This document shows positions 1 through 64,000 of a DNA stretch of 64,000 nucleotides, one piece after another. The position numbers and the translations under genes were made by a program. The notes under the pieces are model-generated. The model did not search any database. It was not told the DNA's origin and saw only the letters and a program-made list of their open reading frames with translations. How positions within the stretch are numbered: the first letter of the stretch is position 1; every line of letters begins with the position of its first letter. The DNA is taken from contig NZ_FQWQ01000004.1 in NCBI RefSeq assembly GCF_900129725.1, forward strand, positions 186,001 to 250,000. The letters are read 5' to 3'. Source of the DNA: Chryseolinea serpens. GTDB taxonomy: Bacteria > Bacteroidota > Bacteroidia > Cytophagales > Cyclobacteriaceae.

Positions 1-214
1 ACTGGTGAATAAAGGTGACCCGTGCGTCATCGCGGTCATCCAGTTTGTCCAGGATCGATGTATCGAATATAAAAACAGGAAGCACATCCTGGTTTTCTCT
101 CAACGCATGATACAACCCGGCATTGTCTTGCAGCCGAAGGTCCCTGCGGAACCAAAATAATGTTGTGGACGATGTGACCAGGGTGGCGGGAACTTCGAAT
201 AAGGCAGTCTTCAC
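1..214 (-). CDS. phrB: deoxyribodipyrimidine photolyase, N-terminal fragment (runs off window)
   Basis: Light-driven repair of UV-induced pyrimidine dimers (FAD cofactor). Only the first ~71 codons lie in the window. The frame contains FWFRRDLRLQDNAGLYHAL, then VLPVFIFD and a DARVTFIH-like stretch, which is the diagnostic start of the photolyase/cryptochrome alpha/beta domain. An in-frame TAG lies just upstream, and the first usable start after it is GTG at 214 (VKTALFE...). That gives about 22 residues before FWFRRDLRL, longer than the usual 5-8, so the exact start is uncertain. The gene lies 47 bp downstream of the serine hydrolase on the same strand, at the end of the CarH/carotenoid locus, which fits light-inducible expression (inference). 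Confidence 0.85.
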   Translation of the reverse strand, partial: MKTALFEVPATLVTSSTTLFWFRRDLRLQDNAGLYHALRENQDVLPVFIFDTSILDKLDDRDDARVTFIHQ

Positions 215-261
215 GAAATCATTTTTTCTCTAAACGTTCGATTGATCAAGTTGTTTGATTT

Positions 262-2043
262 TCATTTGCGCTTGGCTCTGAACGTGCCGTTGGGTTGAAT
301 GGAAACCAGTTCATTGGCTTTCCCCGTAGCATCTACCTCAAACCGGACCTGGAAACCTTCCAGTATTTTGATCTTGAATTCGTTGGGTTTGGTGGCGGCC
401 AGTTCGTATTCAGGTTGGCCGGGCACAAAGAGATAGAGTTTGGTGAGTTCCTTGATGTAAACACGGGCTACCTGCCCGCCGAAATCATAGTCACCCGTAT
501 AATTGGCCAGTGTGGGAGCAGCAACATCCAGCAATTGTAGCTTTCGTTTGAATTCAATGTCCTTCACGCTGGGCTCCAGGCGGATGTGGATCGCATCGAT
601 CGATCCATCCAGGCCGGTGATGAACTGGAATTTTTCGGATTGGAAATACTTTTTGCCGGTAGCCTGAAACACGTCGTAATGATAATGAGCAAGGTCAGTT
701 TTCAACCCATGCAAGTCGGCTTTCAAACTATTGCCCTCGGCGGTGATCTCCACCACGCCGTAGGCCGGGTGCTCGAATTTGCCGGCGAACGCTGCCAGGG
801 GGTGCGACGGTTTGGTGTCCTTCACACGGTGCAGATCGTCCTCTTCTTTCTTGACCCGGGCTTGCAGGTCCTTGTTCTTGTTTTCGTCGGCAAGAAGACG
901 TCCGTTCCAGTCGGTCAATGGGAGACCCAACATCCGATCCAGCACCTGGCTGCGGACAATCGCCGGCAACGGCGTGCCATTCATGTTGCTGAGCACGACC
1001 ACACCGATCGAGTCCTTTGGCAGGAAGCACGTGGATGCCGAAAAACCATCGATGTTCCCGCCGTGGTCCACGCGCACGTGGCCGCGGTAAGAAGTGATCA
1101 CCCAGCCCAATCCATAACTGTTGTAAAACGATTCGTCATAACGCACCGGTACTTCCACCGGAGTGGTCATGGTAGGCGTCTGAAGCTGACGTATGCTGTT
1201 TTCGGATAAAACTTTTTTGCCCTTGTAACGGCCGCCGTTGATGAGGGCAACCAGCCAGTGACTCATATCATCTGCACTGGAATTGATAGCGCCAGCCGGT
1301 CCCAGGGCATCGATGTTCATATAGGGGATAACTTTGACGGTATCGTTTTGGAGGCTGTAGCCCGTTGCAAAATCACGGGCTTGTTGCAAATCATTTACGG
1401 AGAAGTTGGTCGAGGTCATCTCCAGGGGAATCAGAAAGCGATCGCGTGTAAAGTCTTCCCACGATTGATGCGTCACCTGCCCGGCGACCATGCCCGCCAC
1501 CATAAACATGAGGTTTTGATATTGATAGGCAGTGCGAAAAGGTTTGCTGGGCTCGAGATACTGCAGTCGTTCATACAATTCCCGTCGCGAAAAGGGAGCA
1601 CCATACCAAAGCAAGTCATGTCGCGGCAAACCCGAACGGTGACAAAGCAGATCGCGCGAAGTAAGGTTGGCCGAAACATAGTCATCCTGTAATTTGAAAT
1701 CGGGTAGATAGTCGCGCACCGGTTTGTCCAATTCCAGCTTGCCTTCGTCCTCCAGCAGACACAGCCCCGCGGCCGTAAACGCCTTCGTACACGAACCGAT
1801 GGCGAAAAGGGTTTGGGGAGTAACCGGCAGCTTTTTTTCCTTGTCGCGATAGCCGTAGCCCTTCGACAACACGATTTTATTTTTGTAGACAATGGCCACC
1901 GAGACGCCCGGCACGCTCCAGTCGTGCATAACAGAGGCAACATATGCGTCGAATCCCTTCAATTTTTTGTCGAGCGCTTTGTTTTGGCCAAAAGCGATCG
2001 TGCCTGGCGTCGCCAGGAGCAGGAGGAATAAAACATGTCGCAT
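262..2043 (-). CDS. serine hydrolase, class C beta-lactamase-like family, exported
   Basis: A 593-residue secreted penicillin-binding-protein-fold hydrolase (peptidase S12/beta-lactamase C group). Residues 1-19 form a signal peptide ending before Q20. The S-x-x-K nucleophile motif is SCTK at S84-K87, the second motif Y-x-N is Y175-N177, and the third is HGG at about H327. The last ~110 residues form a beta-rich C-terminal domain of the DUF3471 type. Such proteins hydrolyse D-amino-acid peptides or esters; the substrate here cannot be told. It lies 57 bp downstream of idi on the same strand and may be read through from the carotenoid operon. The ATG at 2043 directly begins the signal peptide. 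Confidence 0.85.
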   Translation of the reverse strand: MRHVLFLLLLATPGTIAFGQNKALDKKLKGFDAYVASVMHDWSVPGVSVAIVYKNKIVLSKGYGYRDKEKKLPVTPQTLFAIGSCTKAFTAAGLCLLEDEGKLELDKPVRDYLPDFKLQDDYVSANLTSRDLLCHRSGLPRHDLLWYGAPFSRRELYERLQYLEPSKPFRTAYQYQNLMFMVAGMVAGQVTHQSWEDFTRDRFLIPLEMTSTNFSVNDLQQARDFATGYSLQNDTVKVIPYMNIDALGPAGAINSSADDMSHWLVALINGGRYKGKKVLSENSIRQLQTPTMTTPVEVPVRYDESFYNSYGLGWVITSYRGHVRVDHGGNIDGFSASTCFLPKDSIGVVVLSNMNGTPLPAIVRSQVLDRMLGLPLTDWNGRLLADENKNKDLQARVKKEEDDLHRVKDTKPSHPLAAFAGKFEHPAYGVVEITAEGNSLKADLHGLKTDLAHYHYDVFQATGKKYFQSEKFQFITGLDGSIDAIHIRLEPSVKDIEFKRKLQLLDVAAPTLANYTGDYDFGGQVARVYIKELTKLYLFVPGQPEYELAATKPNEFKIKILEGFQVRFEVDATGKANELVSIQPNGTFRAKRK

Positions 2044-2100
2044 ACGAGGGTGAGGGTTGGTCCTCTCCTAAAATAAGAAATTGACGTCGGTAAAGAAAGA

Positions 2101-2616
2101 TCAGGCTGCGATTTTGTTCAGCTCCGGATGCGTGAGGATGAGCTTGAACCAGGCCGTGTATGCCTCGGGATGCTGCTTCACGGCCTCGCGCAATTGGCCA
2201 AGGCTCATAAACTTCCAATCCTCCACCTCATCTTTGTTCACCACCGGTTCGCCGTCAAAGGTGCCCACGTAAACATGATCATATTCATGCTCCACGAGGT
2301 TGTTGTCGAGCGCTGCGCGATAAATGAATTTATAGGCAAACTCCGGTTGCAGATCGATGCCCATTTCTTCTTTCAAACGCCGGCGTGTGGCATCGGCCAT
2401 GGTTTCGTCCGGGAGGGGATGGCTGCAGCAGGTGTTGGTCCAGAGACGTGCGCTGTGGTATTTGGTGGAGGAGCGCTTCTGCAGCAAGAGCTCGCCCTTC
2501 GTGTTGAACAGGATAATGGAAAAAGCACGATGTAAAAGTCCCTTGCGGTGCGCTTCCATTTTTTCGAGGGTGCCCACAGCGTTGTCACGCTCATCGACGA
2601 GGATCACCTGTTCCAT
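2101..2616 (-). CDS. idi: isopentenyl-diphosphate delta-isomerase, type I
   Basis: Interconverts isopentenyl diphosphate and dimethylallyl diphosphate, supplying isoprenoid (carotenoid, quinone) synthesis in the cytoplasm. It is a 171-residue Nudix-fold protein. The catalytic cysteine lies in NTCCSHP (C63/C64), the acid in EHEYDHV (E109/E111), and the Nudix-like helix is RRRLKEEMGID. All key residues are present, so it looks functional. The preferred start is the ATG at 2616, which overlaps the upstream TGA as TGATG and indicates translational coupling to the crtI-crtB fusion ORF; an ATG three codons earlier (2625) is possible. Bacteroidota carotenoid operons often carry idi beside crtI/crtB. 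Confidence 0.93.
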   Translation of the reverse strand: MEQVILVDERDNAVGTLEKMEAHRKGLLHRAFSIILFNTKGELLLQKRSSTKYHSARLWTNTCCSHPLPDETMADATRRRLKEEMGIDLQPEFAYKFIYRAALDNNLVEHEYDHVYVGTFDGEPVVNKDEVEDWKFMSLGQLREAVKQHPEAYTAWFKLILTHPELNKIAA

Positions 2617-3104
2617 CAGAGCCAATTCAATTGATGTTTCACAAACGAATAGGCAAGGAGGGTGGCTTTCTGGGGTTTCGGTATACGAATGCGGCTGCGC
2701 ATAACCATGTGTGACGGCGTGTTCTTTATTTTTCTAAACAACGCAAGGTAATATACATACGCCACATAGACACCGAAACGGGCCGACCGGGGCAATTTTT
2801 TTATGCCTTTAACCGCTTCATCAAAATCCTTTCGGATACTGTCTTCAATTCGTTTTTTGCAGGGTTCGTCGAAGCGTTTGAGGTCCAGCCCCGGAAAATA
2901 CACGCGTCCCATCTCTGCATGATCGGCTTGCAGGTCGCGCAGAAAGTTTATTTTTTGAAAAGCAGCCCCCAACCGCATAGCTCTTCCCCCGGGAGAATCA
3001 TTTTTCTCCAGCACGGTAACATCAAACCGTGCTTCTGCCAAAAAACAAGCAGCCGAAATTCCAGAAAAGCCCGAACCGATAATGCCTATGCGGCGCTTCT
3101 TCAT
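2616..3104 (-). pseudogene. crtI-crtB deletion fusion (phytoene desaturase N-terminus joined to phytoene synthase C-terminus)
   Basis: A 162-residue ORF with two unrelated halves. Residues 1-41 are the FAD-binding N-terminus of a CrtI-type phytoene desaturase: MKKRRIGIIGSGFSG with GxGxxG, then VTVLEKN and SPGGRA. From residue 42 it becomes the C-terminal ~120 residues of CrtB phytoene synthase: MRLGAAFQKINFLRD, with the second Asp-rich motif N53-x2-R56-D57-x3-D61, then GRVYFPG and a CrtB-like helical tail. About 450 residues of CrtI and 160 of CrtB are missing. The join (about 2976-2984) is in frame. Neither half can be catalytic: the first CrtB Asp motif and almost all of CrtI are gone. The start is the ATG at 3104 after AGAGGGA. 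It is translationally coupled to idi. A missassembly cannot be excluded. Confidence 0.85.
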
Positions 3105-3155
3105 ATGAAGTCCCTCTCGGAAAATTAATGCAAGCTTCGCCGCAGGGCAAATCAA

Positions 3156-3656
3156 TTAATAACCATGCAGGCGCTTTTGAATTTCTTTTCGAGCGTGAAA
3201 GATCCTGTTTTTCACCGTGCCGATGGGAATGTTTAGATGGGCCGCAATCTCGTGATATTTATATCCGGTGGTGTGCATCTTGAAGGGCGTGAGCAACTCC
3301 TCTTTCAAATTATTCACATTGTTCCAGATCTCCCTGAATTCCATGCTCTCCTGCGGCCGGTTAAAAGTATGCTCTTCCTCCACATTCAGAAAGTAAAGAT
3401 CCTTGGTGGTGTCGTGTGAAGTTTTCGTGCGTTGATTTTTGCGATAGTTGTTGATGAACGTATTGCGCATAATGGTGAAAAGCCATCCCTTCAAATTCGT
3501 GTTGTCGCGAAACTTGTCGCGGTAGGTAAGCGCCTTCAGGATCGTGTCCTGAACGAGATCTAAAGACTCGTCCCGATCGTGTGTGAAGCGGCGTGTGAAG
3601 GTTTGAAGGGTGCTGCGCAATCCCGCTATCTCGTGGGTGAATTCAAGGGTTTTCAT
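3156..3656 (-). CDS. ECF-type RNA polymerase sigma factor of the carotenoid locus
   Basis: A 166-residue sigma-70 family protein with only regions 2 and 4. Region 2 spans about residues 10-75 (SLDLVQDTILKAL, then GWLFTIMRNTFINNYRK). Region 4 spans about 110-160 and ends in a helix-turn-helix (YHEIAAHLNIPIGTVKNRIFHARKEI). No anti-sigma gene is adjacent. It lies between the CarH-like regulator and the crt remnant, all on one strand; this CarH-sigma-crtI-crtB order is common in Bacteroidota. By analogy, CarH would repress this gene in the dark and the sigma factor would drive the crt operon in the light (inference). A 51-bp gap separates it from the fusion ORF. Confidence 0.88.
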   Translation of the reverse strand: MKTLEFTHEIAGLRSTLQTFTRRFTHDRDESLDLVQDTILKALTYRDKFRDNTNLKGWLFTIMRNTFINNYRKNQRTKTSHDTTKDLYFLNVEEEHTFNRPQESMEFREIWNNVNNLKEELLTPFKMHTTGYKYHEIAAHLNIPIGTVKNRIFHARKEIQKRLHGY

Positions 3657-3683
3657 TTGAATAGTGTTTAAGTAAAGGTGAAC

Positions 3684-3712
3684 TAAGTTTAAACAAACGG
3701 ACCCAGTGCAAA
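3684..3712 (-). promoter_or_regulatory. candidate promoter of the sigma factor gene
   Basis: Reading the minus strand there is TTTG (3709-3712), a 17-nt spacer and TAAACTTA (3684-3691), a partial match to the Bacteroidota -33 TTTG / -7 TAnnTTTG pattern. It lies about 30 bp before the sigma start codon and 19 bp downstream of the palindrome at 3731-3758. The -7 box deviates at two positions, so support is modest. Confidence 0.3.
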
Positions 3713-3730
3713 GAATTGACCAATAATTCT

Positions 3731-3758
3731 GTTTAATGTTAATATAGCGATATTAAAC
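3731..3758. promoter_or_regulatory. AT-rich palindrome, candidate CarH/MerR operator
   Basis: Between carH and the sigma gene lies a compact inverted repeat. The outer arms are GTTTAAT (3731-3737) and ATTAAAC (3752-3758). The inner perfect arms are TTAATAT (3739-3745) and ATATTAA (3750-3756) around AGCG. MerR-type regulators bind palindromes near the promoters they control, and this is the only such element in the 190-bp gap. Binding by the CarH-like protein is an inference. Confidence 0.45.
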
Positions 3759-3846
3759 AAAATTTCCAGATCAAATGGAATTTTCGCCTTTTACAAAAGC
3801 TGGAAAAGAGGGGTGATCAACCGGGATTAACCGGTGGGGGGAAGTA

Positions 3847-4713
3847 TTACAGAAACAGCCGAAGCTCGGTGGCCGTGGAAAAAGTCTGCACATTGGCGAC
3901 CTTTTGGCCTTTAAAACGCTGTATTTGGAGGCCGGAGACAAGAATGGGGGACATCGGAAAATCCTTTGTCAGGCGCAGTAAGTAGTCCTCCAGCGGCATG
4001 TTCAGGACCGAAGTGATGCTGCTGAGCAGAATGTTGGGCTGGTGCGCGGAATACACAGAAATGAGGTCCTCATGTGGAACATTTTGCCCAAGATAGTAGG
4101 TGCGATACCCGCTTTTCCGGGTAAGGAAATGGTAGAAAAGCAGGCCAAGTTCGTGCATCTCACCCTCGGGCAAAAAAAGCAGGATCTTCCGGGCGGATTT
4201 TGGAGGCAACGGCAGCCCGTCAATGGCCACAATGATCTTTTGCCGGATGAGGTTGGAAATGAAGTGCTCGTGGGCCGGCGTAATGTTATGCGTCTGCCAC
4301 AAAATGCCGATCTTCTCCAGGAACGGATAGATTATTTCTGTCACCGATTTTTCAAAGCCATAGCGCAGGATCAGGTTGTTCAGGATCTTCTCAAACAATT
4401 CCTCCTCCATATCGATCATGGCCACCACCAACTGGTCGATGTGCACCATCACGTCGTTGTTCAGTTCGCTTAGCTGCAGCACCTTGCGGTTCATGTCGTC
4501 AAGCGACATGTCGGCAATTTTGGAGATCTTGATGCCGTTGTTGTTGAGCAGCGAAACATTGATGATCTTTTTCAGATCTTCGTCCGAATAGAAGCGGATG
4601 TTGGTGGCCGTTCGGTTGGGGGCAATGATCTTGTGGCGCTTCTCCCAGATGCGGATGGTGTGTGCCTTGATTCCTGAAAGCTGTTCGAGTTCTTTTATAG
4701 AATATTTACCCAT
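3847..4713 (-). CDS. carH: CarH-like B12-dependent photoreceptor, MerR family repressor
   Basis: A 288-residue light-sensing transcription factor. Residues 3-70 are a MerR winged helix (YSIKELEQLSGIKAHTIRIW). Residues ~85-165 are the helical B12-binding bundle with the CarH hallmark W-x9-E-H (W139, E149, H150). Residues ~175-288 are a cobalamin-binding Rossmann domain with E-x-H-x2-G (E185, H187, G190), where the histidine ligates cobalt. In studied CarH proteins adenosylcobalamin promotes DNA binding in the dark and light breaks the tetramer. Both motifs are intact, so light sensing is probable. The start at 4713 (MGKYSIKELEQ) matches the family and follows AAAGG; an ATG at 4767 would add 18 unlikely residues. 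It is divergent from the helicase gene. Confidence 0.9.
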   Translation of the reverse strand: MGKYSIKELEQLSGIKAHTIRIWEKRHKIIAPNRTATNIRFYSDEDLKKIINVSLLNNNGIKISKIADMSLDDMNRKVLQLSELNNDVMVHIDQLVVAMIDMEEELFEKILNNLILRYGFEKSVTEIIYPFLEKIGILWQTHNITPAHEHFISNLIRQKIIVAIDGLPLPPKSARKILLFLPEGEMHELGLLFYHFLTRKSGYRTYYLGQNVPHEDLISVYSAHQPNILLSSITSVLNMPLEDYLLRLTKDFPMSPILVSGLQIQRFKGQKVANVQTFSTATELRLFL

Positions 4714-4793
4714 CGTCCAACCTTTACTCCCCTTTAACCGGCCCGTGCGGAAATTGTTTTTTGACAAGCGGGGAAATCATACTTTTATTCTTC

Positions 4794-7247
4794 ATGGCTC
4801 CTGATATTATAAAAATAGGAAAAGATTGGTTCACGTCCAGAGGATGGAAAGTGTTTCCTTTCCAGCAAGAAGCGTGGAAGGCCTACCTCAACGGCCAGCA
4901 CGGCCTGGTGAACGCGCCCACCGGCAGCGGAAAAACCTATTCGCTCATGGTGCCCTGTCTGCTGGAGTTTATCCGCGACCATCCCAACTTTGCCTCCCAA
5001 AAGAACAACGGACTGCAGGTGATCTGGATCACGCCCATCCGGGCACTTTCCAAAGAGATCGAGCTTTCCGGCAAACGCGTCATCGAAGGCCTGGGGTTGC
5101 CCTGGAAAGTGGGCGTGCGCTCGGGCGACACGTCGGTGAAAGAACGGGCAAAACAAAAAGAGAAACCTCCCGAATTGCTCATCACCACACCCGAAAGCCT
5201 GCACCTGCTGCTGGCCCAAAAAGGCTATCCCGAATTTTTCAAAAACCTCCGCGCCATCATCGCCGACGAGTGGCACGAACTGATGGGATCCAAACGCGGT
5301 GTGCAGGTGGAGCTTGCGCTTTCGCGATTGAAGACCATCTCGCCACACCTCAAAGTATGGGGCATCTCCGCCACCATCGGCAACATGGACCAGGCCCTGG
5401 AAGCGTTGCTGGGAAATTACTACCATGAAAAAAATTACACCATCGTCCGCTCCGCACTGGAAAAGAAGGTGGAAGTAGTTTCCCTCTTGCCTGAAACACT
5501 GGAGAAATTGCCGTGGGCGGGTCACTTGGGCATCCAACTCCTGCAGAAGGTCATCGACATTGTGAAGTCGAGTACGACCACACTCATCTTCACCAACACG
5601 CGCTCCTTTGCCGAGATCTGGTACCACCGCATGCTGGACAAAGCGCCGGAACTATCGGGGCTCATCGCCATGCATCACGGCTCCATCAGCCAGGAGATTC
5701 GAAATTGGGTGGAGGAACAACTGCACGAAGGGAAACTTAAAGCCGTGGTGTGCACCTCCAGCCTCGATCTGGGGGTTGACTTCCGGCCCGTGGAAACGGT
5801 CATCCAAGTGGGGGGGCCAAAAGGCGTGGCCCGGTTTCTCCAACGCGCCGGCCGCAGTGGCCACCAACCTGGCGCCACCAGCCGCATTTACTTTGTACCC
5901 ACCCATTCGCTCGAACTCATGGAAGCCGCCGCCATTCGCGAAGCCATCACGCGAAAGATCGTCGAAGACCGGCTGCCCTACATCCGCTCGTTCGACGTGC
6001 TCATCCAATACCTCGTGACCTTGGCGGTCTCCGATGGATTTTATCCCGATCAGATCTATGCGGAGATCAAAAACACCTTCTGCTATCAATCCGTTTCCGA
6101 AGACGAATGGCACTGGCTGCTGAATTTTATCACCACCGGTGGTGACTCGCTTCAGGCCTATGACGAATACCGCAAAGTGATCATCCTGCAGGGATTGTAC
6201 AAAGTAGATAACCGCATGATCGCCATGCGCCACCGCCTCTCGGTGGGCACCATCGTGGGCGACAGTTCACTGTTCGTGCGTTTTGTCTCGGGAAAATACC
6301 TGGGCACCATCGAAGAATATTTTATCTCGCGTCTCAATCCCGGCGATGTCTTTTGGTTTGCCGGCCGGAACCTGGAGCTGGTGCGCATCAAAGAGATGGA
6401 AGCGCAGGTGCGCAAGTCGAACAAGAAATCGGGTGCCGTGCCTTCCTGGCAAGGGGGACGCATGCCACTCTCCTCGCAAATGAGCGAGATGATCCGCGTG
6501 AAGTTAGACGAAGTAGTACGGGGTGTGGAGAAGGACGAGGAGTTGATTTTTTTAAGACCACTTTTTCAATTGCAAAAAGAGCGCTCTCACCTGCCGGCCA
6601 AAGACGAATTTCTCATCGAATATTTCAAAAGCTCCGAAGGCTATCACGTCCTCATGTACCCGTTCGAGGGACGCTTTGTACACGAAGGCATCGCCGCACT
6701 CATGGCCTACCGCATCGCGCAGATCCAACCGATCACCTTCTCGATCGCCATGAACGACTATGGCTTTGAATTGCTCTCTGACCAACCCATTCCCATCGAA
6801 GAAGCTGTGGAGACCAACGTGCTGGGAACGGACGATTTGCTGAAGGACATACAGGCCAGCATCAACTCCACCGAAATGGCCCGGCGTAAGTTCCGCGACA
6901 TCGCCGCCATATCGGGGCTGGTGTTCAAAGGCTATCCCGGCAAACCGGTGAAGGACCGGCACCTGCAATCTTCGTCACAACTGTTCTTCAACGTCTTCCA
7001 CGACTACGAGGCCCACAACCTGTTGCTGCAACAGGCATTTGAAGAAGTCATGGATTTTCAACTGGAGGAAGCCAGGTTGCGCAGGGCGTTGGAGCGCATC
7101 GCGCATCAAAAAATTATCATTACACGCCCCGTCATGCCCACACCCTTCGCCTTCCCCATCATGGTCGACCGCATGCGCGAGAAACTAACCTCCGAAAAAC
7201 TGGAAGACCGCATCAAGCGTATGGCCCTTCAGTTCGACGCAGACTAG
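4794..7247 (+). CDS. ligase-associated DNA damage response DEXH-box helicase (Lhr-like)
   Basis: An 817-residue superfamily-2 ATP-dependent DNA helicase of the Lhr group, in the branch that in Bacteroidota travels with an ATP-dependent DNA ligase, an MBL-fold exonuclease and PdeM. Walker A is APTGSGKT (about 41-48), the DEXH box reads DEWH near residue 157, motif III is SAT near 191, and motif VI is QRAGRSGHQPG near 349. A winged-helix and Lhr C-terminal region follow. The start at 4794 (MAPDIIKIGKDWF) is preferred; an upstream in-frame start at 4761 adds 11 residues unlike the family. No ligase or exonuclease gene is next to it, and pdeM lies downstream beyond a phosphate transporter on the other strand. 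Confidence 0.9.
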   Translation: MAPDIIKIGKDWFTSRGWKVFPFQQEAWKAYLNGQHGLVNAPTGSGKTYSLMVPCLLEFIRDHPNFASQKNNGLQVIWITPIRALSKEIELSGKRVIEGLGLPWKVGVRSGDTSVKERAKQKEKPPELLITTPESLHLLLAQKGYPEFFKNLRAIIADEWHELMGSKRGVQVELALSRLKTISPHLKVWGISATIGNMDQALEALLGNYYHEKNYTIVRSALEKKVEVVSLLPETLEKLPWAGHLGIQLLQKVIDIVKSSTTTLIFTNTRSFAEIWYHRMLDKAPELSGLIAMHHGSISQEIRNWVEEQLHEGKLKAVVCTSSLDLGVDFRPVETVIQVGGPKGVARFLQRAGRSGHQPGATSRIYFVPTHSLELMEAAAIREAITRKIVEDRLPYIRSFDVLIQYLVTLAVSDGFYPDQIYAEIKNTFCYQSVSEDEWHWLLNFITTGGDSLQAYDEYRKVIILQGLYKVDNRMIAMRHRLSVGTIVGDSSLFVRFVSGKYLGTIEEYFISRLNPGDVFWFAGRNLELVRIKEMEAQVRKSNKKSGAVPSWQGGRMPLSSQMSEMIRVKLDEVVRGVEKDEELIFLRPLFQLQKERSHLPAKDEFLIEYFKSSEGYHVLMYPFEGRFVHEGIAALMAYRIAQIQPITFSIAMNDYGFELLSDQPIPIEEAVETNVLGTDDLLKDIQASINSTEMARRKFRDIAAISGLVFKGYPGKPVKDRHLQSSSQLFFNVFHDYEAHNLLLQQAFEEVMDFQLEEARLRRALERIAHQKIIITRPVMPTPFAFPIMVDRMREKLTSEKLEDRIKRMALQFDAD

Positions 7248-7282
7248 CGGACGAATGCGGCGAACGAATAGAATACGACGAT

Positions 7283-8695
7283 CTAAAAAATGGAGCGGAA
7301 CACGAGGAACAGGGTGCCCGCCATGATCATCACCACAGGCAACGTGAGGAACCACGCGATGAGAATATTGCGCACCGTATCGGGCTGCAGGTTCTTCACA
7401 CCGCGGTTGGCCACCATGCTACCGGCGATACCCGACGACAACACGTGCGTGGTGCTTACCGGCAATCCGAAATAAGATGACAAGCCAATGGTGCTGGCCG
7501 CAACAAGTTCGGCACTGGCGCCCTGGGCATAGGTGAGATGTTCTTTGCCGATCTTTTCGCCCACGGTTTTCACAATGCGTTTCCAACCGATCATCGTGCC
7601 AAGCCCCAGCGACAGCGAGATCATGAGCAGTACCCAGGTAGGGGAGTAGTCGGTGGCCTTGCGGACACTCTTAAGTTCGTCTTTCAATGATTTCTTTTCG
7701 GCCTCGCTGAGCTTTACATCTTCTTTTTTCGAGAGGGACGTGAGCTCGCGATCCATGATCATGATGTCTTTTCTTACCTGGAAACGCTCAGTTTTCGGTA
7801 TATCACGAATGTCACTGAGCGTGGCAAAGCGCTGCTGCAGCCGGGCATTGATCTGTTTAGCCTCGAGTAAATTATGACGATCGGAGAGAGACAAGTGGGA
7901 AGAGTCGATACTGGAAATGACCTGTTCGATCTTGGTAAGCGACCCGGGTAACTTGCTAGGAGAAAAGGATTCATCCAGGGCAAAATATGCGGGCACTACG
8001 CCAATGAGAATGAGCATGATCAGACCCACGCCTTTCTGACCGTCGTTGGAGCCATGAAAAAAGCTGACGAGCGAACAGGTAAGCACCAATATGCTCCGGA
8101 TCCAAAGCGGCGGTGGCTGATTTTTCTTGGGCTCCTTAAAGAGGCTGTCGCCATAGGAAGTCTTTTTTGTAAACGTTCGGATCAGGTACATCAAAATGAT
8201 GGTCATCGAAAAACCGAACAAAGGGGAGATCAATAAGGAAATCCCGATCTCTTGCGCCTTTCCCCAATTCACGGCATCGCCGGAAGCTTCGGGCAAAAGA
8301 GAATAGGCCAACCCGACCCCGAGAATGGAACCGATCAGCGTATGCGAACTGGAGCACGGAATGCCAAAGTACCAGGTCAGTAAGTTCCAGAAAATGGCTG
8401 TGATCAACAAGGCCATGACCATCGACAAGCTATGGGCGATATTTTGATCGACCAGCGTCTCCACGGGCAACAGGTTTATGATGCCCACGGCCACGGCAAT
8501 ACCGCCCCAGAAGACACCAATAAAATTGCAGAAACCCGACCAGATCACGGCCACCCAGGGCTTTAGTGAATTGGTATAGATTACCGTAGCAACGGCATTG
8601 GCCGTATCATGAAAACCATTGACAAATTCGAAGGAGCAGGCAGCAATAAGGCAAATGATAAGCAGGGCTGAGTACGCGAAGTCTAATTCGAACAT
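7283..8695 (-). CDS. pit: inorganic phosphate transporter, PiT family
   Basis: A 470-residue inner-membrane low-affinity phosphate permease coupled to cations. Both halves of the inverted PiT repeat are present: GFHDTANAVATVIYT near residue 27, and a second signature in SAELVAASTIGLSSYFGLPVSTTH toward the C-terminus. The conserved GSNDGQKGVG lies near residue 215. A charged cytoplasmic loop of about 90 residues (roughly 250-340) separates two membrane blocks, as in other long bacterial PiT proteins. No PhoU-like gene (the usual DUF47 partner) is adjacent. The gene is convergent with the helicase and divergent from pdeM, and so separates two genes that are usually neighbours. Confidence 0.93.
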   Translation of the reverse strand: MFELDFAYSALLIICLIAACSFEFVNGFHDTANAVATVIYTNSLKPWVAVIWSGFCNFIGVFWGGIAVAVGIINLLPVETLVDQNIAHSLSMVMALLITAIFWNLLTWYFGIPCSSSHTLIGSILGVGLAYSLLPEASGDAVNWGKAQEIGISLLISPLFGFSMTIILMYLIRTFTKKTSYGDSLFKEPKKNQPPPLWIRSILVLTCSLVSFFHGSNDGQKGVGLIMLILIGVVPAYFALDESFSPSKLPGSLTKIEQVISSIDSSHLSLSDRHNLLEAKQINARLQQRFATLSDIRDIPKTERFQVRKDIMIMDRELTSLSKKEDVKLSEAEKKSLKDELKSVRKATDYSPTWVLLMISLSLGLGTMIGWKRIVKTVGEKIGKEHLTYAQGASAELVAASTIGLSSYFGLPVSTTHVLSSGIAGSMVANRGVKNLQPDTVRNILIAWFLTLPVVMIMAGTLFLVFRSIF

Positions 8696-8861
8696 AAACC
8701 TTTTATTCCGTGTGCAATCTAGGGTGAATTCCTGTCCACAATGTTACCCGAATGTTAACTTTTTTTTCTGAAAACCTTTAAAATACTCGCATTTGGCTGG
8801 TTTTCAGAAGATTGGGAAAGCTTATGGGGATTAATTTTTGATTTGCTAGATTGACCCGGTC

Positions 8862-9506
8862 ATGGAAATGGAGATTTTAGGAGAGCGCCTCAGACTATAC
8901 CCCCAAAAGGCAGTTTTTTGGCCCGGAAAGGAGATACTTTTTATTGCCGATCTGCACGTGGGTAAAATCAATCACTTTCGCCGGTCGGGCATACCCCTGC
9001 CGGTAAAGGCCAACGACCGCAACATCGAACTGCTAATGGACCTCATCCAGGCCACTCACCCCAAGCGGGTCATTTGCCTGGGCGATCTTTTTCATAGCCA
9101 TTATAACCCCGAATGGGAAGTATTTGGGGAGGTGGTGAAACATTTCAGCCACATCTCTTTCGAATTGGTCATGGGCAACCACGACATCATGAGCGAGATC
9201 CAATACAGCCGCAAAGGCATCCTGCTCCACGACGAGCTCCGCATCGACCCCTTCATCTTTACACACCATCCGATGGAGGAGGTAGAGGAGGGGGCCTACA
9301 ATCTTGCCGGCCATATCCATCCCGGGGTCAGCCTGAGAGGCAAGGGCAGACAATCGCTGACACTGCCATGTTTTTATTTCGGATCTTGCGCCGGTCTGTT
9401 GCCCGCCTTCGGGATGTTTACGGGCCTGGCACGCATCCATCCGAAGAAGGACGACAACGTGTTTATTATTTTGGAAGATAAAATAATGAAGGTAAATCCA
9501 TCCTGA
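8862..9506 (+). CDS. pdeM: ligase-associated DNA damage response endonuclease PdeM (metallophosphoesterase)
   Basis: A 214-residue calcineurin-like phosphoesterase. The dinuclear metal ligands are all visible: D30 and H32 in ADLHVGK, D75 in CLGDLFH, N106/H107 in MGNHD, H135 in FTHHP, and H151/H153 in GHIHPG. The early K-x-NHFR segment after DLHVGK is typical of the PdeM branch. PdeM is considered part of the ligase/exonuclease/helicase repair set in Bacteroidota and Proteobacteria. The helicase is 1.6 kb upstream on the same strand, separated by the PiT gene. It is followed after 23 bp by the capA-like gene, probably co-transcribed. Confidence 0.85.
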   Translation: MEMEILGERLRLYPQKAVFWPGKEILFIADLHVGKINHFRRSGIPLPVKANDRNIELLMDLIQATHPKRVICLGDLFHSHYNPEWEVFGEVVKHFSHISFELVMGNHDIMSEIQYSRKGILLHDELRIDPFIFTHHPMEEVEEGAYNLAGHIHPGVSLRGKGRQSLTLPCFYFGSCAGLLPAFGMFTGLARIHPKKDDNVFIILEDKIMKVNPS

Positions 9507-9529
9507 AGACCGCACCCTGAACTGAACCT

Positions 9530-10720
9530 ATGCCTCATAAAAAACTGAATTCCTCAAAATCGCTTCGATCGTCAGCCCAAACGGCTTGCCTCCTGCTGGC
9601 ATTTTTGTTTGCCGGCGGCCACGCCTGGTCGCAAGACACGACAAGGCTCTCGCTCCTTTTTGCCGGCGATGTTATGGGGCATGACTCTCAGATTGCCGCG
9701 GCCTATGATGCCACGAAAAAGACATACGATTATACGGCCTGCTTCCAATACATAAAGCCCTACATCGAATCGGCCGACCTGGCCATCGCCAACCTGGAGG
9801 TGACCCTGGGGGGCGCACCATACAGCGGCTATCCGCAATTCAGCTCCCCCGACCAACTCGCGGTCACCCTCAAAGACGTCGGCTTTGACGCCCTGGTAAC
9901 GGCCAATAACCATTGCGTGGACAGAGGTAAAAAGGGGATCGAGCGCACCGTGGCGATGCTCGACAGTTTCAACATTCCCCACACCGGCACATTCTATGAC
10001 ACCGTTTCGCGTCTCAACGACTCGCCCCTCATCCTGGAAAAGAATGGCTTCACCCTGGCGCTGCTCAACTACACCTATGGCACCAACGGCATCACCGTCC
10101 CGAAGGGCAAGATTGTCAACCTGCTCGATACAGCCGTCATTCGCCAGGACCTTCTAAAAGCCCAGTCGCTGCACCCCGACGCCATCATCGTCTTCACCCA
10201 CTGGGGAATTGAATATCAAAATCTGCCATCGAAAATACAGAAAGACCTTACCGAATTTTGCTTTGCCCATGGCGCCCGACTGGTCATCGGCGCACATCCC
10301 CATGTGCTTCAGCCAATGGAATGGCGAAAGGAAAAGAATCAATTCGTAGCGTATTCATTGGGCAATTTTGTCTCCGGTCAACGGAAGCGCTACACGGACG
10401 GTGGCGCCATGGCCTATCTGGAGCTCTCCAAGATCACCTACAAGCCCGACAGTGCCATCACCACCATCGACAGTGCCGCCTACGGCCTCCAATGGGTGTA
10501 TCGCTCAGCCGAGGCTCATAAAAATTATTATATCATCCCCGTACAACCCGGGGACAAGGCCGCGCTGGAGTTTGTGAAAACCCAAACCGCGCGCGATGCT
10601 TACCGCATCTTCGTGGAGGATTCGCGCCAGCTTTATAAAAAACATAACAAGGAAGTCCCAGAGAGAAGCGGACTTCCACCAACGCCGTCTCCTGCGGAGA
10701 TCACCACGGAGCAGCACTGA
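9530..10720 (+). CDS. CapA family protein (PgsA-like metallophosphatase fold), exported
   Basis: A 396-residue exported protein. A basic N-terminus and hydrophobic segment (about residues 17-35, ending AWSQ) form a signal peptide. The mature part matches the bacterial CapA/poly-gamma-glutamate-synthesis (PGA_cap) fold: LLFAGDVMGHD near the start, ADLAIANLEV, ALVTANNHCVDRG, VFTHWGIEY, VIGAHPHVLQP and YSLGNFV. These Asp/Asn/His clusters correspond to the metallophosphatase-like site. No pgsB/pgsC (capB/capC) genes are nearby, so a role in poly-glutamate capsule is not supported here; a cell-envelope hydrolase role is more cautious. It lies 23 bp downstream of pdeM. Confidence 0.85.
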   Translation: MPHKKLNSSKSLRSSAQTACLLLAFLFAGGHAWSQDTTRLSLLFAGDVMGHDSQIAAAYDATKKTYDYTACFQYIKPYIESADLAIANLEVTLGGAPYSGYPQFSSPDQLAVTLKDVGFDALVTANNHCVDRGKKGIERTVAMLDSFNIPHTGTFYDTVSRLNDSPLILEKNGFTLALLNYTYGTNGITVPKGKIVNLLDTAVIRQDLLKAQSLHPDAIIVFTHWGIEYQNLPSKIQKDLTEFCFAHGARLVIGAHPHVLQPMEWRKEKNQFVAYSLGNFVSGQRKRYTDGGAMAYLELSKITYKPDSAITTIDSAAYGLQWVYRSAEAHKNYYIIPVQPGDKAALEFVKTQTARDAYRIFVEDSRQLYKKHNKEVPERSGLPPTPSPAEITTEQH

Positions 10721-10748
10721 CAAGCAGGACGGACGATTTCCGTTTTTT

Positions 10749-11237
10749 TTATTTTCCGCGCTTATAAAACCGGTCGGCCAGTATCGCAATGGGCAACCCG
10801 ATGCACACCATCAGGATTCCCATTTGCAAAGCGGCCTTGGCCACATCAAAGGGACCCATCTTGACGAGCGTGAGCGGAACCACGATCTTGTTCATGCAGA
10901 CCCACACAAATGCCCCGTACAAAATGCCCGACACATATTTGTTCTTCGCCAGAAAAGGCAGATACGGAAACGAGAGAAAATACAACACCGTCCATCCAAA
11001 GGCGATAATGTAGTGAAAGAGAAGTCCCAGCAGTGCCATCCCCGCACCGCCGGCGTATGCCTCCTGCCCAAACACCGCAGAAGCAATAAAGTGAAGCACG
11101 AGCACCGGGCTTCGACCCGAGACGATATAGACGTGAATAAACGCCGAAAGAATATCCATTGTCCCCGCCAGCAAACCGGCAAGTAAAATGGCCTTAACGA
11201 CTCCATCCGAAAGGCGAGCATTGGCTACATTTTCCAT
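10749..11237 (-). CDS. small integral membrane protein, YagU/DUF1440-like (tentative)
   Basis: About 162 residues with four hydrophobic segments: AILLAGLLAGTMDILSAF, LHFIASAVFG plus the following glycine-rich turn, LLGLLFHYIIAFGWTVLYFL, and VAKAALQMGILMVCIGLPIAIL. The G-x-x-A-G-x-x-D pattern in the first helix and the short helix-loop layout resemble YagU/DUF1440-type membrane proteins, but I cannot confirm the family. The start is either the GTG/ATG pair at 11243 or the ATG at 11237 (MENVANARLS); the latter is taken. It is convergent with capA, with only 28 bp between the stop codons. No function is proposed. Confidence 0.65.
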   Translation of the reverse strand: MENVANARLSDGVVKAILLAGLLAGTMDILSAFIHVYIVSGRSPVLVLHFIASAVFGQEAYAGGAGMALLGLLFHYIIAFGWTVLYFLSFPYLPFLAKNKYVSGILYGAFVWVCMNKIVVPLTLVKMGPFDVAKAALQMGILMVCIGLPIAILADRFYKRGK

Positions 11238-11353
11238 AAGCAAAAGTGATTTATTGAACCATCACGAAGGTACCACAAAAGCAACAATCACGCGATGACG
11301 CAGATCGTGTGAATTTTACACATACTCCCCAAAAGAAGGCCCCACCTGAAAGC

Positions 11354-11401
11354 CCTCCTGGATTCTGGCTCCTGGCTTCTGGCTCCTGAATTCTGCTCCT
11401 G
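11354..11401. repeat. short tandem heptamer array, GCTYCTG-like
   Basis: Seven consecutive units are readable on the plus strand: CCTCCTG, GATTCTG, GCTCCTG, GCTTCTG, GCTCCTG, AATTCTG and CTCCTG (the last is 6 nt). The invariant part is YTG with CT at fixed phase. It resembles the short tandemly repeated repetitive sequences described in cyanobacteria and some other bacteria. Confidence 0.75.
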
Positions 11402-11573
11402 ACCTATCCATACCGTTGCAACCCCAATGCTTGCCACGTCGCCAAGTAAGATCGCGTAACATTTTCTGCCTTCCCGATCAAAAAAATATTTAGAAAAAAG
11501 CAAACTGCAATCTCATTGCAGTCTGTGCCCTCATCTTTGCTTTCGATAAAGCCAAACTTATAGACGTGGAAGT

Positions 11574-11618
11574 AAGGTGATAACCAACGTTGAAGACGTT
11601 GACCGAGGTTATCACCTT
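11574..11618 (+). terminator. long two-tier hairpin upstream of the T9SS protein gene
   Basis: Perfect 12-nt arms AAGGTGATAACC (11574-11585) and GGTTATCACCTT (11607-11618) enclose a smaller stem CAACGT/ACGTTG. A run TTTTCCTATTTTAAT follows on the plus strand, so it would act as a rho-independent terminator for rightward transcription. No gene lies upstream on that strand, so it may be a leader attenuator or an insulator 40 bp before the 11659 gene. Confidence 0.55.
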
Positions 11619-11658
11619 TTCCTATTTTAATGAACAATGAAATACGAAACGGAAAGCT

Positions 11659-13371
11659 ATGCATATGAGATCAAGATCATTTGTTCTGTATGGTTTGCTC
11701 GCGATCAGCATGCTGATGGAAGCAAATTGGAGTTTAGGTCAGACCAACCTGCCACCTAAGTTCGAAGTTCCCGCACCCGTTACCGTAATGGAGGATTTTG
11801 GGACGCAAGGAATTCCAAAGGTGGTTTCACGTATAGATCCGGGTAGTTCAATTGAAGCGGAAAGCGGCCAAACGGTTTTCCTGCGTATCGTAAGTGCCAG
11901 TATAGACCCCAACTTTTTTTCAAGCGTCGCCCTCACCAATACGGGAACGTTAAGTTTCACGGTAGTGCCCAACAGCAATGGCAGTACCTCGATAGACGTT
12001 TATGCGATAGATGACGGTGGCGCCAGGAGTGTCACAAAGAAGATCTATATTCATCTTCTGCCGGTCAACGATCCCCCTTCGTTCACGAAAGGACCAGATC
12101 TACTCGTTTCCGCCATGGATGCCGGGCCACAGAACTGGCCCTCCTGGGCGACGCACATTAGCCCGGGACCAATGGAGGAATCCGTACAAACGGTACATTT
12201 TGAACTCAACGGATTCGATCCGTCCCTCTTTTCGACTCCTCCCGCTATCGACGCGCACGGCACCCTGACTTTTGAGCCCCTGCCCACCACTTCCGGCCAG
12301 ATCGCTGTGGCCGCTACGGCGGTCGACGATGGCGGAACAGACAACGGAGGAATCGACCATAGCGCTTCGCAAACGTTCTTCATTTCTATCCCCTCCAACC
12401 AACCCCCGACGTTTGTTAAAGGCGACGATAAAACCGTATGGGAAGACTCGGGGCCGCAGCAATTCACCTCGTGGGCAACACACGTGTCGGCCGGCACAAA
12501 TGAATTGCATCAGCAAATTGCCTTTCACGTTTACGACTACGATCAGACCCTTTTCGTCCAAGGTCCATCCATCGATCCGCAGGGAAATCTCGCGTTCACA
12601 CCCGCGCCCAACGCCTCTGGCAGCACACCGGTGTTCGTGCAGGCTACCGACAATGGAGGCACTTCTAACGGTGGACAAGATCACAGTGTCCCAACAACTT
12701 TTGTCATCACCGTGCAGCCGGTAAACGATCCACCCGCGATGGACTTCGTGCCGACGCAGTACACGAAGATCCATGCGACGAAGCAAACCGTTTTTCTTGA
12801 TGGTATAACTCCAGGTCCACTGGAAGACGGCCAGACCCTTACGCTCACCGCATCGGCAAGCGATCACCAGCGCCTGAGTGACCCGCAGATAACCTACTTG
12901 GGAGGGAGTAAGGCCACACTGGAGTACTCACCGGGGTCTGCGGCCGGTAGGGTTGATGTCACCGTGAAGCTTGCCGACGATGGCGGTGTTGCCAACGGCG
13001 GTGTTGACCAATCGACCTATACCTTCCAGATCGTTATCGACGATGAGGTCACGCCACAACCGCCCCCACCGTTTCAAACCTTGTTTGTTCCGACCGTATT
13101 CTCACCCAACGGCGACAATTCCAATGATGTCTTCAAAATACGGGGCGAGGGCATAGCCTCGCTGCAATTTGCCATTTTCGATTTATCGGGCCGAAGAGTG
13201 TACTACACCAGCGACGTGAAATCGGTCACGGAGCAAGGATGGGATGGCACCTTCAACGGCGTGACGTTACCCGCCGGCAGCTATGCGTGGACCTTAAAGG
13301 GAAACCTGGTCGATGGAAGTGAACTCTCCTTCAATGGAAAAAAATACGGCCAGGTATTGCTGGTCAGATGA
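11659..13371 (+). CDS. secreted repeat protein with T9SS type-B sorting domain
   Basis: A 570-residue protein exported by Sec and then by the type IX secretion system to the cell surface or medium. Residues 1-28 are a signal peptide ending in SLGQ. About residues 30-465 hold four cadherin/Ig-like beta-sandwich repeats of ~110 residues; each carries PPxF at its start, an acidic xDxGPQ(N/Q) stretch, (S/T)WATH, and DDGG-like loops (VDDGGTDNGG, ATDNGGTSNGG, LADDGGVANGG) that suggest calcium binding. About residues 472-570 form the gliding-motility-associated C-terminal domain (VPTVFSPNGDNSNDVF, then FDLSGRRVYY and WDGTFNG), the sorting signal for T9SS type B. Adhesion or matrix binding is likely, with no known ligand. 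Confidence 0.88.
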   Translation: MHMRSRSFVLYGLLAISMLMEANWSLGQTNLPPKFEVPAPVTVMEDFGTQGIPKVVSRIDPGSSIEAESGQTVFLRIVSASIDPNFFSSVALTNTGTLSFTVVPNSNGSTSIDVYAIDDGGARSVTKKIYIHLLPVNDPPSFTKGPDLLVSAMDAGPQNWPSWATHISPGPMEESVQTVHFELNGFDPSLFSTPPAIDAHGTLTFEPLPTTSGQIAVAATAVDDGGTDNGGIDHSASQTFFISIPSNQPPTFVKGDDKTVWEDSGPQQFTSWATHVSAGTNELHQQIAFHVYDYDQTLFVQGPSIDPQGNLAFTPAPNASGSTPVFVQATDNGGTSNGGQDHSVPTTFVITVQPVNDPPAMDFVPTQYTKIHATKQTVFLDGITPGPLEDGQTLTLTASASDHQRLSDPQITYLGGSKATLEYSPGSAAGRVDVTVKLADDGGVANGGVDQSTYTFQIVIDDEVTPQPPPPFQTLFVPTVFSPNGDNSNDVFKIRGEGIASLQFAIFDLSGRRVYYTSDVKSVTEQGWDGTFNGVTLPAGSYAWTLKGNLVDGSELSFNGKKYGQVLLVR

Positions 13372-13405
13372 ATCAGGAGGCATGCTAGTTTGTAAAGCAC
13401 CAGAA

Positions 13406-14146
13406 ATGACAATAGATAAAAAAGTTCTCGCATACATCGTCGTGGGAATGCTCACAGCGATCCTGTCATGTTCCAAATCCCCTTGCGAAGGAGGCAAAGA
13501 CAACCTGATCGTGGAAACCGTGCTCACCGCCGACGAGCAATCGCGCCTGACACCAGCGCAAGTCATTCAAAGTCTCCGTGAAGGCAATGTGCGTTTCTGT
13601 GCAAACGACCTCACCGCGCGTGACCACAGCAAACAAATCCGGGAAGCGGCACGCTCACAATTTCCCAAAGCCGTCATCGTCTCCTGTCTCGATTCGCGAA
13701 TCCCGGTTGAAGACATTTTTGACAAAGGCATAGGCGACATCTTTGTGGCGCGTGTGGCGGGTAATGTTATCAATGAAGACATACTGGGTAGCCTGGAATA
13801 CGGCTGCGCGGTGGCGGGTGCCAAAGTGGTGGTGGTGCTGGGTCACGAAAATTGTGGTGCCATCAAAGCCGGCATCGACAACGTGCGCACGGGCAACATC
13901 ACGTCGCTGGTCGTGAAGATCCGGCGTGCGGTAGACCAGGCAGCGGCTGCTGAAATCAACCCTGCCCCCAAAAGCAAAGATTTTATCCACGCCGTCTGCC
14001 TTGCCAATGTTCAGATTTCCCTGACCGACATCCACGACAATAGCCCCATTCTGAAAACGCTTGAAGAACAAGGTAAGATCAGCATTGTCGGTGCGCTATA
14101 CGATATCAATACAGGGCAGGTGAAGTTTTTGGATAGGGATCAGTGA
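13406..14146 (+). CDS. beta-class carbonic anhydrase, predicted lipoprotein
   Basis: Reversible hydration of CO2 to bicarbonate. It is a 246-residue beta-carbonic anhydrase whose zinc ligands are C94, D96 (SCLDSR, with R98 of the Asp/Arg dyad), H147 and C150 (GHENCGA). A hydrophobic leader (about residues 6-20) ends at ILSC22, a plausible lipobox, so the enzyme is predicted to be exported and lipid-anchored in the periplasm; most beta enzymes are cytoplasmic. The start at 13406 (MTIDKKVLAY) places the leader correctly; upstream in-frame ATGs overlap the T9SS gene end and would bury it. It begins 34 bp after the previous stop and ends before two terminator hairpins. Confidence 0.88.
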   Translation: MTIDKKVLAYIVVGMLTAILSCSKSPCEGGKDNLIVETVLTADEQSRLTPAQVIQSLREGNVRFCANDLTARDHSKQIREAARSQFPKAVIVSCLDSRIPVEDIFDKGIGDIFVARVAGNVINEDILGSLEYGCAVAGAKVVVVLGHENCGAIKAGIDNVRTGNITSLVVKIRRAVDQAAAAEINPAPKSKDFIHAVCLANVQISLTDIHDNSPILKTLEEQGKISIVGALYDINTGQVKFLDRDQ

Positions 14147-14173
14147 GGTCCCTGCGTCTTCTCCGGGAGACAA

Positions 14174-14209
14174 AAGAAAAACGCTACCTTTTGAGTAGCG
14201 CTTTTCTTT
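14174..14209. terminator. bidirectional hairpin after the carbonic anhydrase gene
   Basis: Stem CGCTAC (14182-14187) / GTAGCG (14195-14200) is extended by AGAAAA and CTTTTCTTT flanks, giving A-rich 5' and T-rich 3' sides on both strands. It is 30 bp after the stop codon. Confidence 0.75.
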
Positions 14210-14247
14210 ATCAATAATTCATAACCCTGTCACAAAGGTCACTGTTC

Positions 14248-14280
14248 CCACTGCAATTATTTTGCAGTGGCTATTTTTTT
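14248..14280 (+). terminator. rho-independent terminator at the convergent junction
   Basis: Perfect stem CCACTGCAA (14248-14256) / TTGCAGTGG (14262-14270) with loop TTATT is followed by CTATTTTTTT. The T run touches the end of the convergent NtrC-type gene, so it stops rightward transcription from entering it. Confidence 0.8.
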
Positions 14281-15748
14281 AGGCCATGGGTTTTTGAGGG
14301 GCGTAGATGCCCAGTTTCTTCATGCGCGAGGCCAGTGTGGTGGGCTTCAGATTTAAAATATCAGCCGCGCCGCCGGTTCCCCGGATCCGCCAATTGGTTT
14401 TTTCGAGCACGCGGATGATGTGAAGCTTTTCTGCCTCCAGCATCGAAATGCCATCGTCTTTTTTGATGGCGGAGATGGGCTTCCAGTCGCCGATAGACAG
14501 TTCATTGCCGGGGCTGGTGATGATGAGGCGTTCGATCACATTTTCGAGTTCGCGAATGTTCCCCGGCCAGTCGTAAAGCATGAGTTGTTCGATGGTGGCC
14601 GAAGAAATTTGTTTTATCTCCTTGCCGATCTTTTTGCTGTGCTTGTTCACAAAGTGATGCACAAGCGCGGGGATGTCCTGACGGCGCTCTTGCAGGCTGG
14701 GATTGTGAATGGGAAAAACGTTGAGGCGGAAGAAAAGATCTGACCGGAAATTCCCAACGTTCACGGCTTCTTCGATATCGCGGTTGGTGGCGGCGATCAC
14801 CCGCACGTCGACCCGGGTGGCCTTGGCTTCGCCTAATTTATGGAAATCACCATCTTGCAATACGCGCAGCAGTTTGGCTTGCAAATCCAGCGGAAGCTCG
14901 CCGATTTCGTCCAGAAAAATGGTGCCCTTATCGGCCAGCTCGAAAAGGCCGATCTTGTTCACCAGCGCTCCCGTAAATGCGCCCTTTACGTGTCCAAACA
15001 ATTCGCTTTCAATCAGGTTGGCGGGCAACGCGGCGCAATTTACTTTCACCATGCTCCGATTGCTGCGATTGCTCATCGTGTGAATGGCCCGCGCCAACAA
15101 CTCTTTGCCCGTACCCGTTTGCCCCGTGATCAACACGGTGGCATTGGTGGACGCCACCTGACGAACTTTTTGCAGTACCTCTTCGAAGATCTTGCTTTCG
15201 TAGATGATCTCGCTGGGATTGTTGTGGGCTGAGATCTCGCGCCGCAAGTATTGGTTCTCTTGCTCCAGGCGACCTTTCAGCTTTTTTATCTCCTCGTTGG
15301 CATCCTGAAGAATGGAATTTTTTTCGCTGAGTTGTTTGTTTGTGACCTTCAGCTCTTCCAATAATTTAGCGTTCTCCGATTTGAGATTTCTGGATTCGAG
15401 GCCTTTCTCGATAATGCTTCGCAGGTGCTTCAGGTCCCAGGGTTTGGAGATGAAGTAGAAAATCTTGCCGTCGTTGATGGCGTTGATAACAGTTTCAATT
15501 TGCGAGTATCCGGTGATGATGATCCGCACCATGTCCGGATATTGGGGTACCAATTCCTTTAGCAAGTCGAGCCCGGTCTGATCGGGCATCTTTTGATCGG
15601 TGAGAATGAGGTCTACGTCGTGATCTTTAATGACCTGTTTGGCCTCGGCAGCTGACGAAGCTACGAGAACGTTGTATTCTTTTTTGAAAAGCGATTTGAA
15701 AATAGTAAGATTTTCAATTTCGTCATCAACATACAAGATCGTATTCAT
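14279..15748 (-). CDS. sigma-54-dependent response regulator, NtrC family
   Basis: A 489-residue transcription activator. Residues 1-120 are a receiver domain with acidic pocket YVDDE, phospho-acceptor D51 (LTDQKMP) and conserved K102 (SKPWD). A coiled coil spans about 120-172. The AAA+ domain (about 185-415) has Walker A GQTGTGKE (209-216) and the sigma-54 contact loop GAFTGA (256-261). A Fis-type helix-turn-helix lies at the C-terminus (LKPTTLASRMKKLGI). The start at 15748 (MNTILYVDDE) is chosen over 15784. The receiver is strikingly similar to that of the hybrid kinase at 16779-17894, so the two may answer the same signal. No kinase gene lies directly next to it. Confidence 0.92.
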   Translation of the reverse strand: MNTILYVDDEIENLTIFKSLFKKEYNVLVASSAAEAKQVIKDHDVDLILTDQKMPDQTGLDLLKELVPQYPDMVRIIITGYSQIETVINAINDGKIFYFISKPWDLKHLRSIIEKGLESRNLKSENAKLLEELKVTNKQLSEKNSILQDANEEIKKLKGRLEQENQYLRREISAHNNPSEIIYESKIFEEVLQKVRQVASTNATVLITGQTGTGKELLARAIHTMSNRSNRSMVKVNCAALPANLIESELFGHVKGAFTGALVNKIGLFELADKGTIFLDEIGELPLDLQAKLLRVLQDGDFHKLGEAKATRVDVRVIAATNRDIEEAVNVGNFRSDLFFRLNVFPIHNPSLQERRQDIPALVHHFVNKHSKKIGKEIKQISSATIEQLMLYDWPGNIRELENVIERLIITSPGNELSIGDWKPISAIKKDDGISMLEAEKLHIIRVLEKTNWRIRGTGGAADILNLKPTTLASRMKKLGIYAPQKPMA

Positions 15749-15875
15749 TATAGAACCTTTGTATAATACACTAAAATGTAGCACATAATTTAGAGAAATT
15801 CAATTCTTCATTTGCACAACCGGCGAAGCGTGATCAGGAATTCGCGCAAACGCACCTGCGATGATATTTTCGACC

Positions 15876-16208
15876 CTACACTTTATCGAAGATCGCAGCG
15901 ACCAGCAGGTTTTTGGAAAAAGGCCCGCTCACGCTACCGGAAACCGTGCCGTCTTTAAACAACAGGATCGTAGGAATTTCCGAAATGCAATACGTAAGCT
16001 CGAAGAACGGGTACTCGTCCAGGTTAACTTTGTAGAACAGGACTTTGTCTTTGAAATCGTCCGTGAATTCCTGTAACAGCGATTCGGCCAGGAAAGATAG
16101 ACCGCTGTAGTTCCTGTAAAACTCCACCAGAACGGGTTCCTTCGCGAGCAGTACTTTTTCAGCGAACTGAATTTCAATGTCACTTCCTGTCATCTGATGT
16201 ATGGCCAT
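15876..16208 (-). CDS. thioredoxin-fold protein without redox cysteines
   Basis: A ~110-residue protein with a thioredoxin layout: beta strand PVLVEFY, then an active-site helix, then LFYKVNLDEYPFF, the cis-proline segment SEIPTILLFKDG (P79) and a C-terminal helix. Where thioredoxins have WCGPC it reads YSGLS (S35, S38), so both catalytic cysteines are replaced by serine; the only nearby cysteine is C74. It cannot be a normal disulfide reductase, and a chaperone or binding role is more likely. The start at 16208 (MAIHQMTGSD) is preferred; an in-frame ATG at 16271 would add 21 hydrophobic residues. It is co-directional with the NtrC-type gene, 127 bp upstream of its start. Confidence 0.75.
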   Translation of the reverse strand: MAIHQMTGSDIEIQFAEKVLLAKEPVLVEFYRNYSGLSFLAESLLQEFTDDFKDKVLFYKVNLDEYPFFELTYCISEIPTILLFKDGTVSGSVSGPFSKNLLVAAIFDKV

Positions 16209-16271
16209 AGTTTGTGATATTAGAATAACCCCTTCTATAAATTCTGTGCCAGTTAAAAAAGCCGTTTGCAT

Positions 16272-16778
16272 TCAAATTTTAGAGGTGATCGTATCGAAAT
16301 GAGTTGAAATTTCGTTCGCCCAACGAAATTTCGTTAGCCGTGCTCTGCACACAAGCGTGTTAACCATCCGCTGCGTGCACTTGGAAAGTGTTTACTGGAA
16401 AGAACATGGGCGACGAAATAGTACGACGAAAATCCAAGACGAGCAACGATATTTCGTCGGTAAAAAGTCGTCATAACTTGGTAATTGTTTGATTTTCAGG
16501 TTTTTAAGTTTAGGCCTGATCCTTGTTAGAAAGGCTTGGAAAAACCACATTGAAATGCGATATACAGGTCATGTGCGACGGCGCAGAGGGGGCATTCGTT
16601 CCGTCGATAGAGTGGGTGAGTCCTTGTCAAGGTCAAGATTAATGCTTCTTCTTTTGCTTTTTCCTGGCTATCTTCAACATGTACTTGGCCTAGTTCTGTT
16701 GTACGTCTCCAGCCCATTCCCAAAGTTTTCTCCCAGGTATATAACGACTCCACGTATGGTTACGCTTACCCCATAGTC
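16272..16778. other. gene-free stretch with palindromic GAAATTTCGTT repeats
   Basis: About 500 bases without a convincing gene. Two near-identical 15-mers, GAAATTTCGTTCGCC (16306-16320) and GAAATTTCGTTAGCC (16325-16339), lie back to back, the second inside the 14-nt palindrome AACGAAATTTCGTT (16322-16335). A related ACGATATTTCGT lies at 16446-16457. The frame at 16489-16776 has no recognisable protein character. A promoter for the hybrid kinase gene should lie at the right end, but I cannot define it. Confidence 0.6.
16306..16339. repeat. direct repeat/palindrome cluster, GAAATTTCGTT
   Basis: Two 15-nt direct copies differ at one base (C versus A) and are separated by 4 nt; the right copy is centred on a perfect 14-nt palindrome. 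A related palindrome, ACGATATTTCGT, recurs at 16446-16457 and again 21 kb away at 37262-37273. Confidence 0.65.
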
Positions 16779-17894
16779 ATGCAAGCTCAACATCCTTTTA
16801 CGATACTTTATGTTGACGACGAGAGCGAGAATTTGATCGTATTTAAAACCACGTTTAAAAAACATTATAACATTCTCACAGCATTGTCGGCCAAAGAAGG
16901 ACTTGAGATTCTCCGTGACCAAATCGTGCATGTGCTCATCACAGACCAACGCATGCCCGAAATGTCAGGTGTTGAGCTTTTGGAAAGGGTAAGACGCGAG
17001 TACCCGGATTGCATACGACTACTCATGACGGGCTATACGGATTCAGAGAGCATCATACTGGCCATCAACAAGGGGAGTGTTTTCTATTTCATCCGAAAGC
17101 CCTGGGTAAGAGAAGAACTGTTTACGCTGCTGGAGAAATGCCTCTCGTTTTATACCCTCAAGCGAAGGCGAAAAGAGCTGGAGCATCAATGGACCAGGGC
17201 GCTGCAAGACCTGGAGACATTTTTTTATAAATCCTATCACGATCTGAAAGGGCCCATCTCGACCCAGCTCGGTCTGCTCAACATGATCAAATTGGATCAG
17301 TCACCTGAAATGACCACGAAATACCTTTCGCTCATTGAGGAGGTAACGTTGAAGCTGGACCGGACACTCAACAAGGTGCAGCGCCTGAGCGAAGTTTTGC
17401 GAGACCAGGTGACATTGGAGGCAGTGGATATTTATGAGGTCGTTCGCGAGATCCTGTTCGAGTTCAAGGAGGATATTCAAAGCCGGGGGATCGAAGTGTT
17501 GATGGATGACGACACGGCCCAAATCATGCAGACGGATCGCAAGCTGATAAAATCACTGCTGGAAACCCTCATCGAAAACAGCATCCTCTACATGAACGAC
17601 AGTCAGATCGAAAAAGAGATCCGTATTGTCGTTTATAAGGCCAATGAAGAATTGTTTTTTTGCTTGTTCGATAACGGCATCGGTATAAATGAAGACGTGT
17701 TGTCGAAGGTGTTTGATGCGTTTTACAAAGGCACCTATAACTCAAAGGGCGGTGGCCTGGGTCTGTACCTGGCCAAGAAGATAACCGAAAAACTTCACGG
17801 CACCATTGAATTGAAGAGCGAAAACGGCAAGGGTACCGAAGCCATCATCAGGTTACCGGAGATGCATCCCCAACTGGCGAGTCACTCGGTGTGA
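16779..17894 (+). CDS. response regulator/histidine kinase hybrid (REC-HisKA-HATPase), cytoplasmic
   Basis: A 371-residue signalling protein without signal peptide or membrane segment. Residues 7-125 are a receiver (acidic pocket YVDDE, phospho-acceptor D56 in ITDQRMP, K107 in RKPWV). Residues ~140-215 are a dimerisation/phosphoacceptor region with H154 in SYHDLKGP. Residues ~255-360 are the ATPase (N box IENSILYM, DNGIGINED, GGGLGLYLAKK). The TFFYKSYHDLKGPI segment resembles the TFFYRSSHDFRRPL of the two TPR kinases at 45.7-51.1 kb. Its receiver strongly resembles that of the NtrC-type gene to the left. It probably relays phosphate from a partner kinase, possibly to that regulator (inference). 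Confidence 0.88.
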   Translation: MQAQHPFTILYVDDESENLIVFKTTFKKHYNILTALSAKEGLEILRDQIVHVLITDQRMPEMSGVELLERVRREYPDCIRLLMTGYTDSESIILAINKGSVFYFIRKPWVREELFTLLEKCLSFYTLKRRRKELEHQWTRALQDLETFFYKSYHDLKGPISTQLGLLNMIKLDQSPEMTTKYLSLIEEVTLKLDRTLNKVQRLSEVLRDQVTLEAVDIYEVVREILFEFKEDIQSRGIEVLMDDDTAQIMQTDRKLIKSLLETLIENSILYMNDSQIEKEIRIVVYKANEELFFCLFDNGIGINEDVLSKVFDAFYKGTYNSKGGGLGLYLAKKITEKLHGTIELKSENGKGTEAIIRLPEMHPQLASHSV

Positions 17895-18094
17895 CGGTTT
17901 TTAGTGTGACGTCCTTTACCATGACTTGCTCATCTTCCCACTTTTTCGGGCCCGGTTTGGTCATGAAGATAATCCAGAATGCGATCTCGCGTAATAGTAC
18001 ATCGGCGATCTTATTTATGAACAAAAAAAAGCTACTGAAATACAGTTTCAGTTTAAGCTCCGTATTTGGCAGGACAATAATAACGCGCGGATAC

Positions 18095-18748
18095 ATGAAG
18101 AGAAAGCATCATTTTGACTTAGGAGGGAAGTGTAGCTATTTCCTGGAGAAAGCCAACCTGGTACTGAAGCCAGCGGGATTCAGGTATAAAAAAAAGGAGA
18201 ATGCGATCCTCTTTCACCGGGGAACGCTATTCGGATACAATCAGGTGTATCTGTCGACGGCCGTGGAGGACCGCCTGTTGAGGATAACGCCGTTCTTTTA
18301 TGTTCGTGTCAATTCTGTGAACATGTATGCCAATCCATTCCTGGGGTGTCCGGAGAAGCTTTACGGCTGCAATCCCACCATTGGCGCCAACTTGCGAAAC
18401 CTGGGTCTTGATGAAGATCACCTGATGGTGAAGACCATCGGCGACGTAGAGGCGTCGCTTTTTATTTTTGAAGACATTGTTGAATCCAGGGTATTGCCTT
18501 TTTTTAATACATTCTATTCGGCCGCTCGCCTGGATGAAGAAATAAATCGCGATGAGCGTCCGGCAAATCTTTTTCTCAACGAGATCATCGAACGCCCGGT
18601 GGTAGGCACGGTGGCGGCGATGCTGAACCGGAACCAACGGTTTTCCGCCCTGGTGGACTACTACCGGCACAAGCTGCTCCTGACCACACCCAAAATTGAG
18701 GAGAACTACGAAAGCCTTGTTAAATGCCTGCAGATTCACCGTCAGTAA
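18095..18748 (+). CDS. hypothetical protein, no recognised domain
   Basis: About 217 residues, starting at the ATG at 18095 (MKRKHHFDLG). The open frame extends upstream to 17891, but those 68 codons overlap the kinase stop and look random (serine- and hydrophobe-rich, no leader logic). The protein has alternating strands and helices, no signal peptide and no membrane segment. FLEKANLVLKPAGFRYKKKENAILFHR near the start and a helical C-terminus (SALVDYYRHKLLLT) recall DUF4304-type proteins only loosely. No function can be assigned. The 200-bp gap to the kinase could hold its own promoter. Confidence 0.65.
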   Translation: MKRKHHFDLGGKCSYFLEKANLVLKPAGFRYKKKENAILFHRGTLFGYNQVYLSTAVEDRLLRITPFFYVRVNSVNMYANPFLGCPEKLYGCNPTIGANLRNLGLDEDHLMVKTIGDVEASLFIFEDIVESRVLPFFNTFYSAARLDEEINRDERPANLFLNEIIERPVVGTVAAMLNRNQRFSALVDYYRHKLLLTTPKIEENYESLVKCLQIHRQ

Positions 18749-18872
18749 CGCGGCCGGTAGCCGTAAACGCCTTCTTCCCATCAACCCTTTACATGTTGCT
18801 ATAGAGCGCAAAGGATGCTAACTTGTCTGGAGCAATGTAAGTGTGTCATGTTTGGCTTTAAACGCATGTGCT

Positions 18873-19586
18873 ATGAGAAAATACGTCCTCATTTTTTTAT
18901 ACACCACAACGCTATCCACCCTTGCCGTAGCCCAGGAAAAAGCGGATAAGAAAATCAAACCTTATGTCACTACAGGAGGCGAGCTGATTTTTTCATTGGC
19001 TCACCTTTCCATAGATCATTCCGAACAGGGGACGCCGCTTCGTTTTTCTCCCGTGTTCAATGCGCAGATGTGGGTCCACGTCGATGAAAATGAACACTTC
19101 GGTATTTTCTCGGGCTTCACCCTTCGCAACGTTGGCTTTATTTATGACCTGCCCGGAACAAATATTCGAAAAAAAGCACGTAGCTACAACGTGGGCATTC
19201 CGTTGGCTTTTAAGTTTGGCGACATGAACGGTACCTTTGTGTATGCAGGCTATGAAGCCGAGCTCGCGGTTAACTACAAGGAAAAGACTTTTGAAGATGG
19301 CGATAAGAAAGATAAATTCAATCGCTGGTTCAGCGATCGCATGAATCTTTTTCAGCACGGTTTCTTTGTGGGCATTCAGTTGCCGCATGACGCGAACATC
19401 AAATTCAAGTACTACGTTTCAAAATTCTACAACGGCAACTTTGCCGAGACCGACGCTAACGGTGTGGTCGTCCATCCGTATCAAAACATCGATGCCAATG
19501 TTTTTTACTTTGCGCTGAGTTTCATGCTGCGACGCGAAAAGATGGAAAAATTCAGACACCCCGATACTTACTCCACACGTCGCTAG
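18873..19586 (+). CDS. outer-membrane beta-barrel protein, porin-like
   Basis: A 237-residue predicted outer-membrane protein. Residues 1-20 (MRKYVLIFLYTTTLSTLAVAQ) are a signal peptide ending at AQE. The mature part consists of alternating amphipathic strands with aromatic ends (GIFSGFTLRNVGFIYDL, YNVGIPLAFKFGDMNGTFVYAGYEAEL, FKYYVSKFYNGNF, VFYFALSFMLRRE), typical of the small 8-10-stranded barrels abundant in Bacteroidota. The start at 18873 is preferred over 18843, which would put ten residues before the leader. Its stop overlaps that of lutC by 4 bp, convergent. The cargo is unknown. Confidence 0.75.
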   Translation: MRKYVLIFLYTTTLSTLAVAQEKADKKIKPYVTTGGELIFSLAHLSIDHSEQGTPLRFSPVFNAQMWVHVDENEHFGIFSGFTLRNVGFIYDLPGTNIRKKARSYNVGIPLAFKFGDMNGTFVYAGYEAELAVNYKEKTFEDGDKKDKFNRWFSDRMNLFQHGFFVGIQLPHDANIKFKYYVSKFYNGNFAETDANGVVVHPYQNIDANVFYFALSFMLRREKMEKFRHPDTYSTRR

Positions 19587-20182
19587 TTCCCCGATAACAG
19601 AAACAAAGTAAGCGTCTTGGCCCCATGCGCCCCGAGCACCAGCGACTGCTCGATGTCGGCCGTTTTGGAAGGTCCCGCGATGAAGGTTCCAAATTCGTAG
19701 GGGGCTTCGTTAGCGATACGTTCGTAGGCATCGTGTAGGGTGGATACGATCGCATCGGCGTGAACGACCAGCGCAAGATGTTCACAGATAAACGGTAGAG
19801 CGCGATCGCCAAGGCGGGCTTCAGTGATCCATACCGCACCGTTTTCGGCTACGGCGAAATGGCCTTTCAGAAGCGCAAGGGTAACACTTTCCAATTGATG
19901 TGGGTCCTTTTCCAGGACCGCCAGGGGAAGATGGCCGGCCAATTCCTGAACGAGATTGATCGTTCGTGCCGGCGAAGGAAATTGCGTCGAAACGTACGCA
20001 GCAATGGCATCCCAGCTGTCTGCCGGCACGACCTGGCCACCGATGGCTTGCAATACGCTGGTGAACTTGCTGACCTTTTCTTCGCGTAGGCCTGACGTTG
20101 TTAATTGGGTTATTTCAGGCAACGGCGTTACCGGTGGCTGATTTTTTTTGATGTTGGCCAGTATTTGCTCACGACTGCTCAT
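19583..20182 (-). CDS. lutC: lactate utilisation protein C
   Basis: A 199-residue LUD-domain (DUF162) protein, one of three subunits of the LutABC L-lactate oxidase complex, which converts lactate to pyruvate. MSSREQILANIKKN is followed by the LUD core with VAENGAVWITE and FIAGPSKTADIEQSLVLGAHGAKTL near the C-terminus, the family's diagnostic stretch. The ATG at 20182 overlaps the lutB TGA as ATGA, showing translational coupling and fixing the start; an upstream in-frame start at 20209 would lie inside lutB. It is the last gene of lutA-lutB-lutC. Confidence 0.93.
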   Translation of the reverse strand: MSSREQILANIKKNQPPVTPLPEITQLTTSGLREEKVSKFTSVLQAIGGQVVPADSWDAIAAYVSTQFPSPARTINLVQELAGHLPLAVLEKDPHQLESVTLALLKGHFAVAENGAVWITEARLGDRALPFICEHLALVVHADAIVSTLHDAYERIANEAPYEFGTFIAGPSKTADIEQSLVLGAHGAKTLTLFLLSGN

Positions 20183-21570
20183 GACCTTTTTTTGTTTTTG
20201 CGGTACCATTCGCCAAAGGATTCCTTGGGCGCCTGCGGCATTTCGCGTTGTTTGTACCAGGGGTTTAGCGAATTATTCATGGTGAAGGGGAGATACCGGG
20301 AGAACCAACGCCCAACGGCGCCGGAGAACCGGTAAAGTCCAGGGCGGGAAAGTACAAAGGCCATGCCCTTCATCCCGGTCTTCTTTGTTTCGCTGACGTA
20401 GCCGTTCTTTGCCAGCACCTGGCGCCATTTATACAGTTGATCGTGGATGTCGATTTTTACGGGGCAAACGTTGGAGCACGATCCGCACAGCGTGGAGGCA
20501 AAGGGGAGGTCTGCATTTTTTTTCATGTCCAAGCCCGGCGCGAGGATAGAGCCTATGGGGCCAGCGATGGCGTAGTGATAGCTGTGGCCGCCGCTGCGAC
20601 GATACACGGGACACGTGTTCATACAGGCGCCGCAACGGATACATTTCAGGGCGTTCCTGAAATCCTCGCTGCCCAGCCGTTCACTGCGACCATTGTCGAC
20701 CAACACAATATGCATCTGTTGGCCGGGCCGGGGTTTGCGAAAGTGACTGGAGTAGGTGGTGATGGGTTGGCCGGTGGCACTGCGGGCCAGCAGCCGCAGG
20801 AACACGCCAAGGTGTTTTCGTTGAGGGATAATTTTTTCGATGCCCATGCAGGCAATGTGTACGTCGGCCAGTTGCACGCCCAGGTCGGCGTTGCCTTCGT
20901 TTGTGCAGACTACGATCTCGCCGGTTTCGGCCACGGCAAAGTTCACGCCGGTGATCGCCACGGGGCTGGTCATGAACCGCTCGCGAAGATGCACGCGCGC
21001 GGCGGCCGCCAGGAACTGCGGGTCGCTGTTGCCTTCGGGTGTTCCGAGGTGTTTATGAAACAGTTGACCGATCTCTTCTTTCTTCCAGTGGATACACGGC
21101 AACACGATGTGGCTGGGTGGCTCGCCCGCCAGTTGCACGATGCGCTCGCCGAGGTCGGTGTCTACCACATCGATGCCTTGCGCAACCAGGTAGTCGTTGA
21201 GGTGACATTCTTCCGTGAGCATGGACTTGCTTTTCACGACGCGCGTGATGCCGGTTTTCTGGATGATGCCGTGCACGATCCGGTTATGGTCTTCGGCATC
21301 GGCCGCCCAGTGAACAGTGACTCCGTTTTGTTGCGCCTGCTTCTCAAACTGTGTGAGGTAGTGATGCAGGTTGCTCAACACGTTGTGTTTGATCTGGGAT
21401 GCGGTCTCGCGCAGGTGTTCCCAGTCGGGTATTTGCCATGCGGCCTTGTCGCGCTTTTGGCGGACAAACCAAAGGGTTTTGTCGTGCCAGTCCACACGGG
21501 CTTCATCTTTGTTGAACGTGTCGGCCAGGGTGGCGTGGTCTTTTGTTTTGGGTTCCGCGGTTGCTTCCAT
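20179..21570 (-). CDS. lutB: lactate utilisation iron-sulfur protein B
   Basis: A 463-residue LutB: an N-terminal LUD domain (about 60-300) followed by a ferredoxin-like region with two [4Fe-4S] motifs, CIRCGACMNTCPVYRR (near 312) and CGSCSNVCPVKID (near 363), then a C-terminal helical DUF3390 tail. It carries electrons from lactate oxidation and lies between lutA and lutC. The sequence at the lutA end reads TAAGTGATG; the ATG at 21570 is taken, with the GTG immediately before it as an alternative. A permease (lutP) is not in the window. Confidence 0.94.
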   Translation of the reverse strand: MEATAEPKTKDHATLADTFNKDEARVDWHDKTLWFVRQKRDKAAWQIPDWEHLRETASQIKHNVLSNLHHYLTQFEKQAQQNGVTVHWAADAEDHNRIVHGIIQKTGITRVVKSKSMLTEECHLNDYLVAQGIDVVDTDLGERIVQLAGEPPSHIVLPCIHWKKEEIGQLFHKHLGTPEGNSDPQFLAAAARVHLRERFMTSPVAITGVNFAVAETGEIVVCTNEGNADLGVQLADVHIACMGIEKIIPQRKHLGVFLRLLARSATGQPITTYSSHFRKPRPGQQMHIVLVDNGRSERLGSEDFRNALKCIRCGACMNTCPVYRRSGGHSYHYAIAGPIGSILAPGLDMKKNADLPFASTLCGSCSNVCPVKIDIHDQLYKWRQVLAKNGYVSETKKTGMKGMAFVLSRPGLYRFSGAVGRWFSRYLPFTMNNSLNPWYKQREMPQAPKESFGEWYRKNKKRS

Positions 21571-21573
21571 CAC

Positions 21574-22308
21574 TTATCCGGCATTTAGTATTTCGGCGAT
21601 GTGTATCACTTTGGTGGCGCTGTGCTGACGGCGCAGGATGCCTTCCAGGTGCATGAGGCACGACATGTCGCCGCCGGTGATGTAGGCTGCGCCATGATGC
21701 AAGTGGTCGGCCACACGGTCTTTTCCCATTTTTACCGACACGGCCTCTTCGCCCACACAGAACGTTCCTCCAAAACCACAACATTCGTCGGCGCGGTCGA
21801 GGGGGATAAGTTCCAATCCTTGTACAAGACTGAGAAGGTGTTGGGGCTTAGAGAATCCCGGGGCGATGAGCTCCGACATCTGCGAAGTGTGCAAGCCTCG
21901 CTGTCCATGACAGCTTTGATGAAGGCCTACTTTGTGAGGGAAGCGGGCCGGCAATTTGTCGATCTTCAGCACGTCGGTCAGAAATTCGGTGAGCTCCAGG
22001 ACGTGGCTGCGGATGTGTGCGGCTTCGGCTTCACGTTTCTCAACATGGAGATGATCCTTAATGTGGAGGGTGCAACTGCCCGAGGGGGAGACGATGTAGT
22101 CGTAGCCGGAGAAATTTTCAACAAACAGGTTGTTACAGTTTGTCGCGAGATCTTCGAAGCCCGAGTTGGCCATGGGTTGGCCGCAGCAGGTTTGTTTTTC
22201 AGGGTAGTATACCTCAACGCCGAGTTTTTCGAGTAACTGCAGCGTGGCGATGCCTACCTGCGGATAGAACTGGTCTACGTAGCACGGTATAAAAATGGCG
22301 ACCTTCAT
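21574..22308 (-). CDS. lutA: lactate utilisation protein A (CCG-domain)
   Basis: A 244-residue protein with two CCG domains that bind an unusual iron-sulfur or heterodisulfide-reductase-like cofactor. The first is QTCCGQPMANSG (about residue 40), the second DECCGFGGTFCVG (about 180), and conserved CXH segments lie between (LHQSCHGQRG). It is the first gene of the lut operon; the start at 22308 (MKVAIFIPCYVDQF) matches the family, with an in-frame ATG 18 bp upstream. The stop touches the lutB start. The 390-bp upstream gap carries a repeat-like element rather than an obvious regulator; no LutR gene is seen. Confidence 0.94.
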   Translation of the reverse strand: MKVAIFIPCYVDQFYPQVGIATLQLLEKLGVEVYYPEKQTCCGQPMANSGFEDLATNCNNLFVENFSGYDYIVSPSGSCTLHIKDHLHVEKREAEAAHIRSHVLELTEFLTDVLKIDKLPARFPHKVGLHQSCHGQRGLHTSQMSELIAPGFSKPQHLLSLVQGLELIPLDRADECCGFGGTFCVGEEAVSVKMGKDRVADHLHHGAAYITGGDMSCLMHLEGILRRQHSATKVIHIAEILNAG

Positions 22309-22500
22309 TTCAGTTCGTGTTTTCAACGGTAGCGGTAAGGCTACCTTGGGGTAAGTATAGGAGTTATTTGCAAAGTTTGCATCCTTTACGATCCTTTTCT
22401 ATAGTGTTTTGATAGTTTTTTTGAGGAGTGCCTTTGTGATTGGATCATGGAATAAATTTAGAATTCGGACTTGCCGGTGATGGAGCGTTGGTTTGGGGTG

Positions 22501-22675
22501 AGGTGTCCGGCCAGGGATAGGAGTGGAAAGCCCGGAGTGCGGTGGGGAAAGGGAGTGTGATTTGTTGGTGGGACACCAACAAATTGGTAATCGGGTTTCG
22601 AGAATGGAGTGGCAAAGGGGTTGGCCGGACTTGGAACGGATAGCCCGGCCCGAGGCCTCCGAGGGGGCCGCACGA
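22501..22675 (-). repeat. candidate interspersed intergenic element with paired GGGCT(A/T)TCC motifs
   Basis: Read on the minus strand, GGGCTATCCGTTCCAAGTCC (near 22646-22627) is followed about 110 nt later by GGGCTTTCCACTCCTATCCC (near 22533-22514). Both share the pattern GGGCTWTCCRYTCCWAKYCC and are flanked by CCGG. Between them lies a perfect 11-nt hairpin (22560-22584). The right end is very G/C-rich (GGCCCCCTCGGAGGCC). I recall similar intergenic elements in other Bacteroidota genomes but cannot check. Confidence 0.45.
22560..22584. other. perfect 11-nt hairpin
   Basis: Arms ATTTGTTGGTG (22560-22570) and CACCAACAAAT (22574-22584) around GGA. There is no T run on either side, so it is not a standard terminator; it sits in the middle of the paired-motif element. 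Confidence 0.7.
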
Positions 22676-22698
22676 TGATCATTATCGATGTGTTAGGG

Positions 22699-23307
22699 CT
22701 ACAGCAGTGGCTCCAATATTTTGAGTACGTTTTTGGCGACGATCTTGTGGCCTTCCACATTGGGATGGATGCCGTCGGAATTGTTGAGCTTTTCGTTGCC
22801 GGCCACATCCTGCAGTATGAAGGGGATGAGCGCAGCCTTGTTTTTCCTGGCCAGGTCGGGGAAGATCTTCTGAAATTTGGTGGTGTAGTCCGGACCCATG
22901 TTGGGGGGCACCATCATGCCGGCCACGATGATCTTGACCGCGGGGTTTTTCGCTTTCATTTTGTCGATGATAGCCTGCAGATTCTTTTCCGTTTGGTCCA
23001 GCGGGAGGCCACGCAATCCATCGTTTGCGCCCAGTTCCAGCACCACGATGTCGATGGGCTGACGCAGCACCCAATCCAGGCGTGCCAGCCCTCCGGCGGA
23101 GGTTTCGCCGCTGAGGCCGGCGTTGATCACTTTGACCGCTTTGCCATCGGCGGTTAGTTTCTTTTGGATGAGGGCCGGGAAGGCTTCCTCGACCGACAAT
23201 CCGTTACCAGCGGTAAGGCTGTCGCCATAAAAAAGAATTACTTTCGCGGGGGGAGGGGCCGTAAAGAAGGCCATCACTAAAATAATCAACATCTTTTTTA
23301 CGACCAT
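22699..23307 (-). CDS. tesA: SGNH-family lysophospholipase/thioesterase, TesA-like
   Basis: A 202-residue exported esterase/thioesterase (arylesterase). A short hydrophobic leader (about residues 5-17) is followed by block I FYGDSLTAG with nucleophile S30, block III GANDG with N95 in the oxyanion hole, and block V DGIHP with D178 and H181 of the triad. All catalytic residues are present. It is divergent from an ABC transporter pair (ybbA/ybbP); the same tesA-ybbA-ybbP arrangement is found in E. coli, which suggests a shared role in lipid or ester processing in the envelope. The start at 23307 or 23292 is uncertain. Confidence 0.92.
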   Translation of the reverse strand: MVVKKMLIILVMAFFTAPPPAKVILFYGDSLTAGNGLSVEEAFPALIQKKLTADGKAVKVINAGLSGETSAGGLARLDWVLRQPIDIVVLELGANDGLRGLPLDQTEKNLQAIIDKMKAKNPAVKIIVAGMMVPPNMGPDYTTKFQKIFPDLARKNKAALIPFILQDVAGNEKLNNSDGIHPNVEGHKIVAKNVLKILEPLL

Positions 23308-23394
23308 ATCTTTGAACTCCGTTGTGTTTACGTTTAAACTGAAACAATTTTACGGTAATAACGCTTTAGTTTCATTATTGATACAACAAAAATC

Positions 23395-24087
23395 ATGTCA
23401 ACCATTCTTCAGGCAGAGCATTTAACAAAAACCTACCGGTCGGCCGACAAGCAACTGACGGTGTTGGACGATGTGTCGTTTTCGGTGAACGAGGGAAATT
23501 CCTTGGCCATTATCGGTCCTTCCGGGAGTGGCAAGACCACCTTGCTGGGATTGTGCGCAGGGTTGGACACACCCTCGTCGGGTACCATTTCGGTGATGGG
23601 CTTCAAGCTCAACGCCATGAGCGAGGACGACCGGGCCTATTTGAGGAACCAGTATGTGGGCTTTGTCTTCCAGAATTTTCAACTGTTGTCCACCTTGACG
23701 GCGCTGGAGAACGTGATGGTGCCGCTGGAGCTTCGCGGCGTGCGCGATGTGGCCTCCAAGGCCCGGGAGTTGCTGGGCAGAGTTGGGTTGGCCGATCGAT
23801 CGCATCATTACCCTTCGCAGCTTTCGGGTGGCGAACAACAACGCGTGGCCATTGCCCGCGCCTTTATTACCGACCCCAAGATTTTGTTTGCCGACGAGCC
23901 CACCGGAAACCTGGATGAAGAGAATGCCCATTCCGTGACGGAGCTATTGTTTGGCATGAACAAAGAGAACGCCACAACTTTAGTGCTGGTGACTCACAAC
24001 CTCGAACTTGCCCAGCGCACGCAACGCATCTTGCGCATGCGGGGAGGAAAATTGGTGGAGGAGATCCACCAGATGCAGACCGCCTGA
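23395..24087 (+). CDS. ybbA: ABC transporter ATP-binding protein, YbbA/LolD-like
   Basis: A 230-residue ATPase subunit. Walker A is GPSGSGKTT (about 42-50), the Q loop follows at FVFQNFQLL, the signature is LSGGEQQR (about 143-150), Walker B is [12 protein letters not shown] and the H loop is VTHN. It belongs to the MacB/LolD/YbbA group that pairs with FtsX-type permeases. The partner permease starts 10 bp downstream. It is divergent from tesA, with about 90 bp between the starts that should contain both promoters. Confidence 0.93.
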
Positions 24088-24097
24088 TCCCGCCGCT

Positions 24098-26665
24098 ATG
24101 ATCGAATACATCATCAAACTGAAACGCGAAACGCGTTCCATCTTTAAAGACCGCTGGGTTTGGCGAATGGCCTGGCGCGACGCCCGCCACAATTTTTCGC
24201 GACTCCTGCTCTTTGCCTCTTCGCTCGTGACGGGTATCGCAGCCGTGGTGGCTTTGGATTCGTTTAACCACACCTTACAAAACGACATCGATCGCAATGC
24301 CAAAGAACTCATCGGCGCCGACCTGGTCGTGAACGGTGACAAAAAATTTGACGGCAAGATCATCGCCGCATTCGACTCCACGAAACTGGAACAAGCCAAC
24401 GAGGCCGATATGGCGTCGATGGTGTTATTTTTGAACAACGGGCAGTCCCGGTTGATCCGGCTTGTGGCTTTATCGGGACCCTTTCCTTTTTATGGTCAGA
24501 TAAAAACAAAGCCTGCCAATATTTATGAGAAAGTGAAGGAGGGCCATTTCGCGATGATGGACGAGACGCTGGCCAGTCAATACGAGGTCAGCTCGGGAGA
24601 TTCTATCCGCATTGGTCAAAGCACCTTGGAAGTAGCAGGCGTCGTCACGGAAATTCCCGGTGGAGGCGGTATCATGGCATCGTTCACACCGTCGGTGTAC
24701 ATTTCGATGAAAGCGCTGGACTCGACGAAGCTGGTGCAATACGGCAGCCGCGTGAATTACAAACGCTTCTTCAAAACCAGCAGCGATGCGCAGACCGAGG
24801 CTATGATCAAGCAACTCGACCCGGTCATAAAACGGGCCGGCTATTCGTATGAGACGGTGCAGCGAAGAAAGGAGGGGTTGGGGCAAGGCTTTCTTTCCAT
24901 CTACCGGTTTTTTTCACTGCTGGCATTTGTCGCGTTGGTTCTGGGCTGCATCGGGGTGGCCAGTTCCGTGCATATCTATGCGCGTGAAAAACGGGAAGAA
25001 GTGGCCGTGTTGCGTTGTGTGGGATCGTCGGGATGGCAGGCATTCAATATTTATTTCATACAGATCTTTGTGTTGGGCATTTTGGCCAGCATCGTTGGTG
25101 CGGCTATAGGGGTCGGCATTCAGCAGGTGTTGCCGTATTTTCTAAAAGGATTTATCCCATTTGAGGTAGGCTTCTCGTTGTCGTGGCCCTCCCTGTTGAT
25201 GGGGTTGGTCATTGGGACGCTGGTGTCGGTGTTGTTTTCCATACTGCCGTTGATATCGGTGCGTTTTGTTCCGCCGCTCACCGTGTTGCGCTCCGGACCC
25301 GAGACCGCAGGAAGATTTTCGAAGACACGCATCGTCACCCTCATTCTCATTGCCCTCTTTCCCATGGGCTTTGCGGCCTATCAAACCAAAAACTTGCTCA
25401 CCGGATTGTTCTTCTTTCTGGGACTTGTGTTGGCATTGGCCTGTCTTGCCCTGGTGGCAGCAGGGTTGTTATATGCGGTGCGTAAATTCTTCCCTTCCCG
25501 CGCCGGATTCATTGTACGACACTCATTGTCGAGCCTGTTCCGTCCCAACAACCAAACCCGCGTCCTCATGGTCACGATCGGGCTGGGCGCTTTTATTATT
25601 TCGATCCTTAACATCGTCGAGGAAAGCATGCTCGGCCAGGTGGAGTTTACGGGACAAGAAAATCAATCGAACACCATTCTTTTTGACATACAGCCCTCGC
25701 AAAAAGAAGGCGTGATAAAGTTGATGGAGGACAATAAATTAAAAGTAAATCAAGTGGTCCCCATCATTACTTGCCGTCTCAACGAACTCAAGGGCAAGCC
25801 GACGGATATATTGCAAACCGACACCACTGATAAAATTCCCAACTGGGCGCTGACACGCGAATACCGCGTGACGTATCGCGACAGTCTGACCCATTCGGAG
25901 GAATTGGTGAAAGGAGAGCTGCAGCATAAAAAGAACGGTAGGGATTCGATATGGGTAACGATTTCGGAAGGCATGGAAGAGTCACTGGATGTGAAGTTGA
26001 ACGACTCGCTGGTGTTCGATGTGCAGGGCGTACTCATGAAAGTGCGCATTGCCGGTATACGAAAAGTGGATTGGCCGAAGGATCCCCCCAACTTCATTTT
26101 CGTTTTCCCGAAAGGTGTATTGGAAGATGCCCCGCAGATCTTTGTGACGGCGACGCGCATCAATGAACAACAGCAAGCGAATGCGTTCCAGCAGCAGTTG
26201 GTGACACAGTATCCAAATGTTTCATTGATCGATCTGCGGCTTATTCTGAGCACGGTGAATGGATTGTTCGACAAGCTTGGATTGGTCGTTCGTTTTCTGG
26301 CGTTGTTCAGCATCATCACGGGCCTTATTGTGCTGGCCGGGGCCGTGATCAATAGCAAGTTTTTACGCATTCGAGAAAATGTACTGCTGCGTACCATTGG
26401 TGCACGTACCTGGCAGATCACGAAGATCACGTTGATCGAATACGCCTGGCTCGGGTTGTTTTCGGCCCTGACGGGGATGATCTTGTCACTGGGTGGCGGG
26501 TGGCTGCTGACCAAATTCTTTTTCGAGATCACCTTTGCCTTTGATGCGGCGGAGCTGGCGATCATTGCGTTTGGAGTGGTGGTGCTCACGGTGCTGATCG
26601 GGTGGTTCAATTCGCGGGAAGTGATCAGTACGCCGCCCTTGCAGGTATTGCGGAAGGAGGGCTGA
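24098..26665 (+). CDS. ybbP: ABC transporter permease, YbbP-like FtsX protein
   Basis: An 855-residue inner-membrane permease with two FtsX domains. One helix lies near the N-terminus after a basic stretch, followed by a periplasmic MacB-like domain. Three helices follow at about 270-410 (FFSLLAFVALVLGCIGVASS, IQIFVLGILASIVGAAIGVG, LLMGLVIGTLVSVLFSIL), then a central helix pair near 440-490 and a second periplasmic domain. Three C-terminal helices end in a typical tail (NSREVISTPPLQVLRKEG). This ten-helix plan matches YbbP. The start at 24098 (MIEYIIKLKRETR) follows the ybbA stop by 10 bp; an earlier in-frame start overlaps ybbA. The substrate is unknown, with a hydrophobic or lipid compound inferred. 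Confidence 0.92.
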   Translation: MIEYIIKLKRETRSIFKDRWVWRMAWRDARHNFSRLLLFASSLVTGIAAVVALDSFNHTLQNDIDRNAKELIGADLVVNGDKKFDGKIIAAFDSTKLEQANEADMASMVLFLNNGQSRLIRLVALSGPFPFYGQIKTKPANIYEKVKEGHFAMMDETLASQYEVSSGDSIRIGQSTLEVAGVVTEIPGGGGIMASFTPSVYISMKALDSTKLVQYGSRVNYKRFFKTSSDAQTEAMIKQLDPVIKRAGYSYETVQRRKEGLGQGFLSIYRFFSLLAFVALVLGCIGVASSVHIYAREKREEVAVLRCVGSSGWQAFNIYFIQIFVLGILASIVGAAIGVGIQQVLPYFLKGFIPFEVGFSLSWPSLLMGLVIGTLVSVLFSILPLISVRFVPPLTVLRSGPETAGRFSKTRIVTLILIALFPMGFAAYQTKNLLTGLFFFLGLVLALACLALVAAGLLYAVRKFFPSRAGFIVRHSLSSLFRPNNQTRVLMVTIGLGAFIISILNIVEESMLGQVEFTGQENQSNTILFDIQPSQKEGVIKLMEDNKLKVNQVVPIITCRLNELKGKPTDILQTDTTDKIPNWALTREYRVTYRDSLTHSEELVKGELQHKKNGRDSIWVTISEGMEESLDVKLNDSLVFDVQGVLMKVRIAGIRKVDWPKDPPNFIFVFPKGVLEDAPQIFVTATRINEQQQANAFQQQLVTQYPNVSLIDLRLILSTVNGLFDKLGLVVRFLALFSIITGLIVLAGAVINSKFLRIRENVLLRTIGARTWQITKITLIEYAWLGLFSALTGMILSLGGGWLLTKFFFEITFAFDAAELAIIAFGVVVLTVLIGWFNSREVISTPPLQVLRKEG

Positions 26666-26756
26666 TTTCGGCCGCAAGGCGTTGAGATCCAAGGAGGACG
26701 CAAAGTTTTGGCTGGTCTTTGATGGCGGGGCGGTTAGAATCTTCGGGTTTAACTGT

Positions 26757-26764
26757 TAGCTTTG
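26757..26764 (+). promoter_or_regulatory. candidate -7 box for the uup gene
   Basis: TAGCTTTG matches the Bacteroidota -7 consensus TAnnTTTG exactly and lies 28 bp before the proposed TTG start at 26785. No TTTG stands at the expected -33 distance. It argues that translation does not start at the earlier ATG at 26719. Confidence 0.4.
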
Positions 26765-26784
26765 TGGCCCTAAATTGTAATGTC

Positions 26785-28653
26785 TTGAACTACCTGTCTG
26801 CCGAGCTGATTGCCAAAACGTATAATGACCGTTGGTTATTTAAAGAAGTGTCTTTGGGCATCTCCCAGGGCGAAAAGCTGGCCCTGGTGGGGAATAACGG
26901 CGTTGGGAAATCCACTTTGTTGAAAATTCTGACCGGCGAGGTTCAGACCGATGCTGGAAAAGTGGGTATCCGGGACGGCATTCGTCTGGGTTTTCTCACC
27001 CAGCAGCCCTCGGTGGACGGAAATCTTACCGTAAAAGACGTTCTCTTCAGCGACGACAACGAGGTCGCCAAGGTTGTAAAGGAATACGAAGACTGCCTGC
27101 ACCACCCGGATACATCCGGCGATCGCATGCAGGCCGTGCTGGAGCGAATGGAGGAATTGAACGCCTGGGATTATGAAAACAAGGTTCACGAGATCATCGA
27201 GAAGTTGGGCGTGCCCGACATCGATAAAAAATTCGGCGAACTCTCCGGTGGACAAAAGAAAAGAATATTTCTTGCCCAGCTCCTGTTGCTGGAGCCCGAC
27301 CTCATCATCATGGATGAGCCGACCAACCACCTTGACCTGACGGCCATTGAATGGTTGGAGAACTATTTGTCGGGCCAGAATATCACGCTCATCATGGTTA
27401 CCCACGACCGCTACTTCCTCGACAACGTGGCCACTGAGATCATTGAACTCGATCGCGGGCAACTCTTCCGCTACAAAGGCAACTACGCCTACTTCCTGGA
27501 GAAAAAAGCAGAACGCGAAGAGATCCTGAAAGTGGAAGTGACCAAGGCACGAAACCTGTTAAAGAAAGAATTGGAATGGATGCGTCGTCAACCGCGTGCC
27601 CGGGGCACGAAGGCAAAGTATCGCGTTGATGCATATTATGAACTCGAGAAAAAAGCATCGCAGGATCTGAAGAAAGACAGGCTTGAGCTTGACATGAAGG
27701 AAGCTCGCCAGGGCGGGAAGATCCTGGAGGTGGAGCATATTTCCAAGAAGTATGCCACCTTACCGATCGTGAATGACTTCTCGTATGTGTTCAAGAAAAA
27801 CGACCGCATTGGTGTAGTGGGCAAAAACGGAATAGGCAAGTCAACGTTTCTGGATATGCTGGTGGGTAAGTCGAAGCCAGATAAAGGCGAGGTTATGCCC
27901 GGGCTTACCACGAAATTCGGATATTTCACACAGGAGTCCATTGCCCTCAATCCAGCCAATCGTTTGATCGAGGAGGTGAAGGAGATTGCCGAGTTCATTA
28001 CCATGGCCGATGGCTCGCAAGTGTCGGCCTCCAAATTCCTCGACATATTTTTGTTTCCCCCCGAAAAGCAATACAACTACATCAGCAAACTGAGCGGGGG
28101 GGAGAAGAAGCGGCTGCAATTGTTGAAATTGTTGGTGACCAGTCCGAACTTCCTCATTCTCGATGAACCTACGAACGATTTCGACATCGACACGCTGAAT
28201 GTGTTGGAAGATTTCCTGGAGAAATTTTCAGGATGTCTCTTGTTGGTGAGCCACGACCGCTATTTTATGGATCACCTGGTGGACCAACTTTTTGTTTTTG
28301 AGGGTGACGGAAACATTCGTCTCTTCAACGGCAATTATTCCGACTATCGCGATTGGCTCGACGATCAGCAAGCCGCCCCTGAAGTTAAGCCCGCAAAATC
28401 CGCAGCCGCGGCAGAGCCTGTTTCTTCCCCGACAAAAAAGAAACTTAGCTATAAAGAAAAGCAGGAGTTCGATGCCCTTCAGCAGGAAATCGATGCATTG
28501 GAAAAAAGAAAAGCTGAACTGGACGGTCATCTCAATGCCGGCAGCAACGATCATCAGCAGTTGATCATGTGGGGCGAAGAGCTGCAAAAAACCATCGACA
28601 ACCTGGAATCCAAAACCCTTCGGTGGCTTGAGCTGTCGGAGATGATGGAATGA
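26785..28653 (+). CDS. uup: ABC-F ATPase, Uup-like
   Basis: A 622-residue soluble protein with two ABC ATPase domains and no membrane part, so a ribosome- or DNA-associated ABC-F protein rather than a transporter. Walker A motifs are GNNGVGKST and GKNGIGKST, the signatures LSGGQKKR and LSGGEKKR, and the Walker B segments IIMDEPTNHLD and LILDEPTNDFD. A charged linker lies between the domains. The last ~75 residues (KKLSYKEKQEFDALQQEI...) form the coiled-coil C-terminal domain of Uup. The family N-terminus NYLSAELIAKTYNDRWLF is best reached from a TTG at 26785; the ATG at 26719 would add 22 unrelated residues and precede a good -7 box. Confidence 0.9.
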   Translation: MNYLSAELIAKTYNDRWLFKEVSLGISQGEKLALVGNNGVGKSTLLKILTGEVQTDAGKVGIRDGIRLGFLTQQPSVDGNLTVKDVLFSDDNEVAKVVKEYEDCLHHPDTSGDRMQAVLERMEELNAWDYENKVHEIIEKLGVPDIDKKFGELSGGQKKRIFLAQLLLLEPDLIIMDEPTNHLDLTAIEWLENYLSGQNITLIMVTHDRYFLDNVATEIIELDRGQLFRYKGNYAYFLEKKAEREEILKVEVTKARNLLKKELEWMRRQPRARGTKAKYRVDAYYELEKKASQDLKKDRLELDMKEARQGGKILEVEHISKKYATLPIVNDFSYVFKKNDRIGVVGKNGIGKSTFLDMLVGKSKPDKGEVMPGLTTKFGYFTQESIALNPANRLIEEVKEIAEFITMADGSQVSASKFLDIFLFPPEKQYNYISKLSGGEKKRLQLLKLLVTSPNFLILDEPTNDFDIDTLNVLEDFLEKFSGCLLLVSHDRYFMDHLVDQLFVFEGDGNIRLFNGNYSDYRDWLDDQQAAPEVKPAKSAAAAEPVSSPTKKKLSYKEKQEFDALQQEIDALEKRKAELDGHLNAGSNDHQQLIMWGEELQKTIDNLESKTLRWLELSEMME

Positions 28654-28664
28654 TCTTACGCCTG

Positions 28665-28702
28665 GCCTTTCGTCCTGAAGCTCGATGCGAAGGACGAAAG
28701 GC
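28665..28702. terminator. 12-nt stem-loop after uup
   Basis: Perfect arms GCCTTTCGTCCT (28665-28676) and AGGACGAAAGGC (28691-28702) with a 14-nt loop, 12 bp after the uup stop. There is no T run, so termination would be inefficient or factor-assisted; it may serve as a 3'-end stabiliser. Confidence 0.4.
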
Positions 28703-28761
28703 TAAGGCGGTGTCTTTGCGGCGAACTTTTTCTGAGTTAAGTTTACTTCATCGCCAAGACC

Positions 28762-29904
28762 ATGAAAGCCGGCACGACAACCCTCATCCTGACCCTTTGT
28801 ATTCTCCAAGCCAATGCGCAGCCCGGTCCCTCCGCACAGGCCACTGCAGCACTGAAATTCACCAAGGTTCAGATCGCTTCCGAGAACTTTGAGTCTGCCG
28901 AGGTCTTCGATGTAAATGGTGATGCACACCCTGACATTGTTTCGGGCAGCTATTGGTACAAGGGACCTGATTTCAAATTCAAATATTTTATTGGCGACGT
29001 TCGCAGGGAGGGAGAATACTATGACGATTTTTCCACCATTCCATACGACGTGAACGAAGACGGCAAAATGGATTTCATCACCGGTGGGTGGTGGGGCAAT
29101 AACATTCGTTGGCGTGAAAATCCGGGCAACGAAGGACCATGGCCTGAACACATCATCGCTGCTACGGGCAATGTGGAGACTACCCGAGCCTGGGATGTAG
29201 ACGGCGATGGGAAGCCGGAGATCGTACCCAACACGCCGGGGAAAGCTTTGTACTATTATCAGAAAGATAACGGGAAACCCACCTTCACCGCGCACAAAGT
29301 GATCGATCAACACGGTCATGGTCTCGGTTTTGGCGACGTGAATGGCGACGGACGCGGCGATTTTGTGATCAGCACCGGCTGGGTGGAAGCGCCGGTAATA
29401 TCAGGCGGAAGTTGGATTTTTCATGCCGAGTTTGACATCGGCCAGGGAAGTGTACCCATGATCGTGGCCGATGTAAATCAAGACGGACTGAACGATTTCA
29501 TTGTTGGCCATGCCCACGATTACGGGTTGGTTTGGTACGAACAAAAAATGGAGAAGCGAACCCGCCGATGGATCCAGCACCCCATTGATCTTTTGCACTC
29601 ACAATTTCACGCCATGCTTTGGACGGACCTTGACAACGACGGTCGCAACGAACTCATTACCGGCAAACGCTATCGCGCCCACAATGAAAAAGATCCCGGC
29701 ACCTTCGACAACATCGGGTTATATTATTTTGTTTGGAATGGAGAAGGTTTCGCGAAGCAGGTCATTTCCCACGGCCCGTTGGGAGAAGGAAAAGGAACCG
29801 GAATCTATTTTGCTGTGGCCGATGTAGATGGCAATACATGGAAAGATATCGTAGTGGCCGGTAAGGATGGGTTGTTTGTGTTTTATAATCATGGCAGGAA
29901 GTAG
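28762..29904 (+). CDS. exported FG-GAP/VCBS repeat protein
   Basis: A 380-residue secreted protein. Residues 1-20 (MKAGTTTLILTLCILQANAQ) are a signal peptide. The mature part is a beta-propeller of FG-GAP/VCBS blades, each with an Asp-rich calcium loop: DVNGDAHPDIV, DVNEDGKMDFI, DVDGDGKPEIV, DVNGDGRGDFV, DVNQDGLNDFI, DLDNDGRNELI and DVDGNTWKDIV. Seven such loops can be counted, enough for one propeller. No T9SS sorting domain follows the propeller, so it is probably periplasmic or released by another route. Such proteins often act beside polysaccharide or glycoside enzymes, but none is adjacent. It is convergent with the amino-acid permease, 3 bp apart. Confidence 0.85.
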   Translation: MKAGTTTLILTLCILQANAQPGPSAQATAALKFTKVQIASENFESAEVFDVNGDAHPDIVSGSYWYKGPDFKFKYFIGDVRREGEYYDDFSTIPYDVNEDGKMDFITGGWWGNNIRWRENPGNEGPWPEHIIAATGNVETTRAWDVDGDGKPEIVPNTPGKALYYYQKDNGKPTFTAHKVIDQHGHGLGFGDVNGDGRGDFVISTGWVEAPVISGGSWIFHAEFDIGQGSVPMIVADVNQDGLNDFIVGHAHDYGLVWYEQKMEKRTRRWIQHPIDLLHSQFHAMLWTDLDNDGRNELITGKRYRAHNEKDPGTFDNIGLYYFVWNGEGFAKQVISHGPLGEGKGTGIYFAVADVDGNTWKDIVVAGKDGLFVFYNHGRK

Positions 29905-29907
29905 CCG

Positions 29908-31349
29908 CTAGGGTTGGGCGTTCCTGATTTTACTATTCTTTTTCCCGTATAAAAAGTAAATGGCCAGCCCAATCAACAACCAAACGACCAACCTGATCCA
30001 GGTGTCGCGGGGAAGGGATATCATCATCGCTACGCAGGTAACGATGCCCAAGATGGGCACGACCGGAACCCAAGGCGTACGAAATGCCCGGGGTAGTTCC
30101 GGTTGCCGGTAGCGCAAAATAATAACACCCAGGCACACCATGATGAACGCCAGCAACGTACCAATGCTGGTCATCTCACCGACGACGCGAATGGGAACGA
30201 AGCCCGCAAACAGACTGATGAAGAGTCCAAGAAGCATGTTGCCTTTATAGGGCGTCTGGAATTTAGGATGAACCTGCGAAAAAAGTTTTGGCAACAAACC
30301 ATCGCGGCTCATGGAAAAGAACACGCGCGACTGCCCCAGTAGATCGACCAGGATCACGGAAGTATATCCGATGATGATCGCCATGATGATGGCTTGCGCC
30401 ATCCAGCCGTACGGTGTTTTTTCGATGGCGATCGCAACGGGTGCCGCGCTGTCTTTAAACTCCGTGTAGTGGGCTAGCCCTGTCATCACAAAACTGAATA
30501 TACCAAAGAGTAAGGTGCAGATGATCAGGGACCCAATGATGCCGATGGGCATGTTGCGCTGCGGATTTTTTGCCTCTTGTGCCATGGTGGCCACGATGTC
30601 GAAACCGATAAAAACAAAGAACACCACGCCAGCCCCACGGAAGATACCACTCACGCCAAACTCGCCGAACGTGCCGGTATTTTCCGGAATGTAGGGAACA
30701 AAATTGTCGGGATTGATATAATTCCAACCCAGCGCGATGAACACGATCACCACACCGATCTTCAGGGAAACGACGATGATGTTATACAAAGCGGACCCTT
30801 TCGTGCCCCGGATAATGAGCGCCGTGATGAAGACCACAATGAGCACGGCAGGAACATTGATCCATCCGGTCACGACACTCCCATTTGGAAGGGTCACCGT
30901 CTCGAACGGAGAATGCAGCAATTGCGCGGGTAAATAGATATTGTATTTGCTCAGAAACCTGACCAGGTATTGCGACCAGCTGATCGCCACGGTCGCCGCG
31001 CCACCGAATATTCCAGCACAAGATCCCATCCGATGATCCATGCAAAGAACTCTCCCAGGGTTGCGTACGCATAGGTGTAGGCGCTCCCCGCCACGGGGAC
31101 CATGGACGCAAACTCCGCATAACATAAAGCACTGAAAGCACAACCGATGGCGGCAATAATGAACGACAGCGTAACGGCCGGACCGGCGTGATTGGCGGCC
31201 GCAATGCCCGTGAGGGAGAAAAGACCCGCACCAATGATCACCCCAATCCCGATGGCGATGAGGTTGATGGCCCCCAGACTTCTTTTCAGGGTTTGCGTAC
31301 CCGTTTCCGCGGCTTCACGTTGGAGGGCTTCAATAGATTTCCGGATCAT
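29908..31349 (-). pseudogene. APC-family amino-acid permease, single-base frameshift
   Basis: A cationic-amino-acid-transporter-like permease (about 480 residues, ~12 helices) read in two frames. Residues ~1-115 (MIRKSIEALQREA..., IGIGVIIGAGLFSLTG, LCYAEFASMVPVAGSAYTYAYATLGEF, WDLVLEYSV) run from 31349 to about 31002. The rest (AATVAISWSQYLVRF... to the stop at 29908) is in another frame. Restoring one G (a C on the plus strand) in the run at about 31001-31003, making GGC-GCG-GCG, rejoins them as EYSVGAATVAISW, the usual family text. Either the gene is newly inactivated or this is a base-calling error in a short G run. Everything else is conserved, which favours error or recent mutation. Confidence 0.85.
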
Positions 31350-31369
31350 ACTAAAAATAGCGTTCGTGG

Positions 31370-31397
31370 CAAAAATAGTCTATTAAACTGATAGACT
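31370..31397 (-). promoter_or_regulatory. candidate promoter/operator of the amino-acid permease
   Basis: On the minus strand TATTTTTG (31370-31377) matches TAnnTTTG and lies about 20 bp before the permease ATG. It abuts a perfect inverted repeat AGTCTAT (31377-31383) / ATAGACT (31391-31397) with a 7-nt spacer. The repeat is placed where a regulator would block or aid polymerase. On the plus strand the same stem is followed by TCTAATTTTTTTT and could act as a terminator. Confidence 0.4.
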
Positions 31398-31530
31398 TCT
31401 AATTTTTTTTCATTTTCGTGGGAGTGTGAGATGGCGAGGGCGTATGGAAATAACAATATTTCGCCCGGCATAGGGAAAGACGAAACTATTTTTTGTTTTT
31501 TCTATATTACTCCCTAAATCCTTCTGAATC

Positions 31531-32454
31531 ATGAAGCCTTACTTGTTAATTCTTTTCACATCGATGACCCTTTATACATTTGGCCAGAAAACCATGCCGT
31601 TATACGAAGGCCAGATTCCGAATAGCAAACCCAGCCCAGACAAAGAAAAAACCTCAATCAATGGAGGTATAACCGTGGTCGATCAGATCACCAAACCTAC
31701 ACTGAGTATTTATCTGCCCAACGTAAAATCCGCGACGGGCGCAGCCGTTATTATTTATCCGGGCGGTGGATATTGGGTCAACGCCATAGCGCACGAAGGG
31801 ATAGACGTGGCCCGGAAATTAAATGACATGGGGATTGCAGCCTTTGTTGTCAAGTACAGAATTCCAAACGATGAAACGATGGTGAATCGTGAGATCGGCC
31901 CGCTGCAGGATGCCCAGCAAGCCATTCTCACCGTTCGACAACATGCGCGGGATTGGAAGATCGACCCCAAACGAATCGGCATCATGGGCTTTTCTGCAGG
32001 CGGGCACCTGGCGTCAACCGCAGGCACGCATTATGCCAGCCCTGTCATTGACAATCCAACCAAAACCAGCTTGCGACCGGATTTTATGATCCTTGTCTAT
32101 CCCGTGATCAGTTTCCAGGACAGCATCTGTCACAAGGGATCCCGCGAGCAACTTATCGGTAAGGCGCCGTCTAAAGAAAAAATCGATTGGTACTCTAACG
32201 AACTTCAAGTGACCGCCGACACGCCACCCACATTCCTTGTGCATGCCAGCGACGACGAAGTAGTGAAGCCTGAGAATAGCATTGTTTTTTATGAGCAACT
32301 GATTCACCACAAAGTGCCTGCCGAATTGCACATCTACCAGAAAGGCGGCCACGGCTTTGGACTGTTTAATAAGACCACAGACGATGTGTGGCTCGATCGC
32401 TGCAAAGCCTGGCTGTCGGCCAACGGTTGGTTAAAGCAAGGAGCTGCAAAATGA
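31531..32454 (+). CDS. exported alpha/beta-hydrolase (BD-FAE/esterase-lipase type)
   Basis: A 307-residue secreted esterase. Residues 1-18 are a signal peptide (ending TFGQ). The core has the oxyanion loop IIYPGGGYW (about 75-82), nucleophile S155 in GFSAGGH, an acid in HASDDEVV (about 243) and a histidine in GGHGFGL (about 275). This is the layout of acetyl-xylan-esterase-like and kynurenine-formamidase-like hydrolases of the BD-FAE group. The substrate is unknown; deacylation of plant polysaccharide is common for relatives. It is followed after 16 bp by the 2-hydroxyacid dehydrogenase, probably in one operon. Confidence 0.87.
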   Translation: MKPYLLILFTSMTLYTFGQKTMPLYEGQIPNSKPSPDKEKTSINGGITVVDQITKPTLSIYLPNVKSATGAAVIIYPGGGYWVNAIAHEGIDVARKLNDMGIAAFVVKYRIPNDETMVNREIGPLQDAQQAILTVRQHARDWKIDPKRIGIMGFSAGGHLASTAGTHYASPVIDNPTKTSLRPDFMILVYPVISFQDSICHKGSREQLIGKAPSKEKIDWYSNELQVTADTPPTFLVHASDDEVVKPENSIVFYEQLIHHKVPAELHIYQKGGHGFGLFNKTTDDVWLDRCKAWLSANGWLKQGAAK

Positions 32455-32470
32455 ACGTTCAACACCTGTG

Positions 32471-33421
32471 ATGGAAATCGTAATTACAGACGGTTATACC
32501 CTTAATCCTGGCGACCTCGACTGGAGCGGGATCCAGGCATTGGGAAACGTGCGCTATCACGACCGAACCGCACCAGAAGACATAGCGGACCGATGCCGTC
32601 ATGCCGAAATTATCGTAACGAATAAAACCCCGATAAATGCCCACACACTTGAGCATGCAACCAAACTGAAGTTGGTCGCCGTAACGGCTACCGGTTACAA
32701 CATAATTGATGTCGCGGCGGCCTATACAAAAGGGGTTGCCGTCTGCAACGTGCCGGCCTATGGCACCGACTCTGTAGCGCAACACGCCATAGCGTTAATG
32801 CTGGAACTCACCAACCACGTTGGTGAAAACAGTCGGAGCGTGTCCCAGGGCGATTGGTCCACGGCCAGCGATTGGTGTTACTCTACCAGCCCTTTGATTG
32901 AACTCAGCGGCAAGGTGTTCGGGATTGTGGGCTTTGGGAGAATCGGTCAACGCACGGCAGCGATAGCGGAGGCACTCGGTATGAATGTTATTTTCTACAG
33001 TCCATCAAAAAAATCATTTCCGGCGAAGCAAGTATCATTGGAAACGCTTTTTCGCGAGAGCGATTTTATATCCCTGCATTGCCCGCTAACGCTAGACAAC
33101 GTCGGCTTTGTGAACAAGGCCTTGCTTTCACTTATGAAACCGACAGCCTTTTTGATCAATACCTCGCGCGGGCAACTCATCAATGAAATGGATTTGGCCA
33201 CGGCGTTGAAACGAGGGACATTAAAAGGAGCCGCGCTCGACGTGTTGAGCCAGGAGCCGCCACCGGCCGGTCATCCCCTGACGGGTGTGAAGCAGTGCAT
33301 CATCACGCCGCATACGGCATGGCTGAGCGTCGAAGCCCGGAGCAGAATACTAAATGCCACGATTGAAAACATAAAACATTTCCTCGAAGGCTCACCACAA
33401 AACCTCGTGACCGCCCGGTAG
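32471..33421 (+). CDS. D-2-hydroxyacid dehydrogenase, glycerate dehydrogenase-like
   Basis: A 316-residue NAD-dependent dehydrogenase acting on a small D-2-hydroxyacid/2-oxoacid pair (glycerate/hydroxypyruvate most likely). The nucleotide-binding motif is VGFGRIGQ (about 153-160). The catalytic Arg lies in NTSRGQLI, the Glu in LSQEPPP and the His in TPHTAW, all in their expected order. GTG at 32468 directly precedes the ATG at 32471, which is taken. It faces a GntP-family sugar-acid permease downstream, a plausible partner in using sugar acids such as glycerate or gluconate (inference). Confidence 0.88.
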   Translation: MEIVITDGYTLNPGDLDWSGIQALGNVRYHDRTAPEDIADRCRHAEIIVTNKTPINAHTLEHATKLKLVAVTATGYNIIDVAAAYTKGVAVCNVPAYGTDSVAQHAIALMLELTNHVGENSRSVSQGDWSTASDWCYSTSPLIELSGKVFGIVGFGRIGQRTAAIAEALGMNVIFYSPSKKSFPAKQVSLETLFRESDFISLHCPLTLDNVGFVNKALLSLMKPTAFLINTSRGQLINEMDLATALKRGTLKGAALDVLSQEPPPAGHPLTGVKQCIITPHTAWLSVEARSRILNATIENIKHFLEGSPQNLVTAR

Positions 33422-33446
33422 GTTGCCTTTAGGTGCAATATTCACC

Positions 33447-34772
33447 TTAAAGAATAAAAGACAGGAGATACACCGTCAGCAAAGTTGTAAGTCCCATGCC
33501 GATGGTGGCCACCGTGCAGACTTTTAGCATGGGCGCCATCGCCACGCCTCCGAATCGCGAGATAACCCAGAAGTAGGCATCGTTGGCATGCGAGATCATC
33601 ATCGACCCACCACCCATTGCCAGTACGCACAGTAACTTGCCGTTTTCGGTATCCATTCCCAATGCCGGCAATAGTGGGAAAGTAAGCGAAGCTGCGGTAA
33701 GAATAGCTACAGTGGATGAGCCCTGTGCAGTCTTCAATAAAAATGTAAGCAAAAACGGAAACAAAATGCCGAGATGCTGTAGGGGAAGCACTTCGCTGAA
33801 ATGATCGCCGATCTTCGTGGCCGCCAGCACATGGCCAAATGCCCCACCGGCACCGATGATCACCAAAATGCCTCCGGATTTTTCCACCGCTTCACGAAGC
33901 ATGACGGAAACCGTTTCGCGATCGCGATTTCCCTTTCCAATAAAACAAAGAACAAGGCCAATCACCAGGGCGATGGAAGGATCGCCAACAAACGCTAGCA
34001 CCTGAGCAAACGACGAAGTTTGTGTCGGCGTGACCAGGAAAGATTTCAATCCGATCAGGAGTATGGGAACCAATAGCGGTAGGAGAGACGAAAGCACGCC
34101 GTAATGCTTTGGCGCGGTTTCGGCTTCAACGCTTTCAGTTTCTTCGGAAAACGCTGCAGACTTTCCTGCGTACACGGCCCAGCCATATCCGACAAGCATC
34201 GCTGGCAAAGCCACCGGAATCCCAAAAAGTAATACTCTCCCAAAATCGACGCCGATGATTCCTGCTGCCGCCGCTGCGCCTGGATGAGGCGGGATAAGAC
34301 AATGCACAGCGTACAGTCCCGTGGCCAGGCAGGCCGAGACGGATGCTGCAGCGAGCCCTGCTTTGCGCGCCAAAGAGTTGCTGAGACCGCTCAATACGAT
34401 GAAACCGGAGTCGCAAAAGATGGGCATGCCCACGACGAACCCCGTGATGCTCATCGCGAATGCGGCATGACGCGCACCGACGGTCTGTAAAATGAAGCCT
34501 GCGATGGCGGTAGTCCTTCCCGTGCGCTCCAACATGATTCCCAGCGCCGTCCCCAGCACAATAATAAAACCCAGCGATTTCATGACCTGTCCAAAACCAT
34601 CTTTCATGATAAGGAGCACTTCCGTTGCCGGAAGTTGTGCCCCAACCCCCAAAAGAACAGAGACCAGTGAAAGCGCGAAAAATGGGTGGACCTTGAGTCT
34701 GGTGGTGAGATATACGATAAGGGCAATGCCACTCAGCAGAAGCGCGAGCTGAATGTAGAAGGGATGGATCAT
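33447..34772 (-). CDS. gluconate:H+ symporter, GntP family
   Basis: A 441-residue inner-membrane permease with about 12-14 helices. Family features are the N-terminal helix IQLALLLSGIALIVYL, GIMLERTGR, the conserved MPIFCDSGFIVL near residue 118 and HCLIPPHPGAAAAA near 155, and a C-terminal hydrophobic block. The GntP family imports gluconate and related sugar acids with protons. No gluconate kinase or regulator is adjacent; the convergent dehydrogenase at 32471-33421 is the only metabolic gene nearby. Confidence 0.92.
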   Translation of the reverse strand: MIHPFYIQLALLLSGIALIVYLTTRLKVHPFFALSLVSVLLGVGAQLPATEVLLIMKDGFGQVMKSLGFIIVLGTALGIMLERTGRTTAIAGFILQTVGARHAAFAMSITGFVVGMPIFCDSGFIVLSGLSNSLARKAGLAAASVSACLATGLYAVHCLIPPHPGAAAAAGIIGVDFGRVLLFGIPVALPAMLVGYGWAVYAGKSAAFSEETESVEAETAPKHYGVLSSLLPLLVPILLIGLKSFLVTPTQTSSFAQVLAFVGDPSIALVIGLVLCFIGKGNRDRETVSVMLREAVEKSGGILVIIGAGGAFGHVLAATKIGDHFSEVLPLQHLGILFPFLLTFLLKTAQGSSTVAILTAASLTFPLLPALGMDTENGKLLCVLAMGGGSMMISHANDAYFWVISRFGGVAMAPMLKVCTVATIGMGLTTLLTVYLLSFIL

Positions 34773-34841
34773 AGCGGATGTACAGGTTACCTAAAAATAA
34801 GATTGAAACCGCACTTTTGTGTCATCCGCTGTTTTATTTAT

Positions 34842-34883
34842 ACTTAAAAATAGAACTCCGACTGGCCGTTATCCAGCCGGAGT
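34842..34883 (-). terminator. rho-independent terminator of the NUMOD protein gene
   Basis: On the minus strand the stem ACTCCG-CTGG / CCAG-CGGAGT (34883 to 34855) with single-base bulges is followed by TCTATTTTTAAG. It lies 12 bp after the stop codon at 34895. Confidence 0.75.
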
Positions 34884-34894
34884 CCCTGGAAAGA

Positions 34895-35563
34895 TCAGGC
34901 GTACCGCCAAATATAACCTTTGGTCTGGTGATGAATGCCGCGTGCCACCAGGATGATCTCCTTCTGGCCGCAGCCGGTCTTCTGAGAAGCCTCACGGATA
35001 CTTTCGTAATGCCCCATCAGCTTGCCTTTTATCGAGTACTGCTTCACCGGCAGGCGGCGCGTATAACCACCGTAATTTTTCCATTTCGAACGATCTGCCG
35101 TTTTTAGATAGGAGTCGGCACGTTCGCGGATAAATACGCGCTGACTCTTTTCACTTTTAGTAACCAGCTTCAGGTTTTTGACACAGTTGTTATAGCCGTC
35201 GCCATCTTTGTTGATGACATACATACCATCGTCCTCGTAATTTATTTCACGTACAAAGGTGCTGTAAATCACCCGTCGGGTGTTGAAATAAAATTGAGAC
35301 CCTTCCTTGGATAAAGACACGCGGAGATCGATCATGGGTTCGCCTGTCTTGATGTTTCGGTTCTTGGCGATCGACTGACTGAGGATTCTTCCGGCTACAA
35401 ATTGTTGGTTCAACCGGGGATGCGGAATTACCCTGTCGAGTGATTTGATTCTGCCCATGTTGGAAGCTTTATAGAAGCCTTCGAACCCGGGAATGTCTTT
35501 CCAGCGTTCACCTTTGATGCTAACGAGGGACTTGTCTTGGAAGGAATACTTTAACTTTGCCAT
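34895..35563 (-). CDS. NUMOD4 - degenerate HNH - NUMOD1 protein (homing-endonuclease-like)
   Basis: A 222-residue DNA-binding protein built like free-standing homing endonucleases. Residues 19-45 are NUMOD4 (ERWKDIPGFEGFYKASNMGRI). Residues ~98-135 match an HNH_3 domain, but the catalytic first histidine (NHIDGN in relatives) is replaced: VINKDGDGYNNCVKNLKLVT has N118 at that place. Residues 172-222 are NUMOD1 (VKQYSIKGKLMGHYESIREA ... GYIWRY). It is probably catalytically weak or dead while still able to bind DNA. No intron or disrupted host gene is visible next to it. It is followed by its own terminator, and the surrounding sequence looks AT-richer than the core genes. Confidence 0.8.
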   Translation of the reverse strand: MAKLKYSFQDKSLVSIKGERWKDIPGFEGFYKASNMGRIKSLDRVIPHPRLNQQFVAGRILSQSIAKNRNIKTGEPMIDLRVSLSKEGSQFYFNTRRVIYSTFVREINYEDDGMYVINKDGDGYNNCVKNLKLVTKSEKSQRVFIRERADSYLKTADRSKWKNYGGYTRRLPVKQYSIKGKLMGHYESIREASQKTGCGQKEIILVARGIHHQTKGYIWRYA

Positions 35564-35687
35564 AATAGAAATAATTGTTAAAACTTGTTATAGGATGAAT
35601 TGAAATGCCGTGGTTTCTAAATGCGGAGGTGAAATAGAAAAACAGACGGCCGTATTTTGTCAGTGGGGGCGAGATCAATTTTTGCTC

Positions 35688-36062
35688 TCATAGGCAGGGT
35701 TGACTGGAGTCCGGATTCACCGATTCTGCCCGCAGGGTTTCGTCGCGGTCGATCAAAGAATTGATCTGGCCAATCCATTGGTAGTTCACATCGCGTTGCT
35801 TTTTCTTTCTTCCGCTCAGAACTGTTTCGGACTTGATCTCAGATTCTGTCTTGCTGACCAGTCCCACCTTGCTATATAAACTTAGCGTGCGTCGCGCGAC
35901 AGAGGTGTTGATCTTTGTTTCCCATCGCAGGTCTGAGATGAGTTGCTGGACGGTGAAAGGCGCCTTGAATTGAATGATGCTCCGTAAGCAAAGGAGACGC
36001 AACGGTGTGATAGGAATACCATTGCTGTTCAGGATTTCTTTTACGATCAGTAGATTTTTCAT
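35688..36062 (-). CDS. winged-helix protein, possibly Fur-fold, function unknown
   Basis: A 124-residue protein. Residues ~1-75 (ILNSNGIPITPLRLLCLRSI, FTVQQLISDL, VARRTLSLYSKVGLV) follow the Fur-family winged-helix pattern: a T-P-x-R start of helix 1, a recognition helix, then the wing. Fur metal-binding histidines and the CxxC dimerisation motifs are absent from its charged C-terminus (RKKKQRD...). It is therefore at best a DNA-binding relative of Fur without the regulatory domain. It lies 124 bp upstream of the NUMOD gene start and 39 bp downstream of the SPOR gene, all on the minus strand. Confidence 0.6.
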   Translation of the reverse strand: MKNLLIVKEILNSNGIPITPLRLLCLRSIIQFKAPFTVQQLISDLRWETKINTSVARRTLSLYSKVGLVSKTESEIKSETVLSGRKKKQRDVNYQWIGQINSLIDRDETLRAESVNPDSSQPCL

Positions 36063-36101
36063 GGGTTGGTGGTTAGTCTTGTTCTATAAGTTGTACAAAG
36101 C

Positions 36102-37172
36102 TTATTCTTGCTTATCCAGCCAAACCTCCGGGTACAAGGCTTTGAGATCTTGGCAGAGTTTTTTTGCCGTCCATACATCGGTTGTGCTTTCATAACTCAC
36201 CAGGTAGTAGCCGTTTCGTTTTCCAAGTTTCGACGCGGCATGTCCCCGAATCTGCTGCTCGGCGACGAGCTTGTCTGCATTGCTTTCGAATCGAAAAGCG
36301 CCGATGATGACGTGATAGACCAGGCTGCTTTCAGCGTCTTTGCGGCCTTTCCCAGTTTCAATTGAACCAGCGAATGGCGCGGGCGTGATTTGCGCACCCA
36401 CTACGGGACGTGGTCTTTGACTGAAGATGGAATCGGAGGGTCTTCGCCCAGCGCTGTCAGTCGGGAAGACCGCATTTTGATGACTCCCGGGAAGGGGTAA
36501 GCTCAGTCGAATGAGAACTAATCCCAAGGCAATGGGAGGGATGGTTACCCGAATAAATTTCAACGCGCGGGAAGAGTGCCGTAATTTTTTTGCGGGCTCA
36601 GTCAATGCGGATGCCGCCTGAGGCACTTCTTCCAATGAATCAGATCCGTCATGATTGGACCAAGCGTGCCGCGCGAACGACGGGGATTGCGCTTCATCAT
36701 ACCCATGGCCCGCCTCTCTGGCGTTCATGGCCGGATTTTCATCTTTTTTTTCCTGGTCACGTAATGAAGGCGTTTCCCAATTCTCATGTCCATGATAAAC
36801 TTGTTCCTGCGTTTCTCCGACGGCCTGGACGTTGGATTTTGCCAACGCACGAGCATAGTCCTTTTCGTTGAGGAGTTCCAGTCTGTTGTCCACGAAGCAG
36901 AACGTGCCTAATTCTTTTATTCCATACCTCCCGTTCTCGTAAACGCCCTGTCGTATGGATTCGACAAAATCATGAATGGCCACTTGGGATTCTTCCTCTG
37001 TGAGCATTTCAATTTTTGTGAGATAAGCAGAAAGCATCCCGTCATCATATTTTATGAATTGATTGAAGAACAGGGATTGGGAAAAATCCTGTTGTTTGAT
37101 GATCGCTCCCAACGTTGGCAGGTTTACCCTGTTGTTATGCTTCAACAAGGATAGAATAGCACGCGTAATCAT
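36102..37172 (-). CDS. CCDC81-like/SPOR-domain membrane protein
   Basis: A 356-residue protein. Residues 1-100 resemble the HU-CCDC81 N-terminal DNA-binding-like domain found in Bacteroidota SPOR proteins (MITRAILSLLKHNNRVNLPTLGAII, then GRYGIKELGTFCF). A charged low-complexity linker follows, a transmembrane helix lies at about 206-230 (IPPIALGLVLIRLSLPL), and a SPOR domain sits at the C-terminus (YHVIIGAFRFESNADKLVAE, GYYLVSY), which binds denuded septal peptidoglycan. Such proteins join a cytoplasmic domain to the cell wall at division sites. The start at 37172 (MITRAIL) is preferred over 37232, which adds 20 basic residues. Confidence 0.75.
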   Translation of the reverse strand: MITRAILSLLKHNNRVNLPTLGAIIKQQDFSQSLFFNQFIKYDDGMLSAYLTKIEMLTEEESQVAIHDFVESIRQGVYENGRYGIKELGTFCFVDNRLELLNEKDYARALAKSNVQAVGETQEQVYHGHENWETPSLRDQEKKDENPAMNAREAGHGYDEAQSPSFARHAWSNHDGSDSLEEVPQAASALTEPAKKLRHSSRALKFIRVTIPPIALGLVLIRLSLPLPGSHQNAVFPTDSAGRRPSDSIFSQRPRPVVGAQITPAPFAGSIETGKGRKDAESSLVYHVIIGAFRFESNADKLVAEQQIRGHAASKLGKRNGYYLVSYESTTDVWTAKKLCQDLKALYPEVWLDKQE

Positions 37173-37232
37173 TGAATAATTTTTATCAACCCTTCTCAAA
37201 CCGAGCGCCAAAGAAAACCTTTGAATTTTCAC

Positions 37233-37717
37233 TCCAAACGAATATTTTTTTCAAGTAGCCGACGATATTTCGTTGGTTCGTCGTTTTTTCGTTGGCAAGG
37301 CGAACGCATTCTTTTCACTTCTAAAAAGTAACCGGACCCGCAGTCAGGTTTTTTTGTTGCTATCGGTTTGAGGGAAGATGTGATGAATAGGATTGCCAGA
37401 GGCCGTTGTAGAAGCGAGGTGTTCACAGGACAAAGCGCAGGCTTGAAAGAACCTTGCCTGACGCCGTGATGCTTTCAACGCGATCGGACGTTACCGTTCT
37501 TGATTGTCAGCAGGTACGGGTGTTAACGCGGGAAGCCAAGCCATGACCAATGTTCTGCGTTGAGCTTAGCAGGAATCGATTTATGTCGACAGAATACTGC
37601 TTTTTGTCCTGCCGGAAGGGTTCCGGTATCGTTATTTTTAGAATCTCGTCCTAAAAAAGGCAATCCTCTGGTAACTTGTGCCGTTAGAGTACATAAATTA
37701 ATTGGAGCCCTTACTTT
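37233..37717. other. gene-free stretch with ACGATATTTCGT palindrome and a small hairpin
   Basis: No credible gene in 485 bases. ACGATATTTCGTTGG at 37262-37276 repeats the palindrome found at 16446-16460, with TTCGTCG and TTCGTTGG copies beside it. A perfect hairpin CCGGAA/TTCCGG (37612-37626) is followed by TATCGTTATTTTTAG and could be a weak plus-strand terminator. The promoter of the next gene should be near 37680 but is not clear. Confidence 0.55.
37262..37273. repeat. copy of the ACGATATTTCGT intergenic palindrome
   Basis: A 12-nt palindrome identical to 16446-16457, 21 kb away and also in a gene-free region. The match extends to the next three bases with one difference (TGG versus CGG). 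Confidence 0.5.
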
Positions 37718-38086
37718 ATGGAACAGAATACGAAGCGCTCAGAGGAAGTGGTGCGCACGCACCGGCCCGATGGGCGTCCGGGTGTGATCTTGTTGAAGCG
37801 GGAGTATGATCTATTCTGTTCCTTCATCCTATCGAGCGTTGAAAAATCGGATAGCATGACATTGAACGATTTGCTTGAGAAGGCCCATGCCACGCTGGAG
37901 GGAAAATGGAACGGAGACCTGGCCTGGAAGATCCTCCAGGTAAAAATGGATCTCGAAGCCCGCCATCTCCTTGAAGTGGCGGTGGCAACGCGTAAGCGCC
38001 ATGCCTTCACGATCAAATTGACCCGCCAGGGTCTTTCCAGGATACGTTATGAAAATCAAGTGGCCGAGTGGGCCGAGAAAGATTGA
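37718..38086 (+). CDS. conserved small protein, DUF6958-like (tentative)
   Basis: A 122-residue cytoplasmic protein with no leader. The pattern HRPDGRPGVILLKREYDLF, then a helical segment (TLNDLLEKAHATL), W-x-IL-x-VKMDLEARHLLEV, and a C-terminal LTRQGLSRIRYE resembles DUF6958-type proteins and a winged-helix-like fold. I recognise the pattern but cannot confirm the family. Function unknown. It is convergent with the thioredoxin-like gene, 5 bp apart. Confidence 0.7.
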   Translation: MEQNTKRSEEVVRTHRPDGRPGVILLKREYDLFCSFILSSVEKSDSMTLNDLLEKAHATLEGKWNGDLAWKILQVKMDLEARHLLEVAVATRKRHAFTIKLTRQGLSRIRYENQVAEWAEKD

Positions 38087-38091
38087 GATCG

Positions 38092-38706
38092 TTATAAACT
38101 CTCCAGGAACTCCTTGAATTTTGGAGTGTCGTAGTTCGTCGTGCCCGTTTCTTTGCTTACAATTTTTCCGTCGCTGTTGATTACCAGCGTCGTTGGGATC
38201 ATAGAAACCTGTAGCTGTTTGGGCAGATAGCCCGACGGTACATACACTGGGAATGCAAAGCCTTTTTCCCGGGTAAAGTCAACCACCTTTGTAAAGTTCT
38301 CGCTTTTGTCGATCGACAGCATGACAAAGACGATCTTGTCGTTGTCCTTTACCTTTTTGTATAGTTCGTCGATCGCCGGCATCTCCACACGGCAGGGGCC
38401 GCACCAGGTGGCCCAAACGTTCAGGAAGATCGTTTTGCCTTTGAACCGGTTGAAGTCGATTACCTGGCCTTGCAGATCCTTTATGTTGAAGTTATAGTCG
38501 AAGGTTTTCATGACCGCCGGTGGGGCTGTGGCGGCGTCCAGGATACCCGTTTTCATGAGTGCAGAGCTTGTAAAATAAGACACACCGGAAAGTGCCCCAG
38601 TTACGCGCAATACGACAAATACGATCGCAAATATGGCCCAAGGGCGCAAATGCCTCCAAAGGACATGGATTATGGCAATGTTAAAGGGGTTTTTCATTTT
38701 GTGCAT
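38092..38706 (-). CDS. TlpA/ResA-family thiol-disulfide oxidoreductase
   Basis: About 204 residues. A membrane anchor near residues 18-36 (RPWAIFAIVFVVLR) places the thioredoxin domain in the periplasm. The active site is WATWCGPCRVEMP (C102, C105), with the downstream cis-proline segment VSMIPTTLVINSDG. Such proteins reduce cytochrome c haem-binding cysteines or other periplasmic disulfides. Three starts are close together (TTG 38724, ATG 38706, ATG 38697); none has a strong ribosome-binding site, and 38706 is taken. Confidence 0.88.
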   Translation of the reverse strand: MHKMKNPFNIAIIHVLWRHLRPWAIFAIVFVVLRVTGALSGVSYFTSSALMKTGILDAATAPPAVMKTFDYNFNIKDLQGQVIDFNRFKGKTIFLNVWATWCGPCRVEMPAIDELYKKVKDNDKIVFVMLSIDKSENFTKVVDFTREKGFAFPVYVPSGYLPKQLQVSMIPTTLVINSDGKIVSKETGTTNYDTPKFKEFLESL

Positions 38707-38770
38707 CCGGAAAAGGGTTACCAAATCTCCATATTTTAATTAATTTCGAAAGATAATCTCGTTTAAGATC

Positions 38771-40555
38771 ATGACAAAAACCGCTTTGGTCAAGTTCCTC
38801 ATCCTGTTTCTTTTTGCTTCGTCGGCCTATGGACAAAAAGTGAAATACAAGGATATCTGGGGTCTTTTGAGTACCAAACAGTATGAGGCAGCGGAGCCAT
38901 TCCTGAAAAATTATCTGAAAGAGAACAGCGACAATCCCAATGCCTTGCTGTATATGGGGATTATTTTCCAGGAGAAATCAGGCAAAGATGACGTGCTGAA
39001 GCAAACGCGGCGGGCGATTTCAGACATGGATTCGGCCATCTTGTACTACGATAAAGCCTACAAAACCATCACCGAGAAAGAAGTAAAGCGAAACGACGAA
39101 TACTACCAGGCCTACAACCGGCGCGACCTGCGAACCGGTGAGTTTGGAGTGAAGCTTTCCGACATCCAGTTCGACCTGGAAAAGAAAATGGAGGGACTGC
39201 GCGAACGCATAGATCGCGTGAAGATGGTGAAGTACTATTTCAACCTGGCGGACAGTCTTTATAAGAAATCCAACGCGTTGTACAAGAACATACAAGCCAG
39301 TGCGCCCGAAGAAAAATCATTTTACTTGCGGGCAAACGAGAACACCGTGGCGAGTCTTGTCGCCCTGGGGGGGCGCTACGATTCGTGTCTGAAGGCCTTT
39401 AATAACTATAAGTCGAGTGCGGTCACCATTGGCCGCACCGGATACAACCAGACGCTATCCGAGCGAGAGATCGTAGACATGAAAAAAGACGGCGCATCTC
39501 CCGCTAATTTTTACCAGGACGATTTACCGTTGTGGGACTATCGAAAGTTTGCCGATAAGGCGAAGGTGTCTATCGAGAAAGAAATCATTCCCATGCGTGA
39601 ACACTTGGTTGCCTATGACATCGAGATCAACAAACTTCGTGAGAAACTCAATAAGGATTCCATTTCTGTGCGAAGCGACCTCACGTCTTTGATTGACAAG
39701 CTTTTGATGGAGCAACTTAAAAAATATGATTCGGAGCCTTTGCCCATGGAGGTGTTCTCGTTGAAGATCGCCGATCTCGAATACCGTTCGGCATTGTTGG
39801 AGAACAAAGCGGTTCGCGACTCCAGTGATCTCCAGTTTCGCCTCGCGTTGCTGACAAAGGAATTGAAATATGTTAGCCGCCTGGACAGCATGGCGGCCAA
39901 GCTTTCGGCGGAGGATGTAGATAAGAAAGCCGAAGACTATGACCAATTTATAAAGAACACGTATAATAGCACCGTGGTGTTGAAGAGCTTTGTGAAGGCT
40001 TTAAAAGAATATTCGGAGCGTGAGAAATTGAAAAAGCAAACACAATTTTCTCAAACCAAAAATGCCCTTCAATGGATCGTTATCGGCGCCGATTCTATCC
40101 CCGTAGTGTCTGCGGTGATGAATGCACGGTTCAAGCCGCTGATCATTCAAGAAGAGAAATTCACTTCGGGATTGCAGTATGCCGACTCGCTTAATCCTAC
40201 AGGATATTTTTATACGATCCGCCCGTCGCGTGTACCGGACGTGAAAGTGACGTTCCCCGTGGACAAGCCAAGTTTTAAACTTGCGCGATTGAGCTCATCG
40301 AAAGTGTTGACGTACTCGGATGCGGGTGGGCAAATATATTTTGTATTGGTCTATGCCGAGCGCCCGGCCAAGGACGGTAAACATGCGGCAACGTTGGCCA
40401 AAATCTATCGATCGGATGGGTTGGCGTGGAGTACGAACTATCAACTGGGTTATGTTCCCAGGGAGATCCAATTTAAATCCGACGGGGGCGAAGTCACCAT
40501 CAAAGGTGATACGCAGCAAAACACAATCGATAAGAATGGGAAATTGGTGAAGTAA
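38771..40555 (+). CDS. exported protein with TPR-like N-terminus, function unknown
   Basis: A 594-residue secreted protein. Residues 1-21 are a signal peptide (SSAYGQ). Residues ~25-130 look like two or three TPR units (WGLLSTKQYEAAEPFLKNYLKENSDNPNALLYMG...). A long helical, charged middle (about 150-460; possible coiled coil) follows, then a beta-rich C-terminal domain of about 110 residues (YFYTIRPSRVPDVKV ... GQIYFVLVYAER ... GEVTIKGDTQQN). I do not recognise the family. It stands alone with about 110 bp upstream; the envelope-facing layout suggests a scaffold role. Confidence 0.75.
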   Translation: MTKTALVKFLILFLFASSAYGQKVKYKDIWGLLSTKQYEAAEPFLKNYLKENSDNPNALLYMGIIFQEKSGKDDVLKQTRRAISDMDSAILYYDKAYKTITEKEVKRNDEYYQAYNRRDLRTGEFGVKLSDIQFDLEKKMEGLRERIDRVKMVKYYFNLADSLYKKSNALYKNIQASAPEEKSFYLRANENTVASLVALGGRYDSCLKAFNNYKSSAVTIGRTGYNQTLSEREIVDMKKDGASPANFYQDDLPLWDYRKFADKAKVSIEKEIIPMREHLVAYDIEINKLREKLNKDSISVRSDLTSLIDKLLMEQLKKYDSEPLPMEVFSLKIADLEYRSALLENKAVRDSSDLQFRLALLTKELKYVSRLDSMAAKLSAEDVDKKAEDYDQFIKNTYNSTVVLKSFVKALKEYSEREKLKKQTQFSQTKNALQWIVIGADSIPVVSAVMNARFKPLIIQEEKFTSGLQYADSLNPTGYFYTIRPSRVPDVKVTFPVDKPSFKLARLSSSKVLTYSDAGGQIYFVLVYAERPAKDGKHAATLAKIYRSDGLAWSTNYQLGYVPREIQFKSDGGEVTIKGDTQQNTIDKNGKLVK

Positions 40556-40562
40556 GGTGCGA

Positions 40563-41009
40563 CTAGCCTACTAGTTTTCTCCAGTCGGTGAAGCGCATGT
40601 CGATGCGGGTCTTCATCTTTTCATAGTTCTCCCAGCTGTCGGTCACGTGGTAGATGGAAGGCAGGGTTTTCACCAGAATCTCATCATAGTCGCTGCGATA
40701 CAGACCGCCACCATAGTAGTAGTAGGTGAACATGTTGCCCTGGCGATTGAAAAGTTCAAAGCCCAGATAGCCGTCCCAGATCTCGCTGAGGATGGTGCAT
40801 GAAATTTCCCGGCGTTTGAAACGGAAGATCTGGTTGGAGGCTTCATCTTCAAAATACTCTGAATAAAGTCCCGTGTCAATGATCCATCCTAAATACATGC
40901 CGATGTGAACATAGGCTTGCTCGATGGGTAGTGAATCGGGGAAGTTTCCAAGAAAGTGACTCTTCGCGTTATCGTAGATGGTCTTTTGGATATCCGCTTT
41001 TCTTTCCAT
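40563..41009 (-). CDS. conserved hypothetical protein, DUF7832-like (tentative)
   Basis: A 148-residue cytoplasmic protein. KTIYDNAKSHFLGNFPDSLP, AYVHIGMYLGWIIDTGLY and a C-terminal YRVTDSWENYEKMK-like segment recall proteins that carry DUF7832, often annotated near toxin or immunity loci, but no toxin gene is seen here. It is convergent with the preceding gene and alone between two unrelated genes. Function unknown. Confidence 0.7.
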   Translation of the reverse strand: MERKADIQKTIYDNAKSHFLGNFPDSLPIEQAYVHIGMYLGWIIDTGLYSEYFEDEASNQIFRFKRREISCTILSEIWDGYLGFELFNRQGNMFTYYYYGGGLYRSDYDEILVKTLPSIYHVTDSWENYEKMKTRIDMRFTDWRKLVG

Positions 41010-41065
41010 ATAACAATGTTAAACCTCCGGGTGCAGTTAAACAAATAAAAGTATCATTTTATATC

Positions 41066-42298
41066 TCAATGAAAGAACAAGTAACCCACAAAAATAGCAG
41101 CTACTATCCCTCCCAGGTCAGCGATTAGACCGGCGGTCAAGGCATACCGTGTTTTTCGCACATTTACGGAGCCAAAATAGACAGCCAGGATATAGAATGT
41201 GGTTTCGGCACATCCCCGGAAAATGCTGCTCAGGTTGCCGACAAAGGAGTCGGGTCCGAAGGTTTTGGATATTTCGATCATCATGCCTCGTGCACTTTGG
41301 CCACTCATGGGCTTAAGGAATGCCACGGGCAATGCTTCCACAAAGTCGGTATTCAATCCAACAGAACCGACCGCCCAGGCAATGCCTTTAATAATGTACT
41401 CCAGCGCACCCGATGTCCGGAAGATGCCGATGGCGACGAGCATAGCAATGAGAAAGGGAATGATCTTCACGGAGGTTTCAAAGCCTTCCTTCGCACCTTC
41501 TACAAAGGTTTCGAAAAGCGGTATTTTCCTCCGGATGCCAAGTGCCAGAAAGGAGATGATTACCGTGATGATGATCACACTGGTGATGAGCGTGGATTGG
41601 CTTTGCAACTCGTCCTGCGAGAGCGTTGTGAAGTACCACACGGAAAGTAATACGACACTGCTAAGGCCGACGATGTAGCCCAGCAGCACCTTATCCAGGA
41701 GATTTATTTTTTGACGGGCGCAAAGATAGACCAGCCCCACCAGCGTGGAACAGAACGTGGCAATCAGGGTGGGGATGAAGATGCTTGTAGGATTGACGGA
41801 GCCCAGCGTGGTGCGATCGGCAATGATGGCCAGGGGTATTACGGTGAGTCCCGAGGTGTTGAGCACCAGGAACATGATCTGCGCATTAGACGCGGTGTCT
41901 GAGCTTGGGTTGATCTCTTGCAATTCCTTCATGGCCTTTAGTCCCAGGGGCGTGGCAGCGTTGTCGAGCCCCAGGATGTTGGCGCTGAAGTTCATGATGA
42001 TGGAACCTGTGGCCGGATGATTTTTGGGTATTTCAGGAAAAAGCCGTGAAAAGAAAGGGCCTACCACTCGGGATAGGATGGGCACTATGCCCCCGCGTTC
42101 TCCGATCTTCATCAACCCTAACCAAAGGGACATCACACCAGTAAGCGAAATAGAAATCTCAAATCCGGTTTTCGCCATCGTGAAGGTGGATTGCAGAAGC
42201 GCGGGAAAGACCTCGACGTCCTGGAAGACGATCAGTTTGAAAACCGCCACGACAAACGCTAAGAGAAAAAATGAAACCCAAATGTAGTTTAAGATCAT
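41066..42298 (-). CDS. nucleoside-recognition-domain membrane protein, SpmA-SpmB fusion
   Basis: A 410-residue polytopic inner-membrane protein. The N-terminal half resembles SpmA (GVMSLWLGLMKIGERGG, IIMNFSANILGLDNAATPLGLKAM, QIMFLVLNTSGLTVIP). The C-terminal half resembles SpmB (EGAKEGFETSVKIIPFLIAMLVAIGIFR, FMKPMSGQSARGMMIE-like, GCAETTFYILAVYFG). In Bacillus these act in spore-core dehydration; in non-sporulating Bacteroidota the single fused protein is widespread with unknown substrate. It lies 34 bp upstream of rsmE's stop region on the same strand (rsmE first), possibly co-transcribed. Confidence 0.85.
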   Translation of the reverse strand: MILNYIWVSFFLLAFVVAVFKLIVFQDVEVFPALLQSTFTMAKTGFEISISLTGVMSLWLGLMKIGERGGIVPILSRVVGPFFSRLFPEIPKNHPATGSIIMNFSANILGLDNAATPLGLKAMKELQEINPSSDTASNAQIMFLVLNTSGLTVIPLAIIADRTTLGSVNPTSIFIPTLIATFCSTLVGLVYLCARQKINLLDKVLLGYIVGLSSVVLLSVWYFTTLSQDELQSQSTLITSVIIITVIISFLALGIRRKIPLFETFVEGAKEGFETSVKIIPFLIAMLVAIGIFRTSGALEYIIKGIAWAVGSVGLNTDFVEALPVAFLKPMSGQSARGMMIEISKTFGPDSFVGNLSSIFRGCAETTFYILAVYFGSVNVRKTRYALTAGLIADLGGIVAAIFVGYLFFH

Positions 42299-42332
42299 GG
42301 CGGCGTATTTTCAATTCAACAAGGTACGACGA

Positions 42333-43034
42333 TCACACGGTGTTAAGCAAATGCAGGGTGTGGCAGGCTACCAGGCCCGCGGTTTCCGTCCGCAGCCGGC
42401 TGGGGCCGAGGCTCGCTTTGCGGAAGCCGTGCTGCAGGCAAAGGGCCAACTCCTCCTTCGAAAAATCGCCCTCCGGGCCAATCAGTACCACGTAGTCTTG
42501 ATGCGGGGTGGCCATTTGATGCAGGTGCATCGGGTTGTCGGGGTCTACATAGGCAATGAACTTCTCGGTTGCTTTGCCATGAGCGATGAACTCGGGTAAG
42601 GCCACGACGCCAGAGAGCTGGGGGAGTGTGGCTTTCACGGACTGCTTCATGGCGCTCACGCAAAGTTTTTCGAGCCGTTCAAGTTTTATGTGCATGCGTT
42701 CGGTGTGGTCGCATTCGATGATCGTGATGGCGTCGATGCCGATCTCGACGGATTTTTCTACGAACCACTCCAGCCGGTCTGCATTTTTAGTAGGGGAGAT
42801 GGCGATGTGAATGAAGAAGTTCCTCGTAGGTGCGGCTTGTGTCCCGGTGACTTCGAAGGTGCATCGCTGTGGATCGGGTTGGGTAATGATGGCGGTGTAG
42901 AAGAAGCCTTTGCCGTCGGTCAGGTGTAGCGTATCACCTTGTTTTTTTCGCAGCACTTTTGTGCAGTGTCTCGACTCGTCGGGGTCGAGGTAGTGGATTC
43001 CTTCGGGGAGGCGCGGTTGGTAAAAGAGATTCAA
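42333..43034 (-). CDS. rsmE: 16S rRNA (uracil1498-N3)-methyltransferase
   Basis: A 233-residue SPOUT-class methyltransferase that modifies U1498 of 16S rRNA with S-adenosylmethionine. The N-terminal PUA-like part includes HCTKVLRKKQGDTLHL. The knotted domain has ISPTKNADRLEWFVEKSVEIG, the SAM-site IGPEGDFSKEEL and SLGPSRLRTETAG. The start codon is TTG at 43034, decoding to MNLFYQPRLPEG, which matches the family N-terminus; no ATG fits. It lies 4 bp downstream of the acyl-CoA-binding gene and is probably translationally linked. Confidence 0.93.
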   Translation of the reverse strand: MNLFYQPRLPEGIHYLDPDESRHCTKVLRKKQGDTLHLTDGKGFFYTAIITQPDPQRCTFEVTGTQAAPTRNFFIHIAISPTKNADRLEWFVEKSVEIGIDAITIIECDHTERMHIKLERLEKLCVSAMKQSVKATLPQLSGVVALPEFIAHGKATEKFIAYVDPDNPMHLHQMATPHQDYVVLIGPEGDFSKEELALCLQHGFRKASLGPSRLRTETAGLVACHTLHLLNTV

Positions 43035-43038
43035 GCGG

Positions 43039-43299
43039 TCACGCGTAGAGTTTGTGCAGGTCGTTCACCAGGGTCACGTATTCGGTCATGGCTTGTTCTT
43101 TGGTCTTGCCCTTCAACTCTTCCCAAGCATCAAACTTGGCGATGGCCTTGAAGTCAAACCCGCCGGGACGGTCGCCGGTGGCATCGCCTTCCGTGGCTTG
43201 TTTGAACAGTCCATAGAGCCTGAGCAACTCTTCGTTGGTGGGTCTTTTGGTGAACGTTTTAGAGCGCTCTACAGCAGCGTCGAATTGTTGTTGGTCCAT
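43039..43299 (-). CDS. acyl-CoA-binding protein
   Basis: An 86-residue ACBP that buffers and carries long-chain acyl-CoA in the cytoplasm. The four-helix family pattern is clear: FDAAVERSKTF, then RPTNEELLRLYGLFKQATEGD, DFKAIAKFDAWEELKGKT and EQAMTEYVTLVNDL. ACBPs are typical of eukaryotes and are also found in many Bacteroidota. The ATG at 43299 gives the family length; the open frame extends to 43500, but that part crosses the gltA terminator and is not coding. It forms a pair with rsmE. Confidence 0.92.
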   Translation of the reverse strand: MDQQQFDAAVERSKTFTKRPTNEELLRLYGLFKQATEGDATGDRPGGFDFKAIAKFDAWEELKGKTKEQAMTEYVTLVNDLHKLYA

Positions 43300-43326
43300 G
43301 GATGATTTTTCTTTAAAGTGAATTGA

Positions 43327-43376
43327 GCTAAAAATAAAAACCGCTACGGCCAAGGTATTCGCTGGCCGTAGCGGTT
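43327..43376 (-). terminator. rho-independent terminator of gltA
   Basis: On the minus strand AACCGCTACGGCC (43376-43364) and GGCCGTAGCGGTT (43351-43339) form a perfect 13-bp stem followed by TTTATTTTTAGC. It lies 12 bp after the citrate synthase stop codon. Confidence 0.92.
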
Positions 43377-43388
43377 GGTATGGGATGT

Positions 43389-44675
43389 CTATCGTTTTGT
43401 GATCTCGGTATACGGGCGCAGCGTTGCACCGGTATAGATCTGACGGGGTCTGCCGATAGGCTCTTTGTTCTCGCGCATTTCTTTCCATTGGGCGATCCAT
43501 CCGGGGAGGCGTCCCATGGCAAACATGACGGTGAACATATCCACGGGGATGCCCAGGGCACGATAGATGATGCCCGAGTAGAAGTCGACGTTGGGATAGA
43601 GTTTTCTTTCTACGAAGTAAGGATCTTTCAGAGCGGCTTCTTCAAGCTTCTGGGCAATCTCTAACACGGGGTCGTTCACGCCCAGTTTTTTCAACACGTC
43701 GTCGGCGGCCTTCTTGATGATCTTGGCGCGCGGATCGAAATTCTTATAGACGCGGTGTCCGAAGCCCATCAGGCGGAAGCCGCTGTTTTTGTCTTTGGCT
43801 TTGTTGATCCATTTTTCGGTGTCGCCGCCGTCTTTCTTGATGTTTTCGAGCATCACGATCACTTCCTGGTTGGCGCCGCCGTGGAGGGGCCCCCACAGGG
43901 CGTTGATGCCGGCGGAGATAGACGAATAAATGCTGGCTTTGGATGAGCCGACGATACGCACGGTAGAAGTGGAGCAATTCTGCTCATGGTCTGCGTGGAG
44001 GATCAGCAACTTATCCAGGGCGTCTGCTACTACGGGGTCTACTTCATAGTCCTCGGCGGGAAGGGCGAACACCATCTTGAGGAAGCGTGCGCAATAGTCC
44101 AGCTTGTTGTCGGGGTAATTCACCGGGTGACCGACGGCGTTTTTATAGGCCCAGGCGGCAAAGGTCGGCATTTTGGCCAGAGACCGTACGATGCTCAGGT
44201 AAACGCCCTCAGCGGAACGGTTGGGGTCCAGCGACTCGGGATAGAATGCGGTTTGTGAGCAAAACAGGGAGGCCAGCACGCCCATGGGATGGGCGGTGGA
44301 AGGGAAGCCGTCGAGGATCTTCTTGATATCCTCGTGCACCAGGGTGTGTGTTTTAATGTCGTGGCTGAATTTGTTGTACTGCTGTTGCGTGGGCAGCTCA
44401 CCAAAGATGAGCAGGTGGGCGACTTCCAGGAAGTTGGACTTCTCGGCCAGCTCTTCAATGGAGTACCCGCGGTAGCGCAGTATACCCTTGTCGCCGTCCA
44501 GAAAGGTGATGGCGCTCTTGGTGGCACCCGTATTTTTGTAGCCCAGGTCCAGGGTGATAGTCCCCGTTTTCTCTAGCAGGTCGCTAATATCAATACCAAC
44601 CTCGTTCTCCGTTCCCTCTACAAGGGGCAGCACATATGACTTTCCGTCAATGATCAATTCAGCAGTTTTAGACAT
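43389..44675 (-). CDS. gltA: citrate synthase
   Basis: A 428-residue type II (hexameric, NADH-sensitive type) citrate synthase that condenses acetyl-CoA and oxaloacetate into citrate. Family features: the N-terminal small beta domain (LPLVEGTENEVGIDI), GILRYRGYSIEELA, the catalytic histidines in LHADHEQN and GPLHGGANQ, and MGFGHRVYKNFDPRA with the substrate-binding Arg. The C-terminal region ends in RPRQIYTGATLRPY. All catalytic positions look intact. It is a single gene with its own terminator. Confidence 0.96.
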   Translation of the reverse strand: MSKTAELIIDGKSYVLPLVEGTENEVGIDISDLLEKTGTITLDLGYKNTGATKSAITFLDGDKGILRYRGYSIEELAEKSNFLEVAHLLIFGELPTQQQYNKFSHDIKTHTLVHEDIKKILDGFPSTAHPMGVLASLFCSQTAFYPESLDPNRSAEGVYLSIVRSLAKMPTFAAWAYKNAVGHPVNYPDNKLDYCARFLKMVFALPAEDYEVDPVVADALDKLLILHADHEQNCSTSTVRIVGSSKASIYSSISAGINALWGPLHGGANQEVIVMLENIKKDGGDTEKWINKAKDKNSGFRLMGFGHRVYKNFDPRAKIIKKAADDVLKKLGVNDPVLEIAQKLEEAALKDPYFVERKLYPNVDFYSGIIYRALGIPVDMFTVMFAMGRLPGWIAQWKEMRENKEPIGRPRQIYTGATLRPYTEITKR

Positions 44676-44760
44676 GTTCTAATGGATTTTTAACACAAGT
44701 TTTAAATATACAGGGTTCGGTCATGTTTGGGAAAAGAATGCATTAAAAAATATCGATTTG

Positions 44761-45579
44761 TCAATTATTGCCCAGGATCAGGGGCATCCCGTCGCCACCG
44801 GAACCGATGACGATGACCTTGGCGTTGGGCGATTTAGACAACTCCAAGGTGGCCTCGATGCCTCTCATTTTTAGGAGATTGTTGGTCAAGCTATTGTTAA
44901 TGATGTTGTTGGCTCGCGATTCGCCCTCGGCGGCAATGCGTTTCCGTTCGGCTTCGCTTTTTTCTTTATCGAGGCGGAACTGATAGGCCAGTGCTTCTTG
45001 TTCCTGCTGGAGTTTATTTTCGATGGCACCCTTGATCTGTTCGGGCAGCAAGATGGAGCGGATCAGTACGGCTGGCGCACGCACAAAATTGAGTTGCAGA
45101 ATCTTTTCCGTTTCGGTGCGGATGGCGGTCTCCACTTCGGCTCTTTTGGTGGAGTAAATCTCTTCGGCCGTATAGCGGCCCATGACCTGGCGGACCGTGG
45201 AGCGCACTTCCGGAATGACCAATACATTCACATAGTTTTTGGTGAATTTCTCCTGGATATAGCCTATTTTCTCAGGCATGGGACTGTAGCGCACGGTGAC
45301 GTCTACGTGGATAGACAAACCGCTCTTGTCCAGCACATCCATGTTCTCGTCGGATGACATTTCGTTGACGCTGTACACATACAGATCGTTCCAGGGCGCT
45401 TTCGTGTGAAAGCCCTGCTCGATCACATTGTCTTTGTCAAGACCTTTGCCGAACTTATAGAAGATAATAGCCCTTTCGGAGGGGCCGATCGTGTAAAACA
45501 TGCTCGATGAAAGGCTCATCAGCACGATCAACAAAATGACACCGATGACGATGTAAATGACGTTTTTTCGATTATTCAT
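44761..45579 (-). CDS. prohibitin-like SPFH/band 7 membrane protein
   Basis: A 272-residue protein with an N-terminal transmembrane helix (about 7-27, VIYIVIGVILLIVLMSL) and a band 7 domain (GPSERAIIFYKFGKG..., SIHVDVTVRYSPMPEKIGYIQEKF, VIPEVRSTVRQVMGRYTAEEIYS). A long alpha-helical/coiled-coil C-terminus follows (EQIKGAIENKLQQEQEALAYQFRLDKEKSEAERKR). Such proteins form ring-like membrane scaffolds and often regulate membrane proteases; no protease gene is adjacent. The start at 45579 (MNNRKN) puts the anchor at the N-terminus; 45660 adds 27 extra residues. Confidence 0.88.
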   Translation of the reverse strand: MNNRKNVIYIVIGVILLIVLMSLSSSMFYTIGPSERAIIFYKFGKGLDKDNVIEQGFHTKAPWNDLYVYSVNEMSSDENMDVLDKSGLSIHVDVTVRYSPMPEKIGYIQEKFTKNYVNVLVIPEVRSTVRQVMGRYTAEEIYSTKRAEVETAIRTETEKILQLNFVRAPAVLIRSILLPEQIKGAIENKLQQEQEALAYQFRLDKEKSEAERKRIAAEGESRANNIINNSLTNNLLKMRGIEATLELSKSPNAKVIVIGSGGDGMPLILGNN

Positions 45580-45731
45580 AGGATAAAGGTTAAGGTTGAA
45601 GTCCTGATGTTGGGGTATGGCGATCCTCAAAACTACAAAGAAATTGTACCATGACTGCATACAACGTCATCGCTAATTATTTTGACCCCGATCTGGAAGA
45701 ATGTAAATGGAATGCATTAAATTAACTAGTT

Positions 45732-45739
45732 AACTTTGG
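45732..45739 (+). promoter_or_regulatory. candidate -7 box for the first TPR kinase
   Basis: TAACTTTG matches TAnnTTTG exactly and lies 13 bp before the ATG at 45753, giving a very short leader. No good -33 element is visible at the proper distance, so support is partial. Confidence 0.3.
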
Positions 45740-45752
45740 TTATTTAGAGGAC

Positions 45753-48350
45753 ATGGTGAGGTTTTTTTTCATCCTGCTGATTTGCTTTTTAGGCCAGGCC
45801 ACCACGCTTCGTTCCCAACCTGCTTTGGACAGCCTCCAGCGCGCGTTAAAGGATGCTAAAAATGACCGCGATCGCGCCGATGTGCTGAACAGCCTTTCGG
45901 CCTATATCTACGACACCGATGTGAACGAAGGATTCCGCTATGCTTCCCAGGCCAACCTCCTCGCACGCAATGCACACTATGACATCGGGCAAAAGCGGGC
46001 GCTTACATTGATGGGCTATAAGTTTACCGTGTCCGGGCAATTTCAATCGGCGCTACGTCTTTACAAGCAAGCGCAAAACATTAACGGGGAGGAGGATAGC
46101 CAACTGGCCTATAGCTATGTGATGACGGGCAACATTTACCGCTCGACCTCTCAATACGACTCGGCCCTTCTCTTTTACCAAAGAGCGCTCCAGGTGCTCG
46201 AGAAAGATCCAAACGAAGTTTACCTGGCGTATACCTACAAGAGCATGGCCCGGCTGTTTGTGATCCAGTGGAAAAATACCGAGGCGGAAGAGTATTTCAT
46301 GAAGGCGATGAAGATCTACGAGCGTAGAGACGATGAACGGGGAAGAGCCGAGGTCTGGTTCGCTTTCGCGGATGTGTATAAGAATGAGAACCGCTATGAC
46401 CTTGCCAACGAAAATCTTGAAAAGGGATGTGCGCTGGCAACCAAGGCAAAAAGCGAATACCTGATGCTCAACTGCTACAAGAGCCAGGGCGATGCTTTTT
46501 ATCGCAAGGGCGAATACTTGAAGTCGTTGGAAGTATTGTTCAAGGCATTGGAGATCCTCAAGATAAAAGAACAGCCGCCTTTGCTGGCATCGGTATACAA
46601 CCAGTTGGGAGAGGTCTATGAAGAATTGGGTCAACACGACGTGGCCTTGAAGTATTACCTGGAGGCGTTGCGCATCACCGAACCCAGCGGGGTGAAATAT
46701 GAAGTGGCCAAGCTCTATAGCGAGATCGGTTGGATCTACAAAAATCAATTGAACTACGCACAAGCCCATGCGTACCTGGACAAATCGTTAAAATTGCGCG
46801 AGGAGATCCATGACGACCATGGCATCTCCAATAGTTACAATGTCATGGGGGTTTTGTATTACCAGGAGAAGAAATATGACAAGGCCCTGGAACTGCTGCA
46901 AAAGTCACTGGCCATCCGTGAGCGCATTCACCACGAAGAGGGAGTGTCGGCCTGCATCTTTAATATTGCTCTGGTTTACGAAGCCCGGGAGCAATACGAT
47001 CGTGCCCTGGCCTACCAGTTGCGGGCCTTGGTGATCGACGAGAAGGCAGGCAATAAGCAAGGGTTGAGCATTTCCTACAACCAGTTGGGCCAGCTATATG
47101 GAAAAGCAGGCCGCTACAAGGAAGCGGAGGAGTACCTGGAGAAGGCGCGGGTGCTCGCGGTCAGTACCGGGTCAAAGATCCTGCTCATGAACAATCTTTT
47201 GTATTTCTCCGTGCTCTTCGAGTCCCGAAAAGATTATAAAAAAGCGCTTGACTATCAAAAGCGTTATCAGCAAATGCACGACTCTGTCTATAGCGAAAAC
47301 AACGCGTTGAAGCTGGCCGAGATGCAGGCGCTTTATCAAACCGAGCAAAAGAACCAGGAGATTGCCTTTCTCAATCAACATAAGGAAAATCAGAACAGTA
47401 AGATCGAGCTGCAGCGCGCGCACATCGAGCAGCAGAACATCATCATCTTTTCAGGCCTGGCCGGGGTCATTCTGATTTCCATATTGGCGTATAAATCTTA
47501 CCAGTATGCCACCCGTATCCGCAAGGCAAACTTCGAAATGGTGGAGAAGAAAGAAGAGATCATGGCGCAATCGGAAGAGCTGATCGAGGCCAATCAAACC
47601 ATCGCGCAGATCAACCGCACCCTGGAAGGAAAAATCGAGGAGAGAACGTCGGCCCTGCGACAGGCATACAAAGAGCTGGACACTTTTTTCTACCGTTCGT
47701 CGCACGATTTTCGCCGGCCACTGACCACGTTCATGGGGTTGGCGGAGGTGGCCAAGATCACCGTGAAAGATGCCAACGCCCTGGAACTCTTTGCCAAAGT
47801 GAAAGAGACCGCCAGCAACCTTGATAAAATGCTGGTGAAACTCCAGTCCATTAGCGATGTGGGTGCACAGCAATTGGTGTACAAGGAAGTCTTTATCAAA
47901 GAGATCGTCAACAACGTTTGCGATAGCTTTTCGGAAGAGCTTCGCGGCCGGGGTATTCACGTGCAGATGGATGCCGGGTTAAAGCAATCGTTCTTTTCGT
48001 ATCCTGCCATGGTGAAGATCATTATTGAAAACCTTATAGAGAATGCCATATTCTTTAGTGGCATGGATCAGCCGTTCATCTACGTGCGGGCGTTCGACGA
48101 GGGAGGGGAAATTGTGCTGGAGGTAGAAGACAACGGCCAGGGCATTGAGAAACAATACGAGGAGCGCATCTTTGAGATGTACTTCCGTGGCAACGACCGG
48201 TCAAAAGGTAATGGCCTTGGACTGTATATTGTAAAAAAGGCTGTGGAAAAACTCAATGGCAAGATCGAAGTCCGAAGCGGGTGGGGGCAGGGCTCCGTTT
48301 TCCGCGTCACGTTTCCCGCCGATCAACAACACGCCGATATTCTCTCTTAG
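45753..48350 (+). CDS. TPR-sensor histidine kinase (first of a tandem pair)
   Basis: An 865-residue sensor kinase. A signal peptide (about 1-22) is followed by a periplasmic array of tetratricopeptide repeats to about residue 500 (repeated A-x-x-Y-x-x-AL patterns, e.g. YDSALLFYQRAL, YLEALRI, YDRALAYQLRAL). A coiled coil, one transmembrane helix (about 562-580), a cytoplasmic coiled coil with EEIMAQSEELIEAN, the phosphoacceptor domain with H in SSHDFRRPL near 650, and an ATPase domain (ENLIENAIFF, VEDNGQGI, GNGLGLYIVKK) follow. No response regulator is adjacent. The kinase core is nearly identical over 30 residues to its neighbour. Confidence 0.92.
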   Translation: MVRFFFILLICFLGQATTLRSQPALDSLQRALKDAKNDRDRADVLNSLSAYIYDTDVNEGFRYASQANLLARNAHYDIGQKRALTLMGYKFTVSGQFQSALRLYKQAQNINGEEDSQLAYSYVMTGNIYRSTSQYDSALLFYQRALQVLEKDPNEVYLAYTYKSMARLFVIQWKNTEAEEYFMKAMKIYERRDDERGRAEVWFAFADVYKNENRYDLANENLEKGCALATKAKSEYLMLNCYKSQGDAFYRKGEYLKSLEVLFKALEILKIKEQPPLLASVYNQLGEVYEELGQHDVALKYYLEALRITEPSGVKYEVAKLYSEIGWIYKNQLNYAQAHAYLDKSLKLREEIHDDHGISNSYNVMGVLYYQEKKYDKALELLQKSLAIRERIHHEEGVSACIFNIALVYEAREQYDRALAYQLRALVIDEKAGNKQGLSISYNQLGQLYGKAGRYKEAEEYLEKARVLAVSTGSKILLMNNLLYFSVLFESRKDYKKALDYQKRYQQMHDSVYSENNALKLAEMQALYQTEQKNQEIAFLNQHKENQNSKIELQRAHIEQQNIIIFSGLAGVILISILAYKSYQYATRIRKANFEMVEKKEEIMAQSEELIEANQTIAQINRTLEGKIEERTSALRQAYKELDTFFYRSSHDFRRPLTTFMGLAEVAKITVKDANALELFAKVKETASNLDKMLVKLQSISDVGAQQLVYKEVFIKEIVNNVCDSFSEELRGRGIHVQMDAGLKQSFFSYPAMVKIIIENLIENAIFFSGMDQPFIYVRAFDEGGEIVLEVEDNGQGIEKQYEERIFEMYFRGNDRSKGNGLGLYIVKKAVEKLNGKIEVRSGWGQGSVFRVTFPADQQHADILS

Positions 48351-48404
48351 TTGCATGGATTAGAGTGGAATTCTATTTAGCTTTAAGAAGCCCATTTTTT
48401 TAGC

Positions 48405-51107
48405 ATGCGTAGAGTGTCTGTCTGTCTTGCCTTAGGCTGGTTCATCCCCTTGTTGATCTATGCCCAAACTCCAAGGATAGATAGTCTCCAAAAAGTTCTC
48501 GAACAAACACAAAGCCCCGCGCAACGTTGCGATGTCTTGCATGGCCTCGCTGCCGAAAGCTGGGACTATGACTTTGAGAAAGCCTATGGCTACGCCCAGG
48601 AAGCATGGGTACTGGCTCGTCAAAATCAATATGGCAAGGGAGAGGTTCAGGCACTCACGGACATCGGCCTGTATCATTACTTCACGGGGAACTATCCGCA
48701 GGCCACGGCGCGCTACAGAGATGCACTGCGGCGTTGTGGCAACCACCGCTATGGCGATTTTCCGGGCTACACGATGACGCGCCTGGCCAACCTCTACCGG
48801 GTGCAGGCCATGTTCGATTCAGCGGACTATTACTACAAACGGTCGACGGTGGCGTTGAAGGATCAGCCCGGTCCGGCGCGCTCCTCGGTGTATTATAACC
48901 GCGGCTTGATGGCCTTGAACCTTTCCGAATTCGACTCGGCGCTGCTGTATTTCCGGCAATCGGCCCTGCTGCGGGGGAAAGACAAGGACATTTCAAATCT
49001 GATGGAGTCATGGCAGGGGATCGGTCAGGCCTACAAAGGCAGATCCCTGCTCGATTCGGCCCGGCAGTATTATGACAGCGCCTACAGCATGGCACTGAAA
49101 TATAAGAACCCCGAACAGCAGATGTTCTATCACATCAACACGGGCGAGTTGTTGTATGCACAGGGCGATTACAATACAGCTATACGCCATTTTTCGCAAG
49201 CCCTGGAAATGCTGAAGCGGCATCCTTTTCGCCGCTACTATGCGTTGGTGTTAAGTCGCATCGCCCAGGTATACACCGCCCGGGGTGACTACAAGCATGC
49301 CATCGAACACTTGCTCGATGCCCTGCGGATACAAGAGAAATTGAACAATAAACAGGAAGTGGGCCGTTTGTACGGCTCCATGGCCTGGGCATATACCAAC
49401 CAAAAAAACGATTCCCTGGGAATCGACTATGCCCAGCGATCGTTGAAGATCATGGAGGATATTCACGACCGCGCCGGCATTTCCTATGCACACAACGCTC
49501 TCGGCTATATACAGTTCACGAGATCCCATTACGAAGAAGCCCTTCGCCATTATGAGATCGCGTTGCAATTGCGCAAGGAAATCAAATCGCCACAGCTCTA
49601 TTCCTCCACCACTTTTAACATTGCCCGGGTATACCAAAAGCAGGGCAATTTTGCCAAGGCGCGAGTCTACCTTGTACAGTCCCTGGCGTTGGATAAAGCC
49701 AACCGGGATCGCGATGCTCTGATCAGAACCTATAATACGTTGGGCGAACTCTCCATCAAAACCAACCAGCGCGCCGACGCTGAGAATTACCTGAAGGAAG
49801 GCCGCGCGCTGGCCATCGAACTCGGGGCGGCCCTGGAGTTGAGAAACAATGACAAACTCTTCGCCGACTACTACCGTTCCATAGGCGACTATCCGAAGGC
49901 CCTTTCTTATTACGACCGCTACATGTTGCTCAACGATTCGATCTTCACGCAGCAAGGTGCGGCCAAGATTGCCGAGATGAGCGCGTTCTACGAACTGGAA
50001 AAAAAGGAAGGCGAGATCCGCCAACTGAATCAAAAAAATGAATTGAGCCAGAACGAGATCCAACTACAAAAAACGCAGATCAGCCTGCAACGTTCCTACC
50101 TCACGTTTTCTATCGGCGGGCTGTTGTTGCTGGGGCTCATGGCTTACATGTTCTACCTCAACGCACAACTGAAGAGTAAGGCCAACCGGGATCTGAAGCG
50201 CCTCAATGCCGAGATCAAAGAGCAAAAGGAAGAAATACAAGCCCAGTCGGAGGAGCTGACGGAGGCCAACAATTCGCTGGTGATGCTCAACAACGAGCTG
50301 ATCGAAAAAACGGAAGAAGTGCAGGCACAAGCCGAAGAGTTGCGCGAGACCAACGAGATGATCACCGAAATAAATCGCGACCTCGACGACATCGTGACCA
50401 AGCGTACCTCGCAATTGCAGGAAGCCTTCAAAGAACTGGACACCTTCTTCTACCGTTCGTCGCACGACTTCCGGCGTCCGCTCACCACATTCATGGGCCT
50501 GGCCGAAGTAGCCAAGATCACCCTGAAAGATCCCGCTGCGCTGGAGTTGTTTGCCAAGGTGAATGAAACGGCATTCAGCCTGGATAAAATGCTGATCAAA
50601 CTCCAATCCATCAGCGACGTGGGCGCGCAGCAATTGATCTTCCGCGAAGTGTGGGTGAAGGAAATATTCGACAGCGTCTGCGATTCTTTCCGCGAGGATA
50701 TTCAAAAACATCGCATCAAAGTGCAGGCACAAGTGGACTTGAAGGCACCGTTCATATCGTACCCCATCCTGGTGCGCATCATCCTTGAGAACCTCGTGGA
50801 AAACGCCATTCATTTTTCCCTGACCGAAGAGCCCTACATTTGTTTGAGAGCGCGCCAGGAAGGCGATCAATTGGTCATGGAACTGGAAGACAACGGCCAG
50901 GGCATACCGGCGGCGTATACCGAAAAAGTATTTGACATGTACTTCCGCGCCAACGAGCGGTCGAAAGGCAATGGGTTGGGCTTGTATATCGTAAAGAAGG
51001 CCGTGGGCAAACTGAACGGTCACCTGGACCTGACGACGCAAGTAGGAAAAGGGTGTCGCTTTGTCATTACGCTTCCGATGAATCGCAGCGCGATCAATAA
51101 TTTTTAG
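48405..51107 (+). CDS. TPR-sensor histidine kinase (second of a tandem pair)
   Basis: A 900-residue paralogue of the preceding kinase, 54 bp downstream on the same strand. It has the same plan: signal peptide ending IYAQ, TPR repeats in the periplasm to about 500, one transmembrane helix near 563-583 (FSIGGLLLLGLMAYMFYL), a longer cytoplasmic coiled coil with repeated KEEIQAQSEELTEAN/KTEEVQAQAEELRETN heptads, then H near 685 in SSHDFRRPL and an ATPase domain (ENLVENAIHFS, LEDNGQGIP, GNGLGLYIVKK). The two kinase domains are far more alike than the sensors, as expected of duplication with sensor divergence. A hairpin overlaps the stop codon. Confidence 0.92.
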   Translation: MRRVSVCLALGWFIPLLIYAQTPRIDSLQKVLEQTQSPAQRCDVLHGLAAESWDYDFEKAYGYAQEAWVLARQNQYGKGEVQALTDIGLYHYFTGNYPQATARYRDALRRCGNHRYGDFPGYTMTRLANLYRVQAMFDSADYYYKRSTVALKDQPGPARSSVYYNRGLMALNLSEFDSALLYFRQSALLRGKDKDISNLMESWQGIGQAYKGRSLLDSARQYYDSAYSMALKYKNPEQQMFYHINTGELLYAQGDYNTAIRHFSQALEMLKRHPFRRYYALVLSRIAQVYTARGDYKHAIEHLLDALRIQEKLNNKQEVGRLYGSMAWAYTNQKNDSLGIDYAQRSLKIMEDIHDRAGISYAHNALGYIQFTRSHYEEALRHYEIALQLRKEIKSPQLYSSTTFNIARVYQKQGNFAKARVYLVQSLALDKANRDRDALIRTYNTLGELSIKTNQRADAENYLKEGRALAIELGAALELRNNDKLFADYYRSIGDYPKALSYYDRYMLLNDSIFTQQGAAKIAEMSAFYELEKKEGEIRQLNQKNELSQNEIQLQKTQISLQRSYLTFSIGGLLLLGLMAYMFYLNAQLKSKANRDLKRLNAEIKEQKEEIQAQSEELTEANNSLVMLNNELIEKTEEVQAQAEELRETNEMITEINRDLDDIVTKRTSQLQEAFKELDTFFYRSSHDFRRPLTTFMGLAEVAKITLKDPAALELFAKVNETAFSLDKMLIKLQSISDVGAQQLIFREVWVKEIFDSVCDSFREDIQKHRIKVQAQVDLKAPFISYPILVRIILENLVENAIHFSLTEEPYICLRARQEGDQLVMELEDNGQGIPAAYTEKVFDMYFRANERSKGNGLGLYIVKKAVGKLNGHLDLTTQVGKGCRFVITLPMNRSAINNF

Positions 51108-51137
51108 TGCCCCGCCCGGACGGGGGAGCACTAAAAA
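51101..51137. other. stem-loop at the convergent gene junction
   Basis: TTTTTAGTGC (51101-51110) pairs with GCACTAAAAA (51128-51137) around an inner CCCCG/CGGGG stem. The T run is on the 5' arm rather than after the stem on both strands, so it is not a standard terminator. It includes the stop codon of the second kinase and lies before the stop of the oxidoreductase. Confidence 0.7.
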
Positions 51138-51141
51138 TACT

Positions 51142-52542
51142 TTACACCAGTTTCGCCGTTTCGGGATCCCAGTTAACAATCTTCTTTTCAAAAACACTTT
51201 TGTTGCACGCCAGGGCCGGGCCGGCGGCGCGCATGCCGAACAACGCATCCTCCTTGATGGGCATTTTCTCGCGGATGCCTTTATAGAAATTCATATGATG
51301 GTCATAGTTGGCGCTATAACGCTCGGGAGCCTTGTAGGTGGTGCCCGGGTTAATCATCTCGGGAGTTCCGGCCGGGTACTTGGCCTTGTACCACTTTTCA
51401 TATTCTTTTTGTTGTGCCTCCGTGAAGGTGTTGAACGAATCCCACCCGCCATAGCCCGGGGCTTTGGGTGTCTTGTTCAGGGTGACGGTTATTTCGCTCC
51501 ACCCCATGGTGATCACGCCGTCGGTGCCGATGAGGCGCAGGCGTTCGCCGTCGCGGCTGCCATCGGCAAAGTTCACGCGGACCTGCAGGTTGAATGCGGG
51601 ATGTTTGTCGCTGGAGGGATAGTCACACAGGCCCAGGATCACATCGGGCACGTCGCGGCCGTCTTTCCAGTAGCGCAGGCCGCCCGTGGCATAGATGCGG
51701 TTGGGGCCCTTGGAACTGGTAACGGTATGAAGGCCGGAGAACAAATGCACAAACAGATCGCCAGCGATGCCCGTGCCGTAGTCCTGGTAATTTCTCCAGC
51801 GGAAGAAGCGGGTGGGGTCGTAGGGGACTTTGGGCGCGTCGCCGAGGAAGCGATCCCAATCTACGGTTCCCGCGTTGGCGTCTGTTGGGATGGAATACTG
51901 CCACGCACCGCCACCACCCTGGCGGTCCATCCAGGTCTCGACCAGGATCAAATCACCGATCACCCCGGACTCGAAGATCTCGCGTGTCTTTTGTGTGGCG
52001 ATGGAACTCACGCGCTGGCTTCCAATTTGCATCACCTTACCGGTTCTCTTTTGGGTGGCGATCACCTCCGCGCCCTCTTCAAGTTTGTGCACCATCGGCT
52101 TCTCACAATACACGTGTTTGCCTTTGTTCATGGCGTCGATAGAGATATGATCATGCCAATGGTCGGACGTGGCGATGATCACCGCGTCGATATCGCTGCG
52201 TTCCAGTATTTCCCTGTAATCCTTGGTCGCGAAAATGTCTTTGCCATAGAGCTCTTTGGCGCGGTCCAGCCGGCCGGTGTAAAGATCGCAGGCTGCGATC
52301 AGTTTCACCCCCGGTATCTGCGACGACGTTTCCCAGTTGTTGAAACCCATGATGCCCATGCCGATCACCGCCACGTTGACTTGGTCATTGGGGGAGAATT
52401 TTTTATCGTATCGCTCCGGGGCAACCAGGGAGATGACCTGGTTTGGCGATGCTTTCAGCACAGAAGGTACACTCGTGACAATAGCTCCTCCGATAGCCTT
52501 TTTAATAAAATTTCTTCTCGAATTTTGTGAGGGGGTAGACAT
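51142..52542 (-). CDS. Tat-exported Gfo/Idh/MocA-family oxidoreductase
   Basis: A 466-residue NAD(P)-dependent sugar or polyol oxidoreductase. The N-terminus MSTPSQNSRRNFIKKA... is a twin-arginine signal (SRRNFIK) followed by a hydrophobic stretch, so it is predicted to be exported folded with its cofactor. The Rossmann motif is VIGMGIMG (about 60), and the family's catalytic-site EKP is in CEKPMVH. The C-terminal beta-sheet domain has the typical FRWRNYQDYGTGIAGDLFVHL segment. The start at 52542 puts the Tat motif at residue 9; the open frame upstream to 52767 overlaps the MreB leader and is not coding. The substrate is unknown. Confidence 0.9.
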   Translation of the reverse strand: MSTPSQNSRRNFIKKAIGGAIVTSVPSVLKASPNQVISLVAPERYDKKFSPNDQVNVAVIGMGIMGFNNWETSSQIPGVKLIAACDLYTGRLDRAKELYGKDIFATKDYREILERSDIDAVIIATSDHWHDHISIDAMNKGKHVYCEKPMVHKLEEGAEVIATQKRTGKVMQIGSQRVSSIATQKTREIFESGVIGDLILVETWMDRQGGGGAWQYSIPTDANAGTVDWDRFLGDAPKVPYDPTRFFRWRNYQDYGTGIAGDLFVHLFSGLHTVTSSKGPNRIYATGGLRYWKDGRDVPDVILGLCDYPSSDKHPAFNLQVRVNFADGSRDGERLRLIGTDGVITMGWSEITVTLNKTPKAPGYGGWDSFNTFTEAQQKEYEKWYKAKYPAGTPEMINPGTTYKAPERYSANYDHHMNFYKGIREKMPIKEDALFGMRAAGPALACNKSVFEKKIVNWDPETAKLV

Positions 52543-52803
52543 ACATTTTAAGATTGGTAAGACGGTTGGGAAGTTACACTTTTTGATAAAAAAAGAAACC
52601 CCAATTGCTGTAGGCGGATGAGCGGTGTGAATGGTTGTTAAACGCGTTAAACCCATCATTCCCCAATTGAAAAACGAAATTATAAGCCCTATCTTGCCCG
52701 CACACACAAGCACACTTTGTGTGGCACTGAACAGCGCCGGAACATCGTCCGGCTTCTTGAAGGGCAAGGCAGGCAGGGTAAAAGAGAAATAATAAAAGAC
52801 ACC

Positions 52804-53829
52804 ATGAATTTTAATTTTTTCAAAAACAAAAGCGTCGCGATAGATCTCGGCAATAGCAACACGGTGGTAAGCGATGCCCAGAAAGTACTTTTAGCGCAAC
52901 CATCTTACATCGTCTTCGACAACGAAACCAACGCCGTCAAGGCCATTGGCAACAAGGCCTACAGCATGTTCGAAAAGAGCCACGAAGAACTGCGCCCGGT
53001 GAAACCTTTGCGCGGCGGCGTCATTGCCGACTACGACTCGGCCAGCAAAATGATCCGCGAAATGTTAGCCCAGGCCTCTATGCAGTCTTCGTTCCTGGGG
53101 GGCTACGACCACATGATCGCCGGCATTCCCTATTACACCACCGAAGTAGAACGCCGCGCCCTTCGCGATGCCTTGGGACAATTCAATTCGAGACATTCCT
53201 ACATGGTATACGAGCCCCTGGCCGCCGCCCTGGGCATCGGCCTGAACATTCGTGAACCCGATGGCAAGATGCTGATCGACATCGGCGGGGGCATCACGGA
53301 GATCGTCGTGATCTCTTTGTCGGGTGTGGCCGCTTTCCAATCCCTCAAAGTAGCCGGCGATACCTTTGATGAACAGATCCAGGATCACTTCCGCAGAGCC
53401 TACAACATGGCCATTGGCCTCAAAACTGCCGAGCAAATCAAAATCAACGTGGGGGCAGCCATCGATAAAATTCCGGATGTTCCCCAGCCCATGATGGTGC
53501 GTGGCAAAGACCTCATCGAGGGCCTTCCCGTAACCCGTGCCATCAATCACAGTGAAGTGGCGTTTGTGCTTGAAAAATCCGTGAGCTCCATCGAGCACTG
53601 TGTCGTGCAGACGCTGGAAACGTGTCCGCCGGAGTTGGCTGCCGACATCTATCACAACGGCATCCACATCACTGGTGGCAGTGCTATGCTGCGCGGCCTC
53701 AGAGAACGCTTCGAAGCCAAACTGAAACTTCCGGTCCACGTCGACCCACAGGCATTGCTCTCGGTGAGCAAGGGCATTGCACAGACCCTGAAGGATACCA
53801 AAAAGTATCAGGGCATTTTACTTCAATAA
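52804..53829 (+). CDS. MreB-family actin-like protein
   Basis: A 341-residue actin-fold ATPase, about the length of MreB. Motifs: phosphate-1 AIDLGNSNTVV near residue 12, phosphate-2 LIDIGGGITEIVV near 155, and the adenosine motif GIHITGGSAMLRGL near 285. MreB polymers guide elongation of the peptidoglycan wall at the inner membrane. No mreC, mreD or rodA gene is adjacent, whereas the canonical mreB usually sits with mreCD, so this may be a second, divergent copy. The start at 52804 (MNFNFFKNK) has the short amphipathic N-terminus typical of MreB. It is followed by a strong terminator. Confidence 0.9.
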   Translation: MNFNFFKNKSVAIDLGNSNTVVSDAQKVLLAQPSYIVFDNETNAVKAIGNKAYSMFEKSHEELRPVKPLRGGVIADYDSASKMIREMLAQASMQSSFLGGYDHMIAGIPYYTTEVERRALRDALGQFNSRHSYMVYEPLAAALGIGLNIREPDGKMLIDIGGGITEIVVISLSGVAAFQSLKVAGDTFDEQIQDHFRRAYNMAIGLKTAEQIKINVGAAIDKIPDVPQPMMVRGKDLIEGLPVTRAINHSEVAFVLEKSVSSIEHCVVQTLETCPPELAADIYHNGIHITGGSAMLRGLRERFEAKLKLPVHVDPQALLSVSKGIAQTLKDTKKYQGILLQ

Positions 53830-53867
53830 AATTTCCCGTAAAGAAAGACGGATGATAACCTAAGATG

Positions 53868-53896
53868 AGCGTTCCTGAAGAGGAGCGCTTTTTTTT
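53868..53896 (+). terminator. rho-independent terminator of the MreB-family gene
   Basis: AGCGTTCC (53868-53875) pairs with GGAGCGCT (53882-53889), one G-T pair, with a 6-nt loop, followed by eight T residues (53889-53896). Confidence 0.88.
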
Positions 53897-53935
53897 GCCA
53901 TGCCCTTCACGGAACGGCAATGCTGATGGCTTTGC

Positions 53936-55207
53936 TTAGTTCTTATTCCGGAACACCGGCGAATAGGAGTATACGGTATACGGAAGGATAAGCCGGGCCA
54001 CGATCTTGGCCACCACCGACGCGACAACGATAGGAACAAAGAGCGTATAATTTCCGGTCACGGCGCACAGCAGGAAGATCGACGTGAGCGGTGCATGGAT
54101 GCTTCCGCTCAGCAAAGCGGCCATACCGATGACGATAAAATTGACCGGGATAACGCCGGCATGAAAATAGGTATTCAACAGCGAGGCCATCAAAAAGCCA
54201 AGGAAGGCGCCCATGAACAGGCTGGGAGCAAACACACCGCCATCGCCCCCGGCAGTCAACGTGAGCGACGTCACCACGGGTTTGATCATCAGCACCATGG
54301 CGAGGCTGAGCAGCGCTTGTGTCGTAATGGGTGAGTTCTCCATGGCGTTGATGGATGCGTATCCTTCGCCATACAAATTGGGGAAGATGAAAATAAAGAC
54401 CGAAATGACTACCGATCCCAACAGGATCTTTACGAATGTGTTTTCGATGACCTGTGAAACGTCTTTTACCCACACAATGGATCGCGTCAGCCACGTCGAA
54501 AAGATACCTCCAAATATACCAAGCAGGACAAAATAGGGCATGGCAAAGGTATTCCAGTGTGTCACCGTCAGGTGGAAGACAGGCTCATCGCCCAGCCCCA
54601 GGTTCACGGCATAGGCCGTGAGGGCCGCCGCGCCGATGCTGAGCAGGTGACGCTTGTTTATTTTCTGTGCGAATACTTCCAGGGCAAACACGACACCCGC
54701 CGCGGGCGCATTGAATAGGGCCGTGATCCCTGCGGCGATGCCGGCACAGATCAGCTCGTTCTTATACCGTTTCAACCAGGTGGTCTTTTGGCTGGACAAA
54801 GAACCTACAGTAGCCGTAGCCACCACGGTAGACACTTCGATGCCCGTGGAGCCTCCAAAGATCACGGTCAGAAAGCCATTAAAGTAATGTGAAGGAATTT
54901 TGTACGCAGGTAAATATTTTGTCCGGGCCGAAAGACAGTCGATGGCCTCGCGCATCCCTTTATTGACGGTGTTTCGGAAAAGAAAGTGACGCAACAGCAG
55001 AATGGCAATAAAGCCGGCAAAAGGCAAGGCAATGATCAGGGCGTTGTGTTCCTGGAAGCGGTCATACAATTGGCCTTCATAATGTTCTGTCACCAGCTTC
55101 AGGGTATCCGTGAGCAATGCTGATAGCACACCGATCGTCACCGACGCCAACACGAGGGCCGGGATACGCTTCAATTTTTTGAATTTCAGGGAATACTTTC
55201 TCTGCAT
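53936..55207 (-). CDS. CLC-family chloride channel/transporter, gating glutamate replaced
   Basis: A 423-residue polytopic membrane protein of the CLC family without CBS domains. The conserved selectivity segments are present in altered form: GGSTGIEVST near 118-127, where well-studied transporters have G-x-E-G-P; NAPAAGVVFALEV, the GxFxP-like GGDGGVFAPSLFMGAFLG, and GMAALLSGSIHAPLTSIFL. The external gating glutamate position (third residue of GSTGI) is threonine here. Loss of that glutamate abolishes proton coupling in studied CLC transporters, so this one may be a passive channel (inference). It lies on the minus strand facing the MreB gene terminator. Confidence 0.88.
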   Translation of the reverse strand: MQRKYSLKFKKLKRIPALVLASVTIGVLSALLTDTLKLVTEHYEGQLYDRFQEHNALIIALPFAGFIAILLLRHFLFRNTVNKGMREAIDCLSARTKYLPAYKIPSHYFNGFLTVIFGGSTGIEVSTVVATATVGSLSSQKTTWLKRYKNELICAGIAAGITALFNAPAAGVVFALEVFAQKINKRHLLSIGAAALTAYAVNLGLGDEPVFHLTVTHWNTFAMPYFVLLGIFGGIFSTWLTRSIVWVKDVSQVIENTFVKILLGSVVISVFIFIFPNLYGEGYASINAMENSPITTQALLSLAMVLMIKPVVTSLTLTAGGDGGVFAPSLFMGAFLGFLMASLLNTYFHAGVIPVNFIVIGMAALLSGSIHAPLTSIFLLCAVTGNYTLFVPIVVASVVAKIVARLILPYTVYSYSPVFRNKN

Positions 55208-55339
55208 GGAATGTAAAAAATGCTTTCAGCACAAAGGCAGGGACAGCAAAAATACAAAACTGAGGTCTTCCGGTCAGGATTTACCTTCAGAAAGAAAAAA
55301 AAGGGGATAAAATGACCCTTGGAACCGGCCAACGGGGTA

Positions 55340-56215
55340 TTACCGGCTTCTCGGTCTGCGATAATATGCCTTGCGCTTGCGGGTATAGAGCTTCCGGTCG
55401 GAGTTCTCGAACAAGGTTATCGGCAAATAGTACTGCAAAGTGATGTTTGTGATAAAATAGCCGTCTTTTTTATTTGGATTTCCCCGGACGCCATCGGTGT
55501 CATTGGTTGGTTTGGTGCCGATCTCGCCACGGCGGTCAGACAACGCCCGCGACAGGTCGCTCTTCAACGTGGCCGGATCTGGATATTTCCGTCTGCTGAC
55601 ATCGTCCAGGTAATCGGTGAATGTGAGGCGGTAACCGGCCTCAACCAGGATATTGAAGAAAGGGTTTAGCTTGATGCGACCTCCTATCCCCATCGGTATC
55701 ACCGGCTGAACGCGACTATATTTGACGCCCTCGGTTTGCAAAGGCTGGAGTGCATAGGAATGTCCCTGGTAGGTGGCCTTGGGGTTGAAGTAGAGAACGC
55801 CAATACCGGCGAACACATGCAAATTAAGCGTGGATCGTTGGTAGAAACGCAGCCCCATAGGACTAAGATTAAACGCTCCCAGGGCGCTGAATTCAATACA
55901 ATTCGCGTTAAAAGAGAGATTGCGTTCTTTCCGGTCGTCGTTTGCCTTTGCGTCATCACCCGACAATTGGAACCAGGTGAGCTCTGCCCGCGCACTGATA
56001 CGGCTGTTCAGGTAATACTCCGCACCCAGGGCGATGTTGGGCTTTAATTTGCCGAACTCACCGGGGTTTACCATTTCACCATAGTAGTTAGCCGTGCCCG
56101 ATCCAATGCTGACCAGGAAGTTCCGGTCTTGGCGGAGTAAATTGAAACTTTGGGAATGCCCCAGTAAAGGCATTCCTATAACACTGATTAGGGTGAGGGT
56201 AGCTAACCTTTTCAT
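55340..56215 (-). CDS. DUF6089-type outer-membrane beta-barrel protein
   Basis: A 291-residue outer-membrane protein. Residues 1-21 are a signal peptide (ending GHSQS). The mature part reads FLVSIGSGTANYYGEM, then LGAEYYLNSRISARAELTWFQLSGDD, FSALGAFNLSP, VFAGIGVLYFNP, PMGIGGRIKLNPFFNILVEAGYRLTFTDYLDDV, and a C-terminal YFITNITLQYYLP strand. This is the DUF6089/OmpA-like barrel pattern common in Bacteroidota. Function unknown. It is co-directional with and 56 bp downstream of sucC, but has its own likely leader. Confidence 0.85.
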   Translation of the reverse strand: MKRLATLTLISVIGMPLLGHSQSFNLLRQDRNFLVSIGSGTANYYGEMVNPGEFGKLKPNIALGAEYYLNSRISARAELTWFQLSGDDAKANDDRKERNLSFNANCIEFSALGAFNLSPMGLRFYQRSTLNLHVFAGIGVLYFNPKATYQGHSYALQPLQTEGVKYSRVQPVIPMGIGGRIKLNPFFNILVEAGYRLTFTDYLDDVSRRKYPDPATLKSDLSRALSDRRGEIGTKPTNDTDGVRGNPNKKDGYFITNITLQYYLPITLFENSDRKLYTRKRKAYYRRPRSR

Positions 56216-56271
56216 AGGGGTATAAAAGCAAAACGTAAGATAAGCAATTTTGTTTATACGGGCGAGGGACG

Positions 56272-57483
56272 TTAAGCCAAAACCTCCTTGACCCGTTGCG
56301 CTGCGTCTTTCAGAACAATGGCCGAAAATACTTTCAGGCCCGATTGCTCAATGATCTTTGCTCCTTCTTCGGCGTTCGTACCCTGCAATCTTACAATGAT
56401 AGGCACGTGAATATCGCCTATCTTTTTATACGCTTCCACCACACCGTTGGCAACCCGGTCGCAACGCACGATACCGCCAAAGATGTTGATGAGGATGGCT
56501 TTCACATTGGGATCTTTCAGGATGATCCGGAAGCCTGCTTCCACCGTTTCGGCATTTGCTCCACCACCCACGTCCAGGAAGTTTGCGGGCTCACCGCCCG
56601 ACAATTTGATGATGTCCATGGTGGCCATGGCCAGACCGGCGCCGTTCACCATACAGCCCACGTTGCCGTCGAGCTTCACATAGTTGAGGCCGGCTTTGCC
56701 TGCTTCCACTTCCAACGGATCCTCTTCGGTGATATCTCTTAATTCAGCCAGGTCTTTGTGACGATACAAGGCATTGTCGTCCAGGTTCACCTTGGCATCG
56801 ACCGCCAGGATGCGGTTGTCGGAGGTCTTCAACACGGGGTTGATCTCGAACATGGAGGCGTCAAGGCCAAGGTAGGCATTGTAGAGGGAGCCAATAAATT
56901 TCACGCCCTCTTTGAAGGCATTGCCTTCCCAACCCAGGGCAAAAGCGATCTTGCGGGCCTGGAACGCCTGTAAGCCAATGGCCGGGTCAATCCATTCTTT
57001 GATGATCTTTTCCGGATGGGTTTCGGCCACTTCCTCGATGTTCATACCGCCTTCGGTGGAGGCCATGATCACGGGGCAAGCCTTGGAGCGATCCAGCAGG
57101 ATGCTCATATAATATTCTTTGGGCTCGCTTTCGCCGGGGTAGTATACGTCTTCGGCGATGAGCACTTTGTTTACTTTTTTGCCTTCGGGGCCGGTTTGGT
57201 GGGTCACCAATGTGCCGCCCAAAATGGCTTTTACTTTATCGGGCACTTCCGTGATGCTTTTGGCCAGCACCACGCCATGGGAACCCGTTTCCTTTACTTT
57301 TCCTTTTCCACGGCCACCGGCATGTATCTGGGACTTCACCACAAACCATTTCGTACCCGTTTCGGCCTGCAGCTCCTTCGCTGCCTGAATGGCGCTATCC
57401 GGTGTGTCGGCCACGATGCCGCGTTGAATGGTTACCCCGTATTTCTTGAGAATCTCCTTGCCCTGATATTCGTGGATGTTCAT
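56272..57483 (-). CDS. sucC: succinyl-CoA ligase, ADP-forming, beta subunit
   Basis: A 403-residue ATP-grasp subunit that converts succinyl-CoA to succinate with substrate-level phosphorylation in the TCA cycle. It has [17 protein letters not shown], the ATP-grasp region [15 protein letters not shown], and the C-terminal domain with [13 protein letters not shown] and [15 protein letters not shown]. The catalytic partner sucD is not adjacent. The start at 57483 is standard. A good promoter lies just upstream (57501-57533), shared in the divergent gap with the LolD-type gene. Confidence 0.96.
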
Positions 57484-57500
57484 GAATTTTTTGTTTTGGG

Positions 57501-57533
57501 CGAAACTAGCTTATTTACAGCTGTATTTCAAAA
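57501..57533 (-). promoter_or_regulatory. promoter of sucC, Bacteroidota type
   Basis: On the minus strand TTTTG (57533-57529) and TAGTTTCG (57508-57501) are 20 bp apart, matching -33 TTTG and -7 TAnnTTTG with one mismatch. The start codon follows 18 bp after the -7 box. Confidence 0.6.
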
Positions 57534-57553
57534 CAAAAACATACAAATAGCGG

Positions 57554-58207
57554 ATGCTTCGGGCCACGAATATTGAAAAGTCATATGGCGCCCTCCCAGT
57601 ATTGAGAGGGATCGACCTGCAGATTGACAAGGGGGAGGTGGTCACCATCGTTGGCGCTTCCGGCGCCGGCAAAAGCACCCTGCTTCACATCCTGGGCACG
57701 TTAGACACCCCCGACAAGGGCAAGGTGTTCATCCAGGATCAGGACGTGTTCAACCAGTCGGGCCGGAACCTCGCAGCCTTTCGGAACAAGTCCATCGGAT
57801 TTGTTTTTCAGTTTCACAACCTGCTGCCCGAATTCACAGCACTCGAAAATGTGATCATCCCCGGCCTGATTGGCGGACGCAACGATAGGGAGGTAAAGGA
57901 AAGGGGGCTGTCGCTCCTGGAGCGGTTGGGCCTGCACGACCGCATGCATCACAAACCGTCGGAGCTCTCGGGGGGCGAACAGCAACGTGTCGCCGTGGCC
58001 CGTGCCATGATCAACGCACCCGACCTTATCCTGGCCGACGAACCCAGCGGAAACCTCGACTCGCACAACGCGATCGAATTGCATAATTTGTTTTTCAAGC
58101 TAAGAACAGAAATCGGGCAGACGTTTGTTATCGTCACGCACAACGAGTCGCTGGCGACGATGGCAGACCGGAAAATTGAATTGAAAGATGGCCGGATAAA
58201 GGCCTAG
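57554..58207 (+). CDS. ABC transporter ATP-binding protein, LolD-like
   Basis: A 217-residue ATPase of the LolD/MacB group. Walker [10 protein letters not shown] (about 36-44), signature LSGGEQQR near 136, Walker [13 protein letters not shown] and H loop IVTHNESLA are present. No permease gene is adjacent, so its partner must be elsewhere; in Bacteroidota lolD is often unlinked from its lolC/lolE-type permease. It is divergent from sucC. The gene is followed by a long gene-free stretch. Confidence 0.9.
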
Positions 58208-58674
58208 TGAAAGAAATAAGAATAAAAAAATAGAAAGAAAGAAGACCCCACTTTTCTCTTCACCATCCCTGGTCTTCTTCCTGGCTCCCCTCAAAATCGT
58301 TCTACAAGCCGTGTAACACAATGACAATACAAATGTAGGGGCATGCCGCTACACGCACCCGGCATTGTAGGCCCTTTTGGCAATCGTGTAAGAATGCAGG
58401 GGGTTACGATCGATATTGACTTCGTGTTAGAAATTTGCCGTTCGTGAGACCCTAATCTTACGCACCCCTTTCGGAAAAAAGGACTTTACAGACCGCAAGT
58501 GAACCTCATTCGTCGGGTTGTCTGATCGTTGATAGTCAATGTATTAGCAAGGGGATCGCAGGATCGCGAAGGGGCGCTATGCCGGTTATTCTTACAACGC
58601 CCTGGAAACCGGGAACTTCGTGAGGAATGCACTTTTTTGTAGCGAATTGAGCGATAATTGCCGGAAGGCAAACA
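58208..58674. other. gene-free stretch between the LolD-type gene and mtaB
   Basis: No credible gene or RNA is seen in 467 bases. An imperfect long stem AAGAAGACC (58239-58247) / GGTCTTCTT (58271-58279) follows the LolD-type stop. A purine-rich run (AAGAAATAAGAATAAAAAAATAGAAAGAAAG) precedes it. The rest lacks clear repeats. Confidence 0.55.
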
Positions 58675-59994
58675 TCAATGCAAATGCACTTCGGGCACAG
58701 CATCCTCTACTTCCACCAGACCTTTCGCCTGGATGTGAAGTAGTTTTACTTTTCTCAGCTCATTCACCAACACGGGATCATACTTGGCGACAACGCGGAT
58801 ATAGTTTTCTGTGAAGCCGTGCATCATACCCTCTTCCACATCGTTCTCGAAAAGCACGGTGGCTTCGCGTTGCAGGTTTTCTTCATAGAACTTTCTGCGT
58901 TTCTTATCCGAAAGAATGTGCAGCATTTTCGAGCGCTCAGCGCGAACGTGGGCCGGCACTTTTCCAGGCATGGTCGCGGCCGTTGTGTTTTCCCTTTCGG
59001 AGTAGGTGAACACGTGGAGGTACGATATGTTCAGTTCGTTGAGGAACTGGTAGGTCTCTAAAAAGTCTTCGTCGGTCTCGCCGGGAAATCCAACGATCAC
59101 ATCAACACCGATGCAGCAGTGGGGCATGTGCGACTTGATGGTGTTCACCCGGTCGTGGTAAAGCTCGCGCAGGTAGCGGCGCTTCATCAGCTTCAATACT
59201 TTGTTTGAACCGGATTGCAACGGAATATGGAAATGTGGAACAAACCGCTGCGACTGCGACACAAAAGCAATGATCTCGTCGGTGAGCAAATTCGGTTCGA
59301 TGGAGGAGATCCGAAAGCGGTCGATGCCTTCCACCTGGTCCAAGGCTTTGATGAGGTCCACGAACCGCTCCACGCGTTTTCCTTCTTGCAATCCGAAGTC
59401 GCCTGTGTTCACTCCCGTGAGGACGATCTCTCGCACCTCCGTGGTGGCGATCTCTTCGGCGGTTTTCACGATGTTGGCGATGCTGTCGCTGCGGCTGTTG
59501 CCACGGGCCAGGGGGATGGTGCAAAAGGTGCACGAATAGTCGCATCCGTCCTGCACTTTTAAAAATGTGCGGGTGCGATCGTGTAGCGAATAGGAAGTGT
59601 TGAAATGATTTGCTTTCTCAATGTCGGAAGCAAAAACCTGGGCTTGGGGTTGACGGACAAAGCCGTCGAGCAATTCCACCAGCCTGAATTTTTCTGCGGC
59701 TCCCAGCACGGCATCCACACCGGGTATTTCGGCAATTTCTTTTGGCTTCAACTGGGCATAGCAGCCAATGATGGCCACGTAGGCATCCGGCGAGATGCTG
59801 CGGGCCTCACGCACGATCTTATGGCATTTTTTGTCGGCGTTCTCGGTGACCGAGCAGGTGTTGATGATGAAAATGTCGGGCGTGTCGGTAAAATCGACCT
59901 TTTTATGGCCTTTTTCCTCAAACAAGCGCGAGATCGTGGAGGTCTCGGAGTAGTTGAGTTTGCATCCCAGCGTATAAAAAGCCACTTTTTTCAT
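58675..59994 (-). CDS. mtaB: tRNA N6-threonylcarbamoyladenosine methylthiotransferase
   Basis: A 439-residue radical-SAM enzyme that adds a methylthio group to t6A37 in tRNAs reading ANN codons. It has the N-terminal UPF0004 domain with its three iron-sulfur cysteines (GCKLNYSE, INTCSVTENAD, IIGCYAQLKP), the radical SAM motif CDYSCTFCTIP (CxxxCxxC) and a C-terminal TRAM-like segment. The FYTLGCKLN start and LARGNSRS after the radical motif separate MtaB from MiaB and RimO. The ATG at 59994 is the family start. Confidence 0.94.
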   Translation of the reverse strand: MKKVAFYTLGCKLNYSETSTISRLFEEKGHKKVDFTDTPDIFIINTCSVTENADKKCHKIVREARSISPDAYVAIIGCYAQLKPKEIAEIPGVDAVLGAAEKFRLVELLDGFVRQPQAQVFASDIEKANHFNTSYSLHDRTRTFLKVQDGCDYSCTFCTIPLARGNSRSDSIANIVKTAEEIATTEVREIVLTGVNTGDFGLQEGKRVERFVDLIKALDQVEGIDRFRISSIEPNLLTDEIIAFVSQSQRFVPHFHIPLQSGSNKVLKLMKRRYLRELYHDRVNTIKSHMPHCCIGVDVIVGFPGETDEDFLETYQFLNELNISYLHVFTYSERENTTAATMPGKVPAHVRAERSKMLHILSDKKRRKFYEENLQREATVLFENDVEEGMMHGFTENYIRVVAKYDPVLVNELRKVKLLHIQAKGLVEVEDAVPEVHLH

Positions 59995-60083
59995 CGTGGG
60001 CGCAAATTTAACAAATCCATCCGTTTTGTGACGAATGTTTCTGGCCTTGGGGGCTCATCCTAAACCAATGAAAAATCAACCCC

Positions 60084-60542
60084 TCACGGAGACGGAGCAC
60101 AAAGCCGGCGGTGATAGTTGATTTGGCCGAGGTGATAGCCCAGGTGCGCCGACAGGTGGATAAGAAAAAAGGAGGTAGTCATGGCGTAGTCGAAAACGGG
60201 TGCGGGATAGTCCTTTTCCAGCAGGTTCGGATCCAGCTTTTCCAGGGTTGTGGCAACGGCCTGGCGGGTCCGTTGGATCTCGGCAAGGAGATCGCGGCGT
60301 GAGACATTTTTAGCAGAGAATTCGAGGTCGCGATTGCGTTTGTAGTCGGAGCCTCCGAGCACGGCGCCGATGTAGTGCTGCAGGTTGCCACAAAGGTGGA
60401 GACAGAGATTGCCGCCGGGGTTTTTGATGGTGCCATCGATGTTCCAGATGGATTCTTCCGTGGGATATTGGTTGATCTCGGCTTCCATCTTAGCGACGTC
60501 GCGGTCAAAGATTTTGTGGAGGGATTGGAGGAAGGGAATCAT
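60084..60542 (-). CDS. DinB-like/DUF1572 protein
   Basis: A 152-residue four-helix-bundle protein of the DinB superfamily, usually a divalent-metal-binding fold in thiol transfer or stress proteins. The candidate metal histidines lie in CLHLCGNLQHYIG (about 48-57), and HLSAHLGYHLGQINYHRR at the C-terminus carries further ones. The substrate is unknown. It stands between mtaB (89 bp) and a stem-loop that ends the phosphoglucomutase gene. Confidence 0.85.
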   Translation of the reverse strand: MIPFLQSLHKIFDRDVAKMEAEINQYPTEESIWNIDGTIKNPGGNLCLHLCGNLQHYIGAVLGGSDYKRNRDLEFSAKNVSRRDLLAEIQRTRQAVATTLEKLDPNLLEKDYPAPVFDYAMTTSFFLIHLSAHLGYHLGQINYHRRLCAPSP

Positions 60543-60567
60543 AGAGGAGGTGGTTGAAATTCATTTT

Positions 60568-60613
60568 AAACCGCCTCGCCCTCGCTGAAGCTTTAGCGGA
60601 GATGAGGCGGTTT
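60568..60613. terminator. stem-loop between phosphoglucomutase and DinB-like genes
   Basis: Perfect outer arms AAACCGCCTC (60568-60577) and GAGGCGGTTT (60604-60613) with an inner CGCT/AGCG stem. On the plus strand the stem is followed by TAATTTTTTT; on the minus strand, the direction of both neighbouring genes, only three T residues follow. It may act for both directions, better rightward. Confidence 0.6.
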
Positions 60614-60621
60614 TAATTTTT

Positions 60622-62352
60622 TTAAACGGAGAGCAAATAGGCTTCCAGTTGCTTTATTTTATTCTCAAGCACAGCATCCACTTTCGCAAAGTCTTCCTTC
60701 GATTTTAGCGGTGCATGAACGCTGACATAGAATTTTATCTTCGGCTCTGTTCCTGAAGGTCGCACCGAAAGCTTGCTGCCATCTTGCAGATAAAATTGAA
60801 GTACGTCAGACGCCGGGAAATCGAGTGTTGAGGTTTGACCGTTGAGGAGATTTTTTTCTTTCAGCGTCTTGTAGTCCAACAGGCGTTCTACTTTGCTGCC
60901 GGCAATTTCGGCAGGAGGGTTGCCTCTGAATTTCTCCATCATGGCCTTGATCTCTTGTTCGCCTTGCTGGCCCTTTTTCGTTACATTCACGAGGGCTTCC
61001 TTGTAGTAGCCAAAGCTCACATACATGTCGATCAGCCAGTCATACATCGACTTGCCTTCATCGGTTGCGCTCGCGGCCATCGCTGCAAAGAAGGCGCACG
61101 CCGATACGGCATCTTTGTCGCGCACGAAATCGCCCACCATATAGCCATAACTTTCTTCACCCGCGGCAATGAAACGTTCTTTGCCGTCTAGCTTACCCAT
61201 AAGTTCCGCGATGTATTTGAAACCGGTCAGGGTATTGTAACAGGCAATGCCCAACTGTTTGGCCATGGTGTCCACCAGTTCGCTGGTCACGATGGTCTTG
61301 GCGATGTAGGCGTTCTTTTTGTCTTTTTGATTTTTGAGGATGAAATACATCATGAGGCAAAAGGCCTGGTTGCCATTCAGCAAGATGAACTCGCCGTCGC
61401 TTTTGCGCACGCCGATGCCCACGCGGTCGGTGTCGGGGTCGGTGGCCATCACCATGGTGGCGTTGGCGGTCTTCCCTTTTTTGATGACCATTTCCATGGC
61501 CGATTTTTCTTCGGGGTTGGGCGAGGGCACGGTGGGGAAATTGCCGTCGGGCACTTTCTGTTCATCCACCAACTGAATGTTGGTGAAGCCGATCTGGCGC
61601 AAACATTCTGGCACCATGGTAATGCCCGCACCGTGGAGGCTGGTATACACCAGGGGTATGTCGCGATGGCGCGCGATGACGTCGGGGTTGGGAATAAGTT
61701 TTTTTACTTCCGCGTAGTAGGCCTTCTCCACCTCCGGCCCGATGGTGTGAATGCGCGCGGCATCGGCAACAAAACGCACTTGTTCGAACGACGTGATGGC
61801 GTTCACTTCCTGGATGATGTTCTTATCGTGAGGCGGCACAACCTGTGCGCCACCGGTCCAATAGGCTTTATAGCCGTTATATTCCTTGGGGTTGTGTGAA
61901 GCCGTGATCACGATGCCCGACTGGCAGTTCAAATACCGGATGGCAAACGACAGCAGGGGCGTGGGGCGCAGTTCGGCAAACAAGTATACATCCACCCCGT
62001 TGGCGGAGAGCACGGCGGCCGCGGTCTCGGCAAAGAAGCGGCTGTTGTTGCGGCTGTCGTGGGCGATGGCCACGGTGATCTTCTTGCCGGTGAAGCTTTT
62101 GTTCAGGTAGTTGGCCAGGCCCTGAGTGGCGACACCCACGGTGTACTTGTTCATGCAGTTGGATCCGGCGCCCATAATGCCGCGCAGACCGCCGGTACCA
62201 AATTCCAGGTCCTTATAAAAATTGTCGATCAGCTCTTTGGGGTCGGGCTTGGCGAGGAGGGCTTTCACTTCGGCCTTGGTGGCGTCGTCGATGGCGGGGC
62301 TGTCCAGCCAGGTTTGGGCTTTCGCGCGCACGCGTTCAAGAAGGTCGTTCAT
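60622..62352 (-). CDS. pgm: phospho-sugar mutase (phosphoglucomutase type)
   Basis: A 576-residue alpha-D-phosphohexomutase interconverting glucose-1- and glucose-6-phosphate (or mannose equivalents). All four domain signatures are present: the phosphoserine loop TASHNPKEYNGYK (S near 151), the metal loop DPDTDRVG near 317, the sugar-binding GEESYGYM near 395, and the C-terminal phosphate loop RPSGTEPKIKFY. The long form with an inserted tail is the usual Bacteroidota type. Its ATG at 62352 is clear. Confidence 0.94.
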   Translation of the reverse strand: MNDLLERVRAKAQTWLDSPAIDDATKAEVKALLAKPDPKELIDNFYKDLEFGTGGLRGIMGAGSNCMNKYTVGVATQGLANYLNKSFTGKKITVAIAHDSRNNSRFFAETAAAVLSANGVDVYLFAELRPTPLLSFAIRYLNCQSGIVITASHNPKEYNGYKAYWTGGAQVVPPHDKNIIQEVNAITSFEQVRFVADAARIHTIGPEVEKAYYAEVKKLIPNPDVIARHRDIPLVYTSLHGAGITMVPECLRQIGFTNIQLVDEQKVPDGNFPTVPSPNPEEKSAMEMVIKKGKTANATMVMATDPDTDRVGIGVRKSDGEFILLNGNQAFCLMMYFILKNQKDKKNAYIAKTIVTSELVDTMAKQLGIACYNTLTGFKYIAELMGKLDGKERFIAAGEESYGYMVGDFVRDKDAVSACAFFAAMAASATDEGKSMYDWLIDMYVSFGYYKEALVNVTKKGQQGEQEIKAMMEKFRGNPPAEIAGSKVERLLDYKTLKEKNLLNGQTSTLDFPASDVLQFYLQDGSKLSVRPSGTEPKIKFYVSVHAPLKSKEDFAKVDAVLENKIKQLEAYLLSV

Positions 62353-62453
62353 GGTTGTGTTTCTCTAAAGGGTAATACGCCCAAAAGTAGGTAAATTCTT
62401 AAACCCTCCCAGCGCTTTAAGGTTTAAGAATTCCACAAACCAGGCAAAGTTCT

Positions 62454-63548
62454 CTAGAGGTTGCCGCGCAGTGCCTGCTCCCGTTCAATGGCTTCGAAGA
62501 GGGCCTTGAAATTTCCTTTGCCAAACGACTTGGCCCCGTTGCGTTCAATGATCTCGAAGAAGACCGTGGGCCTGTCTTGTAAGGGCTTGGTAAAGATCTG
62601 TAACAGGTAGCCCTCGTCGTCGCGGTCGATGAGAATGTTGAGCTTTTTCAATTCCTCCAGGTCTTCCTGTATGGTGCCCACGCGTGCCATCACGTCGCTG
62701 TAGTATTGCTCGGGAACGTACAAAAATTCCACGCCCCTGCGTCGCAGTTCACCCACGGTGTAGATGATGTCGTCGGTGGCGATGGCGATGTGTTGCACGC
62801 CGGCGCTGTTGTAGAAGTCGAGGTATTCTTCGATCTGTGATTTCTTTTTGCCTTCGGCGGGTTCGTTGATGGGAAACTTAACATACCCGTTGCCGTTGGA
62901 GACCACCTTCGACATGAGGGCGCTGTATTCGGTGGAAATGTCTTCGTCGTCAAACGTGATGAGCAGCTTGAATCCCATCACGTCCTCATAGAATTTTACC
63001 CACTTGTTCATTTCGCCCAGCCCCACGTTGCCCACACAGTGGTCGATGTGGAGCAGGCCGATGGGCTCGGTCTGTACGAGATTTTTACGGGGCTTGTAGC
63101 CGGGGAGGAACGGGCCTTTGTAATTTTTTCTTTCCACGAACGTATGCACAGTCTCGCCATAGGTTTTGATGGAGGAGATGACCACTTCACCGAACTCGTC
63201 TTTCAACACCGTGGGCTCCCGGTCGGGTTGTGCGCCGCGTTTTGTGGTTTCGTAAAACGATTTGCGCGCGTCGTCCACCCAGAGGGCGAGCACTTTCACG
63301 CCGTCGCCGTGCGTGCGCACGTGGTCGGAAATGTAGGAATCTTTTACCAGGGAGGTGGTGAGCACAAGGCGGATCTTATTTTGTTGCAGCACGTAGGAGG
63401 CGCGGTCGCGAACGCCGGTCTCGGGGCCGGCATAGGCAACCAGTTGAAAGCCCATGCAGTGTTGGTAGAATAAGGTGGCTTGCTTGGCGTTGCCAACATA
63501 GAGCTCGATGTGGTCGGTGCCCAGCAGGGGGAGAAAGTCTTCGTTCAT
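62454..63548 (-). CDS. hppD: 4-hydroxyphenylpyruvate dioxygenase
   Basis: A 364-residue non-haem iron dioxygenase that turns 4-hydroxyphenylpyruvate into homogentisate in tyrosine degradation. Two VOC-fold domains are visible; the iron triad H170 (HIDHCVG), H253 (GVQHIAIATDD) and E332 (FFEIIERNG) is complete. The other pathway genes (homogentisate dioxygenase, fumarylacetoacetase) are not in the window but may lie to the right. The ATG at 63548 is clear. Confidence 0.95.
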   Translation of the reverse strand: MNEDFLPLLGTDHIELYVGNAKQATLFYQHCMGFQLVAYAGPETGVRDRASYVLQQNKIRLVLTTSLVKDSYISDHVRTHGDGVKVLALWVDDARKSFYETTKRGAQPDREPTVLKDEFGEVVISSIKTYGETVHTFVERKNYKGPFLPGYKPRKNLVQTEPIGLLHIDHCVGNVGLGEMNKWVKFYEDVMGFKLLITFDDEDISTEYSALMSKVVSNGNGYVKFPINEPAEGKKKSQIEEYLDFYNSAGVQHIAIATDDIIYTVGELRRRGVEFLYVPEQYYSDVMARVGTIQEDLEELKKLNILIDRDDEGYLLQIFTKPLQDRPTVFFEIIERNGAKSFGKGNFKALFEAIEREQALRGNL

Positions 63549-63954
63549 GGTTGTCGTTTTTAACGCCTAAGTTTTGTGTTGACCGATGCCTTCGCTCGCG
63601 CGGAGTCTTCATCGCCGGCCAATTTTAGCCTAAAGTTAGCGCTTCGGGTGCAATCGTTTGGGATATGCAAAGGACATTCTGTGGTCTGTGGTTTTGAGAA
63701 CGATTATTCGGCGACGGTCGCCGAAAAGGGTAGGATGACCAAATTTTATGCGTAACCCTCGAGGCGTCTACGGGCCTTTGCCAAAGGCAGCTGCGTTGAT
63801 GGGAGGGTGGATTGGGACGACCTGCGCCGGCAAAGCCGCAAACGCGCCAGGATCCACAAAAGTGGAGATAGCGCAAAATGGCTTTGGAGGGTCAGGTCAA
63901 AATCCATTTTTCTAATTCGCCGAATTCTGTAATCTTTGCCAAAAATAACCCGGT
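63549..63954. other. gene-free stretch before the last gene
   Basis: No convincing gene in 406 bases; the minus-strand frame at 63625-63876 has no protein character. A perfect 9-nt palindrome with a one-base centre, TTCGGCGAC (63707-63715) / GTCGCCGAA (63717-63725), is the only notable structure. A CTAATTCGCC...TAATCTTTGCC stretch near 63912-63940 could be part of the next promoter. Confidence 0.5.
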
Positions 63955-64000
63955 ATGAACACCACGGCACTTGATAAGGCCCTTCAGGAAATTGTAAAGA
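63955..64000 (+). CDS. 5' end of an unidentified gene
   Basis: An ATG at 63955 opens a frame (MNTTALDKALQEIVK) that runs off the window. Fifteen codons are too few to name a family. It is divergent from hppD and may belong to an aromatic-degradation or unrelated unit. Confidence 0.45.
   Translation, partial: MNTTALDKALQEIVK

Follow-up and report, generated by a model that had tools for sequence, protein, structure and literature searches.

A crtI–crtB deletion remnant beside a CarH-like regulator in Chryseolinea serpens, and a dyad shared with a second carotenoid cluster

In the genome of Chryseolinea serpens, one short open reading frame begins as CrtI, ends as CrtB and lies between native idi and the genes for an ECF-type sigma factor and a CarH-like regulator, raising the question of what this frame represents and what the regulator beside it may still control. 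An earlier note on the same 64,000-nt stretch of DNA, here called the window, had proposed that ~1.8 kb were deleted in frame, fusing the start of crtI to the end of crtB, and that light regulation is retained without its pigment enzymes. We compared the locus with related genomes, searched the genome of origin for further carotenoid genes and surveyed a dyad found upstream of the sigma factor gene. Table 1 lists the coordinates of the features discussed.

Table 1 Features of the fusion locus and positions of the dyad
Feature	Position	Strand	Remark
Native idi (isopentenyl-diphosphate isomerase)	window 2101..2616	-	dN/dS 0.046 to G001
crtI'-'crtB fusion ORF	window 2616..3104	-	162 aa from ATG
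CrtB part of fusion	window 2619-2978, then stop	-	last 120 CrtB residues
Deletion junction	window 2976..2984	-	GCT Ala codon at 2979-2981
CrtI part of fusion	window 2979-3104	-	CrtI residues 1-42
ECF-type sigma factor	window 3156..3656	-	full-length ORF; dN/dS 0.010 to G001
Dyad TGTTTAA-N17-TTAAACA, predicted operator	window 3665..3695	.	upstream of sigma
Dyad TGTTTAA-N16-TTAAACA, predicted operator	window 3730..3759	.	upstream of sigma
CarH-like MerR regulator, B12-binding domains	window 3847..4710	-	W-x9-EH and E-x-H-x2-G present
Loose dyad	C2 15222-15251		141 nt upstream of C2 crtI; one mismatch to full dyad

Make-up of the fusion and the underlying deletion

Profile searches (Pfam, NCBIfam) match NAD(P)/FAD-binding and CrtI models to the N-terminus of the fusion ORF and assign the rest to positions 140–262 of the 263 in the squalene/phytoene synthase model (60.2 bits, Pfam cut-off 26). 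Read from an upstream TTG instead of the ATG, the ORF comprises 179 residues. The proposed joining of a crtI start to a crtB end is borne out, with 42 CrtI residues followed in frame by the last 120 of CrtB; the N-x2-R-D-x3-D motif claimed for the CrtB C-terminus is present as NFLRDLQAD, and the switch placed at SPGGRA/MRLGAAFQ matches the codon-level join GGA AGA GCT / ATG CGG. Despite its score above the Pfam cut-off, the fusion covers only part of the CrtB/squalene–phytoene synthase domain, and it reaches 33.1 bits, over profile positions 3–40 of 504, on the full-length model crtI_fam (cut-off 238.1). The NCBIfam cut-offs for CrtB are uninformative for the fusion, as a full-length CrtB encoded on contig C2 (see below) reaches none of them either. 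A full CrtB domain includes a first aspartate-rich motif. Because this motif and nearly all of CrtI are absent, the fusion product should be catalytically dead.

As a reference for the deletion we used the syntenic locus of G001, a genome of the same genus, in which both crtI and crtB are intact; an alignment with close relatives had been proposed in the earlier note. Window positions 1–2981 and 2986–9000 align to two G001 blocks that lie ~1.85 kb apart, and the interval between these blocks contains the missing parts of both genes. The missing DNA amounts to 1,845 nt on G001 coordinates, a multiple of 3 and in agreement with the ~1.8 kb proposed before. At codon level, the loss takes 455 codons from crtI together with its stop, then a 3-nt gap, and finally the codons for the first 158 residues of CrtB. 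Counted on G001, the fusion retains 42 of the 497 residues of CrtI and 120 of the 278 of CrtB. Fusion and deletion are read directly from the sequence. Protein identity to the syntenic G001 genes is 85% in the CrtI part and 90% in the CrtB part. In G001, crtI and crtB occupy a common reading frame, and consequently any deletion of a multiple of 3 fuses both. Residue 42 of the CrtI part, the junction Ala, is ambiguous in origin; because its GCT codon has the counterparts GCA on the crtI side and GCC on the crtB side of G001, a microhomology of 2–3 nt is possible. A repeat scan of the present sequence near the junction yielded one 14-nt pair, both copies of which lie within the CrtB side.

The genes for the sigma factor and the CarH-like protein lie upstream of the fusion, whose TGA overlaps the ATG of idi (TGATG). 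The deletion left the frames of idi, the sigma factor and CarH open and this coupling in place, as had been stated earlier. W-x9-EH and E-x-H-x2-G are motifs of CarH/LitR photoreceptors, and the CarH-like protein combines both with the MerR helix-turn-helix and B12-binding domains expected of that family. Its B12-binding_2 domain scores over the cut-off and its B12-binding domain below (23.5 bits, cut-off 32.1); on the NCBIfam CarH equivalog it reaches 92.6 bits, below the cut-off of 400. A search of the genome at E 1e-5 returned no other CarH-like gene that encodes a B12 domain.

Native crtZ-like and crtYcd genes survive ~10 kb from the fusion, just beyond the window (C4:177447-178688), with dN/dS values to G001 near 0.09 and near 0.06, respectively. 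Among the native carotenoid genes examined, crtI and crtB are the only losses, as idi, the crtZ-like gene and crtYcd remain. A photolyase-like gene (L160 12889-14214), scoring below NCBIfam cut-offs, has the gene downstream of idi on one side and native crtZ-like/crtYcd on the other, as expected for a light-response neighbourhood. The gene downstream of idi itself (window 262-2043), which we take to be of serine-hydrolase type, has a dS of 1.5 to G001 compared with 0.41–0.61 in five neighbours, which may point to a separate history, for example through recombination.

Occurrence and age of the fusion

We searched 59 genomes including the source genome. A match was obtained in 54 of the 58 others, and the CrtB-matching frames in these relatives all have at least 278 residues; full-size crtI and crtB ORFs are present in all five other genus members examined. 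We then inspected a further set, the best 80 loci among the matches listed in a database search, many of which show no CrtI match to the short fusion query. The fusion was found neither in the 58 relatives nor among these 80 loci, and the family of conserved short ORFs in many genomes that the earlier note had weighed against its own reading appeared in neither set. Short CrtB matches occur at three of the 80 loci (L060, L078 and L087). The matches at L068, L081, L122 and L137 seemed to extend into the CrtI part and were considered as a conserved fusion family; upon alignment they proved to be ordinary CrtB or CrtI running past the true match and were rejected. Since the relatives and the further loci are without any fusion, we regard it as derived and, across the 58 relatives and best 80 further loci, so far unique.

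Compared with G001, the CrtI part of the fusion has a dN/dS of 0.090 and the CrtB part one of 0.110; for the intact pair G001–G002 the corresponding values are 0.057 and 0.107. We find no clear relaxation in these values, the CrtI part being slightly higher than in G001–G002 on 41 codons only, and no stop codon inside the ORF. Replacements specific to the source genome number 3 of 41 in the CrtI part and 4 of 121 in the CrtB part (G001: 0 and 4). Residue 26 of the fusion is Arg, whereas 81 of 82 CrtI sequences have Gly at this position and none has Arg. Residues of the CrtB part were considered as unusual and dismissed, since intact G001 CrtB also carries residues shared with one other of 115. 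The GC3 of the fusion is 50.0, that of the same codons 58.6 in G001 and 56.2 in G002, with few polarised changes.

The codons of the fusion appear to have decayed little, which fits a recent deletion and equally a retained ORF. A long-standing deletion should have let stops and replacements accumulate, and therefore either the deletion is recent or the frame is constrained. A recent deletion is favoured because no other genome examined has the fusion and the host has other enzymes; a young fossil is the most likely reading of the fusion.

A second carotenoid cluster and a common dyad

The whole-genome search for crtI, crtB and crtZ suggested in the earlier note led to a second carotenoid cluster on contig C2, which comprises full-length crtI (499 aa) and crtB (278 aa), idi, a 152-aa gene, a crtZ-like gene in addition to the native one, and crtYcd with a lycopene cyclase domain. 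The C2 crtZ-like gene, which we presume to be such from its histidine motifs, and the 152-aa gene are without a Pfam match at 1e-5. C2 CrtI passes crtI_fam with about 429 bits (428.8–429.1, cut-off 238.1) and CrtID with 730.2 bits (cut-off 640); C2 CrtB scores 140.5 bits on the Pfam model (cut-off 26) and reaches no NCBIfam cut-off. The C2 copies show protein identities of only 66% (CrtB) and 70% (CrtI). The claim that light regulation persists here without pigment enzymes fails, since full-length crtI and crtB are found in the C2 cluster and native crtZ-like and crtYcd also remain.

The GC content of the first 17 kb of C2 is 35.5–44.9% per kb compared with 51% in the window and 51.5% in C2 20–40 kb, and GC3 is 42–48 in the C2 crt genes compared with 63–72 in native idi, sigma, carH, crtZ-like and crtYcd. 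In a CrtI tree of 84 rows, some of them long-branched (L087 most) and with native CrtI of the source genome absent, C2 CrtI is placed outside the clade of G001–G005 (support 99/89), as a weakly supported sister of that clade (89/50). Because of its low GC and the position of its CrtI outside the genus clade, the C2 cluster was probably acquired; both observations favour acquisition over recent duplication, and the weak placement leaves room for C2 CrtI as an old paralog. Low GC alone is no proof of acquisition, because G001 contains an 82% match to a gene (L011 476-3759) of the low-GC stretch. About 3 kb beside the C2 crt cluster (L011 7317-10388) recur near the start of contig C7 (L162 2617-5657) with 93% identity; the first 99 bases of the C2 and C7 contigs are 99% identical, and both contig starts are low in GC.

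The dyad TGTTTAA-N16-TTAAACA upstream of the sigma factor gene is kept with at most two mismatches in 9 aligned genomes. A loose form, TGTTTAA-N14-18-TAAACA, is found three times in the genome of 8.36 Mb, twice before the sigma factor gene and once before C2 crtI. Like the full-length genes and the low GC of C2, this dyad common to both loci is seen in the sequence itself. The number of dyads is not enriched genome-wide: a backward control gave 1+1 matches (one per strand) in the source genome, and in several of 8 genomes this control yielded at least the real dyad count. The position of the dyad, not the number of sites, is telling.

We tallied the dyad, with at most one mismatch and within 800 nt upstream of crtI, at 62 of the best 80 loci. 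The remaining 18 were omitted: one yielded no crtI, and at the other 17 the crtI match started after the first 15 residues or the upstream sequence was shorter than 800 nt. Where a sigma factor gene, a CarH gene or both lie near crtI, the dyad is present at 22 of 27 loci and absent from the other 5; where neither does, it is present at 2 of 35. Fisher's test gives p = 5e-10, a value that overstates the significance because nine of these 27 loci group in a single close clade of the CrtI tree. The spacer peaks sharply at N16, with at most 3 for any other spacer from 8 to 26, and shuffle controls gave a mean of 0/27 (20 shuffles) and 0/2000 for the C2 upstream region. Broken down by regulator, the dyad is found at 20/24 loci with sigma and 12/16 with CarH. 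Because the sigma counts at least match the CarH counts, the tally is silent on which protein binds the dyad.

Dyad symmetry is usual for MerR proteins, as described in the available passages of PMC8156234, and the symmetry of the dyad here leads us to infer a trans action of CarH on C2. Through the predicted operator, the C2 cluster is probably controlled by the retained CarH (or the sigma factor). The ECF sigma factor or another regulator is a possible binder of the dyad. A limited literature search, a thin basis for novelty, returned no description of a CarH operator for Bacteroidota.

Dyads also occur elsewhere. In the genus member G004, a second crtB (L046 421-1432, G004:C256) has a dyad ~146 nt upstream, and its 7.3-kb contig contains no crtI match. 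In G021, a dyad (L173 1501-1530 = G021:C2:51329-51358) lies directly upstream of a rhodopsin gene (L173 752-1492, minus strand) that is followed by a lycopene cyclase gene, which suggests a wider light regulon. A G001 dyad at C1:5937448 falls within an ORF and is probably a chance match.

Proposed history, alternatives and known systems

We consider it likely that the fusion is a young remnant of native crtI–crtB that arose after the gain of the C2 cluster, and that CarH and the sigma factor were kept for idi and the C2 operon. We infer acquisition, order of events, CarH as dyad binder and every functional step as follows. The complete carotenoid cluster of contig C2 would have entered the genome as a second set, and native phytoene synthase and desaturase would thereby have become dispensable. 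One in-frame deletion, possibly at 2–3 nt of microhomology, would then have removed most of crtI and crtB. The CarH-like photoreceptor and the ECF sigma factor would have been kept as their targets remain, idi in cis and the C2 crt operon in trans, the latter reached through the dyad common to both promoters. In the dark, B12-bound CarH would repress both promoters; in the light, CarH would be released and the C2 enzymes would make pigment. More tentative, and in our judgement just short of probable, is the broader proposal that across Bacteroidota CarH-like B12 photoreceptors act through the palindromic operator TGTTTAA-N16-TTAAACA, that mobile crt clusters carry it, that a host can in this way discard its pigment genes and keep the regulator, and that this genome, with its fresh remnant, was caught in mid-process.

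A constrained frame could instead reflect a translated leader, in which ribosomes crossing the fusion start idi via TGATG, so that selection would act on the open frame and not on its product. The stop–start overlap with idi, the deletion length divisible by 3, the absence of stops together with low dN/dS in the fusion, and the constraint on native idi (Table 1) all speak for this role; however, because crtI and crtB of G001 already share a frame, one in three random deletions would have the same effect, the observed constraint relates to the entire branch and may predate the deletion, and C2 carries a second idi. We therefore regard a leader as unlikely. Selection on the 162-residue protein itself, with a new function such as prenyl diphosphate binding or pairing with C2 CrtB/CrtI, would agree with the open ORF, the kept NFLRDLQAD motif and a dN/dS of 0.09–0.11, but most of both enzymes is gone, the nearly invariant Gly26 has become Arg, and the fusion is absent from the 58 relatives (54 with a match) and the best 80 further loci, which makes such a function very improbable. 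Equally little credence is due to a misjoining of crtI and crtB reads: the genome is in 10 contigs and the join is known from the assembly alone, yet both flanks are collinear with G001, and the C2 copies, at the protein identities given above, are too distant for a collapse.

With the young remnant as the preferred reading, the fusion itself is an ordinary deletion product of modest interest. Its setting is useful, as pathway genes have apparently been replaced by another set with the local photoreceptor and sigma factor kept. The dyad common to both loci provides a testable prediction, namely of the way in which an acquired cluster can come under the control of a resident light switch, and as a candidate CarH operator for Bacteroidota it is a more useful lead than the fusion. 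If true, mobile crt clusters carrying the operator would plug into a resident light switch.

The halves of the fusion are pieces of Bacteroidota CrtI (phytoene desaturase) and CrtB (phytoene synthase) at the syntenic locus and, unlike these, neither should work as an enzyme. The order of CrtI followed by CrtB in one polypeptide is also that of the trifunctional thraustochytrid fusion CrtIBY, which, according to the available part of PMC10016063, makes beta-carotene as the sole pathway of its host; unlike CrtIBY, the fusion described here is small and arose by deletion. PMC2889829 describes how carotenoid genes are transferred horizontally and lost differentially, and this pattern of gain and loss resembles the history proposed here, whereas the available passages of that paper contain neither an in-frame remnant nor a shared operator. 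For Chryseobacterium, light-induced carotenoids are reported and a LitR-like regulator is speculated on in PMC7064467, in whose available passages the word "operator" is absent. Like the CarH/LitR B12 photoreceptors and Streptomyces LitR–LitS, as far as they are described in the available passages of PMC8156234 and PMC12705666, the regulator here combines MerR and B12-binding domains and its gene adjoins those of an ECF sigma factor and crt genes. Unlike published CarH operators, which consist of three or four 11-bp direct repeats (nAnnTnnACAn) in the same passages of PMC8156234, the operator predicted here is a dyad.
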